From: Pyrinomonadaceae bacterium
GTDB taxonomy: Bacteria > Acidobacteriota > Blastocatellia > Pyrinomonadales > Pyrinomonadaceae
DNA length: 64,000 nucleotides
Assembly (NCBI GenBank): GCA_019694345.1
Contig: JAIBCA010000043.1
Location: 1 to 64,000, forward strand
Reading direction: 5' to 3'
In this document: positions 1 to 64,000 of the stretch, one piece after another
Numbering within the stretch: the stretch's first letter is position 1
Layout of the letters: every line of letters begins with the position of its first letter
Notes under the pieces: model-generated
What the model was told of the DNA's origin: nothing
Database searches by the model: none
What the model saw: only the letters and a program-made list of their open reading frames with translations
Program-made: the position numbers and the translations under genes

Positions 1-436
1 CCTCGATCAGAGAGAGTTCGTACACGGAATCGACCTGGATCGCGTAGATCCCGGCGTTGATGGCCATTTCGAGCTCCCAAACCTCTTTGCTCGTTCCGTT
101 AAAGATGATCTGGGAGCCTTCAAACCCTATTTCGAGGGCCTTCCAAAGCTCTCCGCCGGAATTGACCTCGAGGTCGCTGCCGGCTTCCCGCACGGTGCGA
201 AGAATGCCCATCGTCGAATTTGCCTTTGCCGCATAGCAAACCTTGAACGGCACTCCGATCGAGTATTCAGCCCGCTTCAGGCGTTCGATGTTGTGTTTTA
301 TCCGGCCCTCGCTGAAAACGAAGACCGGCGTGCCGTATTCACGGGCGATCCGGACCGCCGAAACGCCGTCGATGTGAAGTTGGCCGTCGCTGATCGTGAG
401 AAAATTATCTATCTCCCATGCTTGGGGCATAATCAT
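1..436 (-). CDS. lysA: Diaminopimelate decarboxylase, N-terminal part (cut by window edge)
   Basis: The gene is cut by the left edge; about 145 N-terminal codons are visible. The product is a PLP-dependent fold-III decarboxylase of the LysA/alanine-racemase barrel family, which would make lysine from meso-diaminopimelate in the cytoplasm. Visible marks are the N-terminal stretch TPVFVFSEGRI and the motif YAAKAN, whose lysine normally binds PLP, followed by a typical EVNSGGEL segment. The start at 436 (ATG) has a second in-frame ATG two codons later; no clear Shine-Dalgarno sequence is seen. It lies 51 bp downstream of the NagZ-like gene on the same strand, so it may end the salvage operon, although it has no direct role in it. 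Related ornithine/arginine or carboxynorspermidine decarboxylases share the fold, so substrate is inferred. Confidence 0.85.
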   Translation of the reverse strand, partial: MIMPQAWEIDNFLTISDGQLHIDGVSAVRIAREYGTPVFVFSEGRIKHNIERLKRAEYSIGVPFKVCYAAKANSTMGILRTVREAGSDLEVNSGGELWKALEIGFEGSQIIFNGTSKEVWELEMAINAGIYAIQVDSVYELSLIE

Positions 437-487
437 ATTTGGGCTGACGGTCACGGTCCGTGCCGGATACCGGCAGGCCCTTTTGTC

Positions 488-2314
488 TTATTTCTTTGAT
501 AACTGCAGCCCGGTTCCTCTTGGAAATAGTCCCGGCAGTGAAATGGGCAGCTTTCCGGTAATATCCTGCTGGCCGGTCAAGCCGCGGCCGGCGGCCCGCT
601 GAAGGCTCGGCATATCGCCATACGCGACGAGGTACGAGTCCATTTCGGGAAAAGAGCCGAGCACGTACGGGTTACCAAAACTTACACCGATGACGGTTTT
701 GCCGGCTGAGATGAGGTTTCGGAGTATCGCCGCGCCGCCTTCCGGAATTCCGACACTGTTCTTTGCTCCGGACCGCACGCGGCCGTACAGCCCGACCACG
801 ACGACATCGGCTCCGCTGACGGCCTGTCGAGCAGCTTCGATCTGTTCCGGGGTCGAGTTTTCCTGAACGTAGGCGGGCATGAACCGCACACCGGCGGCAC
901 GCAGCGAGCCGTTAAGAGCGGCCATCGTCAGAGGGCCGTCAAAACCGTTGGAAATGCCCAGAACCGCTATCCGCTTGGTCCGGTCAAGCGGAATTGAACC
1001 GTTGTTATTTTTGACAAGCGTGAGAGCCCTGGTGGCGATCTCATCGGTCAGTTTAGTGGTCTCGGCGCCTGAAACGATGGTATCGATCTGATCGACGGGT
1101 GTGATCCGTTCGTCGAAAAGGCCGACCTCATACTTCCAAGCAATCTGGCGGCGGACCGAATCGTCCAACCGGTCCATCGGTATCCGGCCCGTTCTGACCG
1201 CTTCGGCCAGTCCGCGCAGCATCGCATCGACATCGGCCGGCTTTTCGAGAATGTCGGTCCCGGCCAGGAACGCCCGGACCCCGGCCTCTTCCTGTGTAAA
1301 ATAGAGCGTCAGTCCGCTCATGCTCATCGCGTCGGAGACTATCAGGCCCTTAAAGCCCATATCATTGCGAAGAATGCCGGTCTGAACCTTTTGCGAGAGT
1401 GTCGCCGGGATCGTCGCTTTTTCTTTGACGATCTCGGCACCCGCTTCGGCATCGCCGCCGCGGTAATTGGCCAGCGGGCTGATCTCTTCGCCGTCGATCT
1501 GCGGCAGGGCGATATGAGCGATCATGACCGAGGCGATGCCGCCGGCGACGGCCGCACGAAACGGCACCAGTTCGGTCCTCTCCAAACTCTCACGAGAGTG
1601 GTCGATGATCGGCAGGCCTCGGTGCGAGTCGACCGCCGTGTCGCCGTGTCCGGGGAAGTGCTTGGCGGTCGCGATCACCTTCTGACTCTGAATGCCCTGG
1701 GCAAAGGCAACGCCGAACCGCGAAACATCGGCCGGATCCTCGCCGAAACTCCGAACGTTTATCACCGGATTTGCGGCGTTATTGTTTACGTCGAGTACAG
1801 GGGCATAGACGTGTCTAATGCCGATCGCCTTTGCTTCGCGTCCCGTGATGACACCCATCCGGCGAGCAAAGTCGGGTTCACCGGACGCCGCCACGGCCAT
1901 CGCCCACGGGAAGTTCGTCGCGTCTTCGAACCGCATGCCGATTCCCGTTTCCGCATCGAGAGACATCAGCAGAGGGATCTTGGCAAGGGCCTGCATCCGG
2001 TTCGCGAGGATCGTCGTCTCGTAGATCGGGGCGCCGAAGAAGATGATTCCGCCGACCTTGTTTGCGACAACGTGTCTCTCAAGATCCTTGAAGAACGGGC
2101 TTTCGCGGTTGGCAAATCTGGCGTTGATCCCGACATGGACAAGTTGGCCGACCTTTTCCTCGACCGACATCTTCCGCAGGAGTTTGTCGGCATGGTTCCA
2201 CGCTTTTTTGGACGGCTCCCAAGTCGGAGCCTGCGCGGACCGGGCCGCAACCGTGCCCGAAAGGGAATTTACGATCAATGCGATCAATACTGCAAAACTA
2301 AACAGAAACTTCAT
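488..2314 (-). CDS. nagZ: Exported GH3 beta-N-acetylglucosaminidase (NagZ type)
   Basis: This 608-residue protein starts with a signal peptide (about residues 1-24). The glycoside hydrolase family 3 catalytic domain follows (about 40-390) and then a GH3 C-terminal domain (about 430-600). The NagZ signature is present: KHFPGHG at 218-224 followed by DSH at 229-231, the Asp-His acid/base dyad typical of this subfamily. SDAMSM places the nucleophile at Asp328. NagZ enzymes release GlcNAc from GlcNAc-MurNAc(-peptide). The signal peptide and two-domain build resemble the secreted Bacillus enzyme (YbbD) rather than the short cytoplasmic E. coli NagZ, so it probably acts in the periplasm. Its start overlaps the end of the symporter gene by 17 bp, implying translational coupling in the kinase-murQ-symporter-nagZ operon. 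Confidence 0.92.
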   Translation of the reverse strand: MKFLFSFAVLIALIVNSLSGTVAARSAQAPTWEPSKKAWNHADKLLRKMSVEEKVGQLVHVGINARFANRESPFFKDLERHVVANKVGGIIFFGAPIYETTILANRMQALAKIPLLMSLDAETGIGMRFEDATNFPWAMAVAASGEPDFARRMGVITGREAKAIGIRHVYAPVLDVNNNAANPVINVRSFGEDPADVSRFGVAFAQGIQSQKVIATAKHFPGHGDTAVDSHRGLPIIDHSRESLERTELVPFRAAVAGGIASVMIAHIALPQIDGEEISPLANYRGGDAEAGAEIVKEKATIPATLSQKVQTGILRNDMGFKGLIVSDAMSMSGLTLYFTQEEAGVRAFLAGTDILEKPADVDAMLRGLAEAVRTGRIPMDRLDDSVRRQIAWKYEVGLFDERITPVDQIDTIVSGAETTKLTDEIATRALTLVKNNNGSIPLDRTKRIAVLGISNGFDGPLTMAALNGSLRAAGVRFMPAYVQENSTPEQIEAARQAVSGADVVVVGLYGRVRSGAKNSVGIPEGGAAILRNLISAGKTVIGVSFGNPYVLGSFPEMDSYLVAYGDMPSLQRAAGRGLTGQQDITGKLPISLPGLFPRGTGLQLSKK

Positions 2315-3812
2315 CTTTATTATTTGGTAAAACTATTGTTGCCAAGCCGGCGATCAGAACTGTTGTGATACTCCCGATCAAGGCGTACCAGGTCCAGGCG
2401 ATCTTGGTGCCGAGCAAAATATAGAGCATCAGCGAGATGCTCGCGATCATACCGACAAGGGCGTGCCTTTCGCCGGCGCGTTTGAGAAATGTGCCGACCA
2501 AAAACACTCCGAGGATCGGGCCATTGATAAGTGAGGCGACCGACAACGCGAGAGCAAGTGCCGATTCCCCCGACCGCATGAAAGCGATCGCAACGACGAT
2601 CTGGACAATGCCGACGATGACGGTCAGCCATCCGGCCAGCTTGACCAAATGGCCGTCCGACTTGTCTTTGGCGAACGGTTTGTAAAGGTCGTTGACCGCC
2701 GTTGCCGCGATCGAATTCAGCGACGACGAGAGTGCCGCCGCAAAGATCGCCGCCACCACCAGGCCAGAGAGCCCGGGCGGCATATGTTCGGTGATGAAAT
2801 TCGGGAAAACCTGATCGCCCTTTAGGAACGGGAAGTTCGCTGAGATGCCTGATCCGGCAACGCCGGCCTGTGCGTATTCAGGCGAGTTGAATGGAGCATA
2901 GAAGGCAAACAGCAGGACCCCGATGAACAAGAAGCCGATGAACTGGCCAAGTACGACAGCGCCGGATGACAGCAACGCAAGTGACGCTGACGCAGGCTTT
3001 TTTGTGCAAAGATATCGCTGCACCAGATATTGATCGGTCCCGTGCGTTGACATGGTCAGAAAGCACCCGCCAAAAAGGCCTGCCCAGAATGTGTAGGTCT
3101 TGGTGATATCCCAACCGAAATCAAACAGGCTGAATTTGTTGAATTGTTCGCCCATAGTAACCGCGGTCGAAAGGCCGCCGTTAATGTTCTGGGCCAGCAC
3201 AACGGCAGCTGCAACCGCGCCGCCGATGTAGATCACCAATTGGACGACCTCGACCCAGATAACAGCTTCCATACCGCCGTAGAAGGTGAAAATGATCATC
3301 ACGATACCCAGAAGCACGATCGATCCGATAATGATCGTCGTCGCGTCCGAACCCGGATTGAATGATGTGTAAACCGCCGCCAGAACGATCGCCGTCAATA
3401 ACAGCCGAACACCGTCGGCGACATTTCGCATAACGACGAAAAGCGCCGAAGCAAGCATCTTTACCCGAGAGCCGAAGCGATCACCGAGCAATTGGTAAAC
3501 CGTCTGAAGCTCGCCCTTGAAGTACATCGGGATAAAGATCAGCGATATCACGATGCGGCCGAGCATATAGCCAAAGACAAGCTGCAAAAACTGAAAATTA
3601 CCGCCTTTGGCAAACGCGATGCCCGGCACCGAAACGAACGTGATCGTACTCGTTTCCGTGGCGACGATCGACATCGCGATCGCCCACCACGGTACGCTGC
3701 GGTCGCCGACGAAGTAGTCCTCGGTCGTTTCCTGCTTGCCGGAAAATAAGATGCCGAATGCCGTAATGCCGATCAGGTAACCGAAGATGATGATCAGGTC
3801 GAGTGTTTGCAT
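2298..3812 (-). CDS. Sodium:solute symporter (SSS family), probable amino-sugar importer
   Basis: This 504-residue polytopic inner-membrane protein has about 13 hydrophobic segments spread over its whole length. The N-terminal region matches the sodium:solute symporter family (SGLT/PutP/sialic-acid type), with an ETSTITFVSVPG stretch in the first 70 residues that is usual for sugar-type members. It lies between murQ (44 bp upstream) and the NagZ gene (17 bp overlap). From context it most likely brings GlcNAc and/or MurNAc released in the periplasm into the cytoplasm with sodium. That would be a non-PTS route, so the sugar would arrive unphosphorylated and need the kinase encoded upstream. The family call is firm; the substrate is inferred only from the neighbours. 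Confidence 0.9.
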   Translation of the reverse strand: MQTLDLIIIFGYLIGITAFGILFSGKQETTEDYFVGDRSVPWWAIAMSIVATETSTITFVSVPGIAFAKGGNFQFLQLVFGYMLGRIVISLIFIPMYFKGELQTVYQLLGDRFGSRVKMLASALFVVMRNVADGVRLLLTAIVLAAVYTSFNPGSDATTIIIGSIVLLGIVMIIFTFYGGMEAVIWVEVVQLVIYIGGAVAAAVVLAQNINGGLSTAVTMGEQFNKFSLFDFGWDITKTYTFWAGLFGGCFLTMSTHGTDQYLVQRYLCTKKPASASLALLSSGAVVLGQFIGFLFIGVLLFAFYAPFNSPEYAQAGVAGSGISANFPFLKGDQVFPNFITEHMPPGLSGLVVAAIFAAALSSSLNSIAATAVNDLYKPFAKDKSDGHLVKLAGWLTVIVGIVQIVVAIAFMRSGESALALALSVASLINGPILGVFLVGTFLKRAGERHALVGMIASISLMLYILLGTKIAWTWYALIGSITTVLIAGLATIVLPNNKDEVSV

Positions 3813-3856
3813 AGCAATATTGAAACGGGACGCCGAGATCAGCCCTAAATTGAAAC

Positions 3857-4774
3857 TTATTTTTCCAAGAGTACCACAGCGTCAGCGACAACGTAGTTCG
3901 AGCGTTCAAGGGCATCGGCGGCCGCGGATGGATCTTTGCCGGTCAGGAACATCACCAGAGCGATACGCAGATCGCCGGAACCCTTCTCAAGCAGCGCAAT
4001 TGCCGAGCGTTCGTCGAGACCGGTTTCGGCCATCAAAATACGCAATGAACGCTCTTTAAGTTTGATGTTCGATGAACGAACGTTTGTCATCCGGTTGCCC
4101 TTGACGTATCCGAGCCTGATCATTGAGAGCGTCGAGATCAGGTTGAGTACCATCTTTTGAGCGGTGCCGGCTTTCATTCTAGTCGATCCGGTGATGGCCT
4201 CGGGGCCGACGACCGGAACGATCGCCGAATCGACCTCGGCGGTGATGGCCGAATCGAGCACGCACGTGATGCAGGCAGTAAAGCAACCGATAGATCTGGC
4301 GTATCTGACCGCGCCGATCGTGTACGGCGTCCGGCCCGATGCGGCGATCCCGATGACGGTATCATTCGGGTTTAAGGCGCGTTGCTTTAGGTCTTCGGCA
4401 CCCTGATCAAGATCGTCCTCGCTGGATTCGGTAGCCTTGTAAAGGGCGTCGTAACCGCCGGCGATGACGCCCTGCACCATCTCGTACGGCACGCCGAAGG
4501 TCGGCGGGATCTCGGATGCGTCGAGCACACCGAGCCGTCCGCTGGTTCCCGTGCCGACGTAGAAAAGGCGTCCGCCGTTCCTGATGCGTTCGACTATTTG
4601 ATCGACGACCGAGGCGATCACGGGCAGCACGCTTTCGACCGCACCGGCGACGAGTTTGTCCTCATCATTGATCAGTCGGGCCGCGTCAAGCGTCGATAAT
4701 TGGTCGATCGCGGCGGTCTTTGTGTTTTCCTGCTCGGTGACGGGCAGGGAAATGGTTTTACTTTCCAGATCCAT
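3857..4774 (-). CDS. murQ: N-acetylmuramic acid 6-phosphate etherase
   Basis: This 305-residue SIS-fold lyase cleaves the lactyl ether of MurNAc-6-phosphate, giving GlcNAc-6-phosphate and D-lactate in the cytoplasm. The family signature is intact: GTGTSGRLGVLDASEIPPTFG near residue 95, whose glutamate corresponds to the general acid, and ESSEDD about 30 residues later, matching the second catalytic glutamate region. SGRTPY and GSTRMKAGTAQK complete the sugar-phosphate binding set. Length is normal for the family (about 300). It overlaps the upstream kinase gene by 17 bp and is followed after 44 bp by the symporter. This is the diagnostic enzyme that assigns the cluster to MurNAc catabolism. 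Confidence 0.97.
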   Translation of the reverse strand: MDLESKTISLPVTEQENTKTAAIDQLSTLDAARLINDEDKLVAGAVESVLPVIASVVDQIVERIRNGGRLFYVGTGTSGRLGVLDASEIPPTFGVPYEMVQGVIAGGYDALYKATESSEDDLDQGAEDLKQRALNPNDTVIGIAASGRTPYTIGAVRYARSIGCFTACITCVLDSAITAEVDSAIVPVVGPEAITGSTRMKAGTAQKMVLNLISTLSMIRLGYVKGNRMTNVRSSNIKLKERSLRILMAETGLDERSAIALLEKGSGDLRIALVMFLTGKDPSAAADALERSNYVVADAVVLLEK

Positions 4775-5735
4775 TATTTCCGTTTTCGAGAGCCATAAGG
4801 GCCGCCGCGTGAGCAGGCGGCATCAACGGCTCGGCGAGTTTTGCCTTGGGAGCGACTTGAGTGATCACGGCTTTCATCGGGCCGGTCAGCAGTTCGCCCG
4901 CATGAAATACGCTGCCGACGCATCCGACCGGGATGGCCGCGTCCTGCAGCCCCAGTTTGGTTATGACCGCTGCCGCGGCGGTGCCGAGTTCGCGTCCGGC
5001 GTCGGCAAGTATCTCGATCGCGATCTTATCACCGTTTCGGGCCGTCTCGGCGACCGATCGGGCAAATCCGGCAATGCGGCTATTGTCCATCTGCGGAGCG
5101 TAGATAGCGCCGATCAGATTTTCAAGATTTGAGGCACGAAAATACGATGCCGCACTTTCGCTGAGCATGGTTGCCGGGCCGCGGCCGTCCGAGGCCTTGG
5201 CGACACGGTGAAGTGCCTCGCCCGCAATGCCGCGGCCGCCGCCTTCGTCCCCGGCAACCGGCCCCCAACCTCCTGCAACCGCCATCTCACCCTTATCATT
5301 GATGCCGCAGCAGACCGATCCGGTGCCGGCGATCACGACGATGCCGGCCTTGCCAAGTGTCGTGCCATAGAGTGCTATGTCGGCGTCGGTCGTGACGCGG
5401 ACCTTTCGAACACGGAATCGCAATGCAAAGCTCTCACGCACGCGTTCACGAATGTCCCGGCGGCGGACACCGGCAAGTCCGAGCGTCGCGGCGACGATGT
5501 CTCCGCGCGAAACCCCGCCCGAGTCGCAGGCCGCGTCAATGGCCTTCGCGATATTGGCGACCGCGGTCTCGACACCGACGCGTAATGGGTTCGAAGGCCC
5601 GCCTACGCCCTCGGCGACAACCTCCTTTGCCTCGTTCATCAACGCAACACTCGTTTTTGTTCCGCCGCCGTCAACGCCCAGATAGAGCTGATATGACCGG
5701 TCTTTGCGAGCAGTTTTGTTGGAAATTTTCGGCAT
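4758..5735 (-). CDS. BadF/BadG-family sugar kinase, probable MurNAc/GlcNAc kinase (MurK-like)
   Basis: This protein of about 325 residues belongs to the BadF/BadG/BcrA/BcrD ATPase family, which includes N-acetylglucosamine kinases and the MurK kinases. The phosphate-1 loop LGVDGGGTKTS is at the N-terminus, GTGSVCCG forms the phosphate-2/adenosine region, and GDEGGGRGIAGEAL matches the kinase family. The ATG at 5735 is preferred over the TTG at 5741. Since sugars taken up by a symporter arrive unphosphorylated, this enzyme is expected to make MurNAc-6-P and GlcNAc-6-P for MurQ and NagA. MurK proteins of this family act on both sugars in other bacteria; dual specificity here is inference. It is first in the minus-strand operon and overlaps murQ by 17 bp. 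Confidence 0.88.
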   Translation of the reverse strand: MPKISNKTARKDRSYQLYLGVDGGGTKTSVALMNEAKEVVAEGVGGPSNPLRVGVETAVANIAKAIDAACDSGGVSRGDIVAATLGLAGVRRRDIRERVRESFALRFRVRKVRVTTDADIALYGTTLGKAGIVVIAGTGSVCCGINDKGEMAVAGGWGPVAGDEGGGRGIAGEALHRVAKASDGRGPATMLSESAASYFRASNLENLIGAIYAPQMDNSRIAGFARSVAETARNGDKIAIEILADAGRELGTAAAAVITKLGLQDAAIPVGCVGSVFHAGELLTGPMKAVITQVAPKAKLAEPLMPPAHAAALMALENGNNGSGK

Positions 5736-5784
5736 TGGCAACCCGTAAAAATGCGAAAATGATCACTTCTATTTTTGTGGATAC

Positions 5785-5799
5785 TTGACTTATAATCAA
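5785..5799. promoter_or_regulatory. Candidate LysR-type operator between the divergent salvage transcripts
   Basis: TTGACTTATAATCAA is an interrupted dyad, TTGA-N7-TCAA, that satisfies the T-N11-A rule of LysR-type binding sites. It sits in the AT-rich spacer between the divergently transcribed kinase operon (minus strand) and the LysR gene (plus strand), the usual place for autoregulation and control of the target operon. No strong sigma-70 pair could be assigned with confidence. Binding is inferred. Confidence 0.45.
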
Positions 5800-5861
5800 A
5801 TTTAACAGATTTTATGTAGTCGATAAGTTATACTGATCGCACGCCTGTGCGGGCATGTTCT

Positions 5862-6779
5862 ATGGAAATACGACAATTAAAAGCATTTTTGGCGATCGCT
5901 GAGGCCAAGACGTTCACCGCCGGCGCCCGCCGCGTCAATGTAACTCAAGCGGCGATCTCGATGCAGATCAGGCAGCTTGAGGACGAGGTCGGACTGCCGC
6001 TGTTTACGCGAACGCCGCGGCGGGTGATCATCACCGAGGCCGGCGAATACCTGCTCGAACGGGCCAGAAAGATACTGCGCGAACACGACACCGCCTTGTC
6101 CGAGATCGCCGAACTCGGCGGGGCCGAACATGGCCGTTTGAGGATCGGGTCGGCGTCGGCAATGTTTGCGACGCAGCAGCTGCCCGGGATCATGCAGGCA
6201 CTGCGTGTCAAATTTCCCAACTCGGAGCTGAGCGTCAGTTCGGGCACGAGCCAGGCCCTGGTCGATAAGATCATGCATGGCGAGATCGATACGGCGTTCG
6301 TGAGCCTGCCGGTCGAGAATTCGAGCATAACGACCGACCTGCTTTTCAGCGACGAGATCGTCGCGATCGCCCATCCGACCCATCCGCTTGCGAACGAAAG
6401 ATTCATATCCGCAGCGGCACTGGCCGGCGAACAATTGATACTCGGTGAACGCGGCGGCAACACGCGGCGGATGATCGACGATTTCTTTAATGCCGCCAAC
6501 GTCCGGCCGAATGTCGTAATGGAACTCTCGCGGCAGGAAGCGATCAACCAGATGGTCGAAAACAACCTCGGCGTCGGGATGGCCGGGGCCAAGACGGTCT
6601 CAAAAGAGGTTCGAGACGGCAAACTCGTCACCTGGGGGATCGAGGGTGCAGAGATCCAGTGGGAACTCGGGCTCGCACGGCTACGCGGCGGATACTTCTC
6701 ACCGATCGCACGCGAATTTGCATCACTTTGCAAACAGAGTTTTGTCGAACGCGAAAAAGAACTGAGAGCAAAGAAGTAA
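5862..6779 (+). CDS. LysR-family transcriptional regulator
   Basis: This protein of about 305 residues has an N-terminal winged helix-turn-helix (MEIRQLKAFLAIAEAKTF, then VTQAAISMQIRQLEDEVG) and a C-terminal periplasmic-binding-protein-like effector domain starting near residue 90. The ATG at 5862 puts the methionine directly before the conserved RQLKAF motif and is preferred over an upstream GTG at 5847. It is divergent from the kinase-murQ-symporter-nagZ operon and just upstream of the hydrolase fusion gene. It probably senses an amino-sugar or peptidoglycan intermediate and controls both directions, a role played by MurR in other bacteria. The ligand is unknown. Confidence 0.92.
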   Translation: MEIRQLKAFLAIAEAKTFTAGARRVNVTQAAISMQIRQLEDEVGLPLFTRTPRRVIITEAGEYLLERARKILREHDTALSEIAELGGAEHGRLRIGSASAMFATQQLPGIMQALRVKFPNSELSVSSGTSQALVDKIMHGEIDTAFVSLPVENSSITTDLLFSDEIVAIAHPTHPLANERFISAAALAGEQLILGERGGNTRRMIDDFFNAANVRPNVVMELSRQEAINQMVENNLGVGMAGAKTVSKEVRDGKLVTWGIEGAEIQWELGLARLRGGYFSPIAREFASLCKQSFVEREKELRAKK

Positions 6780-6783
6780 CTAG

Positions 6784-6930
6784 CCGCAGATGGACGCGGA
6801 TAAACACAGATAAAAAAAAACAGGTTCGTTATGAGATTTCTGGATGTTTTGGGATTTCGTTCGATGAAACGCGGTGCCGGGTCTTTGATCTATCCGTTCT
6901 TTGTCTGCGTATATCTGTGTTTATCTGCGG
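6784..6930. repeat. Interspersed inverted-repeat element providing the 5' end of the next gene
   Basis: Two imperfect arms face each other: 6784-6812 on the plus strand and the complement of about 6902-6930. Each arm begins CCGCAGAT and is built of 10-bp units of the form NNACRCRGAT. The left arm runs CCGCAGAT, GGACGCGGAT, AAACACAGAT and then an A-run; the complement of the right arm runs CCGCAGAT, AAACACAGAT, ATACGCAGAC. The element is about 147 bp long and begins only 4 bases after the LysR stop codon. The right arm lies inside the coding sequence of the following gene and encodes most of the hydrophobic core of its signal peptide. It resembles short dispersed elements I have seen in diverse bacterial genomes; family membership is unverified. 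Confidence 0.7.
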
Positions 6931-9449
6931 TAAATATTTCTTCTCAGGGACTGCCGGTCGCCGCTCCGCAGACGGTCGGGATGAATGCGGCGAAGCTGAA
7001 TCAGATCGACGCACTTGTCGAGGCTGATATCGCGGCGAAGAAGCTGCCCGGAGCCGTTGTGCTCGTCGGGCATAAGGGCAAGATAGTTTTTCGCAAGGCT
7101 TACGGCAACCGTTCGCTTGTGCCGACGGTTGAGCCGATGACTGTCGATACGATATTCGATCTGGCAAGTCTGACCAAACCGATCGCGACGGCGACGTCGA
7201 TCATGATCCTCGTCGAGCAGGGCAAACTGCGATTGAGCGACACCGTCGGGATGTACATCACCGACATCGACGACCCGCAGGCCAAACGCGTCACCATCCA
7301 GCAGCTCCTGACGCACACCTCCGGCTACCGCCCCGATTTCGACCTCGGCGAAAAGTGGACCGGCCGGACCGGCATGCTCGCCGCTCTGAAAAAAGAAAAA
7401 CTCCGAGCGGCTCCGGGAACGAGGTTTGTTTATTCGGATATTGGGTTTATTGTGCTGGGTGAGATTGTTGCTAGAGTTTCCGGCAAGCCGTTGGATACGT
7501 TTGTTTCGCAAGCAACGGGAAGACTTGGCCAGATCAATCATTTGTTCGTTCCAATCGTGCCCATCGGCGTGCTCCGTTTTTCTCCTAACACACCGCAGGC
7601 CGAGATTGACCGTCAATCAGCAGCAAAGTTTGAAAGTGAAAGTGCGAACCGGCGACGATATGCACTACTGGCTCCGACTGAAAATATTCGCGGCCAAAAT
7701 AGTTATCTCGGGCTCAAATTCGACGGCGATGAGAAAACTGGAGATGAGATTCTTCGAGGACAAGTTCACGACCCAACGGCTTATCGCATGGGCGGCGTTG
7801 CCGGCCACGCTGGACTGTTTTCCACCGCTGACGATCTCGCCCGCTACTGCCAGATGCTCCTGAACGGCGGGACGCTGGACGGGAAGCGGGTAATGTCGGC
7901 GCAGACGGTGGCGAAGATGACGGAGCCGTTGGTGGTTAGCGAGTCGGGCGATGCTCGGGGCCTCGGGTGGGACATGAACACTTCGTTCTCGTCGAATCGC
8001 GGCGACCTTTTTCCGCTTGGGTCGTTTGGGCATACGGGGTTTACGGGGACGAGTGTTTGGATCGACCGAGTTTCGCAGACGTTTGTCGTCTTTCTCTCTA
8101 ACCGCGTTCACCCCGACGGCAAAGGCGACGTCGGACCGCTGAGAGCGAAGGTCGCGACGGTCGTAGCTTCTGCGGTCGAGGATACGCCGATCGAGAAATG
8201 GAAAGCCGCCGAGGCCGAGTTCAATGCGGCGGTTGCGGCCCAGGTGCCAAGGTTTAAGGCACAACTCGACGCCGCGAATAATCCGCAATCCGCGATCCGC
8301 AATCCGCAATCCGCAATGGTTTTGAACGGCATCGACATTTTGGAACGGGACAAATTTAAGCAGCTTGACGGGTTAAAGATCGGGCTGGTGACCAATCACA
8401 CCGGCCGCAATCTGGCGGGGAAGCAGACGATCGATATTTTGAAAGAAGCTGCGAATGTGACGCTCGTCTCGCTCTTTTCGCCCGAGCACGGCATTCGCGG
8501 CGAGCTCGATACCGAGAAGATCGATGACAGCAAAGACGAAAAGACGGGTCTGCCGGTTTACTCGCTTTATAAGGACGGTATGCGGCGGCCAAAGCCTGAG
8601 CAGCTTGCCGGGCTGGACGCGATCGTTTACGACATTCAGGACATCGGAGCGAGATTCTACACATACACCGCAACGCTCAAGAATGTAATGGAAGAGGCCG
8701 CAAAGGCCAAAATTCCGGTCATCGTCCTCGATCGCCCAAACCCGATAAACGGCGATTTGATCGAAGGTGCACCGGCAGACGAAGACAAACTCTCGTTCAT
8801 CGCCGCTCACACGATACCGGTCAGATACGGCCTGACGATCGGCGAACTCGGCACGATGATGAACGCCGAACGAAGGATCGGTGCCGACCTGCGGGTTATC
8901 AAGATGGAAGGCTGGAGCCGTTCGATGTGGTTTGACGAGACCGGCCAGACGTGGGTAAACCCAAGCCCCAATATGCGTTCGCTGACCGAGGCCACGTTGT
9001 ACCCGGGGATCGGGCTGCTTGAGACGACGAACGTCTCGGTCGGCCGCGGCACCGACACGCCGTTCGAGATCGTCGGTGCGCCGTGGATCGACGGCCGCAA
9101 ATTAGCTGCTTATTTGAACTCGCGAAGCATCCGCGGTGTAAGGTTCGTCCCCGTCAGATTTAGGCCGAGGGCGTCTGTTTTCAAAGATGAAGAATGCGGC
9201 GGCATCAACATCGTCATCACCAACCGCGACGAGTTCAATTCGGTTAGGACCGGATATGAGATCGCGGCAGCCCTTCGAAAGAACTACCCGGCCGACTGGC
9301 AGGTCGATAAATATGCCAGATTGCTTGTAAACAGCGAGGTGCTCGAAGCGGTCAAACGGGGCGATACGCCGCAAATGATCGAGAACGTGGCAGCGGCGAA
9401 AAATGATGAATTCGCGCGTCGTCGGGCATTATATTTGCTTTACAAATGA
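6831..9449 (+). CDS. Fused beta-lactamase-fold hydrolase (AmiE-like) and DUF1343/NamZ exo-muramidase
   Basis: This 872-residue protein has a signal peptide, a beta-lactamase-family serine hydrolase domain (about 45-470) and a C-terminal DUF1343 domain (about 490-872). In the first domain SLTK at 113-116 is the SxxK nucleophile motif and YSD follows about 85 residues later, with the typical HDPTAYRMGGVAGHAGLFS segment. DUF1343 is the NamZ family, exo-enzymes that release non-reducing-end MurNAc; LVTNHTGR, FSPEHGIRG and VLDRPNPINGD are visible. In Bacillus subtilis the counterparts AmiE (YbbE), NagZ (YbbD) and NamZ (YbbC) are three secreted proteins of one operon. The ATG at 6831 is listed; ATG 6864 would give a cleaner signal peptide. 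The signal-peptide core comes from an inverted repeat and the linker from a heptamer repeat. About 7430-7790 looks more AT-rich than its flanks and contains segments not usual in the domain. The amidase function is inferred from the family. Confidence 0.88.
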   Translation: MRFLDVLGFRSMKRGAGSLIYPFFVCVYLCLSAVNISSQGLPVAAPQTVGMNAAKLNQIDALVEADIAAKKLPGAVVLVGHKGKIVFRKAYGNRSLVPTVEPMTVDTIFDLASLTKPIATATSIMILVEQGKLRLSDTVGMYITDIDDPQAKRVTIQQLLTHTSGYRPDFDLGEKWTGRTGMLAALKKEKLRAAPGTRFVYSDIGFIVLGEIVARVSGKPLDTFVSQATGRLGQINHLFVPIVPIGVLRFSPNTPQAEIDRQSAAKFESESANRRRYALLAPTENIRGQNSYLGLKFDGDEKTGDEILRGQVHDPTAYRMGGVAGHAGLFSTADDLARYCQMLLNGGTLDGKRVMSAQTVAKMTEPLVVSESGDARGLGWDMNTSFSSNRGDLFPLGSFGHTGFTGTSVWIDRVSQTFVVFLSNRVHPDGKGDVGPLRAKVATVVASAVEDTPIEKWKAAEAEFNAAVAAQVPRFKAQLDAANNPQSAIRNPQSAMVLNGIDILERDKFKQLDGLKIGLVTNHTGRNLAGKQTIDILKEAANVTLVSLFSPEHGIRGELDTEKIDDSKDEKTGLPVYSLYKDGMRRPKPEQLAGLDAIVYDIQDIGARFYTYTATLKNVMEEAAKAKIPVIVLDRPNPINGDLIEGAPADEDKLSFIAAHTIPVRYGLTIGELGTMMNAERRIGADLRVIKMEGWSRSMWFDETGQTWVNPSPNMRSLTEATLYPGIGLLETTNVSVGRGTDTPFEIVGAPWIDGRKLAAYLNSRSIRGVRFVPVRFRPRASVFKDEECGGINIVITNRDEFNSVRTGYEIAAALRKNYPADWQVDKYARLLVNSEVLEAVKRGDTPQMIENVAAAKNDEFARRRALYLLYK
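8280..8314 (+). repeat. Heptamer tandem repeat (AATCCGC) forming the interdomain linker
   Basis: Five tandem units of AATCCGC (the third is GATCCGC) occupy 8280-8314 and encode a linker reading NPQSAIRNPQS. Being 35 bp long and followed by ATG at 8315-8318, the array joins the serine hydrolase domain to the NamZ domain in frame. The ATG just after it could be the former start of a separate NamZ gene. A related array is present inside pyrB at 49992-50026. Confidence 0.75.
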
Positions 9450-9561
9450 GCGGTTTAGAGTTATAAACATTGCAGAATTAACACGACTGTAAGAAAGTAG
9501 CCATTTTATTACGTTTACGCGAAACGAATCGGGTTTTTGTATCCCTAGTGATAACGAAAAT

Positions 9562-9590
9562 TTGAATAAAACTCCATAAACGTCAATATT
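9562..9590 (+). promoter_or_regulatory. Weak candidate promoter for the TonB receptor gene
   Basis: TTGAAT, a 17-bp spacer and AATATT lie about 55 bp upstream of the receptor start in an AT-rich 196-bp intergenic region. The -35 is good and the -10 is poor (4 of 6 matches). A strong purine-rich ribosome binding site (AAAGGAAAGGAAA) precedes the ATG at 9646. Confidence 0.3.
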
Positions 9591-9645
9591 CCTTATGGAT
9601 TAAACTCTTGGCTTCAGAAGAAAAATCGACAAAGGAAAGGAAAAT

Positions 9646-12600
9646 ATGAGCAAAAAAGCATTGTTTTCGATAATTTTTGCGATCTCCTGCCTGCTCTCGT
9701 TCAGTGCGGTCTCATTCGCACAAGAGGTCACAGGATCTATCGCCGGCGCCGTTCGCGACGCCAATGGTGCCGCAGTAGCCGGTGCCACCGTTACCATTTC
9801 GGACCCCTCAAAGGGCAATCTCGTCGTGCGTACGCTGACCACTAATGAGGACGGTCTGTTTTCCGTTCCGAATATCGCGATCAGTACCTACACCGTCACG
9901 GTAGAGGCTGCCAATTTCAAGAAATCGGTCAGCACCGACATCAAGGTCGACGTCGGTCAGCGACGGTCCGTGGAGGTGACGCTGACGGCCGGAAACATTT
10001 CCGAGACCGTGACCGTCACGGCAGATCCGGTGACGGTGGACCTCGCTTCGCCGACCAGCGGTACTGTCATCAATGGCGATCAGGTTCGCGAGCTTTCGAT
10101 CAATAACCGCAACTTTACCCAGCTTGTGACCCTCGCTCCGGGTGTCTCGAATGACCTCTCGGACCAGGTTTACCAAGGTACGGTCAACCCCGAAGGACAG
10201 GCGAATACGGTCCAGATATCGGTCAACGGTGCACGTTCGAGCCAGAATACGTTCACGGTTGACGGTGCGGACATTACCGACCGCGGGTCGAACCTGACCA
10301 TCCAGGCTTATCCGAGCGTCGATTCGATCGGTGAGTTCCGCGTGCTTCGCTCGCTGTACCCGGCCGAATCCGGACGCAGCGGCGGCGGCCAGGTCAACGT
10401 CGTTACCCGCAGTGGTACGAGCAAGTTTCGATTCAGTGCTTTCGAATTTGTAAGAAACGATAAGTTCAACGCAAACACTCCGCTGATCAACAGCCAGACC
10501 ACTCCGGTTCTCGGCCGTAACGCGGATGGCAAGGCGATCCGTCCGCCGTTCCGTTACAACAACTACGGTTTCACGATCGGCGGCCCGGTTTACTTTCTTA
10601 ACTTTGGCGAAAATGACAAGGGCTGGTTCCGCAAATGGGACAAGACGTTCTTCTTCTTTTCAGAGGAGCAGCGTAAGGACCGCCGCTCGCAGACGCTGAC
10701 CTCGACGGTTCCGACCGCACAGCAGCGTGCCGGATTCTTTACGGTGCCGATCTGCCTGCAGGCTACGGGCACGACCTGTACCGTGACTCAGGCCGCCAAT
10801 ACGACGCTGCCGAACATTAACCCGATCGCGGCTCAGTACATTCAGTACATCTACAACAACCTGCCGCTGCCGAACACGACGGTCGCGAACCAGTTGATCG
10901 CAGTTGCACCGAACGTCGCTGATTTTCGTCAGGAAGTGTTGAAGATCGATCATAGCTTCTCGGACAAATGGTCGATGTATTACAGATATCAGCAGGACAA
11001 GATCCCAACGATCGACGTCAACTCGCTGTTCTCGTCGGGTTCGGGCCTGCCGGGAGTTTCGACGACCTCGACGAACTCGCCGGGCCGCACGCACACGCTG
11101 CAGTCGACCTATGCATTCACGCCGACCTTTATCGTCGAAGCAAGATATACGTTCGGCTACGGAGCGATCCTGAGCGAGAACATCGGCCTTCTGTCGCGTG
11201 CCCGCTCACCGATCAATCCGCCACTCGCGTACACAAATCAGCGTGACCGCGTGCCGACTATCAGCGGAAACGGATTCAGCGCACTTCAGAGCTTCGGACC
11301 GTATGACAACTTCTCCTGGAAGTCGAATACGGCCGGCTCTGCGACCTGGATCAAGGGCAATCACACGATGAAATTCGGCCTAATGTACTCGAAGTACCGC
11401 AAGAACGAAAACGCTCTCGCCGGTAACAACGAAGGCATTTTCTCCGGATTTAACACCCCGGGTGCAACGTCGAACGTGATCGCGACCGGCGGAACCACGA
11501 CCCAGCAGTTGTGGGCGAACTTCCTGATGGGAACGAACGTTTCGTTCACTCAGGCGAGCTTTGACTACACGGCCGACCTTCGGCAAAAGGCGTTTGAGGC
11601 CTATGCACAGGACGAATGGAAGATCCGTCGTAATCTGACGTTGTATGCCGGTATTCGCTACTCGTTCTTCGGTTCGCCGTGGGACAAGAACGGCCGTCTG
11701 ACCAACTTTGTTCCTGAGTTGTGGAGTGCCGCAGCTGCCCCGGCAGTTACGGGTGCCGGTAACCGCGTTGTGGGTACCGGTAACTTCTGTAACGGAATGA
11801 TCAACAACGGTCAGAACAACGTTGCGTTCCCGAACTGCACCACGACCCAGTCGCCGTGGGGCAAGTTCATCCTGGATGTCTCGAAGAAGGATTTTGCTCC
11901 CCGCATCGGCATGGCGTGGGATCCTTTCGGCAAGGGTGATACCTCGGTCCGTATGGGCTATGGTATCTACCACGAGCAGGTGCTCAATGGTATGGTGCTG
12001 CAGATGATAGGGCTCAATCCGCCGTTCCAGCAGACCTGTTCTGTGACGGGTGTCAATCTGTCAAACCCGACACCGGGCGGATGTACCGCGATCGTCGCGA
12101 GCGCGGCGGCGAACAATATTCGCTCGATCGATCCGCATTGGCAGACGCCGTACATGCAGCATTGGTCGCTTGACGTCCAGCGTCAGCTGACGAGCAAGAC
12201 CGTCGTAACGGTCGGATACTATGGTTCGAAGGGAACTAACCTTATCGGTGGTTTTGAAAAGAACCTTGTTCGTCCGGGTGATGCTATCAACCGCGGAGCT
12301 ACGGGCTGTGCTACCGGTGCGACCTATTTGGGCGGGCCGGGCGTCACGCTTGGACCGTGTCAGGTTGCCGGAACGGCGTTCCTGAGTTCGGCGGCGACAG
12401 CAATTCTCGACCAGATCAGGCCGTATCGCGGTTACCGTTCGATCCAGGCCGTCGAGACCCGTTACAATTCGAGCTACCACAGCATGCAGGTTTCAGCACA
12501 GCATCGTTTTGACGGTGCCTCGCAGGTCAACCTTGCATACACGTGGGCCAAGAACCTGACGGATGCTCAGAACGACCGTTCGACCTCGCCGCAGAACACC

Positions 12601-13263
12601 TATGATATGACCCTTGAAAAGGGCCGTGCCGCACTTGATCGCCGTCATATTTTGACGATCAACTACGTGTACGAACTTCCTTTCTTCAAGGATCAGAAGG
12701 GTATTGCCGGCAAGATCCTGGGCGGATGGCAGGCATCGGGAATTATCACTTACCAGACCGGACTTCCGTTCACTCCGACCGTTTCGTCGTATGACGCATC
12801 AGGACTCGGATTGATCCCGGCCCTCGTCGCCGGTGCACGTCCGAATCTGACCTGTGACCCGAACGCAAATGCGCCGCACACGGTAGAGCAGTGGTTCAAC
12901 ACGTCGTGCTTCGAGGTCGTTCCGGTCAGCAACACCGATCCGAACTTCCCGATCTCGAATCGTGTCGGAAACGGCGGACGCGGTATCATCAACGGACCGA
13001 TCACGCGAAGGGTGGACTTCACGCTTTCGAAGAACATTCGGTTCAACGAGCGTTTCCGCATGCAGCTTCGCGGTGAGGCGTTCAACGTGATGAACTGGAC
13101 CAACTTCCGTGCATTGAGCACGGTCGTTTGGAACGCCACGACCCGTCCGGTCAATTACCCGATCGGTACGAGCACGGGTGGTAACGGCTCGTCGACGTTC
13201 GGACGGGTTACGAGCTATCGTGACCCGCGTGTACTCCAGTTTGGTATCAAACTTAACTTCTAA
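9646..13263 (+). CDS. TonB-dependent outer-membrane receptor with carboxypeptidase-regulatory N-domain
   Basis: This 1205-residue outer-membrane protein has a signal peptide (cleavage after SFA, about residue 25). A carboxypeptidase regulatory-like beta-sandwich domain follows (about 27-110, starting GSIAGAVRDANGAAVAGA), then a plug domain (about 125-260, with VNGARSSQNTFTVDGAD) and a long beta-barrel ending in the aromatic C-terminus FGIKLNF. This Oar-like build is abundant in Acidobacteriota. Its place between the secreted AmiE/NamZ fusion and nagA suggests import of muropeptides or amino-sugar oligomers across the outer membrane, but substrate cannot be read from sequence. A strong Shine-Dalgarno sequence precedes the ATG and an intrinsic terminator follows. 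No separate SusD-like lipoprotein is present. Confidence 0.95.
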   Translation: MSKKALFSIIFAISCLLSFSAVSFAQEVTGSIAGAVRDANGAAVAGATVTISDPSKGNLVVRTLTTNEDGLFSVPNIAISTYTVTVEAANFKKSVSTDIKVDVGQRRSVEVTLTAGNISETVTVTADPVTVDLASPTSGTVINGDQVRELSINNRNFTQLVTLAPGVSNDLSDQVYQGTVNPEGQANTVQISVNGARSSQNTFTVDGADITDRGSNLTIQAYPSVDSIGEFRVLRSLYPAESGRSGGGQVNVVTRSGTSKFRFSAFEFVRNDKFNANTPLINSQTTPVLGRNADGKAIRPPFRYNNYGFTIGGPVYFLNFGENDKGWFRKWDKTFFFFSEEQRKDRRSQTLTSTVPTAQQRAGFFTVPICLQATGTTCTVTQAANTTLPNINPIAAQYIQYIYNNLPLPNTTVANQLIAVAPNVADFRQEVLKIDHSFSDKWSMYYRYQQDKIPTIDVNSLFSSGSGLPGVSTTSTNSPGRTHTLQSTYAFTPTFIVEARYTFGYGAILSENIGLLSRARSPINPPLAYTNQRDRVPTISGNGFSALQSFGPYDNFSWKSNTAGSATWIKGNHTMKFGLMYSKYRKNENALAGNNEGIFSGFNTPGATSNVIATGGTTTQQLWANFLMGTNVSFTQASFDYTADLRQKAFEAYAQDEWKIRRNLTLYAGIRYSFFGSPWDKNGRLTNFVPELWSAAAAPAVTGAGNRVVGTGNFCNGMINNGQNNVAFPNCTTTQSPWGKFILDVSKKDFAPRIGMAWDPFGKGDTSVRMGYGIYHEQVLNGMVLQMIGLNPPFQQTCSVTGVNLSNPTPGGCTAIVASAAANNIRSIDPHWQTPYMQHWSLDVQRQLTSKTVVTVGYYGSKGTNLIGGFEKNLVRPGDAINRGATGCATGATYLGGPGVTLGPCQVAGTAFLSSAATAILDQIRPYRGYRSIQAVETRYNSSYHSMQVSAQHRFDGASQVNLAYTWAKNLTDAQNDRSTSPQNTYDMTLEKGRAALDRRHILTINYVYELPFFKDQKGIAGKILGGWQASGIITYQTGLPFTPTVSSYDASGLGLIPALVAGARPNLTCDPNANAPHTVEQWFNTSCFEVVPVSNTDPNFPISNRVGNGGRGIINGPITRRVDFTLSKNIRFNERFRMQLRGEAFNVMNWTNFRALSTVVWNATTRPVNYPIGTSTGGNGSSTFGRVTSYRDPRVLQFGIKLNF

Positions 13264-13285
13264 GTTCGATGCTGTTTTTGCCGAG

Positions 13286-13326
13286 AGGCCCGTGGATCCA
13301 TATGGAACCGCGGGCCTTTCGCTTTT
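13286..13326 (+). terminator. Intrinsic terminator after the TonB receptor
   Basis: A 10-bp stem, AGGCCCGTGG paired with CCGCGGGCCT (one G-U pair), has a 12-nt loop and is followed by TTCGCTTTT. It begins about 23 bp after the receptor stop codon, so the receptor and nagA are probably only partly co-transcribed. Confidence 0.75.
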
Positions 13327-13352
13327 GGGACGTAATGTGAAAAGATTCAATT

Positions 13353-14504
13353 ATGGCTTCGATCCTAATTAAAGACATCGTGCTTGCGGAACAAAATGTC
13401 ACCCGACCGACGGACATTTTTGTCGAAGACGGGCACATCATCTCGCTCTCAAACGTTGAGGATGGCCGTGTCGCTGACATTGTGATCGACGGAGCCGGCT
13501 CGACGGCATTTGCCGGATTTGTCGATATCCATATACATGGTGCTGTCGGCGTGGATATCAACGAGGGTGACGCCGAGTCGATGTTTCGGGTAGCCGCGTT
13601 TTTGGCAAACAACGGCGTTACGTCGTGGGTGCCGACGCTCGTGCCCGATTCGGACGAGAACTATCGACGCGTGATCGGCGAGATCGAGCGTTTGATGCAG
13701 ATCCAGGCCGGAAAACCGGTCGCTCAGGCGGTCGGCGTACATTACGAGGGAGTTTTTGCCAACGAAAAGATGTGCGGAGCTCTGCGGCCTGAGTACTTCA
13801 GGCGATTTGCCGACTCGGGGTCGATCGGCCTTCCGACCCTGAAAAGCGGCGTTCACGTCACCACTCTCGCCCCTGAGGCGGACGGCGGGATCGACCTCAT
13901 CAAACAACTGGTCTCTGATGGATGGACGCCGTTGATCGGCCACACGCGGGCGGACATCGCGACTCTCGATGCTGCATTTGCGGCCGGGGCACGGCATTTA
14001 ACGCATTTCTTTAACGCGATGACCGGCGTTCATCATCGCGATGTAGGCGTTGCCGGGTGGGCATTGACCAACGACGAAGTGACATTCGATATCATAGCGG
14101 ACGGCATCCATGTCGAGCCGCGAATGTTGAAGATGGCGGTTGATTCAAAACGGCCCGACAATGTTTCGCTGATCAGCGATTCGGTCGCTCCGACAGGACT
14201 CGGCGATGGTAGTTTTGAGCTGTGGGGCGAGACCGTGTCAGTCGTTAACGGGCGTACACGCAACGAACGCGGGAGCATTGCGGGTTCCGTGATAACGATG
14301 CTGGATGCGTTTCACCAAATGTCGCAACTAGGATATTCCGCCCACGACCTTTCGATAATGACGTCGCTCAATCCCGCACGAACGATCGGAATTGACGGCA
14401 TGGTCGGTTCGATCGAGGTCGGGATGTGCGCGGATATCGTTTTGATCGACGATTCGGGTTCGGTAATGCAAACGATCGTTCGCGGGGTGCCGACCGATAA
14501 CTAA
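13353..14504 (+). CDS. nagA: N-acetylglucosamine-6-phosphate deacetylase
   Basis: This 383-residue amidohydrolase converts GlcNAc-6-P to GlcN-6-P in the cytoplasm, the step after MurQ. NagA marks in order: DIHIHGAVGVDINEG (metal-binding HxH near residue 65), VGVHYEGVFANEKMCGAL (the NagA GxHxEGP-like loop), GHTRAD, HLTHFFNAMTGVHHRDVG, ADGIHVEP and ISDSVAPTG with the catalytic aspartate. Length is normal. It completes the salvage pathway begun by the kinase and MurQ; a GlcN-6-P deaminase (nagB) is not in the window. An intrinsic terminator separates it from the receptor gene upstream. Confidence 0.95.
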   Translation: MASILIKDIVLAEQNVTRPTDIFVEDGHIISLSNVEDGRVADIVIDGAGSTAFAGFVDIHIHGAVGVDINEGDAESMFRVAAFLANNGVTSWVPTLVPDSDENYRRVIGEIERLMQIQAGKPVAQAVGVHYEGVFANEKMCGALRPEYFRRFADSGSIGLPTLKSGVHVTTLAPEADGGIDLIKQLVSDGWTPLIGHTRADIATLDAAFAAGARHLTHFFNAMTGVHHRDVGVAGWALTNDEVTFDIIADGIHVEPRMLKMAVDSKRPDNVSLISDSVAPTGLGDGSFELWGETVSVVNGRTRNERGSIAGSVITMLDAFHQMSQLGYSAHDLSIMTSLNPARTIGIDGMVGSIEVGMCADIVLIDDSGSVMQTIVRGVPTDN

Positions 14505-14534
14505 AATGGCCGCAGAGCTGACGCCCTGCGGCCA
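14505..14534 (-). terminator. Hairpin between convergent nagA and the Spy-like gene
   Basis: A perfect 9-bp stem, TGGCCGCAG/CTGCGGCCA (14507-14515 with 14526-14534), has a 10-nt loop. On the minus strand it is followed by TTTTAG, so it best fits termination of the Spy-like gene; it may also halt nagA transcripts. Confidence 0.6.
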
Positions 14535-14557
14535 ACGTATCAATAGGCCTGGTAGGT

Positions 14558-15085
14558 CTACTGAGCGTCCGTACCGGCCGGTCCGCCGGAGACACGGCCG
14601 AAGTGGCCGCCAAATCCGCCGCCAAATCCCTTATGGCCTTTGCCGCGTTCCGGGCGGTTCTTCATCAATTCGGCCGCCTTGGCCTTTTGCTCGTCGGACA
14701 GAATGGCAAAGATCTGAGCCTTGGTCTTTTCTTTTTCGACGATCATTTTGCCCATCAGTGCCGACTGTTCGGCGGCCAGAGCCTCGACTTTTGCCTGATC
14801 GAACGAACCGTCCGTTCCAAGAGCCGCCAACTTCTGATGCCCGTCGCGCATCTGCTGCGCGAGCGGTTCGATGTTCGTTCGACTCGCCTCGGTGATCTCC
14901 CTGACCTTGGCCTTTTGCTCGTCGGTCAGGTCCAATCCCCTGAGAAACATCATCGCCATATGCGGTCCGCCGCGGCGTCCGCCTAATTCACCCGAGCCCT
15001 TATTGACAGAGCGTTGAGCAACCACAAAGATCGCTCCGCCTACCAATACTACTACCGCCAAAATTCCAACTATTGTCTTTTTCAT
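14558..15085 (-). CDS. Spy/CpxP-like periplasmic stress protein (LTxxQ motif)
   Basis: This protein of about 175 residues has an N-terminal membrane/signal segment and a helical body with two LTxxQ-type motifs, LTDEQ and LSDEQ, the hallmark of the Spy/CpxP chaperone family. Residues between them are helical and rich in Lys, Glu and Ala. The C-terminus is Gly/Arg/His rich. The ATG at 15085 is chosen because GGAGA lies 7-8 bases upstream; a longer in-frame reading to 15217 would run over the regulatory region. Spy/CpxP proteins hold misfolded periplasmic proteins and CpxP also inhibits its sensor kinase. It is divergent from a response regulator/kinase pair, as cpxP is from cpxRA, with a CpxR-type box between them. 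Confidence 0.82.
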   Translation of the reverse strand: MKKTIVGILAVVVLVGGAIFVVAQRSVNKGSGELGGRRGGPHMAMMFLRGLDLTDEQKAKVREITEASRTNIEPLAQQMRDGHQKLAALGTDGSFDQAKVEALAAEQSALMGKMIVEKEKTKAQIFAILSDEQKAKAAELMKNRPERGKGHKGFGGGFGGHFGRVSGGPAGTDAQ

Positions 15086-15191
15086 GGTTTTCTCCATATC
15101 TATGATTCCGCAAGATCCGGCGACAACTCTCGCCGCTAAACAGTAAGACGAATTCGGCACTGGCCCGAATGTAGGTGATGTGTGAGTTTGT

Positions 15192-15206
15192 GTAAAGAAT
15201 TGTAAA
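15192..15206 (+). promoter_or_regulatory. Exact CpxR-type box GTAAA-N5-GTAAA
   Basis: GTAAAGAATTGTAAA matches the published E. coli CpxR consensus GTAAA-N5-GTAAA without mismatch. It lies in the spacer between the divergent Spy/CpxP-like gene and the OmpR-family regulator gene. A further GTAAA is at 15234-15238, directly before the regulator start. Binding by the adjacent regulator is inferred. Confidence 0.65.
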
Positions 15207-15238
15207 ACCGCCCCCATCGCTCACAAATATGACGTAAA

Positions 15239-15946
15239 ATGCTGACAGATATGAACAAGATAATCATCATCGATGACGACGAAGAGTTATGTGAGCTGGT
15301 CTCGGAATACCTGACTGTCGAGGGTTTTGAGGTGTCATCGGTCAACGACGGCGAGAGCGGGTTGGCGGCGGCCCTGTCGGGGGAATATGACATGGCGATA
15401 CTCGATGTCATGCTGCCGAAAATGAACGGGTTTGATGTGTTGAGAAATCTGCGGCTCGAGTCAAAGCTCCCCGTCATAATGCTGACAGCCAGAGGCGATG
15501 ATATGGAAAGGATAGTCGGACTCGAGATCGGCGCTGACGACTACCTGCCGAAGCCATTCAATCCGCGCGAATTGGCAGCCAGATTGCGGGCGATACTCCG
15601 AAGATCGGCGGGCGACGATCCGGAGAGTTCGCCGGACGCGATCGAAACGATCGCCGTTGACGGCGTCGAACTCACGCCGGCGTCTCGGGTAGTTTCGGTC
15701 GACGGGGCCGAGATCAATCTGACATCTGTCGAATTTGAACTCCTGCGGGAGTTGCTGAGTGAAGCAGGAAAGGTCGTCCGGAAAGAGGACCTCAGCGAGA
15801 GTGTGCTCGAACGCAAGCTGTCGGCCTTCGACCGAAGCCTCGACATGCATATCAGTAATTTGCGAAAGAAGCTGGGGCCGCGAGCTGACGGCAGCGACCG
15901 CATCAAGACGATCCGTTCTGTGGGGTATATTTACACTTTGGTATGA
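15239..15946 (+). CDS. OmpR-family response regulator (CpxR-like)
   Basis: This 235-residue regulator has an N-terminal receiver domain and a C-terminal winged-helix OmpR/PhoB DNA-binding domain. The receiver has the acidic cluster DDD at 12-14, the phosphorylation site Asp56 in AILDVMLPKMNG, LTARGDD and the LPKPF lysine loop. The effector domain covers about 140-235 and ends IRSVGYIYTLV. The start could be ATG 15239 or the in-frame ATG 15251; neither has a clear Shine-Dalgarno sequence. Its stop overlaps the kinase start in ATGA. The divergent Spy/CpxP-like gene and the GTAAA repeat support a Cpx-like envelope-stress role, but RstA/PhoP-type functions cannot be excluded. Confidence 0.92.
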   Translation: MLTDMNKIIIIDDDEELCELVSEYLTVEGFEVSSVNDGESGLAAALSGEYDMAILDVMLPKMNGFDVLRNLRLESKLPVIMLTARGDDMERIVGLEIGADDYLPKPFNPRELAARLRAILRRSAGDDPESSPDAIETIAVDGVELTPASRVVSVDGAEINLTSVEFELLRELLSEAGKVVRKEDLSESVLERKLSAFDRSLDMHISNLRKKLGPRADGSDRIKTIRSVGYIYTLV

Positions 15947-17322
15947 AGTTATTCATTAAGATCTTTTTGTGGTTTTTGGTCGCGATCGCGCTATCGAACG
16001 TCGTGATCATCTTTGTCACGCGAACGTTTCAGACCGAGCCGATGATGGGTCGGGTTCAGCGATCGACGCGTAACCAGATGATCGTCTATGCCGGCACGGC
16101 CACACAGATCGCAAAGGGCGAGGGCGACGCCGGTGTCCGAGCTTTTCTGACGCGGCTTCGTGACCTCGAACCGCCGCGTGAAGTGGACCTTATCGCAGCT
16201 GACGGCAGCGTCTGGTACGGCGATGCGAATGACGTGTCGGACTCGCGTGAATTGATCGCCAAGACACTGGCGAGCAACACGGCTGAAGTGGATTTTTCAC
16301 GCGAGGAGCGTTCGATCGGAGCGGCTCCGGTCGATTTTCCCGACGGCCGCAGATATGTGTTGGTTCTGCAGTGGGACCGAACCGGCCCGCCGGCGTTGTT
16401 TTTCGGCTCGTGGCTGGGGCTCTTGCGGCTCGGAGGATTGCTGCTGACGGCCCTCGCACTATGTTATTTGCTGGCACTGAACCTTACCTCACCAATTCGA
16501 AAGATCCGGCGTGCGACGCATGACCTGGCCGGCGGCGACCTCAAAACCCGTGTTGCCCCGCAGGTCGGACGGCGGCGTGACGAGCTTTCAGACCTTGCAC
16601 GCGATTTTGATGTCATGGCTGAGCGGATCGAGTCGCTTGTGACGTCGCAGGCGCGGCTTACGCAGGATATATCGCACGAATTGCGTTCGCCGCTCGCGCG
16701 AATGAATGTCGCACTTGAGATCGCCAAGCAAAAGGCAGGTGCCGATTCGCGGCCGCTGCTGGAACGGATAGAAAAGGAGTCCGACCGGTTGAACGAGATG
16801 ATCGGCCGCATTCTGATACTTGCCAAACTCGAAGGCGGGGCAGATGACCTCGAACACGAGTGGATCGACCTTGCCGAACTTGTAAAAGATGTCGCTGAGG
16901 ATGCGGACTTCGAGGCGAAGGCAAAGGGCAAATCGGTCACGCTTGCAAGAATCGACGAATGCCATGTCGTCGGCAGTGACAATCTGCTGCGGAGCGCGGT
17001 CGAAAATGTGCTGCGAAACGCCGTCCGCTATACGGCCGATGGTTCGAACGTTGACGTCAAACTCACGGCAAATGCTGATAAAGCCGTTATTACTGTCGCG
17101 GATCACGGCGGCGGTGTTCCCGACGATGAATTAGCCAATCTCTTCAGGCCGTTTTACCGCGTTGGCGAGGCACGCGAACGCCGAACGGGCGGCATCGGGC
17201 TCGGGCTGGCGATCGCCGACCGGGCGATCCAGGCGCACAAAGGCTCGATCACCGCACGCAATAAGAACGGCGGGCTCGAAGTAGAGATAACCCTCAACCG
17301 CAGCGAACGGCTGCCTGGCTAG
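15943..17322 (+). CDS. Sensor histidine kinase (CpxA-like)
   Basis: This 459-residue inner-membrane kinase has TM1 at about 7-26, a periplasmic sensor domain of about 130 residues, TM2 at about 158-180 and a HAMP linker at 180-235. The HisKA domain has the phospho-acceptor His245 in DISHELRSPLARMN. The HATPase domain shows ENVLRNAVRYT (N box), DHGGGVP (G1), FRPFYRV (F box) and GGIGLGLAIA (G2). It overlaps the regulator gene by 4 bp (ATGA), so translation is coupled. The layout matches CpxA, whose periplasmic domain meets CpxP. The stimulus is inferred from context only. Its 3' end overlaps the next, convergent gene by 4 bp. Confidence 0.93.
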   Translation: MKLFIKIFLWFLVAIALSNVVIIFVTRTFQTEPMMGRVQRSTRNQMIVYAGTATQIAKGEGDAGVRAFLTRLRDLEPPREVDLIAADGSVWYGDANDVSDSRELIAKTLASNTAEVDFSREERSIGAAPVDFPDGRRYVLVLQWDRTGPPALFFGSWLGLLRLGGLLLTALALCYLLALNLTSPIRKIRRATHDLAGGDLKTRVAPQVGRRRDELSDLARDFDVMAERIESLVTSQARLTQDISHELRSPLARMNVALEIAKQKAGADSRPLLERIEKESDRLNEMIGRILILAKLEGGADDLEHEWIDLAELVKDVAEDADFEAKAKGKSVTLARIDECHVVGSDNLLRSAVENVLRNAVRYTADGSNVDVKLTANADKAVITVADHGGGVPDDELANLFRPFYRVGEARERRTGGIGLGLAIADRAIQAHKGSITARNKNGGLEVEITLNRSERLPG

Positions 17323-17687
17323 ACCTTGTCGGCGGCCCGGGCGGCGATAAAGGAGCGGATCGATAGGATCACGTAGATCAGGCAGATCGACGCCATCGCG
17401 ATCTGGGAGATCACGGCCGCGGACATTGTCAGTTCGCTGAATTTCGAAGCAAGGCGGCCGGCCGTCAGGATGAACCCGATCAAGGCGACGGTTACAGCCG
17501 CATGCATCAGGTGCTTTCGCAGCCCCTCACTTGCGTTGGCTGCGGCACCGAGAGCTGCAAGCACGACCCCAAAAAAGGCAGGGATCAAGGCCGTGATACT
17601 GGCCTTTTCGTTCATCATCCCGTGAACGTAACCCGCCACGCCGACAACTATCAAGATCACACCAAAAATTACTGCGGTGAATGGCAT
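17319..17687 (-). CDS. Small four-helix membrane protein, unknown function
   Basis: A 122-residue protein with four predicted transmembrane helices, about residues 5-25, 32-52, 62-82 and 90-112, and a short basic tail RSFIAARAADKV. No family motif is recognised. It is convergent with the kinase gene and overlaps its last 4 bp. The ATG is at 17687. The regular spacing of hydrophobic segments and absence of charged residues within them support a real membrane protein. Confidence 0.72.
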   Translation of the reverse strand: MPFTAVIFGVILIVVGVAGYVHGMMNEKASITALIPAFFGVVLAALGAAANASEGLRKHLMHAAVTVALIGFILTAGRLASKFSELTMSAAVISQIAMASICLIYVILSIRSFIAARAADKV

Positions 17688-17731
17688 CTGTTGAAGATCT
17701 CCTAAATATGACTTGTGGTATTCAATACGAA

Positions 17732-19681
17732 CTATTTGCTCTTCGCCTTTTGCACCGGCAAGATCACGGCTGACTGATAACGCCCGCCGGTATAGACGCG
17801 CTGTGTCGCCTTTTGAAAATCGGCCGACGTTCCGACCTTATAATTGGCCATGAACTTTTGCGGGTTTCGTGCAACGAGCGGGAACCAGGTGCTCTGTATC
17901 TGGACCATAATGCGATGGCCCTTCTTGAACGTATGCGTGACACCCGGCATCGTGAACGTCAGCTTCGTCGGTGAATTTGGCGTGAGAGGGACGGGCTTTT
18001 CGAACCCGTTACGGAATCGGGCGGGCATCGGTTCTCCGCGCAGCAGCATTTGATAACCGCCGGGGAAAAAGACGCTCCAAGCCGAGTTCTGCGGCGGCCT
18101 CTGGCCGTCAGGGTAGCGAAAATCGTCAGGGAACACATCGATCAATTTCACGACGAAATCCGAATCTGTTCCCGAAGATGAAATGAATAGCGACGGCTTA
18201 ATATCGCCGGCGACGGTCAGATCATCGGTCAGCGGTGCGGATTGAAACACCAGAACGTCAGGCCGAGTCGAAGCAAAACGCTGGTCTTCGGTCATAAAGT
18301 CACGCGGATAATTGAGCGTGATCTTCTGTGTATATGGAACCGGATTCCACGGGTCGGAGACGTATTCAGCAAATCCGCCCGTGCTCGCCGGCAATTCGAA
18401 CCGCGCATCGCCGTTCGCGGTCAGGTAGAGCGGAGTGTCGGTACTGGTGGACGGCGAGTAATTGTCGAACGCACGCCACTCATTTGAGCCCGTGTCGAAT
18501 GCGTTTACCTCTTTTATCTTTGAAATATCGCCCTTGTCCTTTAGAAAGTGATTGAAAAATGGCACCTCGAGGTTCTGGCGATAGTATTCGCCCGTCTTCT
18601 GGCCAAAATACGCCGTGCCGAGCCAGTCGCCGTCGTTTCGCGACCAGCCGCCGTGATCCCAGGGGCCAACGACGAGCACGTTGAAAATGCCGGGATTCTG
18701 TTTCTCGATGTGCTGGTATGTCCTGAGGGCGCCATAAAGGTCCTCATTGTCGTACCAACCGCCCACGGTCATCGTCGCACAGGTGATGTTCTTGAGCTTG
18801 GTCAAGATATTGCGATCCTTCCAGAACTGGTCGTAATTGGGGTGCTTCATCATCTCATCCCAAAACTTGATGCGGACGCCGAGATTCTTTTCGTATAGAT
18901 CGGAGATCTCTTTGAGGCCGCCGGCGTTCAGAAAATAGTCGTAAGCGTCGACGGGTCGCGGACCCGTCCATTGTTTGAGGTACTTGAAGTCGCTATTCGG
19001 AGTCGGTCGATACTGGCCGAAGCTTGTGAAGAAGCTAAAGTTCTGTGTCAGAAAAAGGGCACCGTTGTGGTGCGAATCGTCGCCCATGAACCAATCAGAC
19101 ACAGGTGCCTGCGGCGAGCATGCCTTTAGAGCAGGATGCGAATCGATCGAACCGGCGGAGGCGTAAAATCCCGGATACGAAATGCCGTAAATGCCGACCT
19201 TTCCATTGTTGTTATTAACGTTTTTGACCAGCCAATCTATGGTGTCGTAGGTGTCGGTCGATTCGTCGATCTTGGTCTTGTCGGTATTGGCGATGTCAGG
19301 CCTGACGTCCTCAAATTCGCCCTCGCTCATCGTTTTGCCGCGTACGTCCTGATAGACAAAAATGTAACCTTCCCTGGCAAAAAGAGCATCGGGCCCGAGA
19401 CTTTGCTTGAAATTGGCCTCACCATACGGCCCAACGGTGTAAGGCGTCCGATTCAGCAGGATGGGATATTTCTGCGACTTGTCTTTCGGCTCGTAAATGG
19501 CCGTAAAAAGCTTGACGCCGTCGCGCACGGGTATCATCACCTCGCGCTTCGTGTAATTGTCAGTGATATATTTGGCGAGTTCGTTCTGGGCCGCAGCCGG
19601 AACCTGGCCAAATGTGCTGCCATTGATACCAAATGTGACTATTGCGGTGAGAACGATAAGAAGAACCGACTTGATACGCAT
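17732..19681 (-). CDS. Secreted CocE/NonD-family hydrolase (X-Pro dipeptidyl-peptidase S15 type)
   Basis: This 649-residue protein has a signal peptide (about 1-25), an alpha/beta-hydrolase domain of the CocE/S15 family and a C-terminal jelly-roll domain (about 440-640, ending in a GHRIMVQIQSTWFP motif). The start of the family is clear (PVRDGVKLFTAIYEP) and the nucleophile elbow is GISYPG with Ser168; VGPWDHGGW carries the likely catalytic histidine. Such enzymes cleave X-Pro peptides, acyl esters or beta-lactam amides; the substrate here is unknown. A related but distinct paralogue lies at 30896-32851. It is the only gene in its transcription unit as far as can be seen. Confidence 0.9.
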   Translation of the reverse strand: MRIKSVLLIVLTAIVTFGINGSTFGQVPAAAQNELAKYITDNYTKREVMIPVRDGVKLFTAIYEPKDKSQKYPILLNRTPYTVGPYGEANFKQSLGPDALFAREGYIFVYQDVRGKTMSEGEFEDVRPDIANTDKTKIDESTDTYDTIDWLVKNVNNNNGKVGIYGISYPGFYASAGSIDSHPALKACSPQAPVSDWFMGDDSHHNGALFLTQNFSFFTSFGQYRPTPNSDFKYLKQWTGPRPVDAYDYFLNAGGLKEISDLYEKNLGVRIKFWDEMMKHPNYDQFWKDRNILTKLKNITCATMTVGGWYDNEDLYGALRTYQHIEKQNPGIFNVLVVGPWDHGGWSRNDGDWLGTAYFGQKTGEYYRQNLEVPFFNHFLKDKGDISKIKEVNAFDTGSNEWRAFDNYSPSTSTDTPLYLTANGDARFELPASTGGFAEYVSDPWNPVPYTQKITLNYPRDFMTEDQRFASTRPDVLVFQSAPLTDDLTVAGDIKPSLFISSSGTDSDFVVKLIDVFPDDFRYPDGQRPPQNSAWSVFFPGGYQMLLRGEPMPARFRNGFEKPVPLTPNSPTKLTFTMPGVTHTFKKGHRIMVQIQSTWFPLVARNPQKFMANYKVGTSADFQKATQRVYTGGRYQSAVILPVQKAKSK

Positions 19682-19859
19682 AAGATCTCCTGTTAATGCC
19701 GATCGAAACGGCGGTATGTGAATAAGAACCCGAGGCGAATAGGTTTACCTTTTGATTTTCGCTCATATCGCGGCAAAACAAAAGCGTTCGCGATGTCGGG
19801 CCGGATAGTGACGTTCGGCGACGTGCGGAGATATATCGCGTTGGCGGTATAATAGGGGT

Positions 19860-20105
19860 ATGTCAGGGCTCGTCTTGCTTTTGGTATTGGTCGGACTTCT
19901 CACGCTTGCGGGAAGTGCGGCGTTATTTTTTGTCACGTACAAATACTATTGGGGTGAACGGGGAACTCCGCCGCTGACCGGTGCCGAACGCCGACGACAA
20001 AAGGAAGCTGAACTCCAGCTCAGAGCCACTCAGATCGAGCGGGCACGCAAAAATCCGGTAACGCCGCGGAGCCCGGATTTTTGGGATAACCGGAAAAAGT
20101 CATAG
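19860..20105 (+). CDS. Small single-pass membrane protein, unknown function
   Basis: An 81-residue protein: one hydrophobic helix (about residues 3-26) followed by an aromatic boundary (YKYYWGERG) and a charged cytoplasmic tail with helix-forming residues (ERRRQKEAELQLRATQIERA) ending SPDFWDNRKKS. No family is recognised. It is divergent from the CocE-type hydrolase gene across 178 bp. Codon use looks like that of its neighbours, so it is probably real. Confidence 0.65.
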   Translation: MSGLVLLLVLVGLLTLAGSAALFFVTYKYYWGERGTPPLTGAERRRQKEAELQLRATQIERARKNPVTPRSPDFWDNRKKS

Positions 20106-20203
20106 ATCAGCAGCCCAAGTCCTTCGTCCCGTTGTGATCGAACGAAACTCAAACGGGCGGCTGCTGCTGCATTCTTTCTCAATAGAACAACAAGGCCCTT
20201 ATA

Positions 20204-20659
20204 CTAACGCCCTTTCGGTTTCGGCTTTGTACTCGGCTTGCCGGCCGGTTTGGGACTTTTTATCGGTTTGCACGTGCCCGCGATAATGAATGAGGTTGGG
20301 TCGCAGTTTGGCGGGTCGAGGCGATACATCGTAGTTTCCCAGGTCTTGTCGGCCTCGTTCGTCGATGTGCCGGTGATCGTCTGGTCAGTCAACTTGCCAT
20401 TAAAGACACGATATCGTTTGTTCGTCTCGAAGGTGATCACATCACCCTTTTGCGTCCAAGTTCCATTTCGAAACGAGTTGCCGCCGTACCGATAGGACAA
20501 TATTCCACCCTTTTCGAAGTTAAAGGTCATTACTCCGTCGAGATCGTATCCGACCCAATAAGAGTCACTGATCGACGGCTGCGACATTGTTTGGGCAATG
20601 CCGGCGATCGCTGCGGAAGCGATCAGAACGCTGGACAGGAAAAGTACTTTTAGTTTCAT
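20204..20659 (-). CDS. Secreted protein of unknown function with lipocalin-like core
   Basis: About 151 residues from the ATG at 20659; an upstream TTG would add 15 residues of unlikely sequence before the signal peptide. The signal peptide covers about residues 1-22. The middle is beta-rich with Gly/Thr turns (GTWTQKGDVITFETNKRYRV), as in small lipocalin-like or META-type domains. Two cysteines frame a loop (NCDPTSFIIAGTCK) and the C-terminal tail is Lys/Pro rich. It lies 71 bp downstream of the prolyl oligopeptidase gene on the same strand. Confidence 0.7.
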   Translation of the reverse strand: MKLKVLFLSSVLIASAAIAGIAQTMSQPSISDSYWVGYDLDGVMTFNFEKGGILSYRYGGNSFRNGTWTQKGDVITFETNKRYRVFNGKLTDQTITGTSTNEADKTWETTMYRLDPPNCDPTSFIIAGTCKPIKSPKPAGKPSTKPKPKGR

Positions 20660-20730
20660 TTGATCACCTCGGCGATGGAAAAGGCGGGCCGGACATGCCA
20701 TCAATGTGGGCGTCCGGCCCGCGGGGTTAG

Positions 20731-22851
20731 TTATTTGACCTTCATATCCAGATTCTTGACCAGGAAGCCGTATATATCAGCCAATTCCTGGATCTGTTTC
20801 GAGGTCGGTTTGCCCGCACCGTGGCCGGCCTTTGTTTCGATGCGGATCAGGACCGGGGCATTGCCTTTCTGGGCGAACTGCATCGCAGCCGTGTACTTAA
20901 AGCTGTGAGCGGGGAACACGCGGTCGTCATGATCGGCGGTCGTCACAAGCGTTGCCGGGTACTTGGTGCCCGGCTTTGCGTTGTGGTAGGGCGAATAGGC
21001 ATACATCGCCTTAAAGTCGGTCGGATCGTCGGGCGAACCGTAATCTGACGTCCAGGCCCAGCCGATGGTGAACTTGGTAAAGCGGAGCATATCCATCACG
21101 CCGACTGCCGGGAGAGCAGCGGCAAATAGGTCGGGACGCTGGTTGAGCACCGCTCCGACCAGCAGGCCGCCGTTGGAGCCGCCCTGGATCGCGAGTTTCT
21201 TTTTCGACGTATATTTGCTGTTGATGAGGTATTCGCCCGCGGCGATGAAATCGTCAAAAACGTTTTGCTTCTTGAGCCGCGAGCCGCCTTCCCACCAAGT
21301 CTTGCCGTATTCGCTACCGCCGCGAATACAGGCAACGGCATAAACGCCGCCCATCTCCATCCAGGCGATCCGCGAAACCGAGAATCCCGGCGTCTGGGCG
21401 ATGTTGAAGCCGCCGTAACCGTAAAGGATCGTCGGATTCTTACCGTTAAGCTTGGTGCCCTTTTTGTACGTTATGAACATCGGCACCTTGGTGCCGTCTT
21501 TGCTCGAATAGAATACCTGTTTGACCTCGTACTTGGTCGGGTCGAATTTGACCTTGGCCTGACGAAAAAGCTTGCTCTTACCGGTACGCATGTCGTACTG
21601 ATAGATCGTCGGTGGTGCATTGTAGCTCGAGTACGTGTAAAACGTCTCAAAGTCCGAACGCTTGCCGCCAAAGCCGCCCGCCGAACCGATGCCCGGCAAT
21701 TCGACGTCGCGGACAAAACTGCCATTGGTCTCGTAGATCTTGATCTTGGTGTACGCGTCCTTCATATAATTGAGGACGAACTGGTTATTGATGAACTGAA
21801 CTCCGTTGAGCGTATCGGCTGACTCGGGGATAACGTCTCGCCAGATCATCGATCGGTCGAGCACATTGCGCGAGACGACCTTGCCGCGGGCCGCGTCTTT
21901 GTCCGTGCGGAAATAGAAAACGGGGCCGTCGTTGCCAATAAAGCTCCAACTGTTCTTAAGGTCGGTGATCAGCGGCACGATCGGCGAATCGCTCCTCGAA
22001 AGGCTCTTGAAATAGACCATATTCATCCGCTCGGTGCCCTTGCCGACCGTGATGATGAGCCAATTGCCGTCCTCTGAGACGTCACCGCCGACAAAATACT
22101 CTTTGTTGTCAGGCCGCTCATACACAACCTGGTCGTCCGACTGCGGTGTGCCGAGTTTGTGAAAATACAATTTCTGATAAAAATTCTGGCTTTTGAGCTC
22201 AGCTCCGGCGGTCGCGTCCGGGAACCGGCTGTAGAAAAAGCCGCTGTTGTCGCTGAGCCACGAAACGCCGCCCTGACGGTTCGGCGAGAGCGTGTCGGGC
22301 AGCAGGCGACCGGTCGCGACGTCCATCACTTTCCATTCGGTGCGGTCCGAACCGGCGATCGACACGCCATATGCCCACAACCTGCCGTCATCGGTAAATG
22401 AAGAGCCGTTGAGGGCGGCGGTGCCGTCGGCCTTGATCTTGTTCGGGTCGAAAAAGACCGAGCCTTCGTCATTGATCGAATTGGTCTTATAAAGGACACT
22501 CTGATTCTGCAGGCCGTCGTTCTTCGAATAGATGTAATAGTTGCCAATCTTTGACGGCGAGCTATAACGCTCGTAGTTCCAGATCTCGGTAAGACGGTTT
22601 TTGATCTTTTCGCGTTCGGGAATCGTCGCCAGATAAGCGTCGGTCAGCTTGTTTTCGGCCTCGATCCACGATTGCGTTTCGGCGGAATCGGTGTCCTCCA
22701 TCCAACGATACGGATCGGCGACCTTGGTGCCGTGATACTCGTCCACCTGATCGCCGCGCCGCGGTTTCGGGTAATCGAACTTACCCTGTGCCGGAACGCC
22801 GGATGCCAAAAAGGCGAACACGAGCAAAAATGCAGATATTCTCTTAAACAT
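20731..22851 (-). CDS. Exported prolyl oligopeptidase (S9A family)
   Basis: This 706-residue enzyme has a signal peptide (about 1-21), a seven-bladed beta-propeller domain (about 80-430) and a C-terminal alpha/beta-hydrolase domain. The N-terminal motif DPYRWMED is typical of prolyl oligopeptidases. The catalytic triad is visible: Ser559 in GGSNGGL, Asp643 in DHDDRVFPAHS and His677 in AGHGAGKP. It cuts short proline-containing peptides after proline. The signal peptide places it in the periplasm or outside, consistent with a peptide-degrading lifestyle. Confidence 0.95.
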   Translation of the reverse strand: MFKRISAFLLVFAFLASGVPAQGKFDYPKPRRGDQVDEYHGTKVADPYRWMEDTDSAETQSWIEAENKLTDAYLATIPEREKIKNRLTEIWNYERYSSPSKIGNYYIYSKNDGLQNQSVLYKTNSINDEGSVFFDPNKIKADGTAALNGSSFTDDGRLWAYGVSIAGSDRTEWKVMDVATGRLLPDTLSPNRQGGVSWLSDNSGFFYSRFPDATAGAELKSQNFYQKLYFHKLGTPQSDDQVVYERPDNKEYFVGGDVSEDGNWLIITVGKGTERMNMVYFKSLSRSDSPIVPLITDLKNSWSFIGNDGPVFYFRTDKDAARGKVVSRNVLDRSMIWRDVIPESADTLNGVQFINNQFVLNYMKDAYTKIKIYETNGSFVRDVELPGIGSAGGFGGKRSDFETFYTYSSYNAPPTIYQYDMRTGKSKLFRQAKVKFDPTKYEVKQVFYSSKDGTKVPMFITYKKGTKLNGKNPTILYGYGGFNIAQTPGFSVSRIAWMEMGGVYAVACIRGGSEYGKTWWEGGSRLKKQNVFDDFIAAGEYLINSKYTSKKKLAIQGGSNGGLLVGAVLNQRPDLFAAALPAVGVMDMLRFTKFTIGWAWTSDYGSPDDPTDFKAMYAYSPYHNAKPGTKYPATLVTTADHDDRVFPAHSFKYTAAMQFAQKGNAPVLIRIETKAGHGAGKPTSKQIQELADIYGFLVKNLDMKVK

Positions 22852-23113
22852 ATTGCGAACTAGACTCCTGTTAGAAAAGATTTGCGTTTATTATACGGCG
22901 TGACGAGTCGTTTGCAAGAATGGTCCTTCTGATGGTTATCGCCGGCATCGTGCCGACCTGCAAGTAATAATTCCAGATCGAGATCGGTACGAAGCCGCTG
23001 CAAGAGCATCTCCGATGAGCGCACTGCCCCGTTCGACGGCGCGGCAAAGCCGCCGCAATCGGGTGCAAGCGGCGGTCATTTTTTGGCGTACGAAGCCTTT
23101 TTTTGTCTGAAAA
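22852..23113. other. Intergenic region with an orphan hairpin and T-run
   Basis: There is no convincing gene in these 262 bp between two minus-strand genes. A GC-rich hairpin (8 bp, GCCGCCGC with GCGGCGGT, 23049-23076) is followed on the plus strand by six T residues (23079-23084). That is the form of an intrinsic terminator for a plus-strand transcript, although no plus-strand gene lies upstream. On the minus strand it could serve the GGDEF/EAL gene only weakly. Confidence 0.5.
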
Positions 23114-25351
23114 CTAATAGACGGCGAGGCCGGGATCGTCGCTGACAGCCGTGGGCTCAGAGCCAGGTATCAGAGCGACGGGCAGCCAGCTTTTGTGTTC
23201 GTAAAGTGCTTTGTCGATGTTTTCGGCGGTCTGCGGACGAGCGAGCAGGTAGCCCTGGCCGTAGTCGCAGCCGAGATTTTGGAGCAGATGAAGTTGGGTC
23301 TCGGTCTCGATGCCCTCGGCGATGACGCGCATCTTGAGGTTTTTGGCGAGCGAGATGATGGTCTGCAGGATCTCGCTGTTCTCGCCGTTCTCACCGACGC
23401 TGTAGACGAACGACCGGTCGATCTTGAGGCTGTCGAATGGCAGCTTGTGTAAAATGCTGAGGCTCGAGTAACCGGTGCCGAAATCGTCGATCGACAGTTT
23501 GACGCCCAACTGTTTGAGGCGGTTGAGGACGTTGATCGTGTGATCGGCGTTTTCCATCGCGGTGCTCTCGGTGATCTCGAGTTTAAGCGACGACGGGTCG
23601 ATCTTCGACATTTCGAGAGCGTGTTCGACATCGGCGATCAGGTCGCCGTGCATAAGGTGCTTGCCCGAGATGTTGACGCTGACGATCAGATCACTGTACG
23701 ACGGATTGATCGTTTGCCAATGAGCGAGCTGGTTGCAGGTCTGCCGGAGTATCCAGATCGTGATCGGAATGATCAATCCCGAATCTTCAGCGATCGGAAT
23801 GAACTTGTTTGGCGGAATATTGCCGAACTCACTGTGATTCCAACGCAGAAGTGCCTCGAAACCTAGCAGATGGCCATCCTGCAGATCGACCAGCGGCTGA
23901 TAGTTCATCGACAATTCGTTACGGTCGATCGCCTCGCGCAGGTCATTCTCATACCGGACACGTTCGATGAACCTGAATCGCAATTCCTTGGTGAACACGG
24001 CGACGCCGACATTGCGCTCCTTGGCGTAATGCATGGCGATATCAGCATCGCGGAGAACCTCTTCCGGCGTGTTGTACTCGGCGTCGCACGGGGCGATACC
24101 GATGTTCACGCTGATCGTTATGTTATTCCCGCTCAAGCTGAACGGCTGTGAGATGTTGTCGTATATTCGCCGCGCGACCTTTTGGGCTTTGCCGGCCGTA
24201 GCAACGTTTCGCAGTATGATCGCAAACTCGTCTCCGCCGATACGGGCGACGACATCGGTCGGCGCGAGCATTCGGACAAAACGCTTTGCCGCGACCATCA
24301 GGACCTTGTCGCCAAACGTATGGCCGAGGCTGTCGTTGATATTCTTGAACCGGCTGATATCGAGGAACAGGACCTGAAAGGTTGCGGCCGGGTCCACTTT
24401 GTACTCGTGGATCATCGTACGAAGAATGTCGCCGAGCTGTTTGCGGTTGGCAAGATTGGTGAGCGAGTCGTGCAATGCCGCGTGCTGAAAGTCTTTTTCG
24501 CTCTTACGCAGTGCAATGTTGGCGTGCTCTTCCTTTTCGAGTGAGATGGCGAGCTGTGCGGCGTGGTTTTCGGCCTCGCGTCGAAGGTCGCGTTCGGCCT
24601 CGGCCTTTTCGCGTTCGGCTTCCTCCGCCTGATCGATGGCCTCGTTGACCTCGCGGATCGTCTGGCGGTAGCTCAGGTAGGCGATCGACAGAGCCGCCAT
24701 CGCGATGCCGCCGGTGATTATGTCGCCAAAATTGATCAGTTTGAAGAGCAGGCCGGCCAGAGCGGCTCCGACGATCTGCGTCATCGAACTCGAGAAACAG
24801 TCTTTGCGCCAGGTCGAGAAGAGATTTGAGCCGTCCTTTAACGACTGAAAAACGGCAACGATGAACGACGAGGTCGCAAATTGGACAAGTGCGAGAAAGC
24901 CGAGATACGCGACCAACGCCTGTGTCGAACGCGGGTCAAGCTCGCGAAACGCCAACAAGTGAACCGTATCCCAAGCGAGGATCGTCAACGACGTAGAAAC
25001 CGTCGCGATGGAGACATTGGTCGGGATCATCAGCGGACCGAACGGAAATCCTTTCTTTCGCAGGTAGAGACAGTTGGCAAACGTCTCTGACGCCGCAACG
25101 ATGACGGCAGCCGGGCCGCCGTACAACAGAAACGTGAGAAAGATCAGGGCGTCGGCAAAACTTATGGCAAACTTCGATCGCGGCAGAGCAAGACTCATTC
25201 GCGGGGCCAGGATCACCGCAAATCCCAAAACGAAAGCAAATCCCCAACTGAATACACCCATCGTGAGATTGGCCGCAGCCAACGAGATCGAGAATATTCC
25301 GGCAAGGATAACTGTTCCTTTGGCGGTTTCGTATGCCAGGTTTCTTTCCAT
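23114..25351 (-). CDS. Membrane-bound GGDEF-EAL cyclic-di-GMP signalling protein
   Basis: About 745 residues from the ATG at 25351 (a GTG at 25408 would add 19). The N-terminal half-membrane domain has about 8 transmembrane segments (residues 5-220) and is followed by a charged coiled coil (about 230-290). The GGDEF domain (about 300-465) has an intact RIGGDEF active site and LTNLANR start. The EAL domain (about 480-730) has the EALLRW signature, DDFGTGYSSL, KIDRSF and AEGIET motifs. Both active sites look complete, so it may make and degrade cyclic-di-GMP. The sensor part has no known ligand motif. It is a single-gene unit. Confidence 0.93.
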   Translation of the reverse strand: MERNLAYETAKGTVILAGIFSISLAAANLTMGVFSWGFAFVLGFAVILAPRMSLALPRSKFAISFADALIFLTFLLYGGPAAVIVAASETFANCLYLRKKGFPFGPLMIPTNVSIATVSTSLTILAWDTVHLLAFRELDPRSTQALVAYLGFLALVQFATSSFIVAVFQSLKDGSNLFSTWRKDCFSSSMTQIVGAALAGLLFKLINFGDIITGGIAMAALSIAYLSYRQTIREVNEAIDQAEEAEREKAEAERDLRREAENHAAQLAISLEKEEHANIALRKSEKDFQHAALHDSLTNLANRKQLGDILRTMIHEYKVDPAATFQVLFLDISRFKNINDSLGHTFGDKVLMVAAKRFVRMLAPTDVVARIGGDEFAIILRNVATAGKAQKVARRIYDNISQPFSLSGNNITISVNIGIAPCDAEYNTPEEVLRDADIAMHYAKERNVGVAVFTKELRFRFIERVRYENDLREAIDRNELSMNYQPLVDLQDGHLLGFEALLRWNHSEFGNIPPNKFIPIAEDSGLIIPITIWILRQTCNQLAHWQTINPSYSDLIVSVNISGKHLMHGDLIADVEHALEMSKIDPSSLKLEITESTAMENADHTINVLNRLKQLGVKLSIDDFGTGYSSLSILHKLPFDSLKIDRSFVYSVGENGENSEILQTIISLAKNLKMRVIAEGIETETQLHLLQNLGCDYGQGYLLARPQTAENIDKALYEHKSWLPVALIPGSEPTAVSDDPGLAVY

Positions 25352-25483
25352 AGAAGGGAAGTTCGCGGTATGAAGAGGAACTGCGAGGAAGTGGGGATCA
25401 AGAGTCACTGCGACTCACAATACGAAGTTTAACACGTTTAACGCAGAAAAAGCCAGAAAAAAAATACAGCGGCGGGAAATAAT

Positions 25484-25597
25484 TGTATACGAATTATACA
25501 CCTCGAAAATGGATACTTACTATACAAACTCGTAAGTTGAACAAAGTGAATGACTTGAGCGATCGCGAGCCGGGAGGTGATCATTAAGTATACACAT
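25484..25597. repeat. Cluster of GTATAC/TATAC motifs upstream of the GIIIAG peptide gene
   Basis: Within this AT-rich stretch the pentamer/hexamer TATAC or GTATAC recurs: TGTATACGAATTATACA (itself an inverted repeat with 5-bp arms), ACTATACAA and AGTATACACA. They lie 180-290 bp upstream of the peptide start, between it and the GGDEF/EAL gene. They could be regulator sites for either divergent gene. Function is unknown. Confidence 0.35.
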
Positions 25598-25639
25598 TTC
25601 AATTGGCCGAAATTCTCCGAAATATCAGCTCTCAAAAAA

Positions 25640-25670
25640 CGCTAAATATCACTGTATCAACAATTTAGCG
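25640..25670. promoter_or_regulatory. Inverted repeat, candidate upstream activating sequence
   Basis: CGCTAAAT (25640-25647) and ATTTAGCG (25663-25670) are perfect 8-bp inverted arms 15 nt apart. The centre is about 68 bp upstream of the start predicted for the sigma-54 promoter. This is the usual type of site for a dimeric enhancer-binding protein; which protein binds is unknown. Confidence 0.45.
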
Positions 25671-25695
25671 GGCGACGCATGGCCATGCCACAGCT

Positions 25696-25712
25696 TTGGC
25701 ACGGGGCTTGTA
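25696..25712 (+). promoter_or_regulatory. Sigma-54 (RpoN) promoter of the GIIIAG peptide gene
   Basis: TTGGCACGGGGCTTGTA matches the -24/-12 consensus TGGCACG-N4-TTGCA at all but one fixed position (GT in place of GC at -12), with correct 12-bp GG-to-G spacing. Transcription would begin near 25723, leaving a leader of about 54 nt that includes GGAGAAGAG just before the ATG at 25777. A gene for a sigma-54 activator lies at 40151-41659. Confidence 0.7.
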
Positions 25713-25776
25713 ATAAGGGTGGCTGTACAGAGGCAATAACGCTTCGATCAGAAATTAAACTTTTGGAGAAGAGAAA

Positions 25777-26061
25777 ATGAAAAAGACAATCACAACATTC
25801 GTACTCGCAGCGATCCTTATGATCGGTTCATCGGCAGCTTTCGCAGGAGACGGTATCATCATCGCCGGCCTGGCAAACGACCCCTGCGTTCAGAACGATA
25901 ACACCGCGAAGACGGGAACGACCTCGTCGAGCAAGGACGGCATCATCATCGCCGGCTTCACGGGCATCATCATCGCCGGTTTCACGGGTATCATCATCGC
26001 CGGCTTTGGCGAAGGTAAGGACGAGGCTCCGGTCAACTGCGGCATCATCATCGCCGGATAA
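25777..26061 (+). CDS. Secreted short peptide with five GIIIAG repeats, undescribed
   Basis: A 94-residue protein with a clear signal peptide (cleaved after AFA, residue 23). The predicted mature part is about 71 residues. It contains the hexapeptide GIIIAG five times, at residues 26-31, 55-60, 63-68, 71-76 and 89-94. The middle three form an 8-residue (24-bp) tandem GIIIAGFT repeat. The first copy begins just after the cleavage site and the last is the exact C-terminus. A Ser/Thr/Lys/Asn-rich spacer (35-53) and two cysteines (37, 88), possibly a disulphide, separate the copies. At DNA level each copy is close to GGCATCATCATCGCCGG. A strong ribosome binding site, a sigma-54 promoter and a strong terminator show a dedicated transcription unit. 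I recognise no family; Gly-flanked isoleucine runs suggest beta-strand assembly (amyloid-like or surface-active), which is speculation. Confidence 0.82.
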   Translation: MKKTITTFVLAAILMIGSSAAFAGDGIIIAGLANDPCVQNDNTAKTGTTSSSKDGIIIAGFTGIIIAGFTGIIIAGFGEGKDEAPVNCGIIIAG

Positions 26062-26107
26062 ATACGGTTACATCCCACTCGCGAGGGGGTGAATACCTCA
26101 CACTTAC

Positions 26108-26137
26108 GGCCCGTTTCGAAAGAGACGGGCCTTTTTT
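26108..26137 (+). terminator. Strong intrinsic terminator after the GIIIAG peptide gene
   Basis: GGCCCGTTTC-GAAA-GAGACGGGCC forms a 10-bp stem (one G-U pair) with a GAAA tetraloop and is followed by six T residues. The T-run overlaps the stop codon of the convergent cysteine desulfurase gene. Confidence 0.9.
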
Positions 26138-27326
26138 ATTTCCCGGCGGTCGATGACCTGGCGGGATTGAGTTTGCGAAGGTTTTCGACCGCGGCGGGCA
26201 GGACCTCGAGAACGTGATCGACGTCGTCGTCGGTATTGAATTTACCGAAACTGAAACGGATCGCACCGCGGGCCAGCGAATCGTCGCGGCCGAGAGCCTT
26301 GATCACCCGCGAAGGCTCGATCGATCCTGACGAGCACGCGGAACCGGTCGAAACGGCGACCCCGTGCATATCGAGATTGATGAGCAGGCCTTCGCCCTCG
26401 ACCCCATCAAATGAAATATTTGAGACATTTGGGACGCGTTCTGCCCCAAGGCCGTTGACGACGATGTCGGGTATCGCCTCGCAGACGCGGCTTTCGAACC
26501 GGTCTCGCATCGCTTGCAGGTTGGAACCGACGGTTGAGAGCTCAGATCGGGCGATAGAGCTCGCTTCGCCAATGGCCACAATGTTTGCGACCGGTTCGGT
26601 CCCGGCCCGCAGGCCCCGCTCTTGGCGTCCGCCGATATTTTGAGCGTGAAGCCGCGTGCCGCGGCGAACGTAAAGTGCCCCGGAGCCTTTCGGCGCATAG
26701 ATCTTGTGGGCCGAGATCGACAGCAGATCGCATCCGATCGCCTCGACGTCGATCGAGACCTTGCCGGCGGCCTGGATCGCGTCGGTGTGAAACCATATCT
26801 TGCGTCCGGCTTCACGCAGGCCGCGGACGATACGGCCGATCTCTTCGACCGGCTGAATGGTACCGATCTCATTATTCGCCATCATTACGGTGATGAGTAT
26901 CGTTTCGTCGGTTATCGCATTTCGCAGATCCTCGGCCCGGACGACGCCGTTCGAGTAAACGGGCAGCCGCGTGACGCTGTAACCGCGTGCTTCGAGATCC
27001 TCGCAAACGTTCTTCACGGCCGAGTGCTCGAACGCCGAAGTGATGATGTGTTTCCCGTATTTTTCATTTGCCTCGACAAGGCCGCGAATAGCGAGATTGT
27101 TGGATTCGGTGCCGCCGGAGGTGAAAATGACCTCATTCGGCCGCGCATTGATCAGTTCGGCGACCTGGTGACGAGCCTTGTCGATGGCAGCACGAGCCTT
27201 TTGACCCTGAAAGTGGATGCTCGATGCATTGCCGTAAAACTCCGAAAAATACGGGAGCATCGCCGCAACGACCGCGGGATCGGCCGCCGTCGAAGCGCTG
27301 TTGTCCAAATAAACACGTCGAAACAT
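26136..27326 (-). CDS. Cysteine desulfurase (IscS/NifS type)
   Basis: This 396-residue PLP enzyme of aminotransferase class V takes sulfur from cysteine for Fe-S clusters or thio-modification. Marks are YLDNSASTAADP at the N-terminus, FTSGGTESNNLAI, EHSAVKN, the PLP lysine in SAHKIYAPKGSGALYV, and the active-site cysteine in STGSACSSGSIEPS within a long mobile loop, which places it in group I (IscS/NifS). No iscU, suf or thiI gene is adjacent. It may support Fe-S needs of the divergent radical SAM protein 221 bp away, but this is only suggested by position. Confidence 0.95.
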   Translation of the reverse strand: MFRRVYLDNSASTAADPAVVAAMLPYFSEFYGNASSIHFQGQKARAAIDKARHQVAELINARPNEVIFTSGGTESNNLAIRGLVEANEKYGKHIITSAFEHSAVKNVCEDLEARGYSVTRLPVYSNGVVRAEDLRNAITDETILITVMMANNEIGTIQPVEEIGRIVRGLREAGRKIWFHTDAIQAAGKVSIDVEAIGCDLLSISAHKIYAPKGSGALYVRRGTRLHAQNIGGRQERGLRAGTEPVANIVAIGEASSIARSELSTVGSNLQAMRDRFESRVCEAIPDIVVNGLGAERVPNVSNISFDGVEGEGLLINLDMHGVAVSTGSACSSGSIEPSRVIKALGRDDSLARGAIRFSFGKFNTDDDVDHVLEVLPAAVENLRKLNPARSSTAGK

Positions 27327-27458
27327 AAGTAGATGCTATCACAGCCATAAATGGCCAAACGACAAGTTCATCACATCGGGGCGACGATAATCAAACGGGT
27401 AACGCAACAATCTCTGCTGACATCTAATGCCTGAACGTGGTCGGTCGGCCGATGTATG

Positions 27459-27487
27459 TTGCCGAAAGTGCGGCATTAGCGTAAATT
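27459..27487 (+). promoter_or_regulatory. Candidate promoter for the radical SAM operon
   Basis: TTGCCG, a 17-bp spacer and TAAATT lie about 60 bp upstream of the radical SAM start codon. The match is moderate at both hexamers. Confidence 0.4.
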
Positions 27488-27547
27488 ATAAGGTGGTGTT
27501 ATACAGGCGAGAGTTGCCTTGGCGACGGCCCGGTAGAGGTTTATAAA

Positions 27548-28708
27548 ATGGATTTTGCAACAAAAGAGATCTTTAAGCGATACGCGAGCATATTGGTCGG
27601 AAAACCGATCTCGCCCGTGTTTCTCAACATTCTGGTCACGAGCGTCTGCGATATGCGATGTACGCATTGCTTTTTCACTGACGAGCTCGACGACCGCCCG
27701 CGCAAGAAACTGCAGATGAAAACGCACGAGATCGAACGGATCTCTGAAACCCTCGGCGGAAACCTCGGGGTGCTCGTACTTGCCGGCGGAGAGCCTTTCA
27801 CGCGAAAAGACCTGCCGCAGATCGTCCGGGCGTTTTACGAGAACAACAAACTTGACTCGGTCTATCTGATGTCGAACGGCCAGATCCATCCGCGCATCTT
27901 TCCCGATGTGGCACAGATCATGGACGAATGCCCGAACCTCAACGTCAGCGTGGCGCTCGGTATCGACGGCATGAAAGAGGCACACGAAAAGATCCGACGC
28001 AAAGAGGGAAGTTGGGACAAGGCGATCCATACGGCACGGACGCTGCAGCAGATGAAGAAGGAGCAGTATCCGCGCCTCGACATTCAAACATGTACGTGCG
28101 TAATGCACTCGAACGAAGAGACCATCTTCGACTGGTACGATTTCCTCAAGTACGACCTCAAGCCGGACAAGGTCAACATCAACTATATCCGCCCGCCCTC
28201 AAACGATCCGATCGAGCTCGAATTTGACCATAAGCGCTATCAGCAGCTGTCGCAGATGATCCTCGATGACACCAAGAGTGCGGCGCTCAAGAATAACTAC
28301 GGCGGCGATTCAGGTTTCTTTAAGGCGGCGGTCGACATCTATATGCACGACCTGATCGCCAAGACCAAAGAAGAGAACAAGGCCCAGCTGACGTGTTATG
28401 CCGGCAGTGCCGGTGCGGTCATTTATGATCATGGTGCACTTTCGTCCTGTGAGAATAAGGCGGATGTACTGAACCTTCGCGACTATGATTGGGACTTTCA
28501 GGCGGCGTGGAACACCGATCTGATGGCCGAACGCCGTAAAGAGGCCGGCAACGGCTGCTTCTGCACGCACGAATCGAACTGCTTTTATCCGTCGCTGCCG
28601 TTCAACGCCGGCCATCTGGTCAAGATCAAGAAATTGGAATCGCAGATGAAAAAGGCTGCCAAATCCGTCGGGTTCGAGGCAGCACGCGAAGTAGCGATGA
28701 AGGCGTAA
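27548..28708 (+). CDS. Radical SAM protein with SPASM-like C-terminus, unknown substrate
   Basis: A 386-residue protein. The radical SAM cluster motif is CDMRCTHC (CxxxCxxC) near residue 33, followed by LAGGEPFTRKDL and a TIM-barrel core. The C-terminal part has further cysteines (CYAGSAG, SSCENK, GCFCTHESNCFYPS) spaced as in SPASM domains that bind auxiliary Fe-S clusters. SPASM proteins modify peptides, proteins or lipids/sugars. The gene is 17 bp upstream of a diacylglycerol-type glycosyltransferase and apparently in the same operon, with an SDR reductase after it, which points to an envelope lipid or glycan rather than a peptide substrate. The GIIIAG peptide gene lies about 1.5 kb away in a different unit, so a link is possible but weak. 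Confidence 0.88.
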   Translation: MDFATKEIFKRYASILVGKPISPVFLNILVTSVCDMRCTHCFFTDELDDRPRKKLQMKTHEIERISETLGGNLGVLVLAGGEPFTRKDLPQIVRAFYENNKLDSVYLMSNGQIHPRIFPDVAQIMDECPNLNVSVALGIDGMKEAHEKIRRKEGSWDKAIHTARTLQQMKKEQYPRLDIQTCTCVMHSNEETIFDWYDFLKYDLKPDKVNINYIRPPSNDPIELEFDHKRYQQLSQMILDDTKSAALKNNYGGDSGFFKAAVDIYMHDLIAKTKEENKAQLTCYAGSAGAVIYDHGALSSCENKADVLNLRDYDWDFQAAWNTDLMAERRKEAGNGCFCTHESNCFYPSLPFNAGHLVKIKKLESQMKKAAKSVGFEAAREVAMKA

Positions 28709-28725
28709 ACCGAATTCGTTCGAAA

Positions 28726-29904
28726 ATGCCCCAGACCACTCCAAAGATCCTGATAATATCGTCCGACACCGGCGGCGGGCATCGCTCGGCCGCCGCGGCG
28801 ATCTCTGACGGTCTGGAAAAGTTCTGGAAAGGCGATTCGTCGGTCGTAAGGGTCATCAAGGCGGTCGAAGAGTCGCACCACGTGACGGACAAGTTGGTAA
28901 GTTTCTATAACTGGATGCTGCGTAATCGCCAGCACTGGATGAAATATCTGTATTGGTTCGTCAACAAGATCAGGCCGGAAACCCGTGAGTTCTTTCATAA
29001 ACGCTGTATGGGGTACGTTCGGGACCAGTTTGAGAAATGGTGCCCGCACGTCGTCGTCAGTGTTCATCCCCTCACCCAGCACATCTTTGCCAGGATCCTC
29101 AAGGAACTTAATCTATCGGATCAGGTTCCGCTTGTAACTGTTGTAACTGATCCATGTTACGGATTTTGGAAAGGGTGGGCCTGCGAAGATGTTTCGCTTT
29201 ATCTCGTTGCCAATGAGGACGCCCGGGATCAGCTTATCGATTACGGCATCGCGCCTTCGAAGATCAAGGTTTCCGGGATGCCCGTGAACCCGAAATTTCG
29301 CGAAGTTGACGAGAAAGACGCTCAGGACGCCCGACGTGTTTACGGCCTCGACCCCGACAAATTTACCGTTTTTGTCAATGCCGGATGGGTCGGCGGCGGC
29401 AATATCCCGCAGATCTTCCGCGAACTCGTTCGAGGCGAGCTCGACGTGCAAGCCATATTTCTTGCCGGCAAGAATGAAGAATTAAGGCTTGAGGCCGAAC
29501 AGATCGCCAAGACGGCGAAATTTCCGGTCAAGGTCATTGGCTATTCCGACGAGATCGAAAAACTGATGCACTCGGCCAACATAATGGTTTCGAAGCTCGG
29601 CGGGTTGACGACATTTGAGGCACTGGCGTGCCGTCTGCCGATCATCGCCGATGTGACCACACCGCCGATGCCCCAGGAAGCGGGCACATCCGAACTTCTT
29701 GAGCGACGCGGAGCCGGCATTTTGCTCAAAAAAAGCACGGACATCGTTCCGACCATTCAGAACCTGCTTGCCGATAGCGATGAATACTCGCGGATGAAGG
29801 CCGCGACGGTCGGGATGACAATGCCGAATTCGACCGAGCAGATCATCAAAGAGATAAATGCTCTGCTGCCGCACCCGTTCACGACGTCGCGGGCTGCCGC
29901 GTAA
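28726..29904 (+). CDS. MGDG synthase/processive diacylglycerol glycosyltransferase-like (GT28)
   Basis: A 392-residue GT-B glycosyltransferase. The N-terminal IISSDTGGGHRSAAAAI is the acceptor-site glycine motif of the MurG/MGDG synthase family, and the C-terminal VSKLGGLTTFEALACRLPII is the donor-binding motif with the EALA helix. These enzymes add galactose or glucose from UDP-sugar to diacylglycerol on the inner membrane. The exact lipid acceptor here is unknown. It is 17 bp downstream of the radical SAM gene; the SDR gene follows after 98 bp. No transmembrane helix is seen, so peripheral membrane binding is expected. Confidence 0.88.
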   Translation: MPQTTPKILIISSDTGGGHRSAAAAISDGLEKFWKGDSSVVRVIKAVEESHHVTDKLVSFYNWMLRNRQHWMKYLYWFVNKIRPETREFFHKRCMGYVRDQFEKWCPHVVVSVHPLTQHIFARILKELNLSDQVPLVTVVTDPCYGFWKGWACEDVSLYLVANEDARDQLIDYGIAPSKIKVSGMPVNPKFREVDEKDAQDARRVYGLDPDKFTVFVNAGWVGGGNIPQIFRELVRGELDVQAIFLAGKNEELRLEAEQIAKTAKFPVKVIGYSDEIEKLMHSANIMVSKLGGLTTFEALACRLPIIADVTTPPMPQEAGTSELLERRGAGILLKKSTDIVPTIQNLLADSDEYSRMKAATVGMTMPNSTEQIIKEINALLPHPFTTSRAAA

Positions 29905-30002
29905 GGTGGCACTTTTCAATTCGGCAACTTGTCAGGTCAACGCGATTTATTTAACCTCTTGATTTGGGTTCTTAGTCCTTATCTAACTCGGAGAACTTAG
30001 TT

Positions 30003-30752
30003 TTGAGCTTATTACTGGAAGGAAAGCGTGCGTTCGTATCAGGCGGAACGCGAGGAATCGGTGCTGCGATATGTGAGGTATTCGCGCGTGAGGGTGCGGA
30101 TGTCGCTTTCAACTATCATTCCAGCGACGCTCTCGCCGACGAGGTCCGTGCAAAGATCGAAGCCCACGGCCGCCGTGCTCTCAGCTACAAGATCTCAGTG
30201 ACCGATCGCTACGGCATGAAGCACATTGCACGCGAGATCAAGGACGCGTGGGGGCCGATCAACATTCTGGTCAATAACGCGGCGGTGAACAAGGGCGACA
30301 ATTTTGCGACGACGACCGACAAATCTTGGGATTGGGTGGTCGATACCAACGTAAACAGCCTGTTTGCCGTGACCAAGCCGTTTTACAAGCAGATGATCCG
30401 CGAGCGTGAGGGCTCGATCCTGAACATTACTTCGGTCGGGGCGATCCGAAGTTTGCCGACATCGGTGCATTATGCGACGTCAAAGGCGGCGATGATCGGA
30501 TTTACCAAGTGCCTATCCCGCGAGGCAGCCAATTTTGGCATTGCGGTAAATGCGATCGCGGCAGGTATCTTTGACACGGATCTCGGCCACACGTTGCCGG
30601 AAAGGCTGCTGCAGATGCACGATTTTTGGGTGGCAAAGGGCCGAGTCGGCCGGCCCGAGGAACTCGCGGAATACGCGGCTTTCATGACCAGCGACCGCAA
30701 CAGTTTCATGAGCGGTGAGATCGTCATCGTTGACGGCGGAGCGATCACTTAG
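30003..30752 (+). CDS. SDR-family oxidoreductase (FabG-like)
   Basis: A 249-residue short-chain dehydrogenase/reductase. The nucleotide-binding motif is SGGTRGIGAAI at residues 14-24, then NNAAV, the catalytic Ser in NITSV and YATSK (Tyr/Lys pair). The start is TTG at 30003, supported by GGAGAA about 10 bases upstream and by the usual distance to the glycine motif. It follows the radical SAM and glycosyltransferase genes. It resembles 3-oxoacyl-ACP reductase; notably the fab cluster at 53-57 kb lacks fabG, but many SDRs have other substrates. A strong terminator follows. Confidence 0.9.
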   Translation: MSLLLEGKRAFVSGGTRGIGAAICEVFAREGADVAFNYHSSDALADEVRAKIEAHGRRALSYKISVTDRYGMKHIAREIKDAWGPINILVNNAAVNKGDNFATTTDKSWDWVVDTNVNSLFAVTKPFYKQMIREREGSILNITSVGAIRSLPTSVHYATSKAAMIGFTKCLSREAANFGIAVNAIAAGIFDTDLGHTLPERLLQMHDFWVAKGRVGRPEELAEYAAFMTSDRNSFMSGEIVIVDGGAIT

Positions 30753-30783
30753 TTTTTTGCCTGAGAAACGATCGAATTTTGCG

Positions 30784-30810
30784 AAAACCGGAGTTTAGCT
30801 CCGGTTTTTT
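30784..30810 (+). terminator. Intrinsic terminator after the SDR gene
   Basis: AAAACCGGAG and CTCCGGTTTT form a perfect 10-bp stem with a 5-nt loop, ending in six T residues. It closes the radical SAM-glycosyltransferase-SDR unit. Confidence 0.9.
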
Positions 30811-30895
30811 GCATTAATGGGTTAGAATCGTTGCGTCTCACCTAAGAACGGATCAGCGGGCGGCCTGCGGCCCGGCATCGAATGGAGAATTGAAA

Positions 30896-32851
30896 ATGAA
30901 AGTTCGGGTTGTACTCTGTCTTATCCTATCGGCGGCTATTTCGGCTAGTTTACCGGCCGGCTCATTTGATCAAAACCGCCAAACGCCGGATCCCGACCTG
31001 ATCGCAAAGCGCTTTGCGATCGAAAAGGAACTGAACGAGATCGCGGTCATTGACCGAAAGGTGATGGTGCCGATGCGAGACGGCAAGAGGATGGCAGCGG
31101 ACGTTTACCGGCCCAAGGACCCGTCGAAGAAATATCCGATCATCTTTTCGCGAACGCCTTACAATTTCAATTTCTGGGATATCAGGCTCGGGGCCCCACG
31201 TGATATGACCTCGATACTCGACGCCGTAACGCGCGGATATGCGTACGTCGTGATGAATGAACGCGGGCACTTTTTTTCAGAGGGAAATTATGACATTCTC
31301 GGGCCGCCGACGACCGATGGAGACGATGCTCTGACGTGGATGTCGTCGCAGCCGTGGTCTAACAAAAAGGTCGGCACGATCGGCTGTTCATCGACCGCGG
31401 AATGGCAAATGGCGGTCGCCGCTCGAGGAAATCCCGCATTTACGACGATGATCGCACAAGGGTTCGGGGTCGGCGTCGGGCGTGTCGGGCCATACTACGA
31501 GCAGGGAAACTGGTATCGGGGCGGGGCGGTACAGATGTTGTTCATCGCATGGCTGTATGGCGAGCAAAACCAGGTTCGTCCGATGTTTCCCGCAAATACG
31601 TCGCAGGCGGACCTGATCCGCGCGTCAAAGTCGTTCGATCTGGCACAGCAGGCTCCGCCGGTCGACTGGTCAAAGGCCCTTCGGCATTTACCGGTAAAGG
31701 ACATCATCAAGGCCGTGGACGGGCCGAACGGAATATTTGCCGACGAGATGCCGAACAGCACTGGCGGAGCGATGATACGGCGAACGCCCAATGATCCCGC
31801 ATGGTATAAGGGCGGACTGTTTCACGACAACATGAGGATCAACATTCCCGGATTCTGGTTCATGTCATGGTACGACGTGTCGGTCGGGCCGAATCTGGCA
31901 TTATTCAATCATGTAAGAAAGACGGCGAGTCCCGATATCGCCGATAAACAATATGCGGTGATCGCCCCCACGCTGCACTGCAGCTACACACGTGCAGCCG
32001 AAAACACAGTGGTCGGCGAGCGAAGCATGGGCGACGCCCGACTGGATTACAGTGCCCTGACGTACGGCTGGTTCGATCACTTTTTGAAGGGCGAGAAGAA
32101 CGACATTCTAAATATGCCGAAGGTCCGCTATTTCACAATGGGCAGCAATAAATGGCAATCGTCCGACCAATGGCCGCCCAAGGGGGCCGAGCCGATGAAG
32201 TTCTATCTTTCGAGCGGAGGCAAGGCAAACTCGGCCAAAGGCGATGGTGTACTTGCCTTGGCACCGCCGGCTGCCGATTATCCCGACAGTTTCGACTACG
32301 ATCCGATGAACCCCGTACCTTCGTTTGGCGGAAACGTCTGCTGCACGGGTAATGCGGTCACGGGCGGGTCGTGGGACCAAAGCAAGATGGAAGAACGGCA
32401 GGACATTCTCGTTTACAGTTCTGATGTGCTCAAGGAGGGGATCGAACTGAGCGGTTCGATCGACCTGACGCTGTATGTATCGTCGAGCGCCAAAGATACG
32501 GACTTTACGGTCAAGCTGATCGACGTCGATGAGAACGGCAAGGCATGGAACCTGGACGAGACGATCCAGAGAATGCGTTATCGCGACGGATATGAAAAAC
32601 CGCTGGCGTGGATGGAGACAGGAAAGGTCTACAAAGTTGTATTCCAGCCGATGACGACGAGCAACTATTTCGCTCCGGGCCACCGTATCAGGATCGAGAT
32701 ATCGAGCAGTAATTTTCCCCGATTTGACCGGAATATGAATACGGGCGGGAACAATTATGATGAAGTGACGGGCGTTACGGCCCGAAATTCGGTCCATCAC
32801 TCAAAGCAGTATCCGGCCGAGCTGACGATCACGGTGGTTAAGAAGAAGTGA
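30896..32851 (+). CDS. Secreted CocE/NonD-family hydrolase, second copy
   Basis: About 651 residues from ATG 30896, which has GGAG 8 bases upstream; a TTG at 30890 is less likely. It has a signal peptide (about 1-24), the family start ([17 protein letters not shown]), an alpha/beta-hydrolase core and a C-terminal jelly-roll ending [16 protein letters not shown]. The nucleophile elbow reads [10 protein letters not shown], unlike the GxSYxG of the paralogue at 17732-19681 and most CocE proteins, so substrate choice may differ. It is preceded by a terminator and stands alone. Family membership is firm; the substrate is unknown. Confidence 0.88.
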
Positions 32852-32900
32852 AAGCGGAGTCAGGCTTGCTCACGAAGACCAGAGTCAGGCCTGCGTTGGT

Positions 32901-33386
32901 TTAGTTCTCAAGGCGATCTTTGGCTTTGGCGACGAATATCTTGATCATTTCGGCGATGCGTTTGTTCATCTCGCTGCTGATCAGGCTTTCGCCGGCGAGA
33001 CCTGCCAGGAAATGCAGGTCGCGGGCGGACTTGCGCCGGAGTTCGACCAGCTGCGAAAAATGGACATTCGTTACGCCTTTGGCTTTTTCGAAAAAGTCAG
33101 CGGAATACCTCAGGAAATTTTCGGCTTCGGTCCTGAGCGGCGACCATTCGATCCGCTCTTCGTTTGCCTCGACCAATTCGACCGCAAATTTTTGCAGCAT
33201 CTGCCCGACGACAGGTATCTCGGCCTGGATCCGCCAATGTGCGATACCCTTCGCGTCGGTATGTATTTGAGAGATCCCGGGCATCAACGCCGCGAAATTT
33301 GAAATGTCCGAGAAAAAATCCCGAACGCGATCGATGCCGGAATTTAGCTCGATCACGCCCGAATAGCCTGCCTTTACGGTAAACAT
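32901..33386 (-). CDS. SRPBCC-family (polyketide cyclase/CoxG-like) lipid-binding protein
   Basis: A protein of about 161 residues with the START/SRPBCC fold pattern. It has an N-terminal strand (VIELNSGIDRVRDFFSDIS), PGI/IPVVGQM turns, a WSPL strand and a long C-terminal helix. The ATG at 33386 has GGAG 7 bases upstream. These domains bind hydrophobic ligands or act in membrane/coenzyme pathways; no specific partner is adjacent. It is convergent with the second CocE gene. Confidence 0.75.
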   Translation of the reverse strand: MFTVKAGYSGVIELNSGIDRVRDFFSDISNFAALMPGISQIHTDAKGIAHWRIQAEIPVVGQMLQKFAVELVEANEERIEWSPLRTEAENFLRYSADFFEKAKGVTNVHFSQLVELRRKSARDLHFLAGLAGESLISSEMNKRIAEMIKIFVAKAKDRLEN

Positions 33387-33683
33387 CAAAATACTCCGTT
33401 ATCTATCTTCAGCAACGTTGTCACGGTCGAGTGATGGTGCCAAATTCGAGTCGAATACGTCACGACGACCGAGATCAGGCTTAATTGTACTCGGCGAACG
33501 GCCAGAGACCAAATTTATTGTCTTTCATGGTGGGCGTTAAGCCGAGAACTTTGACAGACATCAATGTCGCAATGCGAGCGATCACAATGGGCCTGATCTG
33601 CATCGAACAATATTAGGATGGAATAATAGTTCAGGACGTTTTGTCCAAGTAATGATATTGTGGGTGCCCACATTCAGGATCAT
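33387..33683. other. Intergenic region without recognisable gene
   Basis: These 297 bp lie between the divergent SRPBCC and zinc-ribbon genes. I see no ORF with normal codon use, no RNA gene and no convincing promoter pair; a TTGACA at about 33552 lacks a suitable -10. Confidence 0.5.
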
Positions 33684-33884
33684 ATGCCGAAAGACTCAAA
33701 AAGCGATTGCCCTAAATGCGGGGCGTTGAGCATCAAGGACTGGCAAGAATTGACGGGGGACGAGAAGATGATCGTCAGCCGTCTGCCGGCAGCCAGGGCG
33801 TTTACGCCGGCCGAACGCAAACGGCATCGGTTCTGCACACGTTGCTGGTTCGAGGAGATCGAGCCGCGCGAGCATCGAGCATGA
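33684..33884 (+). CDS. Small zinc-ribbon protein, unknown function
   Basis: A protein of about 66 residues. CPKCGAL near the N-terminus and CTRCWFEE near the C-terminus form two CxxC knuckles 45 residues apart, a probable zinc ribbon. The middle is helical and charged. The ATG at 33684 has AGGA 5 bases upstream; an in-frame GTG at 33660 is less likely. No partner is evident. Confidence 0.6.
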   Translation: MPKDSKSDCPKCGALSIKDWQELTGDEKMIVSRLPAARAFTPAERKRHRFCTRCWFEEIEPREHRA

Positions 33885-34046
33885 CGCCGCGGCATCACTG
33901 CTCAGCCGTCGTTGAGCCGGATCGGAAATTAGTTGTAAAATCCCGAAAACGAATCATTCCAATTACTTGTTTTAGCCAGGACGCTTTTGCCCAAAAGTGG
34001 CCGCTACCTAACAGAATATCCGTGAGTGCCGCAGATCTGAGACGTT

Positions 34047-34733
34047 ATGCGAATAATGATCCTTATTTTGGCGTTTGCGGCCGCGGCAAGTGCTCAGCTG
34101 ACAGTTTTGAACACTTCCTCGACCGACACTCAGCCGGCGCAGATGTTTTATATCGAGGCCGACCTGTTGGTCAAACCGACATCCTACGCGACCGGTGGTT
34201 TTCAGTCCTACGGCTATCGTGCGGTCTACGGCCTCGACAAAAAGACCGAGGTCGGGATAAACGTATTCTACACCCGCAACGGAACAACTTCGCCGATCGA
34301 GGCGAATTTTGCCGTTAAGCGTCAGCTTTTCACCAGCGAAAAGCACGGCATCGCATCGACCGCCGGGCTCACCGCATTTGTGCCGCTCAACAGATCGGCG
34401 GGCAGCCGCACAATGACCGTTGGTTATGTAAATATCAGCAAAACATTCGACAAACTTCGCGGATTGCGTCTCACTGCCGGGGCTTACCGGGCCTTCAATA
34501 CCGGTAGCGATTTTGGTGCAAAGGGCGGTGTCACGCTGGCATTCGAACAGCCGTTATTCAAGCGTGTCAACGTGCTCGGTGATTGGTCGTCCGGTAAGAA
34601 CCGATTTGGCTATGCTGCCGCCGGACTGAGTTTTGCTCTCACGAAACGGCAAAACCTGACGGCCGCGTACAACTGGGGAAACAGCGGTGCGGGCAACAAC
34701 TTTTTGTCGATCTACTATTCAAATTCGTTTTAG
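34047..34733 (+). CDS. Outer-membrane beta-barrel-like protein, unknown function
   Basis: A 228-residue protein with a short signal peptide (cleaved after ASA, about residue 16). The rest shows alternating polar/hydrophobic residues with Gly and aromatic girdles (for example GFQSYGYRAVYGL, VGYVNISKTF, FGYAAAGLSF). It ends LSIYYSNSF, where the terminal phenylalanine is typical of outer-membrane proteins recognised by BamA. About 10-12 strands would fit the length. No family was recognised. Confidence 0.7.
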   Translation: MRIMILILAFAAAASAQLTVLNTSSTDTQPAQMFYIEADLLVKPTSYATGGFQSYGYRAVYGLDKKTEVGINVFYTRNGTTSPIEANFAVKRQLFTSEKHGIASTAGLTAFVPLNRSAGSRTMTVGYVNISKTFDKLRGLRLTAGAYRAFNTGSDFGAKGGVTLAFEQPLFKRVNVLGDWSSGKNRFGYAAAGLSFALTKRQNLTAAYNWGNSGAGNNFLSIYYSNSF

Positions 34734-34748
34734 GATGAGGTCAAAACG

Positions 34749-34780
34749 AAAGGGCACCGCGATCGATGGCGGTGCCCTTT
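34749..34780. terminator. Bidirectional terminator between convergent genes
   Basis: AAAGGGCACCGC pairs perfectly with GCGGTGCCCTTT (12 bp, 8-nt loop). The A- and T-ends make it usable in both directions, between the barrel-like protein gene and the gene at 34801-35673. Confidence 0.8.
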
Positions 34781-34800
34781 GCGTAAAACGGTAAACCAAA

Positions 34801-35673
34801 TTACGGGGTCATCATTACGCCGAAGTCAAAGAACTTCGAACCGACACCGGCGGCCGTGTTGGCGTTACCTGAGTTCAGCAGGTAAAAGCCGTACTCGCCC
34901 TTTTTGAGTTCGGTGGTCGGCGTGATCTTGAATACACCGTTGCCGAGGTCTTCCGCCTTGAGCCCAACGACATACTCGTCCGAAAGCCCGCCCTTTGAAC
35001 CCCACGAATTTGTCTTGGCGATCGTTACTTCGCGGTTATCGCTCCTCTGATTGAAGCGTACGAGCGTGAATTCATTCGGTGACGAGGGAATGCCGCTCGA
35101 GGTGTTCAGCCCGCCGCTCGAAGCGTCCAGGTAAAAGTAGAATACGGGTGTCGTCGTTTGGATCTGCAGAGAGGCATTTCGGCCCGGTAAGTTTGTTTTG
35201 GTTTTGACCTTTCCCAGTCCGAAAGGCGTCATTGACGCGGTGAATGCGCCGCCCGTGCGGTTCTGGCCCGACATCGAAGGCTGGATCTGGGTCATTTTAC
35301 GGACGCCGTCCTTTTCTTCGTACAAGTAAACACCGTAGCTATGCTTCGACATCGGGTCATTGGGATCACCGCCCTGTGACGCCGACGTGTTGCCGCCGCC
35401 GGAAACGACCGACTTGCCGCTCTTTGCCTCGAGCATCGCCGCGACCGTTTCATCGCTGACGCCGGCCTGTTTGAGCTTGATCAGCGAATCTGTCGAGAGG
35501 TCAAACTTGGTCGCCGAAGTTCTGATCTTACCGATGATGATCGAACTGCTGAGCCCGGCCTTTGTAAGCGAGATGACCTCGTCGTTGGTCATCGTCTCCT
35601 GTGCGACGACTGCAGTTGAGGACACAAGCACAAGCGAGAGGCACACGGCCAGAAAGCTGAATTTACGTTTCAT
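34801..35673 (-). CDS. Secreted protein of unknown function with N-terminal helical repeat
   Basis: A 290-residue protein with a signal peptide (cleaved after VVAQ, about residue 25). A helical domain follows at about 28-85 with a repeat-like pattern (NDEVISLTKAGLSSSIII, then STDSLIKLKQAGVSDETVAAMLEA), a module I associate with secreted proteins of Acidobacteriota and Bacteroidota. A Gly/Ser/Asn linker leads to a beta-rich C-terminal domain. GGAGGAG precedes the ATG. It follows the VWFA gene on the same strand after 58 bp. Function is unknown. Confidence 0.75.
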   Translation of the reverse strand: MKRKFSFLAVCLSLVLVSSTAVVAQETMTNDEVISLTKAGLSSSIIIGKIRTSATKFDLSTDSLIKLKQAGVSDETVAAMLEAKSGKSVVSGGGNTSASQGGDPNDPMSKHSYGVYLYEEKDGVRKMTQIQPSMSGQNRTGGAFTASMTPFGLGKVKTKTNLPGRNASLQIQTTTPVFYFYLDASSGGLNTSSGIPSSPNEFTLVRFNQRSDNREVTIAKTNSWGSKGGLSDEYVVGLKAEDLGNGVFKITPTTELKKGEYGFYLLNSGNANTAAGVGSKFFDFGVMMTP

Positions 35674-35731
35674 TTATACTCCTCCAATAAAGTTCAAGAA
35701 CAAAAATTTCGAATGATCGGATTTGCGCCAA

Positions 35732-36823
35732 CTATTGAGAACCGCGTCTGCGTCCGGGACGGTAGTTGTCCCTTGCACGAATATCCAGATCGGGCCGGTA
35801 CACTCGGACCTTTATGAAATAGCGGCTGTCGGGCGTTCGTTCACTGTTAGGATAATAACCCAAACTGTATGTTTTGCGAAGTTCTTCGGCGATCCGGGCA
35901 AATGCTTCGTTGAGGTTGGTGGCCGAAGTGACACGCTGCAGACGGCCGCCGGACCGCTCGGCCAGATCGCTGAGAAATTCGCGGGCAGCGGCATAGTCCT
36001 CTTCCTTTTCGCCCTTAACGAGCGGTGCTTCGACTACGTAAGGACGATCATTGTCGTCGTAGAGGATCTGGGCGTCCTTGCGGCGGATCTTGCGCACATC
36101 ATCAAAGGTATCGTATCGGATCGGGTAGATGAGCGTGTCGATCTCGTCAATATCGCGAAGCAGCCCTTTGGCCGTAGCTGTCACGCTTGTGGTATCGACA
36201 CCGTCGCTTAGGAGTACTATCGCCTTTCGCCCCTTAACGCTGCGAAGTTTTTCATTGAGAGCCGCATCGATCGCTGAATACAGACTCGTGCCGGAACCGA
36301 CCTTGGCCGCCTCGACCGCATACCGAAGGGCGAGCCGATTGTCGGTCGCCTCACACAGCACGCGGACCTTTTCGTCAAACGACACGACCATTACCCGGTC
36401 ACTCGGCCTGAGTTGAGCGATGAATGCCTTGGCGGCGGCCTGGATCTCGGGAAGCTTGAAGACGCTCGAATAGCTCATATCGAGCAACAGTGCGACCGTG
36501 AACGGTTCGTCGGAGTTTGAGAAATACGCGATCTCCTGCTCTTCGCCGTTCTCGAATATCTTGAATTCCGAACGATCAATGTCGGTGACGGGACGGCCCT
36601 TCCGAGTGTTTACACGCACCGGGACAGTGACCAGATCGGTCTCGATGCGAACGATGCCGTCGTCTTTTTCAGGTTTTGGGACAGAAACGGGCCTTGCCGA
36701 ATTGTCCGAAGTGCGGTCCTTGCGGGCGATGCTCTCGGAATAGCCCTTGACGCGGCCCGCTTGCCCGGCCGAATGAACGGCCGTCAAAGTCAGGATCGCA
36801 AAAAGGACGGTGGATCTGTACAT
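35732..36823 (-). CDS. Secreted VWFA-domain protein (acidobacterial type)
   Basis: A 363-residue protein with a signal peptide (about 1-19), a beta-strand region (about 50-105: RIETDLVTVPVRV, then FKIFENGEEQEI) and a von Willebrand factor A domain with the metal-ion site LLDMSYSS (DxSxS) and LLSDGVDTTS. This order matches the VWFA-related domain described in Acidobacteria (TIGR03436). The C-terminus ends in a strand YFIKVRVYRPDLDIR. It probably binds protein partners at the cell surface or in the periplasm. The gene is 13 bp downstream of a small secreted protein gene and upstream of 34801-35673, suggesting an operon. Confidence 0.88.
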   Translation of the reverse strand: MYRSTVLFAILTLTAVHSAGQAGRVKGYSESIARKDRTSDNSARPVSVPKPEKDDGIVRIETDLVTVPVRVNTRKGRPVTDIDRSEFKIFENGEEQEIAYFSNSDEPFTVALLLDMSYSSVFKLPEIQAAAKAFIAQLRPSDRVMVVSFDEKVRVLCEATDNRLALRYAVEAAKVGSGTSLYSAIDAALNEKLRSVKGRKAIVLLSDGVDTTSVTATAKGLLRDIDEIDTLIYPIRYDTFDDVRKIRRKDAQILYDDNDRPYVVEAPLVKGEKEEDYAAAREFLSDLAERSGGRLQRVTSATNLNEAFARIAEELRKTYSLGYYPNSERTPDSRYFIKVRVYRPDLDIRARDNYRPGRRRGSQ

Positions 36824-36836
36824 CGCGAGCCGGTTG

Positions 36837-37343
36837 TTAGTTCATGGGCATTCCGAGCAAAGCGTTCAAGGCGGTTTCGGTAGCCGCCGCCGGGTCGTCC
36901 GAAGAGGTCATATCCCAACGCCAGACGCCGCCAAGTTTGATCATATTCGCGGTGCCGTTGAAAACGAGTGAATTTCCTTCGATGGTGATCCGGCACGATG
37001 CGGGGACCGCGGCTTTGTTGCCAGTGACGACCGCGGTTCCAACGCGGATCTCCGACATACCGTCAAAAAGTTTACGCGTTGCGGCGGCATCCTCCGGGTT
37101 CTCGTTCAAACCGTTGACAAACTGACGAGCAAATTCGCTCGGGTCACCAGGCATCAGTTTCTGCACCGCAGGAGAGAAACTTACCACGTAAAAGAGCCCG
37201 GCCCAGTCCTGCTTTTGCAAAGTCTGATAGACCTTTAAGGCGGCAGCAGCGGCATCAGCGGCGTCTGTATTCGCGGTCTTCTGAGCGTTTGCGGCAAAGG
37301 CAAGCGTAAGGATAAGGCTAAGAATGGTAATTGCTTTTTTCAT
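36837..37343 (-). CDS. Small secreted protein, NTF2-like, unknown function
   Basis: About 168 residues from the ATG at 37343 that begins a signal peptide (cleaved after ANAQ, about residue 21). An upstream start at 37421 would place 26 non-signal residues first. The body resembles small cone-fold (NTF2/DUF4878-like) proteins: helix-rich start (AALKVYQTLQKQDW) and antiparallel strands ending LGGVWRWDM. It precedes the VWFA gene by 13 bp. No function is known. Confidence 0.68.
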   Translation of the reverse strand: MKKAITILSLILTLAFAANAQKTANTDAADAAAAALKVYQTLQKQDWAGLFYVVSFSPAVQKLMPGDPSEFARQFVNGLNENPEDAAATRKLFDGMSEIRVGTAVVTGNKAAVPASCRITIEGNSLVFNGTANMIKLGGVWRWDMTSSDDPAAATETALNALLGMPMN

Positions 37344-37427
37344 AAATGCGGTCGTTTCCGGATCCAAATCAGAGTTGATAGGGGACTGGTAAATTATACA
37401 CAAACGAGTGATTCCATCCAACGAATT

Positions 37428-40154
37428 CTATTTGCCGCCCGGAAATTGCAGAACAGACTCAAAAGCTGAACGAACCGCCAGGCGGTGAAGCGTAAGTTGT
37501 TCAAGCAGTTCAGCCGGCGAGGAAAGTCCCATCCGCTGAGCGATCGTCGACAGGACCGTCTGATTTCCCATCGAGAGGCGAGTAGTGCGGCCGACCGTTA
37601 ACCGAAGGTTGTGGTCGAGCGCGGCCAGGAAGCGGTAACCATTCGACAGATCCTGATATTCATTCGAGGTCAGCGATCTGCAACCGTGAAGCCGCTCGAG
37701 CATAAATGCCGTCGATCGGTCATCGCCATCATCGGGGACGTTATCCCTCAACTGCAGGTAACGCATCGCAAAATAGACGTCCAGCATTCCGCCTTTGCCG
37801 TATTTGATATCTACGTCCGAACCGCGACGCGTGCGTGCCCGCTGCGTCTCAAGGGCGTGCCGAATGCGTTCCGTCTCAGCCCGCAGAACCGCTTGATCAG
37901 CAGCCAGTGCCCGTTCGTGGATCAACCGGCGTGTGCCGTTCTCGACCGTGGAACCAAGAGCCCGGTCGCCGCCAACAGCACGCAGCTTAACAAATGCGAG
38001 CAACTCCCAAATGGCCGCCGTATCCTGCATATAGTTAAGAAACGACTCGCCGGAGATCGCACTCATTCCCTTCGAGCCGTATGGCCTCAGCCGCAGATCG
38101 ACGCGGTAAAGATTGCCGTCGCGGGTCATCGACGAGAGAACTGTGACAAATAACTCGGCCGCACGGCTGTAATACTCGGCGTTGGACACCGACGCACCCG
38201 TCACTGCCGAATCGTCATAGACCAGGATCAGATCGAGGTCTGAATCGTAGTCGAGGCCACGTCCGCCCAGCTTGCCGAGGGCCAGCACCGCGAGGCTAAG
38301 GCTGTCGCTGCTCGAGGAAAATCTTGCGTTGAGTTCGTCGAGTACCACTGTCAGAGCGGCCGAGATGCTGGCCTCGGCGAGTTTTGTCTGGAGCCGCTTT
38401 GCATCGCGGGTCGATATCGTCCCGAAGACATCCCGGACGACAATTCCGATCAGAAGCTTGGCCCACTCTTGACGCATCGACGACAGCCGCGGGCCAAATC
38501 CGGCGACTCCAATTACCGAGGAAGCCATCTTTGACTCGAAGTCGAGTTCCTCGGGGGCGGAGTTCGGGTCGGGAAGCGATGCGGCAAGCTGCGGACTGGC
38601 CGCGATCATCGACGCAAATCTCGGCGAGACGGACGCCAGACGATCAAGCACGGACATCTCATTGCCCTCCGCCGGAAGCTCGAATTCCGACTTTTCGATC
38701 GAGGCCAGTACGCCGGAACGTATTCGGTCAGCGGCGTTCGGTACAATTGAGATATCGGTGTCGCGGGTCGCGGCGTCGGCGGTTTCGCCGAAAATTCGTG
38801 AGAATACGCGGCTGACATTTTCAGAATGACGTAATAACAGCTCGTCAAAATCGCCGCCCGAGGCAAACGTGACCCGACGAGCAAGTAACGACCGCTTTTC
38901 ACCGCTATCCGGGACCGTGTGCGTCTGGATACCGTTCTCCATCTGCAGAACATGTTCGGTCCGGCGCAAGAATTCGTATGCCGCGGACAACCCGGAAAGC
39001 TCAGTCTCACTCAGATATCTCCTGTCGGTGAGACGTGAAAGACTGATCAAGGTGTGCGGGCATCGTAGCCAACGGTCATCGCCGCCGTGGGCAAGCTGGA
39101 GAGCCTGAGCCAGGAATTCGATCTCGCGGATGCCGCCTCGGCCGAGTTTGACGTCGAAACCGAATTTTCCGACGTTTTCACGGTCGATCTTTTCCTTTGA
39201 CAGCCGAACATTGCGTAACGCCTCCTCGACGGTCTCGCCCGACTCGAAGACCAACGGCTCGACCTTGGCAAAAAACTCGCCAAACAACTCGGTATCGCCC
39301 GCACATCCCCGCGAACGTATCAAAACCTGACGTTCCCAGGGGCGTGCCTCGTTCAGGTGATACCTGACAGTATCGGCGACGGACATTGTCAGTGCCCCGA
39401 GAGAGCCGTGCGGCCGCAGACGCAGATCAACGCGATAGGCCGCCCCTTCGCCGATCTGCTGACCGACCAGCTTGGTCAAGAATTCGGCAAGTTTGACGAA
39501 GTATTCGCGGTTCGTCACTGCTCCGCGGCTGCCGATGCCGGAGGTCGTGCCTTCGTTCGAATACAAGAACAGAAGGTCGATGTCCGATGAATAATTCAAT
39601 TCGCGTGAACCGAGCTTGCCGAGGGCGGCAATGCAGAACCGAGCCGGCCGCAACCGGCCCTTTTCGTCGGTTTCCTGCGGCGTCCCGAAGCGATTGTCCA
39701 TTTCGCGGCGGGCGAGCTTCAGGGACGATTCGAGAATGGCGTCAGCCAGATTTGATATCTCTTCGGTGATCTCGGCGATCGTGGCGAGTCGCCGTATGTC
39801 GCGAAGATATATCCGCAACAGCTCTCGACGGCGAAAGCGAGCAAAAAGTACCTGCGGATCGAGCTGCGATCGGGTCATCGAAAAACGTGCGAGGGATTCG
39901 AGCAGTTCGTCCTTGCCGCGAACCCCCGAATCGCGACGCTTGCGGCCAAGCCACCAGATATGATCGGGGTGCTGCAGCATCGTAGTGGCGAGCAGGGGAC
40001 TGAACGCCGCAAGAGTCAGAACGTCCGACAAAAGCGGTTCGTTCCGCGCGAGTTTGACCGCCGCCGACGGATGCTTTTCCTCCAGCTGAGATAGAAACCG
40101 TCTGGCCGACTCGGGATCGGGCAGATCTCGTATGATGTGGGCTTCAATATTCAT
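37428..40154 (-). CDS. glnE: Bifunctional glutamine synthetase adenylyltransferase/deadenylase
   Basis: A 908-residue protein, near the usual GlnE length (about 950). It has two nucleotidyltransferase domains in tandem: an N-terminal one with [18 protein letters not shown] and a C-terminal one with [19 protein letters not shown], each with the GSxxDxD-type metal motif and each followed by a helical PII-uridylyl-type domain. The N-terminal half removes and the C-terminal half adds AMP on glutamine synthetase, according to glutamine and PII state. The start (ATG 40154) overlaps the stop of the sigma-54 activator gene in ATGA, so the two are translated together. That coupling ties the activator to nitrogen control. 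Confidence 0.96.
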
Positions 40155-41659
40155 TTGCGAAAGCGTTGCGGGTCGATGTTGTACTTGCGTATCTTGTAGC
40201 CTACGATCCGCTCGGTCGAATCGAGCATTTTTGCGGCCTTTGCCACATTTCCCCTTGTTGATTTGAGCGTGTCCTGAATGAGGTCGCTCTCGAAAGCCTC
40301 GACCGCCGAGGTCAGCGTGACTCGCGTCTCGGTTCCGCTATTTTCGGCCGTCTGCAGTGTCGGAGGCAAATGATGGCCGTGTATCACGTTTGAATCACAC
40401 ACGATCACCGCTCGCTCGATCGCATTTTCAAGTTCGCGGACATTGCCGGGAAAATGGTATGCCGTGAGCATATCGATCGCCGGGGTCGAGATGCGGCGAA
40501 CGCGTTTTTGGTGCTCGCGTTCGTATTTTTCCAAAAAATGTTCTGCCAGCAAAAGGATATCAGCCTTTCGCTCACGCAGCGGCGGAAGGAATATCGTGAA
40601 CCCGTTGATCCGATAGAACAGATCCTCGCGAAACCGGGCCTGAGCGATCTCGGACTCCAGGTCTTTAGTTGAAGCGGTAATGAACCGTACATTGACCTTG
40701 ACCGTCTCGCCGCCGCCGAGCCGCTCAAACTCGCCCTCGCGTATCGCCCGCAACAACCTTGCCTGCGTATGCGGCGAAAGGTCTCCGATCTCGTCGAGAA
40801 AAAGTGTGCCGCCGTCTGCAAGTTCGAGCCGTCCTTTTTTTCGCGTTGCGGCTCCGTCAAAGGCGCCTTTTTCGTGACCGAATAGCTCACTTTCGATCAA
40901 TGATCCGGGCAATGCGGCACAGTTGACCTTGACGAAAGGGCGTTTGGCCCTGAGGCTGTTGTAATGGATCGAATTCGCGATCAGCTCTTTGCCGGTCCCG
41001 CTCTCGCCGCGGAGCAGAACGGTGGCATTTGAACGAGCTACCTGTGCGGCCTGGTCGTACACCTGCCGCATCGGGCTGGAATTTCCGATAAGGTGGCTGA
41101 ACCCATACTTTTCTTTCAGCTCTTGTTTGAGGTGTGAGTTCTCCTCGATCAGCTTTCGGCTCTGTTCGTTGACGGTCTGTTCGATCCGCATTGCCTGAGC
41201 GATCAGGCCCGCAATTACCTTGAGCAGCTTGATCAGGTCATTTTCGGCAACCCTTGCCGCAGGGCGAAACCCGATAGCGACCATTCCGGCAGTCGATCCG
41301 CGCATCACGATCGGTGCGGCGATGAGCATTTTTGTGCCGGTCCCGAACGCGAGGAACTGCAGAGCCGGGTCTGCCCCGAGATCATCGATCACGAATGGGG
41401 ACGACGAGTTGAATATCTTCCAGAGACTGCTTTTTGTGATTCGCGTTTCCAGCCGTCTGAAATCCGCCGCACCGATGCCGCTGGAGGCCAGAATATCGGC
41501 GAACTCCCGATCGGCCCGGCGCCGAGCCACGAACGCGACGCTGGCGGAAAAAGCGTTTGCGAGATTTTCGATAACGGAGGAGCTGCCTGAGCGAATGCCG
41601 TCAGCCTCGGCAAGCGAGGCCGAGGCCCGAGCAATGAAATCAACATGGTCAACTCTCAT
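40151..41659 (-). CDS. GAF-AAA+-Fis sigma-54-dependent activator (NifA/NtrC class)
   Basis: About 502 residues. A GAF sensor domain covers about 25-165. A short coiled linker and the AAA+ domain follow, with Walker A GESGTGKE (221-228 counted from the TTG at 41668), Walker B LFLDEIGD and arginine-finger region. The C-terminal Fis-type helix-turn-helix is [23 protein letters not shown], NifA-like. The sigma-54 contact loop reads GAFDGA instead of the nearly invariant GAFTGA, at about 268-273. The ATG at 41659 is chosen; the TTG at 41668 is also possible. It is coupled to glnE by a 4-bp overlap. A likely target type, a sigma-54 promoter, is found at 25696-25712. Confidence 0.92.
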
Positions 41660-41883
41660 ATCCGACAAAAATGTAGGACTCTGAACAAAAAGGCCTCAAA
41701 TGTCGAGTATAACCGCCAGATCGATTTTTGAGCATTCAGCAGCGGCAGGTTCTGACACCCATCTGATAATTTGCAAACAAGATCGTCCAGAATTCCGCCG
41801 GATAGCAACACCCGAGATTGCCGAGGATATGGTAATTGGTTCGGAGAACGACTTCGCGGGCCGATCTGCGATAATATCGAACT

Positions 41884-42777
41884 GTGACCAGCCGTATCGA
41901 GATCATCGCCACCGAAGAGCATTTCAAAATGCGTCTCGACGACCTGTTGTTCGACCGTTTCAACGGATTGAGCAAGATGTACCTTCGCGAGATCGTTAAG
42001 AACGAGTTGTGCGAGGTAAACGGGCGGTCTGAGAATATCGGATACAGGCTCAAGCCCAACGACCTGATCGAGATATACGTCGATGAGTCTCGGGCGACAG
42101 CGATGCGGCCGGAAAACGTACAGATCGACGTCCATTACGAAGACAGCGATCTGATCGTCGTTAACAAGCCGCCGGGAATGCTTGTCCATCCGACCCACCG
42201 CGATAAGAACGGCACGCTGCTCAATGCATTGAGTTATTATCTGAATTCCGGGAATGGTGAGAACGGCTCGAAGCACGTTCGTGCGGGTTTGATCCATCGG
42301 TTGGATAAACAAACATCCGGCCTAATGGTAGTCGCCAAGACGTCGCGAGCCCATCGGATCCTGGCCGAGCATTTCAAACGAAAGATCGTTGAAAAGAGAT
42401 ATTTGGCGATGGTGGACGGTGTGATCGACGATGACCTCGGGACGATATCGAAGCCGATCGGCCGATTTGCCGAACTCAAATTGTGGGACGTCAAGGAAGA
42501 CGGCAAACCGGCTGAGACCCGGTTTTGTGTCAAGTTCCGAACGGCAAACGCGACGCTGGTCGAACTAGAGCCGGTCACCGGCCGGACCAACCAACTCCGG
42601 ATACACTGTGCATCGATCGGGCATCCGATCATCGGCGATACCGAACGCGGCGGCAGCAAAAACGAACGCCTGATGCTGCATGCCTGGAGGCTGGCGTTCC
42701 GGCACCCGAGCGGCGGACGCCGGCTCGAGTTTGAATGCCCCGCCGACTTTGCCGACGTCGATCACTTAGCGGCCTGA
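41884..42777 (+). CDS. RluA/RluD-family 23S rRNA pseudouridine synthase
   Basis: A 297-residue protein with an N-terminal S4 RNA-binding domain (RLDDLLFDRFNGLSKMYLREIV) and the pseudouridine synthase domain. The catalytic motif is HRLDKQTSGLMVVAKT with its aspartate, and GRTNQLRIHCASIGHPIIGD closes the family signature. The start is GTG at 41884; no Shine-Dalgarno sequence is visible. The 3' end overlaps the convergent protease gene by 16 bp. Which uridines it modifies cannot be told; RluD is the closest pattern because of the S4 domain. Confidence 0.9.
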   Translation: MTSRIEIIATEEHFKMRLDDLLFDRFNGLSKMYLREIVKNELCEVNGRSENIGYRLKPNDLIEIYVDESRATAMRPENVQIDVHYEDSDLIVVNKPPGMLVHPTHRDKNGTLLNALSYYLNSGNGENGSKHVRAGLIHRLDKQTSGLMVVAKTSRAHRILAEHFKRKIVEKRYLAMVDGVIDDDLGTISKPIGRFAELKLWDVKEDGKPAETRFCVKFRTANATLVELEPVTGRTNQLRIHCASIGHPIIGDTERGGSKNERLMLHAWRLAFRHPSGGRRLEFECPADFADVDHLAA

Positions 42778-43760
42778 AGAACGATATCGAACGCCCGGTT
42801 GGCCGAGCTTTTCCTGAATGCGATGGCCAGCGAATACGACTTGCCCGCCTCGAGCGTGTAACAGCCTTCGCCGTATCCGTCACGATAAACGCCGTCGGTG
42901 TAGAGAGTGTTCGACCAGATCTTGTAGCAATATCGGCCGGCGGATCTGAACGTCCAGGAGTTAGAGTGCTGCTTCTTCGAGGAATCGAGCACAAAGTGCT
43001 GCCGTGAGCCTCCCGAGCCAAATTCCATCACGATATGTTCCCACGTCTGGCCGGCAGCCGTGTTAAGTACGTCGGTCACGTAAAAACGGCCGAGCGGGAC
43101 CGCCGCCCTCGCTCCATAGAGCACCTGGATGCCCTTCACGTCCAGTTCGCTGAGTTGACCGTCGTTATTCCAACGCGGGTTACAGTAATTCATCACAGAA
43201 TACGGATCGTACGCCGTCAACAGCCATCCGCCGCTCTTTGAGGACTCGGCCTTGCATGTGGAATCGGCACGATCCTGTTCGTGCATCAGGCCAAGAGCGT
43301 GCCCAAACTCATGGACGGCTATTGATGAAATGCAAGAACGCCGTTTGTTCGGTGCCTGGCAAACGGGCGAAAAGTTCTTGAACGTGAAGTTGAGCTCCAT
43401 CCCATTACGTCGTCCGTCCATAAAACGCCCGACGCCGGAATTTGACCGTGTGTCCGTGATCAGAATGCGAATACCTCTGCTAGCCTGCGTGCAGGCTGCC
43501 CAATTGTAAAAATTTACTTTCGCGGCACGCTGCCACGTGTCGATCACGGCGGCCTTCACCCAGCCGGATTCGGTTTCCCAACCGTTGGGATTCTCCCAGC
43601 AAACAGGAATGTAGGTGATACCGTCGCTGCTTGCCGGCCACTGCCACCCGGCACCGGAACTTGCATTTGCCCGCATATCGGTCTGAGCGCTGATGTCCGC
43701 GATCGCGGCAAAGAAGAGAAAAACGAAGATAACAGCGTACGAGTGAAATTTGATCGTCAT
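42762..43760 (-). CDS. Secreted astacin/matrixin-like zinc metalloprotease
   Basis: A 332-residue protein with a signal peptide (about 1-25). The catalytic domain covers about 45-220, with the zinc site HEFGHALGLMHEQDR (HExxHxxGxxHxxxR, astacin-type long motif) and the Met-turn SVMNYC. A C-terminal domain of about 110 residues after GARAAV has Gly/Tyr/Ser-rich beta strands and may bind a ligand or calcium. It shares 16 bp with the convergent pseudouridine synthase gene. No propeptide of the vertebrate astacin type is obvious. Confidence 0.88.
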   Translation of the reverse strand: MTIKFHSYAVIFVFLFFAAIADISAQTDMRANASSGAGWQWPASSDGITYIPVCWENPNGWETESGWVKAAVIDTWQRAAKVNFYNWAACTQASRGIRILITDTRSNSGVGRFMDGRRNGMELNFTFKNFSPVCQAPNKRRSCISSIAVHEFGHALGLMHEQDRADSTCKAESSKSGGWLLTAYDPYSVMNYCNPRWNNDGQLSELDVKGIQVLYGARAAVPLGRFYVTDVLNTAAGQTWEHIVMEFGSGGSRQHFVLDSSKKQHSNSWTFRSAGRYCYKIWSNTLYTDGVYRDGYGEGCYTLEAGKSYSLAIAFRKSSANRAFDIVLQAAK

Positions 43761-44060
43761 ATTTTACCGTTCGGGGAGGCAATATTTACGATCGCGAATG
43801 GTAAACCGCAGCACCCGCGAAGCTATGTGGCTATGGATGCCCTTTGTGCCAAAACAAGTTGTCAAAAATATCGCGAACAGATCGATCCGGTCGACAAAAA
43901 AAATAAAAAAAATATGTAATGGAATTCTCCAAAACGACATATATAGGGTGGATGAACGAAAAGTCATTCAAAAGCGAAAAAGAGCCTGGCAGAGTGCTGA
44001 CTTTCTCCGTCGCCTTGAATGAGTTCGATCCACAACCCCTCGAACTAAGGAGACAGCTAA
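43761..44060. other. AT-rich spacer upstream of the orphan gene
   Basis: This 300-bp region is clearly more AT-rich than its surroundings, with an A/T run around 43895-43915 and a TATATA at about 43940. A reading frame beginning at 43919 is a shadow of the gene at 44061. No RNA gene is visible; it probably holds the promoter of that gene. Confidence 0.5.
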
Positions 44061-44837
44061 ATGGCGATAGCAGTAACGTTGGACATCGCGGGCGACGCGA
44101 TCATTTACGAAAAGGACGCGGTTTGGAATGTAGTTTTCATCACCGACAAAGATCATACGGTCAAGGTTTACAGCAACGGTTCGACCAAACCAGACGTAGA
44201 ACTCGCGAATACGAACCATCCATTGGCGATGTATCTGAAGCCGGTGAGCCCGGTAATGTTGACCCGCGGCCGAGGCCGTGGATTCGCATCGATATTGAAC
44301 CTTAACGACACGGACCTTCACGGACTGGACGCGCACGGACGGTCAAATCTTAACGTTAAGCCAAATCCGTCGAACGGGCGGCAGTACGTGCATCTCAAGA
44401 CCCCTATCGGAACGCTTGGAGGTGAGGATATGGTGCCCGACTATTGGATCGCCGAGTATCCCAATGGTGCGGCAACTGCCCACGGTCACGAGGTCGCCAA
44501 GATCGCGAGGCTCACATTTCAGCTCAACGACGGCGGAAAGGTCTCGATCCGCGTAAACGATGAAAATGGGCCTGAGCTGATCTCTTGGCCGGAGAGCAAA
44601 GCCGGCGACATCCACCTGCTTTTCGACAACGACTGCCACTTGCCCGGAGCTCGAAGTGACTTCTTAAATTATTACGACTGGGTCACGGACAAGAGTGTCT
44701 TCCCGCCGGGGAGCAGGCGGTACACAGCCGGCAAACTACACAGTACATTTGTAAAGGGTGCTCCGCTCGAATCCAAGATGATGGGCCGCGACGGAAACTG
44801 CGACCCGGTCGTTATCGACCCGCCTCCGGGCCCCTGA
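44061..44837 (+). CDS. Hypothetical protein, no family recognised
   Basis: A 258-residue protein without signal peptide or membrane helix. The start is well supported: AAGGAGA lies 8 bases before the ATG. The composition is beta-rich with many Asp, Asn, Gly and Pro residues; segments include YEKDAVWNVVFITDKDHTV, an HGLDAHGRSNLNV stretch and WPESKAGDIHLLFDNDCHL. It ends with a proline-rich tail (VVIDPPPGP). No catalytic signature stands out. It is flanked by an AT-rich spacer upstream and a repeat-rich spacer downstream, which hints at acquisition or a mobile setting. A surface or toxin-like role cannot be supported. Confidence 0.7.
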   Translation: MAIAVTLDIAGDAIIYEKDAVWNVVFITDKDHTVKVYSNGSTKPDVELANTNHPLAMYLKPVSPVMLTRGRGRGFASILNLNDTDLHGLDAHGRSNLNVKPNPSNGRQYVHLKTPIGTLGGEDMVPDYWIAEYPNGAATAHGHEVAKIARLTFQLNDGGKVSIRVNDENGPELISWPESKAGDIHLLFDNDCHLPGARSDFLNYYDWVTDKSVFPPGSRRYTAGKLHSTFVKGAPLESKMMGRDGNCDPVVIDPPPGP

Positions 44838-45206
44838 ACGACATAATCTCCCAGGCGGTGTTGCTGCCGTGCCGCCCCACACGGCCCGAAATGCAACGCC
44901 GGACTGGGCTGCGGAATTTATTCCGCGGCCCTTCAATTTAAAAGGCGGAAAGGGCATCAGACGAGTCTCCCACACCTCGAACGACACCCTTCCCAATTTA
45001 GGAACATTCATCAGTTGCGTCTCCCACACCGCAAAAGACTTCCGTTCCTGATTTTGGACAGAATCGGCGGGGAGCCTCAACTATCCTCCGCGACTATAGC
45101 GCGTCCCCCAACCGAGTGCAAGCGTAAAGACTGACCAGACACGCAAAATGTTCAAGTACAAAGGCCAAGGCCGTATACTGTGCAAAATGCGTACATAAAC
45201 CTTACG
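44838..45206. repeat. Repeat-rich spacer: palindrome plus two 30-bp direct repeats
   Basis: This 369-bp spacer has no convincing gene. A palindromic hairpin at 44906-44931 has GCGGAAT-TT-ATTCCGC as its core and GGGC/GCCC outer arms, and may terminate the orphan gene. Two imperfect 30-bp direct repeats follow, 44955-44984 and 45009-45038, 54 bp apart, sharing the core TCTCCCACACC. On the minus strand they would read WETRLM and WETQLM in an ORF of no known function. The pattern looks like a degenerate interspersed element. Confidence 0.55.
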
Positions 45207-45971
45207 TCAGGAAGCGATCGCCTTGGCCTCATCCTCATCAGAGAACTGATTATGCAGGATGACCGGTTTCGCCTTCTTACGGAGCCGTATATTTAACACC
45301 TCGACGAATACCGAAAACGCCATTGCAAAGTATATGTAACCTTTTGAGATATGCTGATGCATTCCTTCGGCGATCAGCGTGACACCGATCAGCAGGAGGA
45401 ACGCAAGGGCAAGCATTTTGACCGTCGGGTGCCTCTGTACGAATGCACCGATCGAGCCGGCGAACAGCATCATTGCGATGATCGAAACGACCACCGCCGC
45501 GATCATTATCCAAACGTTGCTGACCATGCCGATAGCCGTGATCACCGAATCGAGCGAAAAGACGATATCGAGCAACATAATCTGAATGATGACACCGGTA
45601 AAACCGGCATAAACCTTCTTCGAACTGTCGCCCTCCGAGCCCTCCAACGATCCATGGATCTCATGCGTGCTCTTGAATATTAGAAAAAGTCCGCCGATCA
45701 GCAGAATGAGGTCCCGTCCTGAGACCGAATGTCCCATAACCGTAAATAACGGTTCGACCAGGCCCATTACCCACGTCAGCGAAAACAGTAGTATCACCCG
45801 CATAATCAGCGCGAGTGAGAGGCCGATCAATCGAGCACGCTTTTGATCCTTTTCGGGTAATTTACCCGAAAGGATCGAGATAAAGATGACGTTGTCGATA
45901 CCGAGGACCAGTTCGAGGACGGCGAGCGTCACGAATGCGATCCAGATCTGCGGATCAGCTATCCATTCCAT
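45207..45971 (-). CDS. TerC-family integral membrane protein
   Basis: A 254-residue protein with about seven transmembrane helices and the TerC signature ELVLGIDNVIFISILSGKLP near the N-terminus, plus the related LDIVFSLDSVITAIGM, the second acidic intramembrane motif. The C-terminal tail is charged. TerC/YkoY/YceF-type proteins export manganese, for example during metalation of exported proteins; the older link to tellurite resistance is less general. No manganese riboswitch was found, as the upstream gene ends only 20 bp away. Confidence 0.92.
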   Translation of the reverse strand: MEWIADPQIWIAFVTLAVLELVLGIDNVIFISILSGKLPEKDQKRARLIGLSLALIMRVILLFSLTWVMGLVEPLFTVMGHSVSGRDLILLIGGLFLIFKSTHEIHGSLEGSEGDSSKKVYAGFTGVIIQIMLLDIVFSLDSVITAIGMVSNVWIMIAAVVVSIIAMMLFAGSIGAFVQRHPTVKMLALAFLLLIGVTLIAEGMHQHISKGYIYFAMAFSVFVEVLNIRLRKKAKPVILHNQFSDEDEAKAIAS

Positions 45972-45991
45972 TTACGAATTCCCCCGAGGCG

Positions 45992-46507
45992 TTACTCTTT
46001 GGACTTGCATGGTTTTCCGGACGCGGCGTCGGCGAGCCTTCTGGCCGTATCGTTCTGGCCGGCACCGGGCTCGACAATATCGGTGACGCACGACATCGTC
46101 TTCGAGATCTTGGAAACGATCAGGTACGACGTGTTCTTTGTGCTGTCCTCAGCGTCGGCGACGTTGAATCGCGAGATCAGAGCGACCGGGACCGTGCCCT
46201 TTACGCGCCACTCGATCTTTTCGCCAACGCTCGAGAATCCGGAATAGAATCCCCAGAAATCCAGCTCAAACTTTTTCTTCGCCGGGGTAATGATATTGAT
46301 CGACTGACGAATGTCGTCCTCGAGCACTTGGGCCTTAAAACCGCCGGTACCCGGGCATTCGCCGACATAATATCCCGCACCTTCGGACGACTGCTTGATG
46401 GTTCGGCAGGCTGAGGTTTTGGTGCTGGTGTAAACACTCTTGTTCTGTGCGACGGCCATGCCGGACAGAGCGAACACACAAATAGCGACAAAAATGGTAA
46501 ATTTCAT
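45992..46507 (-). CDS. Secreted protein of unknown function
   Basis: A 171-residue protein with a signal peptide (cleaved after AVAQ, about residue 21), three or four cysteines (for example in SACRTIKQ, GECPG and TMSCVT) that may pair, and a beta-rich body. The ATG at 46507 has AAGGA 7 bases upstream, but this ribosome binding site is part of a 6-bp hairpin. It lies 20 bp upstream of the terC-like gene on the same strand. No family was recognised. Confidence 0.68.
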   Translation of the reverse strand: MKFTIFVAICVFALSGMAVAQNKSVYTSTKTSACRTIKQSSEGAGYYVGECPGTGGFKAQVLEDDIRQSINIITPAKKKFELDFWGFYSGFSSVGEKIEWRVKGTVPVALISRFNVADAEDSTKNTSYLIVSKISKTMSCVTDIVEPGAGQNDTARRLADAASGKPCKSKE

Positions 46508-46514
46508 AATTGAT

Positions 46515-46531
46515 TCCTTATTTTTTAAGGA
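46515..46531 (-). promoter_or_regulatory. Hairpin enclosing the ribosome binding site of the preceding gene
   Basis: In the minus-strand mRNA, TCCTTA-AAAAA-TAAGGA folds into a 6-bp stem that sequesters AAGGA, the Shine-Dalgarno sequence of the gene starting at 46507. The stem is weak (mostly A-U), so it could act as a simple temperature- or translation-sensitive switch. This is inferred from base pairing only. Confidence 0.35.
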
Positions 46532-46662
46532 GATACTCTGCCACAGTCGGCGGAGATAGACAATTCCGGTCGAAGATCAATTCACCGATCTGAGGACGCG
46601 AACGGCCTTTTCAATTAACGCGGCAATATTCGTAAAAGTGAAAAAGCCGAGCATCGACCTTC

Positions 46663-47673
46663 CTATTTTATTGCTTTGATCAACTCCGTTGCCAATTCTC
46701 GGGCCCCGGTGTCATTCGGCCGGTCACCGATGGCAACCATGACGGCCGCTTTGCCGTCGATGAGAACCCATAACTGCCGGGCGTCTGCACCATTGACGAA
46801 ATATGCTTCATCGCCGAGTCCCTGTATGTACTCGGCCTTGGACGAGCGGTTTGCGACGTAATCGTCAACCGGAGCGGCGACCACATAGGCGAAGTAGGCA
46901 TTCTTATCGCCGTCCTTGCCGGCGTCAAAAGTGCAACCCGCATCGGTGCTTTTGTTGTTGAAGCTGAATTTCTCAGGCTTGCCAGACAATGAGCGGCCAA
47001 CAACGCGTTCTACCGACGAGATCGAGACCGCTCCGCAGGCATCAAATGACTTTAGGTCAAATGTCCCCGGTTTTGGCGTGATCATCTTACCCGGTGTTCC
47101 CGCAGCCGGCTGAGTCGGCGAGGCGGAATTGGCGTTCTTCGACAGGTCCGTACCCGAAGCCCGCACGAAGAATATCGTCGCAGGCTCCTTTTCGTTCGAC
47201 CTGACGGCGACAACGAATAGCATCGTCCTCGATGTTCCGCTGGACTTGCCGAAAAGACAGAATGCTCCGCCGCTGACGGGCGAGTCGCCGCCCGAGAAAC
47301 AACCGGGCTGATCCTTGAGATCCCAGCCCTTCGATTCCATCAACTTAGCGGTGTAAAAGACCTGAACGTCCTGGGCACCTTGCTGCGTGGTGAAACTAAT
47401 GAACTCGATGCTGTCGAGTTTGAAATCCTTAGAATCCTGCCGTGAACCGCTCATGAATCCGTCGATAGCCAGCCTGATCAGCATCGGCAGTTCCGCGTCG
47501 GTCTTTACAGAGCCGGGGAATTGCGGCACATCGGGCCAGAGATCGGCGACGTTGCCCATGCCTTTGTCGCCGGTGACAGCCTTTTCAGCGTATCGGCCGA
47601 TAGCTCCGCAACCTAGGATCGAAAAGAGTATTAGAGAACACAAAACAAACTGCGAAAAATTCTTTAACTTCAT
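46663..47673 (-). CDS. Lipoprotein of unknown function
   Basis: About 336 residues from ATG 47673; an upstream ATG at 47682 adds three. The signal ends in the lipobox SILGC, so the cysteine near residue 22 is lipidated and the protein is membrane anchored. Two similar-sized globular parts follow a short linker (about residue 190: SPTQPAAGTPGK). The second contains FDACGAVSISSVERVVGRSLSG and VQG-type strands, reminiscent of DUF3558-like lipoproteins. It lies 36 bp after pyrC on the same strand. Function is unknown. Confidence 0.75.
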   Translation of the reverse strand: MKLKNFSQFVLCSLILFSILGCGAIGRYAEKAVTGDKGMGNVADLWPDVPQFPGSVKTDAELPMLIRLAIDGFMSGSRQDSKDFKLDSIEFISFTTQQGAQDVQVFYTAKLMESKGWDLKDQPGCFSGGDSPVSGGAFCLFGKSSGTSRTMLFVVAVRSNEKEPATIFFVRASGTDLSKNANSASPTQPAAGTPGKMITPKPGTFDLKSFDACGAVSISSVERVVGRSLSGKPEKFSFNNKSTDAGCTFDAGKDGDKNAYFAYVVAAPVDDYVANRSSKAEYIQGLGDEAYFVNGADARQLWVLIDGKAAVMVAIGDRPNDTGARELATELIKAIK

Positions 47674-47709
47674 ATCGATCAATGTTGACCGGAAACGCTC
47701 CGGTCACGT

Positions 47710-48993
47710 TCATTTTCTGTAAACGATCCGGCCGCCGACGATCGTCGCGACCGCGGCACCGGTAAAGTCCCAACCGTCAAAGGGCGAATTTCTCGACTTT
47801 GACAGCGATCCGGCGTTAGTATATCGCCATTTCAGGTCGGGGTCGATGATCGTAATATCCGCGTGAGAGCCCGGTACGAGGGTACCGCGGCCAATTAGCT
47901 TGAAGATTCGAGCCGGATTTGTCGAACAAAGTTCCACGAGCCGTACAAGGCCGATCAACCCTTTATGCACCAACTCATTGAACGCCAACCCCAGTCCTGT
48001 TTCGAGGCCGGTAATACCGAAGGGTGCCCGATCATACTCGAGGGCCTTTTCGTCGGCGTGGTGTGGTGCATGGTCGGTCGCGATGGCGTCGATCGTGCCG
48101 TCCTTGATCCCTTCGAGAATAGCCTCAAGGTGCTCGGCCGAACGCAGCGGCGGGGCCATCTTGGTGTTGGTGTCGTAGCCCTCGACAGCCCTGTCCGTCA
48201 GGGTGAAATGATGAGGCGCGACCTCGCAGGTTACGCTTATGCCCTCGCTTTTGGCCCGGCGAACCGCCTCGACGGCCCCTCTTGTCGAGACGTGCGCGAT
48301 GTGAATATGAGCTCCGGTGTCGCGGGCCAGGATGATGTCGCGGATCGCGTCGATGTCTTCGGCCAGGGCCGGCATTCCTTTGAGTCCCAGCAATAGGGAA
48401 ACTCGCCCCTCGTGCATGACGCCGCCGCTCGAGAGAGATTTGTCTTCGCAATGGTCGATCACCGGCAGGTCAAAGTCTCGAGCGTACTGCATTGCCCGAC
48501 GCATCATTCCGGCGTTTGGCACCGGGCGTCCGTCGTCCGACACGGCAACGGCACCGGCTGCTTTCATCTCGCCCATTTCGGCAAGTTCCGAGCCGTCTGA
48601 CGATTTTGTGATCGCGCCGATCGGGAAAACATTCGCCAGACCGGCACGTTCCGCCTGTTCGATCATGTAACGGGTGATCGCCGCATTGTCATTGACCGGA
48701 TTTGTATTCGGCATCGGACAAACGCTCGTCCAGCCGCCCGCAACCGCCGCCGCACAGCCGCTCGCGATCGTCTCCTTATGCTCCTGCCCCGGCTCACGCA
48801 GATGCACATGCATATCGATAAATCCGGGAGCGACGAGCATTCCGCTCGCGTCAAAGACCTCACAGCCCTCAGGTACGCCTTCGCCGGGCCTTATCCAACC
48901 GGTCACTTTGCCGTCCTCGATGAGGACCGACATTCCGGTATTTTCTTGTGCGGCCGGATCGATAAGATGGCCGTTTGCGATCAGAAGTTTCAT
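47710..48993 (-). CDS. pyrC: Dihydroorotase
   Basis: A 427-residue class I dihydroorotase (amidohydrolase) of the third step of pyrimidine synthesis. Zinc-binding motifs are seen: [18 protein letters not shown] at about 60-77, the HCED histidine ([10 protein letters not shown]), HIAHVST and ATDHAPHH with the catalytic aspartate. Its start overlaps the dioxygenase stop by one base, placing it in the pyrR-pyrB-dioxygenase-pyrC operon. Confidence 0.96.
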
Positions 48994-49673
48994 TAGCTCA
49001 ATGCGAGTTGAATTGTTTCAGAGAGTCGCAACCGAGTTGCATACTCAATGTGAAGCACACGACGCGGTTCCGGTGATGTTGATTTAGATGAAGAATGGAT
49101 CAATAGGGGTTTCATCGCGATGACGCCGCCCTTACCAACTGTACAAGTTACATGACTAGATTTGCTTGCATACCGAACGACTTCATTTTGATCGACCAGA
49201 CCAAGTGAGTGGCTTCCGGGAATGACCTTCAACGGGCCGTTATCCTCAGTTGAAGGGTCAAGGTGCAAACGCAACGCGATCACCTCATTCATCGCCCAAA
49301 ACGGAGCCTGCGCGAACTGAATCCCTCCTTTAACCGTCCAAGGCCCCCAACCGGTTTCCGAAGTTCGTGATCTAACCGGAAGTACTCGGTCCTGATGCCA
49401 AACGACTAGCCAGTTTGAACTTTCAGATTTGTCGAACAGTGTCGCCTTAAATGGCACCGGCTCCGAATCCAGAAAATCTCTGGCGATTGATAGTAGTCTG
49501 GGATCCGTCGCGACTGACTGAACAACTGCATCTCCAAAAAGATGCCTGACGCCGGCTCGTTTTGAGCGATCGTCTAAGTGCAACTTGAGAATATCGCATT
49601 CATTCTCGTTAAAAATATTCTCAAAGACCGCAAATCCGGACGTCCTTGAATGTAGCGACTGCAATTTATCCAT
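48993..49673 (-). CDS. Phytanoyl-CoA dioxygenase-family Fe(II)/2-oxoglutarate oxygenase
   Basis: About 226 residues from ATG 49673. The metal site of the family is visible: WHQD (HxD) near residue 93, the distal histidine in LLIHSSSKS and the 2-oxoglutarate-binding arginine in [10 protein letters not shown]. The fold is the double-stranded beta helix of PhyH proteins, which hydroxylate small molecules, lipids or peptides. It overlaps pyrB by 8 bp and pyrC by 1 bp, so it is translated as part of the pyrimidine operon. The DNA looks more AT-rich than the flanking pyr genes, suggesting later insertion. Its substrate is unknown; a pyrimidine link is possible only by context. Confidence 0.82.
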
Positions 49674-50655
49674 TGGTTGGACTTCCTCCGGTCGCAAGAT
49701 ATAGCACGGCCATTCGCACCGCGACGCCATACTTAACCTGATCTAAAATAAGCGACCGTGAGCTGTCCGCGACCTCGGACGCGATCTCAATGCCGCGGTT
49801 CATCGGTCCCGGGTGGAGAACGATGGCATCTTTTTTGGCCATATCCAGACGATCGTTCGTCAGGCCGTAGTGGACCGAATATTCACGCAGGGTAGGGAAG
49901 TATGCCGAGTCCTGACGTTCACGCTGGATACGGAGGATCATGACGACGTCCGCCCCGGCGATGGCGTCTTCGACGCTGGGGCAAACCTCTAATTGCGGAT
50001 TGCTGATCGCGGATTGCGTATTCTCGCTCGTGACGCCACTCTCAATCAAATATTGAAAATCATTCGGAACAAGAGTTCCGGGCCCGGCAACGCGTATCTT
50101 CGCACCAAGCTTGGTCAGCAAATGGATATTCGATCTTGCCACGCGGCTGTGCAGGATATCGCCGATGATCGCGACCTCGAGGCCGTCGATCTGCTTTTTG
50201 TGCTCGCGGATCGTCATTGCGTCAAGCAAGGCTTGCGTCGGATGCTCGTTTGCACCGTCACCCGCGTTGACGATCGCGGCCCGGCTCACTTTGGCCAATT
50301 GATGCGGAACACCCGCACTCGCGTGTCTTACGACTATACAGTCAGGGGCCATTGCATCGAGATTCATGGCCGTGTCGATCAGCGTCTCGCCCTTACTGAC
50401 GCTCGACGACGACACGCTAATGTTGACCGCATCGGCCGAGAGCCGCTTTGCGGCGAGCTCGAACGAAGTACGGGTACGGGTCGAGGCTTCAAAAAAGAGA
50501 TTAATGACCGTTTTTCCGCGAAGAGCCGGAACCTTCTTTACCTCGCGCGTCGAGATCTCACTAAAGTTTTCCGCAGTATCCAAAATTCCAACGATCTGAT
50601 CGGCTGTCAGGTCTCGTATTCCAAGTAGATCTCTTCTGCGAAAAGGTTTTTCCAT
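49666..50655 (-). CDS. pyrB: Aspartate carbamoyltransferase catalytic subunit
   Basis: About 329 residues from ATG 50655; an ATG at 50688 would add 11. Marks are [18 protein letters not shown] (carbamoyl-phosphate STRTR motif), [22 protein letters not shown] and [12 protein letters not shown]. It makes carbamoyl-aspartate. A loop of about 12 residues around [11 protein letters not shown], not usual in PyrB and encoded by a heptamer repeat, sits in the aspartate domain. No pyrI is present, so it is probably the trimeric or dodecameric type lacking regulatory chains. Confidence 0.95.
49992..50026 (-). repeat. Heptamer repeat array inside pyrB
   Basis: Five degenerate copies of ATTGCGG (plus strand) run from 49992 to 50026; the gene strand reads AATCCGC-like units. 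They encode the extra loop TQSAISNPQ in PyrB. The sequence corresponds to the 8280-8314 array in the opposite orientation, so the same dispersed repeat has entered two conserved coding regions in frame. Confidence 0.7.
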
Positions 50656-50708
50656 TCTGTTACACCGCTTTGCGGCGTTCGCAAGCACGGATGACTGTGG
50701 CTCTAGTC

Positions 50709-50735
50709 AAAAAAAACAGGCTCTTCAGCCTGTTT
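50709..50735 (-). terminator. Intrinsic terminator between pyrR and pyrB (possible attenuator)
   Basis: On the minus strand AAACAGGCT-GAAG-AGCCTGTTT forms a 9-bp stem with a GAAG loop and is followed by at least six further U residues. It overlaps the pyrR stop codon and lies about 55 bp upstream of the pyrB start. In pyr operons of Firmicutes such sites are read through or used under PyrR control; an alternative antiterminator fold is not proven here. Confidence 0.75.
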
Positions 50736-51297
50736 ACGGTCTTTCAAAAATTCCGACTGCTTCGACGTCGTCGTATTCCTTAAGCATCACTTTGATTATC
50801 TCGGTTTGCTTGGTCGGCACCAGTTTGCCGTTGAAATCGGCCTGGATCGGGAGTTCCCGGTGCTCGCGGCCGCGGTCGATGAGCACCGCAAGCTGGACCT
50901 TTCGCGGCCTGCCAAAGTCCATGAGCTGGTCGAGCGCCGCACGGATCGTACGGCCCGTGTAAAGCACGTCATCCACCAGGACTATATTCTTGCCCTCGAT
51001 GTCATGTTCGAGTTCGGTACGATTGACGATCGGGTTTGCTCCCACGGTCGAAAGGTCGTCGCGATAGAGCGTTATATCAATGATGCCGTAAAGCGGACGG
51101 TTGCCCTCGAGCGATTCGATCTTGTCAACCAGCCTTTCGGCGAGTGGAACGCCACGCCGCCTGATGCCGACTATGTAGAGGTCGTCGGTGCCCTGATTGG
51201 ACTCGACGATCTCGGACGCGAGCCGCGAAATTGCCCGCTCCATGTCGGCCGAATCCATGATCCGCGATTTTTCTTTCAGATGTATTTCGTCACCCAT
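50734..51297 (-). CDS. pyrR: Pyrimidine operon regulator / uracil phosphoribosyltransferase
   Basis: About 187 residues from ATG 51297; the upstream frame to 51318 would overlap the promoter. The PRPP-binding motif [20 protein letters not shown] and [13 protein letters not shown] are typical of PyrR. PyrR binds pyr mRNA when UMP is high and can convert uracil to UMP. It is first in the pyr operon, and an intrinsic terminator sits between it and pyrB, which fits RNA-level control. It is divergent from pyrD. Confidence 0.93.
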
Positions 51298-51308
51298 TTT
51301 GTACCGAA

Positions 51309-51337
51309 ATCGTAACAAACCAATGGGTAAAGTTCAA
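51309..51337 (-). promoter_or_regulatory. Promoter of pyrR operon, giving an almost leaderless mRNA
   Basis: On the minus strand TTGAAC, a 17-bp spacer and TACGAT form a good sigma-70 pair. Initiation near 51302 would leave only about 5 nt before the ATG at 51297, and no Shine-Dalgarno sequence precedes it. Confidence 0.5.
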
Positions 51338-51393
51338 AGTTGACAGCGTGAAGTTTCGATTACGTTGGGATTCAATTAAAATCTAGGACATTG

Positions 51394-52464
51394 ATGATAT
51401 CCGGAGTGTGGAAAAAACTGATCAGGCCGGTAATGTTCGGCCTCGACGCCGAACGGGCGCACGAGATCGGCATCGAAGCTCTTAAGGCCGGTGCCGCGGC
51501 TTTTGCGGCCGGCAGGAAAGAGGTATTCGAGTTTGGCCCGATCGAACGATTTGGACTGAAGTTCGACAACCCGCTTGGCCTCGCGGCCGGCTTTGACAAG
51601 AACTGCGTCGTGGTCGGCCCGCTGGCGAGGCTGGGTTTTGGATCGGTGGAGGTGGGAACCGTTACTTATGCCCCCCAGCCGGGAAACCCGAAACCCCGGC
51701 TTTTCCGATTGACCGACGACCAGGCCCTGATCAACCGCCTCGGGTTCAATAATGACGGTGCGGCAGTGATCGCCGGCAGGCTTCGCAATCTCGATCGGAG
51801 CTGCGTCGTCGGTGTGAATATCGGAAAGAACAAGGATGTGCCGGTCGAAGAAGCGACGCAGAATTATGTTAAGTGTTTCGACCTGGTCCAACCGTTCGCG
51901 GATTACGTGGCGGTGAATGTTTCGTCGCCGAACACGCCGGGGCTTCGGACGCTTCAGAACGCCGAAAATCTCGACGAGCTGCTTGGAACGCTGCAAGCGC
52001 GCAACCGGGAGATCGGGCCAAAGCCGCTTTTGGTAAAGATCGCTCCGGACCTGACTGAGGGCGAGATCGAGGCAATAGTCGGCATTGCAAAGGGCTACGG
52101 TCTGGACGGCATTATCGCGACCAACACGACGATCAGCCGTGATGGGCTGCGTACGCCCGGCGTCGCAGAGATCGGTGCCGGCGGACTGAGCGGCAGGCCG
52201 CTGCGTGAGCGTTCGACCGAAGTGGTCCGCACAGTTTTCAGATACGCCCGCGGCGAACTGCCGATCATTGGCGTCGGCGGGATATTTGACGCTGGTGACG
52301 CATTCCAAAAGATCGCCGCCGGTGCGAGCCTGATCCAGGCATACACAGGTTTTGTTTACGGCGGCCCCGAGTACGCCAATCGAATAAACCGGGGATTATG
52401 CTCGATCCTGAAGGAGCGCGGTTTTGCGACGTTGGACGACGCGGTTGGAACGGCCGGGGGATGA
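51394..52464 (+). CDS. pyrD: Dihydroorotate dehydrogenase, quinone-dependent (class 2)
   Basis: About 356 residues from ATG 51394, which has AGGA 6 bases upstream. The N-terminal helical extension (WKKLIRPVMFGLDAERAHEIGIEAL) is the membrane-binding part of class 2 enzymes. FMN-barrel motifs follow: NPLGLAAGFDKN, VEVGTVTYAPQPGNPKPRLFRL, NRLGFNND, the catalytic serine in VNVSSPNTPGLR, and IIGVGGIFDAGDA. It oxidises dihydroorotate and reduces quinone at the inner membrane. It is divergent from pyrR. Confidence 0.96.
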   Translation: MISGVWKKLIRPVMFGLDAERAHEIGIEALKAGAAAFAAGRKEVFEFGPIERFGLKFDNPLGLAAGFDKNCVVVGPLARLGFGSVEVGTVTYAPQPGNPKPRLFRLTDDQALINRLGFNNDGAAVIAGRLRNLDRSCVVGVNIGKNKDVPVEEATQNYVKCFDLVQPFADYVAVNVSSPNTPGLRTLQNAENLDELLGTLQARNREIGPKPLLVKIAPDLTEGEIEAIVGIAKGYGLDGIIATNTTISRDGLRTPGVAEIGAGGLSGRPLRERSTEVVRTVFRYARGELPIIGVGGIFDAGDAFQKIAAGASLIQAYTGFVYGGPEYANRINRGLCSILKERGFATLDDAVGTAGG

Positions 52465-52487
52465 CGCTGAATTGAGGCTTTATTTGT

Positions 52488-52515
52488 TTGACACAATACG
52501 GCTAGCGGTTATAAT
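52488..52515 (+). promoter_or_regulatory. Near-perfect sigma-70 promoter of the yceD-rpmF-fab operon
   Basis: TTGACA and TATAAT, both exact consensus hexamers, are separated by 16 bp. Initiation near 52522 gives a leader of about 45 nt to the yceD start. This is the strongest promoter seen in the window, fitting a ribosome/fatty-acid housekeeping operon. Confidence 0.85.
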
Positions 52516-52566
52516 ACTTGTTTTGCCTTTACTTAGGGCAAAACGGGATATTTGCATAATAAGGTA

Positions 52567-53079
52567 ATGATCATCGAACTTGAAAATATCGGCGTTCGGG
52601 CAAAGGAGATCGACGAATCGATAGCCGCCGCCGATATAGGGCTCGATACCGCGGGGGCCTGCCTGGAAGGGACGGTTCGATTTCGTGGCGAGGCGGTCAG
52701 GATCGACGGCAAAGCGCACCTTCGAGGCACTGTGCAAGTAGCGGCGAAAGTCGATTGCTCGAGATGCCTCGAACCGATCGAGCGTCCGATCGAGACCTTT
52801 TTCGACGCGATATTCGTTAGCTCCGACATGATGCCGGAAGATGCAGAAACGGTCTTGGCGGATGCGGATCTTGACGAATCGGTCGCTGAAGGCGGCATTA
52901 TCGACGTTGCTGAGACCTTGAGAGAGCAAATATTGCTCGACCTGCCGGATCATCCGGTATGCAGTGAAACCTGCAAGGGGTTGTGCCCGAAATGCGGGGG
53001 CAACCGAAATTTGATAGATTGTAAATGTGAAGAAAATGAGATCGACCCTCGCTGGGCCGCTCTCAGAGATCTGAAATAG
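52567..53079 (+). CDS. YceD/DUF177 family protein
   Basis: About 170 residues from ATG 52567; an in-frame TTG lies 15 bases upstream. DUF177 marks are CSRCLEPIERPIETFFDAIF, then EQILLDLPDHPVCSETCKGLCPKCG, with two cysteine pairs that probably bind zinc, and the C-terminal DPRWAALRDL. YceD is nearly always upstream of rpmF, as here (55 bp), and has been linked to 23S rRNA or ribosome maturation. The family is sure; the function is not well settled. Confidence 0.92.
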   Translation: MIIELENIGVRAKEIDESIAAADIGLDTAGACLEGTVRFRGEAVRIDGKAHLRGTVQVAAKVDCSRCLEPIERPIETFFDAIFVSSDMMPEDAETVLADADLDESVAEGGIIDVAETLREQILLDLPDHPVCSETCKGLCPKCGGNRNLIDCKCEENEIDPRWAALRDLK

Positions 53080-53133
53080 CCGCAACAGGCACTATTAAAG
53101 GTACCGGCTGCGGCAAATTAATTTGAGGTAAAA

Positions 53134-53319
53134 ATGCCAAATCCAAAACGACGACATTCACACGCACGCACTCGTACCCGCCGTGCACATGATGCCCTGA
53201 AAGCACCGCAGTTCTATCTTGACAAGGACTCGGGCGAGGCAAAAGTGCCGCATCGCATCGATGCCAAGACCGGAACGTACAAGGGCCGAAAGATCATTGA
53301 CGTCAAAGACGCTGATTAG
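53134..53319 (+). CDS. rpmF: 50S ribosomal protein L32
   Basis: A 61-residue basic protein starting MPNPKRRHSHARTRTRRAHD, the L32 signature. This version lacks the two CxxC zinc pairs found in many L32 proteins, so it is the zinc-free type. It stands between yceD and fabH; plsX, usually next, is missing. Confidence 0.95.
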   Translation: MPNPKRRHSHARTRTRRAHDALKAPQFYLDKDSGEAKVPHRIDAKTGTYKGRKIIDVKDAD

Positions 53320-53361
53320 ACCTTTGAAATTTCTTAAATTTTGAGTTCTAATTCAAACCTA

Positions 53362-54348
53362 ATGACAGGACATAACGCGGGAATCATCGGAATGGGACAC
53401 GCTTTTCCGGAAGGCATTTTGACGAATGCCGATCTGGAAAAGATGGTCGATACGAACGATGAATGGATAACCACGCGGACCGGTATCAAGCAGCGTCATA
53501 AGGCGGCAGATAACGAATACACCTCGCAATTTGGCTCTCGGGCAGCATTGCAGGCGTTGGAGCGCGCCGGATTGGAACCGACCGATATTGACATTATCGT
53601 TTGTGCGACAACGACGCCTGACCAGATCATGCCCTCGACCGGGGCATTGATCCAGGCACAGATCGGTGCTACCAACGCTGCGGGAATGGACGTTTTTGCC
53701 GCCTGTTCCGGCTTTATCTATGGTTTGACGATGGTCGAATCGATGATACGGACGGGCCAGATACGTTACGCGCTGGTGATCGGGGCCGAGGTTCTCACAA
53801 AGTATGTCGATTACACTGATCGCGGCACATGCGTGATATTCGGCGACGGAGCAGGTGCTGCGGTGGTCGGGCCCGTGCCGGAAGGAAAGGGCATTCTTGC
53901 GACCAAGATCCGTTCGGACGGCCGTTATGAAGAGCAGCTTTACGCTCCCGGCGGAGGAACAAAACTCGGGACCACGCACCAGACCATCGATGACCGGCAG
54001 CATTTCTTCAAGATGAAGGGAAATGAGCTGTTCAAAGTGGCGGTGCGTTCGATGGCCGATATTTCGGCTGAAATGCTCGAAAAAGCCGGATATACGGTGG
54101 GCGACGTCGATCTGGTGATACCACACCAGGCAAATCAACGTATCACGGATGCGGTCGCATCGCGGTTGAACGTACCGGAAGAAAAGGTTTATTCAAACAT
54201 TGCCGAAATGGGCAACACTTCGTCGGCATCGATACCGATCGCCATGGACGAGTGTATCCAATCGGGCAGGATAAAAGAAGGAAGTTTGGTGTTGCTGACC
54301 GCCTTTGGCGGCGGCGTCACTTGGGGCGGAACGGTGATCCGCTTTTGA
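53362..54348 (+). CDS. fabH: 3-oxoacyl-ACP synthase III
   Basis: About 328 residues from ATG 53362, which puts AGIIGMGHAFPEGILTNADLEKMVDT at the N-terminus as in other FabH proteins; a TTG at 53341 is the other choice. The Cys-His-Asn triad is visible: Cys in FAACSGFIYGL, His in IPHQANQRI and Asn in MGNTSSASIPIA. GGGVTWGGTVIRF ends the protein. It starts fatty-acid synthesis from acetyl-CoA and malonyl-ACP. Confidence 0.95.
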   Translation: MTGHNAGIIGMGHAFPEGILTNADLEKMVDTNDEWITTRTGIKQRHKAADNEYTSQFGSRAALQALERAGLEPTDIDIIVCATTTPDQIMPSTGALIQAQIGATNAAGMDVFAACSGFIYGLTMVESMIRTGQIRYALVIGAEVLTKYVDYTDRGTCVIFGDGAGAAVVGPVPEGKGILATKIRSDGRYEEQLYAPGGGTKLGTTHQTIDDRQHFFKMKGNELFKVAVRSMADISAEMLEKAGYTVGDVDLVIPHQANQRITDAVASRLNVPEEKVYSNIAEMGNTSSASIPIAMDECIQSGRIKEGSLVLLTAFGGGVTWGGTVIRF

Positions 54349-54359
54349 TCTAATATCTG

Positions 54360-55292
54360 ATGTCAAAGACGGCGTACATATTCCCCGGTCAGGGTTCTCA
54401 GTCCGTGGGCATGGGGAAAGAACTCTTTGATAATTTTGCTGCCGCACGTGAGGTGTTCGAGGCGGCGGATGATGCACTTGGTTTTTCGCTTTCGGAACTT
54501 TGTTTTTCGGGAGATGAGGCCGAACTGCAGCTAACGGCCAACACCCAGCCGGCAATATTGACGATGTCGGTGGCTGCTTATTTCGCTTCACTGGCTGAAG
54601 GGTTGGCGGAGCCGGATCTTGTCGCCGGACACAGTTTGGGCGAATATTCCGCCCTCGTTGCGGCGGGCGTGCTCGATTTTGCGGATGCGGTGCGAACCGT
54701 TCGCAAACGCGGCACGTATATGCAGGAGGCTGTCCCCGTAGGCGTCGGTGCGATGGCCGCGATCCTCGGCCTAAGCGTGGAGGATGTCGAGGCAGGTTGT
54801 GCCGAGGCGGCTGAAGGGCAGGTATGCAGCCCGGCGAATATCAATTCGCCCACGCAGGTCGTGATCGCCGGAAACTCAGACGCGATCGGCAGGGCGTGTG
54901 AAATATTGAAAGAAAAGGGTGCGAAGCGGGCGATCCGCCTGAATGTATCCGCACCTTTTCACTGTGCGTTGATGATGCCGGCTCAAGAGAGGCTGAGAGC
55001 TGACCTCGAGCTTTTGGAGTATGGCGACTTTGCCATGCCGATCTTTCACAACGTTGACGCATCGCCGAACGCTAATGCGTCTGTTGTGTGCGGTAAGCTG
55101 ACCGACCAGGTCTCGTCGCCTGTGCGATGGCTGCAGACCATCGAAAATATGTCTGCCGCGGGCGTCGATAGATTTGTCGAGATCGGGCCCGGAAAGGTTT
55201 TGTGCGGTTTAGTGCGTCAGATCAACCGTGAGGTTTCGTACGCGAATATTGAAGATAAGGCCAGTTTAAGCAATACATTGGAAAATTCATAA
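54360..55292 (+). CDS. fabD: Malonyl-CoA:ACP transacylase
   Basis: A 310-residue enzyme. FPGQGSQSVGMGKEL starts the protein, the active-site serine is in AGHSLGEYSALVAAG, and the histidine is in SAPFHCALM. It moves malonyl from CoA to ACP. It starts 12 bp after fabH and ends 15 bp before acpP, all in one operon. Confidence 0.96.
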   Translation: MSKTAYIFPGQGSQSVGMGKELFDNFAAAREVFEAADDALGFSLSELCFSGDEAELQLTANTQPAILTMSVAAYFASLAEGLAEPDLVAGHSLGEYSALVAAGVLDFADAVRTVRKRGTYMQEAVPVGVGAMAAILGLSVEDVEAGCAEAAEGQVCSPANINSPTQVVIAGNSDAIGRACEILKEKGAKRAIRLNVSAPFHCALMMPAQERLRADLELLEYGDFAMPIFHNVDASPNANASVVCGKLTDQVSSPVRWLQTIENMSAAGVDRFVEIGPGKVLCGLVRQINREVSYANIEDKASLSNTLENS

Positions 55293-55307
55293 ACCTAAGG
55301 AGAAACT

Positions 55308-55547
55308 ATGTCAGAAGTACAAGATAAGATTAAACAGATCATCGTCGACGAACTCGGTGTGGACGAGGCGGAAGTTACGGAAAATGCCCGATTCATCGAG
55401 GATCTCGGGGCTGATTCACTGGATCTGGTGGAACTCGTGATGCGTTTCGAAGAGGAATTCGACATCGAGATCCCCGACGAAGACGCTGAAAAGATCCAGG
55501 CGGTTCGCGACGCTTATGCGTATGTCGAACAGCACAAAGCAGCTTAG
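55308..55547 (+). CDS. acpP: Acyl carrier protein
   Basis: A 79-residue acidic protein with the phosphopantetheine site DSLDLVEL, a GADSLDL variant in which Asp-Ser-Leu is intact. AAGGAGAAA lies just upstream of the ATG. A strong hairpin terminator follows, which would make acpP the end of the most abundant transcript. Confidence 0.97.
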
Positions 55548-55554
55548 TTTTTCC

Positions 55555-55610
55555 GGATCGTGAATCGATAACCTTTCATTGAACGGGTGATCGGTTCACG
55601 ATCCTCTTTT
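55555..55610 (+). terminator. Long hairpin terminator between acpP and fabF
   Basis: GGATCGTGAA pairs perfectly with TTCACGATCC, and the stem continues with CGAT/ATCG and ACC/GGT past single mismatches. The tail is TCTTTT. It lies within the operon, so fabF would depend on readthrough or its own promoter. Confidence 0.75.
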
Positions 55611-55626
55611 GCTACTTACCAAATTT

Positions 55627-56868
55627 ATGAAACGTCGTGTCGTAGTTACAGGACTCGGGTTGGTCACGCCATGCGGAAATGACGTGCCGACAACTTGGCG
55701 CGCCTTAATGAATTGCGAAAGCGGCGCCGATTACATTAAAAAGTTTGACGCCGAGGGCTATTCTGCAAAGTTTGCATGCGAGGTCAAAAATTTTGACCCG
55801 CTTAACTTTTTGGATAAAAAAGAAGCTCGGCGAATGGGGGCGTTCACTCACTTCGCCCTTGCCGCTTCGGACGAAGCGGTCAAGCACAGCGGGCTTGTCA
55901 TTGACGAGTCGAATGCGGAAATGGTCGGCACCTATATCAGTTCGGGTATCGGCGATTTTTGGGCGATCGAACGTGAGCATGAAAAACTGCTGAACTCGGG
56001 CCCGGATCGCGTTTCGCCGTTCTTTATCGTTTCGGCGATCGTAAACCTAGCCGCCGGCAATGTTTCGATCCGGCATGGCGCAAAGGGGCCGAATTCCGCT
56101 ACGGCGACGGCATGTTCGGCGGGTGCACACGCGATCGGCGACAGCTTTCGCATTATCGAACGCGGTGACGCCGATGCAATGATCTGCGGCGGTGCCGAAA
56201 GTGCTATCACTCCGATGTCGGTCGCAGGTTTCGCGTCAATGCGGGCCCTATCAACCCGAAACGACGATCCGAAACATGCATCGAGGCCGTTTGACCTTGA
56301 GCGCGACGGTTTTGTCATCGGCGAGGGAGCGGGCATCCTGATCCTTGAGGAACTTGAGTTCGCAAAACGCCGAGGTGCCAACATTCTGGCTGAGATCGTC
56401 GGTTATGGAATGAGTGGCGATGCATTTCACGTAACAATGCCCGACGAATCAGGTTCGGGTGCGATCCGTGTAATGCAGCGGGCACTTAAGGATGCCGGGA
56501 TCGCCCCGGAACAGATCGGCTACATCAACGCGCACGGAACATCGACGCCGTACAACGACAAATTTGAGACGCTTGCGATCAAAAAGGTGTTTGGCGAGAA
56601 CGCGTACAATATTCCTGTAAGTTCGACCAAATCGATGACCGGCCACGCACTTGGTGCTGCGGGCGGCCTCGAGGCGGTCTTTTCGGTGAAGGTTCTGGAA
56701 GAGGACAAGTTGCCGCCGACGATAAATTACGAATTTCCCGATCCCGACTGCGATCTGGACTACGTGCCGAACGCTCCGCGTGACGCGCGGGTGGACTATG
56801 TCCTGTCGAATAATTTCGGTTTTGGCGGAACTAACGCTTGCTTGATTTTCAAACGATTCGCAGAGTAG
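55627..56868 (+). CDS. fabF: 3-oxoacyl-ACP synthase II
   Basis: About 413 residues from ATG 55627; six more in-frame codons from a TTG are possible upstream. It starts [19 protein letters not shown]. The catalytic cysteine is in [15 protein letters not shown], the first histidine in [13 protein letters not shown] and the second in [16 protein letters not shown]. The GFGGTNACL motif ends the protein. It elongates fatty acids. etfB follows after 12 bp. Confidence 0.95.
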
Positions 56869-56880
56869 TAGGATTAGAGT

Positions 56881-57657
56881 ATGAAGATCATCGTACTAAT
56901 GAAACAGGTCGCCAACAAGGATGCGGTGCTTCGCATTGCAGGCGACGAAAAGTGGATCAACGAAGCAGACATTTCGCAGCAGACCAACGAGTCTGACGGA
57001 TACGCTCTGGAAGAAGCCTTGCGTACCATTGAAGCCAAAGGCGGCGGCGAGGTTGTGGTTTGTTCGCTTGGGCCGCAGTCGGCCAAAACGGTGATAAAGG
57101 ACGCTCTTGCCCGCGGGGCTGATCGCGCGATACATGTTGTTGTGGAGGACAGCAAGTCCTTGTCCTCGTATCAGATCGCTAACGCGATCGCGGATGCGAT
57201 CCGAGATGAGAACGCTGACCTGGTCTTTACCGGGTTGCAGTCGGACGATGCGAGTTTCGGACAGACCGGAGTGATCCTCGCGGAACTTTTGGGCATACCG
57301 CACGCGACGATCGTGATCGAGGTCGATAAGGAAAACATCGGCGATACTATCCGCGTCAAGCGTGAGCTCGAAAGCGGTTGGTATCAGTGGTTTACGTATA
57401 AGTTGCCGTCACTCCTCACGATCCAGTCCGGTATTTCGCAGATCCGCTACGCCTCGCTTAAGGGCATCATGGCGGCGAAGAAAAAGGAAATCCGCGATGT
57501 GATGCCGTCCCTCGGCGGGTTTGCGTCTGCCTCGAGGATCGAAAAGGTCTATCTGCCGCTGAAGTCCAAGCAAACCCAAATGCTCGGTAACGGTGATGCC
57601 AAGGCAGGTGCGGCGGAGTTGGTCGAAAAGCTGAAGAATGAGGTTCGCGTTATTTGA
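56881..57657 (+). CDS. etfB: Electron transfer flavoprotein beta subunit
   Basis: A 258-residue protein. MKIIVLMKQVANKD and LEEALRTIEAKGGGEVVVCSLGP are typical EtfB starts, and TGLQSDDASFGQTGVILAELLGIPHAT is the family signature. It binds AMP and pairs with EtfA, carrying electrons from acyl-CoA and other dehydrogenases to the quinone pool. etfA is 2 kb away because an FG-GAP protein gene sits between them. It follows fabF closely. Confidence 0.95.
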   Translation: MKIIVLMKQVANKDAVLRIAGDEKWINEADISQQTNESDGYALEEALRTIEAKGGGEVVVCSLGPQSAKTVIKDALARGADRAIHVVVEDSKSLSSYQIANAIADAIRDENADLVFTGLQSDDASFGQTGVILAELLGIPHATIVIEVDKENIGDTIRVKRELESGWYQWFTYKLPSLLTIQSGISQIRYASLKGIMAAKKKEIRDVMPSLGGFASASRIEKVYLPLKSKQTQMLGNGDAKAGAAELVEKLKNEVRVI

Positions 57658-57685
57658 TCCGCGAGGATGATCAGATCCCATGAAG

Positions 57686-57710
57686 GCCCGAACATTGTTC
57701 GGGCTTTTTT
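57686..57710 (+). terminator. Intrinsic terminator after etfB
   Basis: GCCCGAAC-ATT-GTTCGGGC forms a perfect 8-bp stem and is followed by six T residues. It closes the fab-etfB unit. Confidence 0.9.
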
Positions 57711-57859
57711 GCGTTCACGTGCCTTAGTAAGGTACTCTAGGCACTAGAACAATTCGATCGTCAATTTATTTTAACAGCCGAAGGGTTTTAACTACGGATC
57801 GGTACGCCCTCACAGGACACGGGGCAATGCCTGATCTACATCTAACAAGGAGAGCGAAA

Positions 57860-59596
57860 ATGATAAGGAATTCACGATTTGCAAAGTTCGTTGGGGTCGC
57901 AGCGGCAATCGCTGCCTTTGCAACAGTGTCGATGGCACAGGTCATTTACAGCAACGGCGGTCTTGCAACAGGTGCTACGTCGAGGTCCGGTGTGGCGGCA
58001 CCTGCGGGTACGCAATGGGCCGAAGTTCAGAGCAATACCGGCGATACGGTTGGCAGCAATACCAATGCGGGCGTTGGATGCCAGTTGATAGGTGCGACAA
58101 CGAATAACCGTTGTGCGGACGATTTCATTGTCCCGCCGGGTGAGACCTGGACGGTGAATTCGTTCACGTTTTACGTATATCAGACCGGTTTTGCCGGAGC
58201 GACGAGTCCGGTGACGGCCGTAAATATGCGGTTATGGAACGGTGTTCCGGAAGCACCGGGCAGTACCCTCCTTTTCGGTGATACGACCACAAATCGTCTG
58301 GGAACGTCAGTTAACTCGAACCTATTCCGTATCTTCAACTCGACGGTACCGGCTCCCGGGACTGCTCCGGGAACGACAAGGATCATCTGGGAGACGACCG
58401 CAACGGTTTCGCCCGCGGCGGTATTGAGCGCCGGCACTTACTGGATCGATTTTCAGATCGACGCCGGTGCGAGCGGTAACTTTACGCCGGGCGTCACGAC
58501 CGTTGGCAGTCGCGGTTCAGTGCTTTACAACGGCTTGCAGAAGATCGGAGCTGCTGCATTTGTCGGGATCATTGAAGGCGGAAACCCTGCAACCATCGCT
58601 GACTACGGGCTGGACTTTCCGTTTAAGGTCAATGGAACGGTCGCGGGCAGTATCGGGACCCGGCGCTCGCGAACGGTAGATTTCAATGGCGACAACAAGA
58701 CCGACTTTGGTATCGCACGCTCGGCCAGTGCCGCAGGTCAGACGACGTGGCAGATCCTGGATAGTTCGGCCGCGGTGAGCGGTGCTGCGTGGGGAATCGG
58801 AGTTGGCTTTGCCGGCGGCGACCGTGCGGTTCCTGAGGATTTCGACGGCGACGGTAAGACGGATATTGCGGTCTGGCGTCCCGGTGCGGCGACTGTCGCT
58901 TCGTTCTACATTCTGCAGAGTGCCACCAACACGGTGCGTGCCGAGGCATTCGGCCAGACCGGTGATGATCCGTCGGTCGTCGATGATTACAATGGCGACG
59001 GTAAGGCAGATCTCGCGGTGTATCGTGACAACGGTGCGGGACAGAGCTTTTTCTACTACCGATCGACAGCGAATGGGCCCGTAACGTTCGTTCCCTGGGG
59101 CATTGCGGGCGACAAACCTGCCCCGGGCGACTATGACGGCGACCGCAAGGCCGACTTTGCGGTTTATCGGAATGAGGGCGGCAGTGCCAGACACTACCAT
59201 CTGCGTTCGACCGAAGGGTTCGTGACCGTCCAGTTCGGTTTGTTTACCGACAAGTTTGCCGCCGGCGATTATGACGGCGACAACAAGACCGACATTTGCG
59301 CGGTTCGGGCAAATGGATCGGTCTTCGACTGGTACCTGCTGCGAAGCGGCAACGGAACGCTTGCTACGTCAGCGTCGCTGGGTGGTTTTGGCAATCCGAC
59401 GACCGATTACATCGTTCCGGGCGATTATGACGGCGACAACAAGACCGACTTTGCCGTCTGGCGAACGGCCGCTGCCGACAATGGCGTCTTCTACCTGGCA
59501 CCTTCAAATTCGGGCCTCAGCGGCACGAAATGGGGCAGCACCTCGGGCATTCTGACGACGCCTGATTATCCGGTGGCCAACTACAACGTCCACTGA
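57860..59596 (+). CDS. Secreted FG-GAP/VCBS calcium-binding repeat protein
   Basis: About 578 residues from ATG 57860, which has AGGAG 8 bases upstream; an earlier start at 57827 would precede the signal peptide. The signal peptide ends after SMAQ. The N-terminal domain (about 30-260) is beta-rich, like choice-of-anchor or adhesin domains. The rest is a series of about six FG-GAP repeats with calcium loops of DxNxDxxxD form (DFNGDNKTD, DFDGDGKTD, DYNGDGKAD, DYDGDRKAD, DYDGDNKTD twice), each followed by a strand such as FAVYR. Such repeats form integrin-like propellers on the surface. It is inserted between etfB and etfA but bounded by terminators on both sides. Confidence 0.9.
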   Translation: MIRNSRFAKFVGVAAAIAAFATVSMAQVIYSNGGLATGATSRSGVAAPAGTQWAEVQSNTGDTVGSNTNAGVGCQLIGATTNNRCADDFIVPPGETWTVNSFTFYVYQTGFAGATSPVTAVNMRLWNGVPEAPGSTLLFGDTTTNRLGTSVNSNLFRIFNSTVPAPGTAPGTTRIIWETTATVSPAAVLSAGTYWIDFQIDAGASGNFTPGVTTVGSRGSVLYNGLQKIGAAAFVGIIEGGNPATIADYGLDFPFKVNGTVAGSIGTRRSRTVDFNGDNKTDFGIARSASAAGQTTWQILDSSAAVSGAAWGIGVGFAGGDRAVPEDFDGDGKTDIAVWRPGAATVASFYILQSATNTVRAEAFGQTGDDPSVVDDYNGDGKADLAVYRDNGAGQSFFYYRSTANGPVTFVPWGIAGDKPAPGDYDGDRKADFAVYRNEGGSARHYHLRSTEGFVTVQFGLFTDKFAAGDYDGDNKTDICAVRANGSVFDWYLLRSGNGTLATSASLGGFGNPTTDYIVPGDYDGDNKTDFAVWRTAAADNGVFYLAPSNSGLSGTKWGSTSGILTTPDYPVANYNVH

Positions 59597-59621
59597 TCCG
59601 AAGCGGCTTTTAGCCAGTGAA

Positions 59622-59671
59622 ATTGCAGAGGGAGGCTTTGTAAAATGAGCCTTTCTCTGCAATACTTTTTT
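59622..59671 (+). terminator. Intrinsic terminator after the FG-GAP protein
   Basis: ATTGCAGAG pairs with CTCTGCAAT, and an inner AGGCT/AGCCT stem continues the hairpin. The tail ends in six T residues. etfA starts 30 bp after it, so its promoter must lie inside or very close to this region. Confidence 0.85.
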
Positions 59672-59700
59672 GTAGGATCAATTGGAGAAGTCACTACAAA

Positions 59701-60675
59701 ATGAGCAACATTTTAGTATTCATTGAACACAAGGACTGTGTGTTGAACAAGACGTCGCTTGAGGCGATAACGGCCGCCCAGAGCATTGGAAAAGACCTCG
59801 GACTGTCGGTTTCGGCGGTTTTGCCCTGCGACAAGGATTGCGGGCTCGCCAACGAGATCGCCGGCTACGATCTAGCTAAGGTCATCGTTGCAAAGAATGA
59901 CAAACTGGGTACGTATACCCCGGATGGCTACGCTGACGCGTGGGAACAGGTCATTAGGGCGGAGAATCCTCAATTCGTGGTAATGTCGCACACTTACCAA
60001 GTGCGCGATTTTGCCCCTAAAGTTGCTGCTAGGATGGGCCGTGAGGTGGTTGGCGACTGCATTCGCCATCGAGCCGAAGGAGGCAATCTTGTCCTGACGC
60101 GCCGGATCTTCCTCGGAAAACTTGACGCAGACGTGACGATCGGCGGTGACGCTCCATACTTTATTACATTCCAGTCGGGTGCATTTCGCGGTGATAACGC
60201 CGCGAAGGGAAGTGCGAACGTCGTATCGATGGACGTTACGGTGGGCGATATCAGAATGACGCCGGAAACTCCGTTCCAGGAAGCAAAGGCTTCGGTCGAC
60301 CTGACGAAATCGGAAGTGATCGTTGCGATCGGCCGCGGTATCAAATCACAGGAGAATATCGCGGTTGCACAAGGTTTGGCAGATGTGCTCGGGGCTGACC
60401 TTGCGGCGTCGCGCCCGATCTGCGACAGCGAATGGCTGCCGATCGACCGTCAGATCGGGTCGTCAGGCCAGACAGTGGCTCCAAAGTTGTATATAGCTCT
60501 CGGTATCTCGGGGGCGATCCAGCACATCGTCGGTATGAAGAACGCCGGCACGATCGTGGCGATCAACAAGGACTCGGAAGCTCCGATATTTGATATCGCG
60601 GATTACGGGATCGTCGGGGATCTTTTCGAAGCAGTTCCCGTTCTTGTTGAAGAGATCAAGAAGGCCAAGGCATAA
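59701..60675 (+). CDS. etfA: Electron transfer flavoprotein alpha subunit
   Basis: A 324-residue protein with an N-terminal Rossmann-like half and the C-terminal FAD-binding half (VIVAIGRGIKSQENIAVAQGLADVLGADLAASRP, GSSGQTVAPKLYIALGISGAIQHIVGMK). GGAG lies 12 bases before the ATG. It binds FAD and pairs with EtfB. Being separated from etfB, it must be transcribed on its own. Confidence 0.95.
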   Translation: MSNILVFIEHKDCVLNKTSLEAITAAQSIGKDLGLSVSAVLPCDKDCGLANEIAGYDLAKVIVAKNDKLGTYTPDGYADAWEQVIRAENPQFVVMSHTYQVRDFAPKVAARMGREVVGDCIRHRAEGGNLVLTRRIFLGKLDADVTIGGDAPYFITFQSGAFRGDNAAKGSANVVSMDVTVGDIRMTPETPFQEAKASVDLTKSEVIVAIGRGIKSQENIAVAQGLADVLGADLAASRPICDSEWLPIDRQIGSSGQTVAPKLYIALGISGAIQHIVGMKNAGTIVAINKDSEAPIFDIADYGIVGDLFEAVPVLVEEIKKAKA

Positions 60676-60695
60676 GCGTATCCAAGGCGAGAGTG

Positions 60696-60728
60696 GCTGA
60701 CCGTGCGGACAAGCACGGTCAGCTTTTT
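60696..60728 (+). terminator. Intrinsic terminator after etfA
   Basis: GCTGACCGTGC pairs perfectly with GCACGGTCAGC (11 bp, 6-nt loop) and is followed by five T residues, between convergent etfA and the superoxide dismutase gene. Confidence 0.9.
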
Positions 60729-60731
60729 CAT

Positions 60732-61403
60732 TTAGCCAAGATTTTTCAACGCAAAATCCCAATTCAGAAGTTTGTCGATGACCGCATCAACGTATGCTGC
60801 ACGACGATTTTGATAATCGAGATAATAGGCATGTTCCCAGACGTCAATGGTCAGCAACGGCTTTAAACCCTGGGTCATCGGCACATCGGCATCACCGGTT
60901 TTGATCACCGAAAGTTTTCCTTTATTATCGGCAACCAACCAGCCCCAACCCGTCCCAAACTGTGAGACGGTGGTGTCGGCGAACGCCTTTCGGAATTTGT
61001 CCCAGTCACCAAAAGACTCATTGATCTTCTCCAAAAGTTTGCCCGACGGTTTACTGCCGCCATTGGGTCGCAGGGAATTCCAGTAAAAATTGTGGTTCCA
61101 GATCTGAGCGGCGTTGTTGAATATCGGGGCGTTCTTCTGCTTTGCCGATAGCAAAACGGCCGATTCCAACCCCATCGATTCAAATTCGGTACCTTTGGCA
61201 AGCTTATTAAGGTTATCGACATAACCCCTGTGGTGCTTACCGTAGTGAAAACCGATGGTGTTTGCAGAGATCACCGGTGCAAGGGCGTCGTCCTTGTACG
61301 GAAGCGGCGGCAGATCAAAGCCCGCAGCTTTGCCAATTATCGAAGGAAAGCCGGCCGCAACAGTCATACCGATACCGAGAGCTAAAAAATCGCGTCTGTC
61401 CAT
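60732..61403 (-). CDS. sodB: Iron-type superoxide dismutase with Tat export signal
   Basis: A 223-residue protein. The N-terminus [12 protein letters not shown] carries the twin-arginine motif RRDFL and a hydrophobic stretch to about residue 24, so it is likely exported folded. The mature part is a Fe/Mn [31 protein letters not shown] (Gln in FeSOD position), FGTGWGWLV and [11 protein letters not shown]. Metal ligands His, His, Asp and His are all present. It removes superoxide in the periplasm. A promoter with almost no leader precedes it. Confidence 0.93.
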
Positions 61404-61409
61404 AGACTC

Positions 61410-61438
61410 AATCTAACATCTTGAAAAACGATCGGCAA
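61410..61438 (-). promoter_or_regulatory. Promoter of the sod gene, predicted leaderless
   Basis: On the minus strand TTGCCG, a 17-bp spacer and TAGATT end only 6 bases before the ATG, placing transcription start at or next to 61403. No Shine-Dalgarno sequence is present. Confidence 0.5.
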
Positions 61439-61473
61439 AGAGGAGTCATTTTGACCCCTGGCAGACCAAGTTC

Positions 61474-61935
61474 TCACCCTTCGGCTGCGGCCTCGAGGTC
61501 GGCGATGATGATCTTGGTCATCTTGAACATCGCTTCGGTGACACGCTTTGAACGCTCGCGATCGGGGTGGGTGAGATTCTCCATCAGATAACGCGGGGTT
61601 ATCTGCCACGACAGGCCATACTTGTCGACGACCCAGCCGCAGGGCTGCTGTTCGCCGCCTTCGCTGAGGCCTTCGTAGAGCAGGTCGATCTCATCCTGAG
61701 TATTTGCCTCGATCATGAGCGAAATTGCTGACGTGAAAACAAAATGCGGATGCGGGCCTACGTCGTAGCAGTAAAATCTTTGCCCGTCGATCTCGAAGGT
61801 TCCGCCGGCAACGCCGCCGTTGGGGCCGGGCATTGTCGATACGATCCTGCAGTTCGGGATCACCGAGGCATAGAACTGCATTGCCTCGTGACAGTTTTTC
61901 TCGTACATCAGAAACGTGGTTACTTTTTGGCTCAT
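61474..61935 (-). CDS. VOC-superfamily protein (PhnB/3-demethylubiquinone methyltransferase-like)
   Basis: A 153-residue protein with the beta-alpha-beta-beta-beta pattern of VOC/glyoxalase-fold proteins: MYEKNCHEAMQFYASVIPNC, then a MIEAN/WVVDKYGLSWQITPR end typical of PhnB-like proteins (3-dmu-9_3-mt). It is the last gene of the ArsR operon and overlaps the DUF1801 gene by 4 bp. Real function of the subfamily is uncertain. Confidence 0.9.
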   Translation of the reverse strand: MSQKVTTFLMYEKNCHEAMQFYASVIPNCRIVSTMPGPNGGVAGGTFEIDGQRFYCYDVGPHPHFVFTSAISLMIEANTQDEIDLLYEGLSEGGEQQPCGWVVDKYGLSWQITPRYLMENLTHPDRERSKRVTEAMFKMTKIIIADLEAAAEG

Positions 61936-62291
61936 TTCTTTTTCTCCAGATATTGTTCGACGCGGAATCTGACGATCCTATCGATCAATGCCGCCGGGAG
62001 CGGCTCATCGATGGGGAACTGGACCGTACCTTTTGAAGTCTTGAAATCGATAAGGTCGTCCTTGAACGCGGCAATGCCGCCGGCACCGGGATAGAAGCCT
62101 ATGTGCCGTGCATACCCGGCAAAATGTACCAGTGGGCCGTTTAGTTTGTAGGTCGGAATGGCATAGCTGATAACCTCGTCGGCGGTCGGAGCCGCGTTGC
62201 GTATGATCGAGCGTATCTGCTCGAGTAGTGCCGCCACGTCGGGCGGAAAAGCGGCGATGTAGGCATCGACATTTTCAGCTTTTTCTCTCAT
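61932..62291 (-). CDS. DUF1801 (YdhG-like) protein
   Basis: A 119-residue protein with the DUF1801 pattern: YIAAFPPDVAALLEQIRSIIRNAAP, EVISYAIPTYKLNGPLVHFAGYARHIGFYPG, and FPIDEPLPAALIDRIVRFR. Related proteins have been suggested as frataxin-like iron chaperones in Bacillus. It lies 13 bp after the SRPBCC gene and overlaps the VOC gene. Confidence 0.9.
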   Translation of the reverse strand: MREKAENVDAYIAAFPPDVAALLEQIRSIIRNAAPTADEVISYAIPTYKLNGPLVHFAGYARHIGFYPGAGGIAAFKDDLIDFKTSKGTVQFPIDEPLPAALIDRIVRFRVEQYLEKKK

Positions 62292-62304
62292 ATTGCTATA
62301 GATC

Positions 62305-62790
62305 TCATGAGTTCATGGTACCAAGCATTGCGTCGAGCTTCTCGTAGCCGTCACTTACGCCGCGTTCCATGCCGGACTGGACCATTCCGTCGCGGTCCGC
62401 GACTGAGAAGAACACCGACTGATGCACGACGCGACAGCGTCCGCCCGGCAGTTCTTCGAACGTGGTCTTGCCCATAATGACATGTCCGCGTTCGGGCAGG
62501 CCGTCAAATTCGAATGTTCCTATCATTCGCTCGGGGGCAAGGACCTCGTGGTTTACGCCAAAGAAAGCGTATGTATGGCCGCCGCGTTCGTGCGTGTATC
62601 TGTACGAACCTCCGTCGGTGCAGTCCCATCGTTCGATCGTCATTGTCATGCCGTGCGGGCCAACCCACTGAACATAAAGTTCCGGGTCGGTATGCGCCCG
62701 CCATACGAACTCACGCGGTGCGTCAAATTCGCGTGTAATGAACAGCTCCTGTTTGCCGGGTTCGGCTGTAACCACTGTTTTGTTTGCCAT
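62305..62790 (-). CDS. SRPBCC/AHSA1-family protein
   Basis: A 161-residue protein of the Aha1 C-terminal-like (START) fold: ITREFDAPREFVWRAHTDPELYVQWVGP start, a PERMIGTFEFDGLPE strand and YEKLDAMLGTM helix at the end. Such proteins often sit with an ArsR regulator, as here (22 bp upstream), and bind unknown hydrophobic ligands. Confidence 0.92.
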   Translation of the reverse strand: MANKTVVTAEPGKQELFITREFDAPREFVWRAHTDPELYVQWVGPHGMTMTIERWDCTDGGSYRYTHERGGHTYAFFGVNHEVLAPERMIGTFEFDGLPERGHVIMGKTTFEELPGGRCRVVHQSVFFSVADRDGMVQSGMERGVSDGYEKLDAMLGTMNS

Positions 62791-62812
62791 AGTGATATAT
62801 CCCTCCGGTATT

Positions 62813-63160
62813 CTAGTTCTCCGCGAAGGGAAGCATCGGAGCTTCGCCCGCGTCGGCCTTCAGCTTTTCGAGTACGCCGTCCAAACGCTTGTATTCGGTT
62901 TCTTTTACGGCCGCGAACTGCCTGATCCATTGTTCAAGTTGCTTCATAGGTTCAGGGTTAATGTAATAGATGCGCTTTTGGGCCTGACGCTCGACCCTAA
63001 CGAGCTTTGCTTCGCGTAACACTTTAAGGTGCTGAGAGATCGCCGGTGGCGTCGCAGGAAAATGCCCGTAAATATCTGTAGCCGCTAGACTTCCGCGTAC
63101 GGCCAACATCTCCAGAATAGTGCGCCGAGTCGGTTCGGCAAGTGCCGTGAATGCGTCCAT
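62813..63160 (-). CDS. ArsR-family transcriptional repressor
   Basis: A 115-residue winged helix-turn-helix protein: DAFTALAEPTRRTILEMLAVRG start and the recognition segment PPAISQHLKVLREAKLVRVERQAQKRIYYI. No cysteine metal site of the arsenic type is seen, so it belongs to the non-metal group that goes with SRPBCC proteins. It probably represses its own operon through the CTTAATTAAG palindrome just upstream. Confidence 0.93.
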   Translation of the reverse strand: MDAFTALAEPTRRTILEMLAVRGSLAATDIYGHFPATPPAISQHLKVLREAKLVRVERQAQKRIYYINPEPMKQLEQWIRQFAAVKETEYKRLDGVLEKLKADAGEAPMLPFAEN

Positions 63161-63167
63161 GTTGGGT

Positions 63168-63196
63168 ATAGTAAAGTGGTAGCTTAATTAAGTCAA
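63168..63196 (-). promoter_or_regulatory. ArsR operon promoter with embedded palindromic operator
   Basis: On the minus strand TTGACT, a 17-bp spacer and TACTAT form a strong promoter. CTTAATTAAG (63183-63192), a perfect 10-bp palindrome, overlaps the end of the -35 box, a clear repressor site. Transcription would start at about 63161, one base before the ATG at 63160, so the mRNA would be leaderless. Confidence 0.7.
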
Positions 63197-63298
63197 GAGT
63201 AAAATATTAAGACATAAGAATGCCCGCGAACGACACCAAATTAACGAGGCCGGACTATATCGATCTCGTGAACCTAGTGTGACTTGCGGGCAGTGCCT

Positions 63299-64000
63299 TT
63301 AGATCGACGCGGCGATGGCGGCATCGAATATCTCGAGGGCGACATCGGCATTCTCGTGGCTGAGGATGAGCGGCGGCGACCAGCGGATGGTGCTGGTTCC
63401 GCAGCCGAGTATGATCAGCCCGCGTTCGAAGCAGGCCATTTCAATACGATCGCGGAGAGCAGCATCCGGCTTTTTCGACACTTTATCGCTGACGAATTCG
63501 ACGCCGAGCATCATGCCCAGTCCTCGGACATCGCCGATACATTCATATTTGTCCTGCAGACGCCTGAGGCCCGCCTCGAGATGAGCTCCGACGTCGCGGG
63601 CGTTATCGACCATTCCGCCCTCCAGCAACTCGATCGTTTTGAGTGCAGCGGCGATGGCGACAGGGTTACCGCCGAAGGTCGATGCATGTGCGCCCTTATG
63701 CCAGTCCATAATGTCCGCTTTGGCCGTGCAGACACCGATCGGCATGCCCGAGCCAATGCCCTTGGCCATGCAGACGATGTCCGCCTTGACGCCCTGGTGA
63801 TGGTCGAGCGCGAACATCTTGCCGGTGCGGCCCATGCCGGATTGGACCTCATCGATGATCATCATTATGCCGTGCTGATCACATATTCGACGGATCTCAC
63901 GAATGAATTCGGTCGGTGCGGGCACGTAACCGCCTTCGCCCTGGACGACCTCGACGACTATCCCGGCAACTTCTTCGGGAGGCGTCGTGGTATTGAAGAT
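63299..64000 (-). CDS. Class III aminotransferase, C-terminal part (cut by window edge)
   Basis: About 234 codons from the edge to the stop. Family motifs are VVEVVQGEGGYVPAP, IIDEVQSGMGRTGKMFA (PLP-binding aspartate), the PLP lysine in VCMAKGIGSGMP, STFGGNPVA and VRGLGMMLGVEF. The EVVQGEGGY variant is closest to 4-aminobutyrate (GabT) or related omega-aminotransferases, but acetylornithine and similar types cannot be excluded. The start lies outside the window. Confidence 0.9.
   Translation of the reverse strand: MFNTTTPPEEVAGIVVEVVQGEGGYVPAPTEFIREIRRICDQHGIMMIIDEVQSGMGRTGKMFALDHHQGVKADIVCMAKGIGSGMPIGVCTAKADIMDWHKGAHASTFGGNPVAIAAALKTIELLEGGMVDNARDVGAHLEAGLRRLQDKYECIGDVRGLGMMLGVEFVSDKVSKKPDAALRDRIEMACFERGLIILGCGTSTIRWSPPLILSHENADVALEIFDAAIAASI

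Follow-up and report, generated by a model that had tools for sequence, protein, structure and literature searches.

A predicted secreted peptide family of Pyrinomonadaceae with a conserved sigma-54 element and species-private, internally matched repeats

The window, a stretch of 64,000 nucleotides from a Pyrinomonadaceae bacterium, contained on its plus strand, which also carries all the features below unless stated otherwise, an open reading frame at positions 25777–26061. As read from the sequence and its homologues, it encodes a secreted repeat peptide of 94 amino acids. The full translation was MKKTITTFVLAAILMIGSSAAFA|GDGIIIAGLANDPCVQNDNTAKTGTTSSSKDGIIIAGFTGIIIAGFTGIIIAGFGEGKDEAPVNCGIIIAG, in which the bar marks our reading of the cleavage site (AFA|GDG). 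The putative signal peptide MKKTITTFVLAAILMIGSSAAFA (25777–25845) was recognized from the sequence, and its A-x-A-like site was conserved in the relatives. The motif GIIIAG was present in five copies: copy 1 at residues 26–31 (25852–25869), copies 2–4 as GIIIAGFT GIIIAGFT GIIIAG at residues 55–60, 63–68 and 71–76 (25939–26004), and copy 5 at residues 89–94 (26041–26058), the exact C-terminus. Two invariant cysteines, Cys37 and Cys88, corresponded to positions 25885–25887 and 26038–26040, respectively. The Shine-Dalgarno sequence GGAGA (25765–25769) lay 8 nt before the ATG, which is preceded by a GGAG-type sequence in most homologues too, and an intrinsic terminator with a 10-bp stem and a T-run was located at 26108–26137. 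Re-reading of 25777–26061 bore out the first-pass annotation of a 94-residue frame with signal peptide, five exact GIIIAG, two cysteines, Shine-Dalgarno and terminator, including the 8-residue tandem formed by the middle three copies (residues 55–76) and the position of the last one (89–94). One detail had to be corrected, as the first copy, previously placed directly at the cleavage site, begins two residues (GD) past the likely site; in relatives with NA|GIII, the first copy does begin there. Removal of the signal peptide would leave a mature peptide of about 71 residues. A degenerate DNA pattern for GIIIAG gave six matches in the 3.5-Mb genome, five of them in the peptide gene, and none in the reversed-pattern control. 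No plausible second GIIIAG protein that could act as a docking partner was found in the window genome; the PQQ-propeller-like protein that was considered for this role has one single-copy GIIIAG match, probably due to chance.

A sigma-54 −24/−12 promoter, TGGCAC-N5-TTGTA, was located at 25697–25712, with one mismatch to TGGCAC-N5-TTGCW (10/11), as had been reported at first. Such an element was present upstream of all 36 of the first homologues, 47–75 nt before the ATG and scoring 9–10/11, and upstream of nearly all additional homologues whose 5' region could be read, its common form being TGGCAC/T-N5-TTG. As far as sequence conservation can show, the peptide gene is under sigma-54 (RpoN) control. 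Three palindromic sites were found further upstream: TGTATACGAATTATACA, a perfect TGTATA-N5-TATACA (25484–25500), TGGATACTTACTATACA with one mismatch (25510–25526) and the half-palindrome TGATCATTAAGTATACA with three mismatches (25578–25594). Counted from the T that opens the −24 TGG, they lie at −213, −187 and −119 in the window; across the family, the fixed positions relative to the −24 element are −212, −186 and −118. When sites were required to match at least 9/12 and to deviate from these positions by no more than 4 bases, the three were present in 27, 27 and 28 of 35 loci, respectively, compared with 0–1 at control positions. In the whole window genome, TGTATA-N5-TATACA with at most one mismatch occurred only at the peptide locus. 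Their conservation marks the three palindromes as a putative activator-binding enhancer. The inverted repeat CGCTAAAT-N15-ATTTAGCG (25640–25670, with 8-bp arms at 25640–25647 and 25663–25670), pointed out as perfect in the first-pass annotation, is indeed present, but it is perfect only in the window species. It is the local form of a dyad core, TAA...TTA, kept at the same place in the relatives (AA at −52/−51, TTA at −31 to −29). Although this core is conserved, the repeat was rejected as the main activator site in favour of the three palindromes. Overlapping it, between enhancer and promoter, an IHF-like element TATCAACAATTTA (25655–25667) matched the full consensus; in the relatives the consensus was matched at about the same place by 6/9 on average, a likeness that is not decisive.

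The window genome encodes 12 full enhancer-binding proteins (EBPs). Comparison of their orthologues across eight genomes (G042 and G044 being sampled in part) revealed no EBP confined to peptide-bearing genomes, and co-occurrence singled out no dedicated activator among the 12. In the window itself, a sigma-54 activator with a GAF-like looking, non-receiver N-terminal region is encoded on the minus strand at 40592–41092, 15 kb from the peptide gene; its orthologues also occur in genomes without the peptide. The genome-wide number of sigma-54-like sites (13) was hardly above the control (9); besides the peptide gene, a type IV pilin gene and an ECF sigma factor gene have such a site in front of them. 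The type IV major pilin gene at L070 (contig C100) has a sigma-54 element, TGGCACGGCTCTTGTA, at a distance of 64 nt on its 5' side, with an EBP gene about 1 kb upstream (C100:16396). At L076 (contig C153:2798), a sigma-54-like element immediately precedes a secreted-looking ORF with a likeness to ClpB-type AAA proteins in their N-terminal part. Two nearly identical response-regulator EBPs (MINSVLIVDDE...) were seen in one genome at L157 and L160 (contigs C10 and C78).

The peptide gene is flanked by a divergent gene for a membrane GGDEF-EAL protein (23114–25351, minus strand), which may share the intergenic enhancer region, and by a convergent gene for a NifS-like cysteine desulfurase (26136–27326, minus strand). 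Most relatives showed the same arrangement, within a neighbourhood of GGDEF-EAL, prolyl oligopeptidase, NifS, radical SAM and glycosyltransferase genes. The GGDEF-EAL gene was the nearest upstream gene in 29 contexts. Because the outer genes, prolyl oligopeptidase and NifS, were about equally conserved, this neighbour mainly reflects vertical synteny; it is only weak evidence for a link to c-di-GMP and was rejected as functional evidence. A GGDEF-EAL orthologue without the peptide was found in the genus member G063. As for a sigma-54 promoter of the divergent gene itself, the best scores (7–9/11) were not convincing. In genome G074 (L135:1–4468), this GGDEF-EAL/NifS locus carried two tandem copies of a signal-peptide-less form, MNNTQTSDIRGIIVSDFSRGIIVSDFAKGMLVSDFSR..., downstream of a sigma-54 element. 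No linked curli/Fap-type export or nucleator genes were found at the peptide locus or at those of the relatives. The radical SAM gene 1.5 kb downstream, the hydrophobic repeats and the secretion would fit a bacteriocin, a membrane-active peptide or a modified (RiPP) peptide. We found no support for these readings, nor for the "surface-active" and "modified/processed" peptide proposed at first: with 58 versus 425 bits at best, the radical SAM protein fell far short of all curated maturase cut-offs, and neither it nor the prolyl oligopeptidase was supported as a RiPP enzyme. The convergent nifS lies between the radical SAM gene and the peptide gene, a glycolipid-synthase-like gene accompanies the radical SAM gene, and no conserved immunity or transporter gene was found. 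Among RiPPs, a Sec signal peptide would be unusual. We regard this whole group of readings as very improbable.

The profile search with 35 members found the peptide family, as a single copy, in 55 of the 119 genomes of the GTDB family Pyrinomonadaceae, the weakest few matches being fragments or distant forms; a single-sequence search matched 36 of the 119. Within the same genus, 37 of 41 genomes had a homologue, nearly always one each, and the 368 genomes of the phylum outside Pyrinomonadaceae had none. A single-protein search returned four named relatives, including Acidobacteria OLB17, Pyrinomonadaceae Bin_6R and gp4 AA15. Searches of Pfam, NCBIfam and PDB gave no significant relative, in keeping with the earlier remark that no family with this repeat had been described. 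The family is real, narrow and undescribed. In the alignment of 35 proteins, every member had a signal peptide and both cysteines. The motif, whose core almost always consists of aliphatic beta-formers, was present in 3–7 copies per homologue (35 homologues), typically one or two before the first cysteine, three or four between the two, and one or two after the second. Terminal copies were situated near or at both ends of the proteins, the last one ending exactly at the C-terminus in 32 of 35 proteins, and the spacing between copies varied (6–9 and longer). Open frames in 36/36 of the first homologues and diversified codons rule out a simple-sequence or frameshift artefact. Homologues in related genomes, a varying copy number and a sigma-54 element kept upstream, which the first-pass annotation had suggested looking for, were thus all found in Pyrinomonadaceae, and its idea of a dedicated, sigma-54-driven, secreted, repeat-built peptide is supported by the family conservation, the promoter and the signal peptide.

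The repeat noticed at first, GIIIAG, is not the fixed motif of the family: the repeat is species-specific and internally matched. The dominant motif was GIIIAG in the window and GIIVAG, GIIIDN, GIIINN, GIIINS, GIIIGG, GILITD, GIIISD, GIVPVG, GIIMSG, GIIVFG, GILVTG, GVIVNLT, GIIIAK and others in other species. A 27-tip tree built from the flanking GGDEF-EAL and NifS proteins bore 19 dominant motifs, and the motif switched at least 20 times on it. The window peptide, with five GIIIAG, illustrates this: the sister (L031) and the next relative (L032) have six GIIVAG each, in which the Val codons are position-specific. Two motif types were present in the proteins of L036, L038, L049, L121 and L126, each type often being at least paired, and L036 alternates GIIILG and GILVSD; the pattern gives the impression that a motif requires a counterpart of its own type. 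Identical copies in one precursor, a lineage-specific sequence, secretion and a regulated promoter would also fit a multi-copy peptide signal, that is, a precursor cut into identical short hydrophobic peptides for a receptor, like yeast alpha-factor and P-factor or the enterococcal hydrophobic pheromones. Fungal repeat pheromone precursors do exist (PMC6342294, PMC7329392). However, no conserved cleavage residues surrounded the copies, the residue before G being T, D, A, C, G, V, N and so on, and the spacing was variable. The invariant cysteines and the flush terminal copies would be left unexplained, and a search of the surroundings for a linked peptidase or transporter gave only one gene, prolyl-oligopeptidase/oligopeptidase B-like, in the broader syntenic block, most copies having no proline. 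A signal of this kind is improbable.

Likeness among the copies of one protein could also arise if a short DNA repeat had recently been duplicated in tandem or spread by gene conversion, the matching not being selected. The high between-copy codon identity of some genes (0.78 in the window) is consistent with such an origin, as is a small within-gene codon excess. At motif positions 5 and 6, the amino-acid identity was 0.70 and 0.69 within genes, versus 0.18 and 0.36 between genes, respectively; when the copies were shuffled among genes (2000 shuffles), the maximum was 0.335, compared with the observed 0.694. Codon identity for the same residue was 0.564 within genes versus 0.491 between genes, adjacent and distant copies being alike. 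The corresponding excess (bootstrap 0.046–0.098) leaves room for some local duplication. More than one codon was used in 81 of 99 shared-residue sets, five of which showed Ser or Leu codon-box switches, and among protein-identical copies these included Ser AGC/TCG and Leu TTG/CTC. In six close species whose proteins are free of gaps, amino-acid identity was higher within the gene (0.88) than between orthologous copies (0.67), whereas codon identity was lower within the gene (0.59) than between orthologous copies (0.70). DNA copying would match the silent positions; these hardly match, and the matching was therefore not produced by DNA duplication. As the amino acids follow the gene and the codons follow the position, the copies have been re-matched by selection on the protein. 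Within-protein matching is selected at the protein level, and the codon identities, the six-species comparison and the mixed synonymous codons rule out DNA-level homogenisation. Unselected duplication or conversion as the explanation of the matching is extremely improbable.

A sister family was found in other genera, at loci L297–L336 of genomes G039, G040, G041, G106 and G109, with up to eight paralogues per genome. Its members comprise a signal peptide, a motif, TPPPPPPQ, a second matching motif and the amphipathic C-terminus LTEIALTLLQTLIPLL; no sigma-54 element was found in those that were read. The paralogues of one genome differ in motif (GIIWTG, GIIHTE, GIMWTG, GIIWTE...), and the copies match within each protein. 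For motif pairs picked by eye, 66 of 78 positions matched within proteins, versus at most 64 in 20,000 within-genome shuffles. The copies share codons as well, and DNA duplication could be a source of the matching in this family. In the peptide family, selection for matching would act either through contacts between the copies or through contacts of all copies with one outside partner. A single co-evolving partner (surface receptor, outer-membrane protein, chaperone or export factor), binding all copies in the same pocket and with avidity, likewise predicts protein-level matching and lineage-specific motifs. It would nevertheless require a separate partner for each of the differing, self-matched motifs of the sister-family paralogues, and no conserved neighbour beyond the general syntenic block was seen. 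Different motifs in paralogues of the same genome, each matched within its protein, therefore favour self-matching over one shared partner, which we consider rather unlikely.

We propose that the peptide is a secreted subunit under sigma-54 control whose beta-strands stack homotypically and in register, so that it assembles in a functional-amyloid-like manner as a surface fibre or film, and give this model a probability of about one half. A predicted enhancer-binding activator, bound to the three upstream palindromes, would switch on the sigma-54 RNA polymerase; only then would the product be made, and the signal peptide would be removed from it. In the mature chain, either end would be occupied by one G-[ILV]3-x-x strand and the middle by about three, and the two cysteines may tie the chain ends together by a disulfide. 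The copies would stack on each other and on those of neighbouring molecules as an in-register beta ladder, and the stacked chains would form the fibre or film at the cell surface. If each copy stacks on its equals, a substitution arising in one would select for the same substitution in the others, leading to a private motif per lineage. Whereas the matching itself is observed at the protein level, stacking is its proposed cause in this model, in which we infer the export route, the disulfide, the assembly, the function and the activator. Self-assembly is suggested by the evolutionary pattern. The peptide is secreted and repeat-built, as judged from its signal peptide and 3–7 aliphatic G-[ILV]3 repeats, and its aggregation-proneness was judged from composition only. 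The AlphaFold monomer model (35 sequences) had a pLDDT of 45 and a pTM of 0.21, which speaks neither for nor against assembly: a protein that becomes ordered only on assembling should give such a pLDDT, which is evidence for nothing. The spacing of the copies is variable, and the sequence therefore does not require a regular solenoid. Two kinds of motif, or end copies that do not match, are found in some of the proteins; this counts against homotypic stacking, as does the lack of a linked curli/Fap-type export partner. The stacking model may be taken one step further: as a tentative idea, which we hold to be doubtful, the lineage-private hexapeptide repeated through the surface subunit and re-matched by selection could be a self-recognition code, with fibres assembling only with their own kind.

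Repeats within one protein are normally alike because DNA was copied. The peptide family shows the reverse, as the DNA diverged and the protein copies were brought back to agreement at least 20 times on the 27-species tree. In folded multidomain proteins, neighbouring repeats are kept different, which avoids misfolding (PMC4660218); this is the reverse tendency, found where association of a protein with itself does harm. The species-private, internally matched motif is new and surprising and hints at a self-assembling surface material. Its record would be a natural record of homotypic matching, with the direct prediction that mismatched copies should fail, and the family offers dozens of ready-made, possibly orthogonal motifs. 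A little-cultured soil lineage also gains a concrete, predicted sigma-54-controlled secreted component with a mapped putative enhancer.

Several known systems share some of these features. The regulatory region resembles the enhancer-dependent sigma-54 promoters of nifH and pilA in its −24/−12 element, its upstream palindromic activator sites and the conserved element between them, but here three fixed-position sites serve a single locus, as judged by near-perfect sites. Several copies of a short peptide in one secreted precursor are likewise found in repeat pheromone precursors, such as yeast alpha-factor and the P-factor encoded by S. pombe map2, and in Kex2-processed repeat proteins; these have processing sites around each copy, and none were found in the peptide family, in which flanks and spacing vary. 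EbfG1–4 of Synechococcus elongatus are double-glycine-type small proteins encoded in an operon. Like the peptide, they are small and secreted; they belong to the biofilm matrix and contain hot spots where a short hydrophobic stretch (LAFNIG) can form a steric zipper, the matrix proteins EbfG1–3 having short steric-zipper segments (PMC9981879), but they have no matched repeats and their sequence is unrelated. With CsgA and FapC, the peptide shares the plan of a small Sec-secreted subunit with about five repeats, end repeats able to join molecules, and aliphatic ladders; in CsgA, five repeats stack as residue ladders and the end repeats R1 and R5 join subunits (PMC9268375). It differs from them by its repeats of 6–8 residues, which are identical and species-private as opposed to longer, imperfect and rich in Gln/Asn/Ser, by its two invariant cysteines and by its predicted sigma-54 enhancer control. 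There is no sequence relation, Pfam, NCBIfam and PDB giving no significant match to CsgA/CsgB, FapB/C or curlin repeats, and no csg/fap-like operon at the peptide locus. Concerted evolution, with in-register co-variation and a split into discrete types, has been described for the repeats of HET-s and explained by parallel in-register stacking (PMC4518210). The peptide is alike in that the repeats within one protein evolve in concert while types diverge. The HET-s domains, by contrast, are fungal intracellular cell-death domains with 21-residue motifs in only two similar repeats, and their partner NLR carries the motif too, whereas no second motif-bearing protein was found for the window peptide. 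The concerted HET-s repeats, the CsgA ladders and the EbfG zippers are thus precedents that fit stacking.
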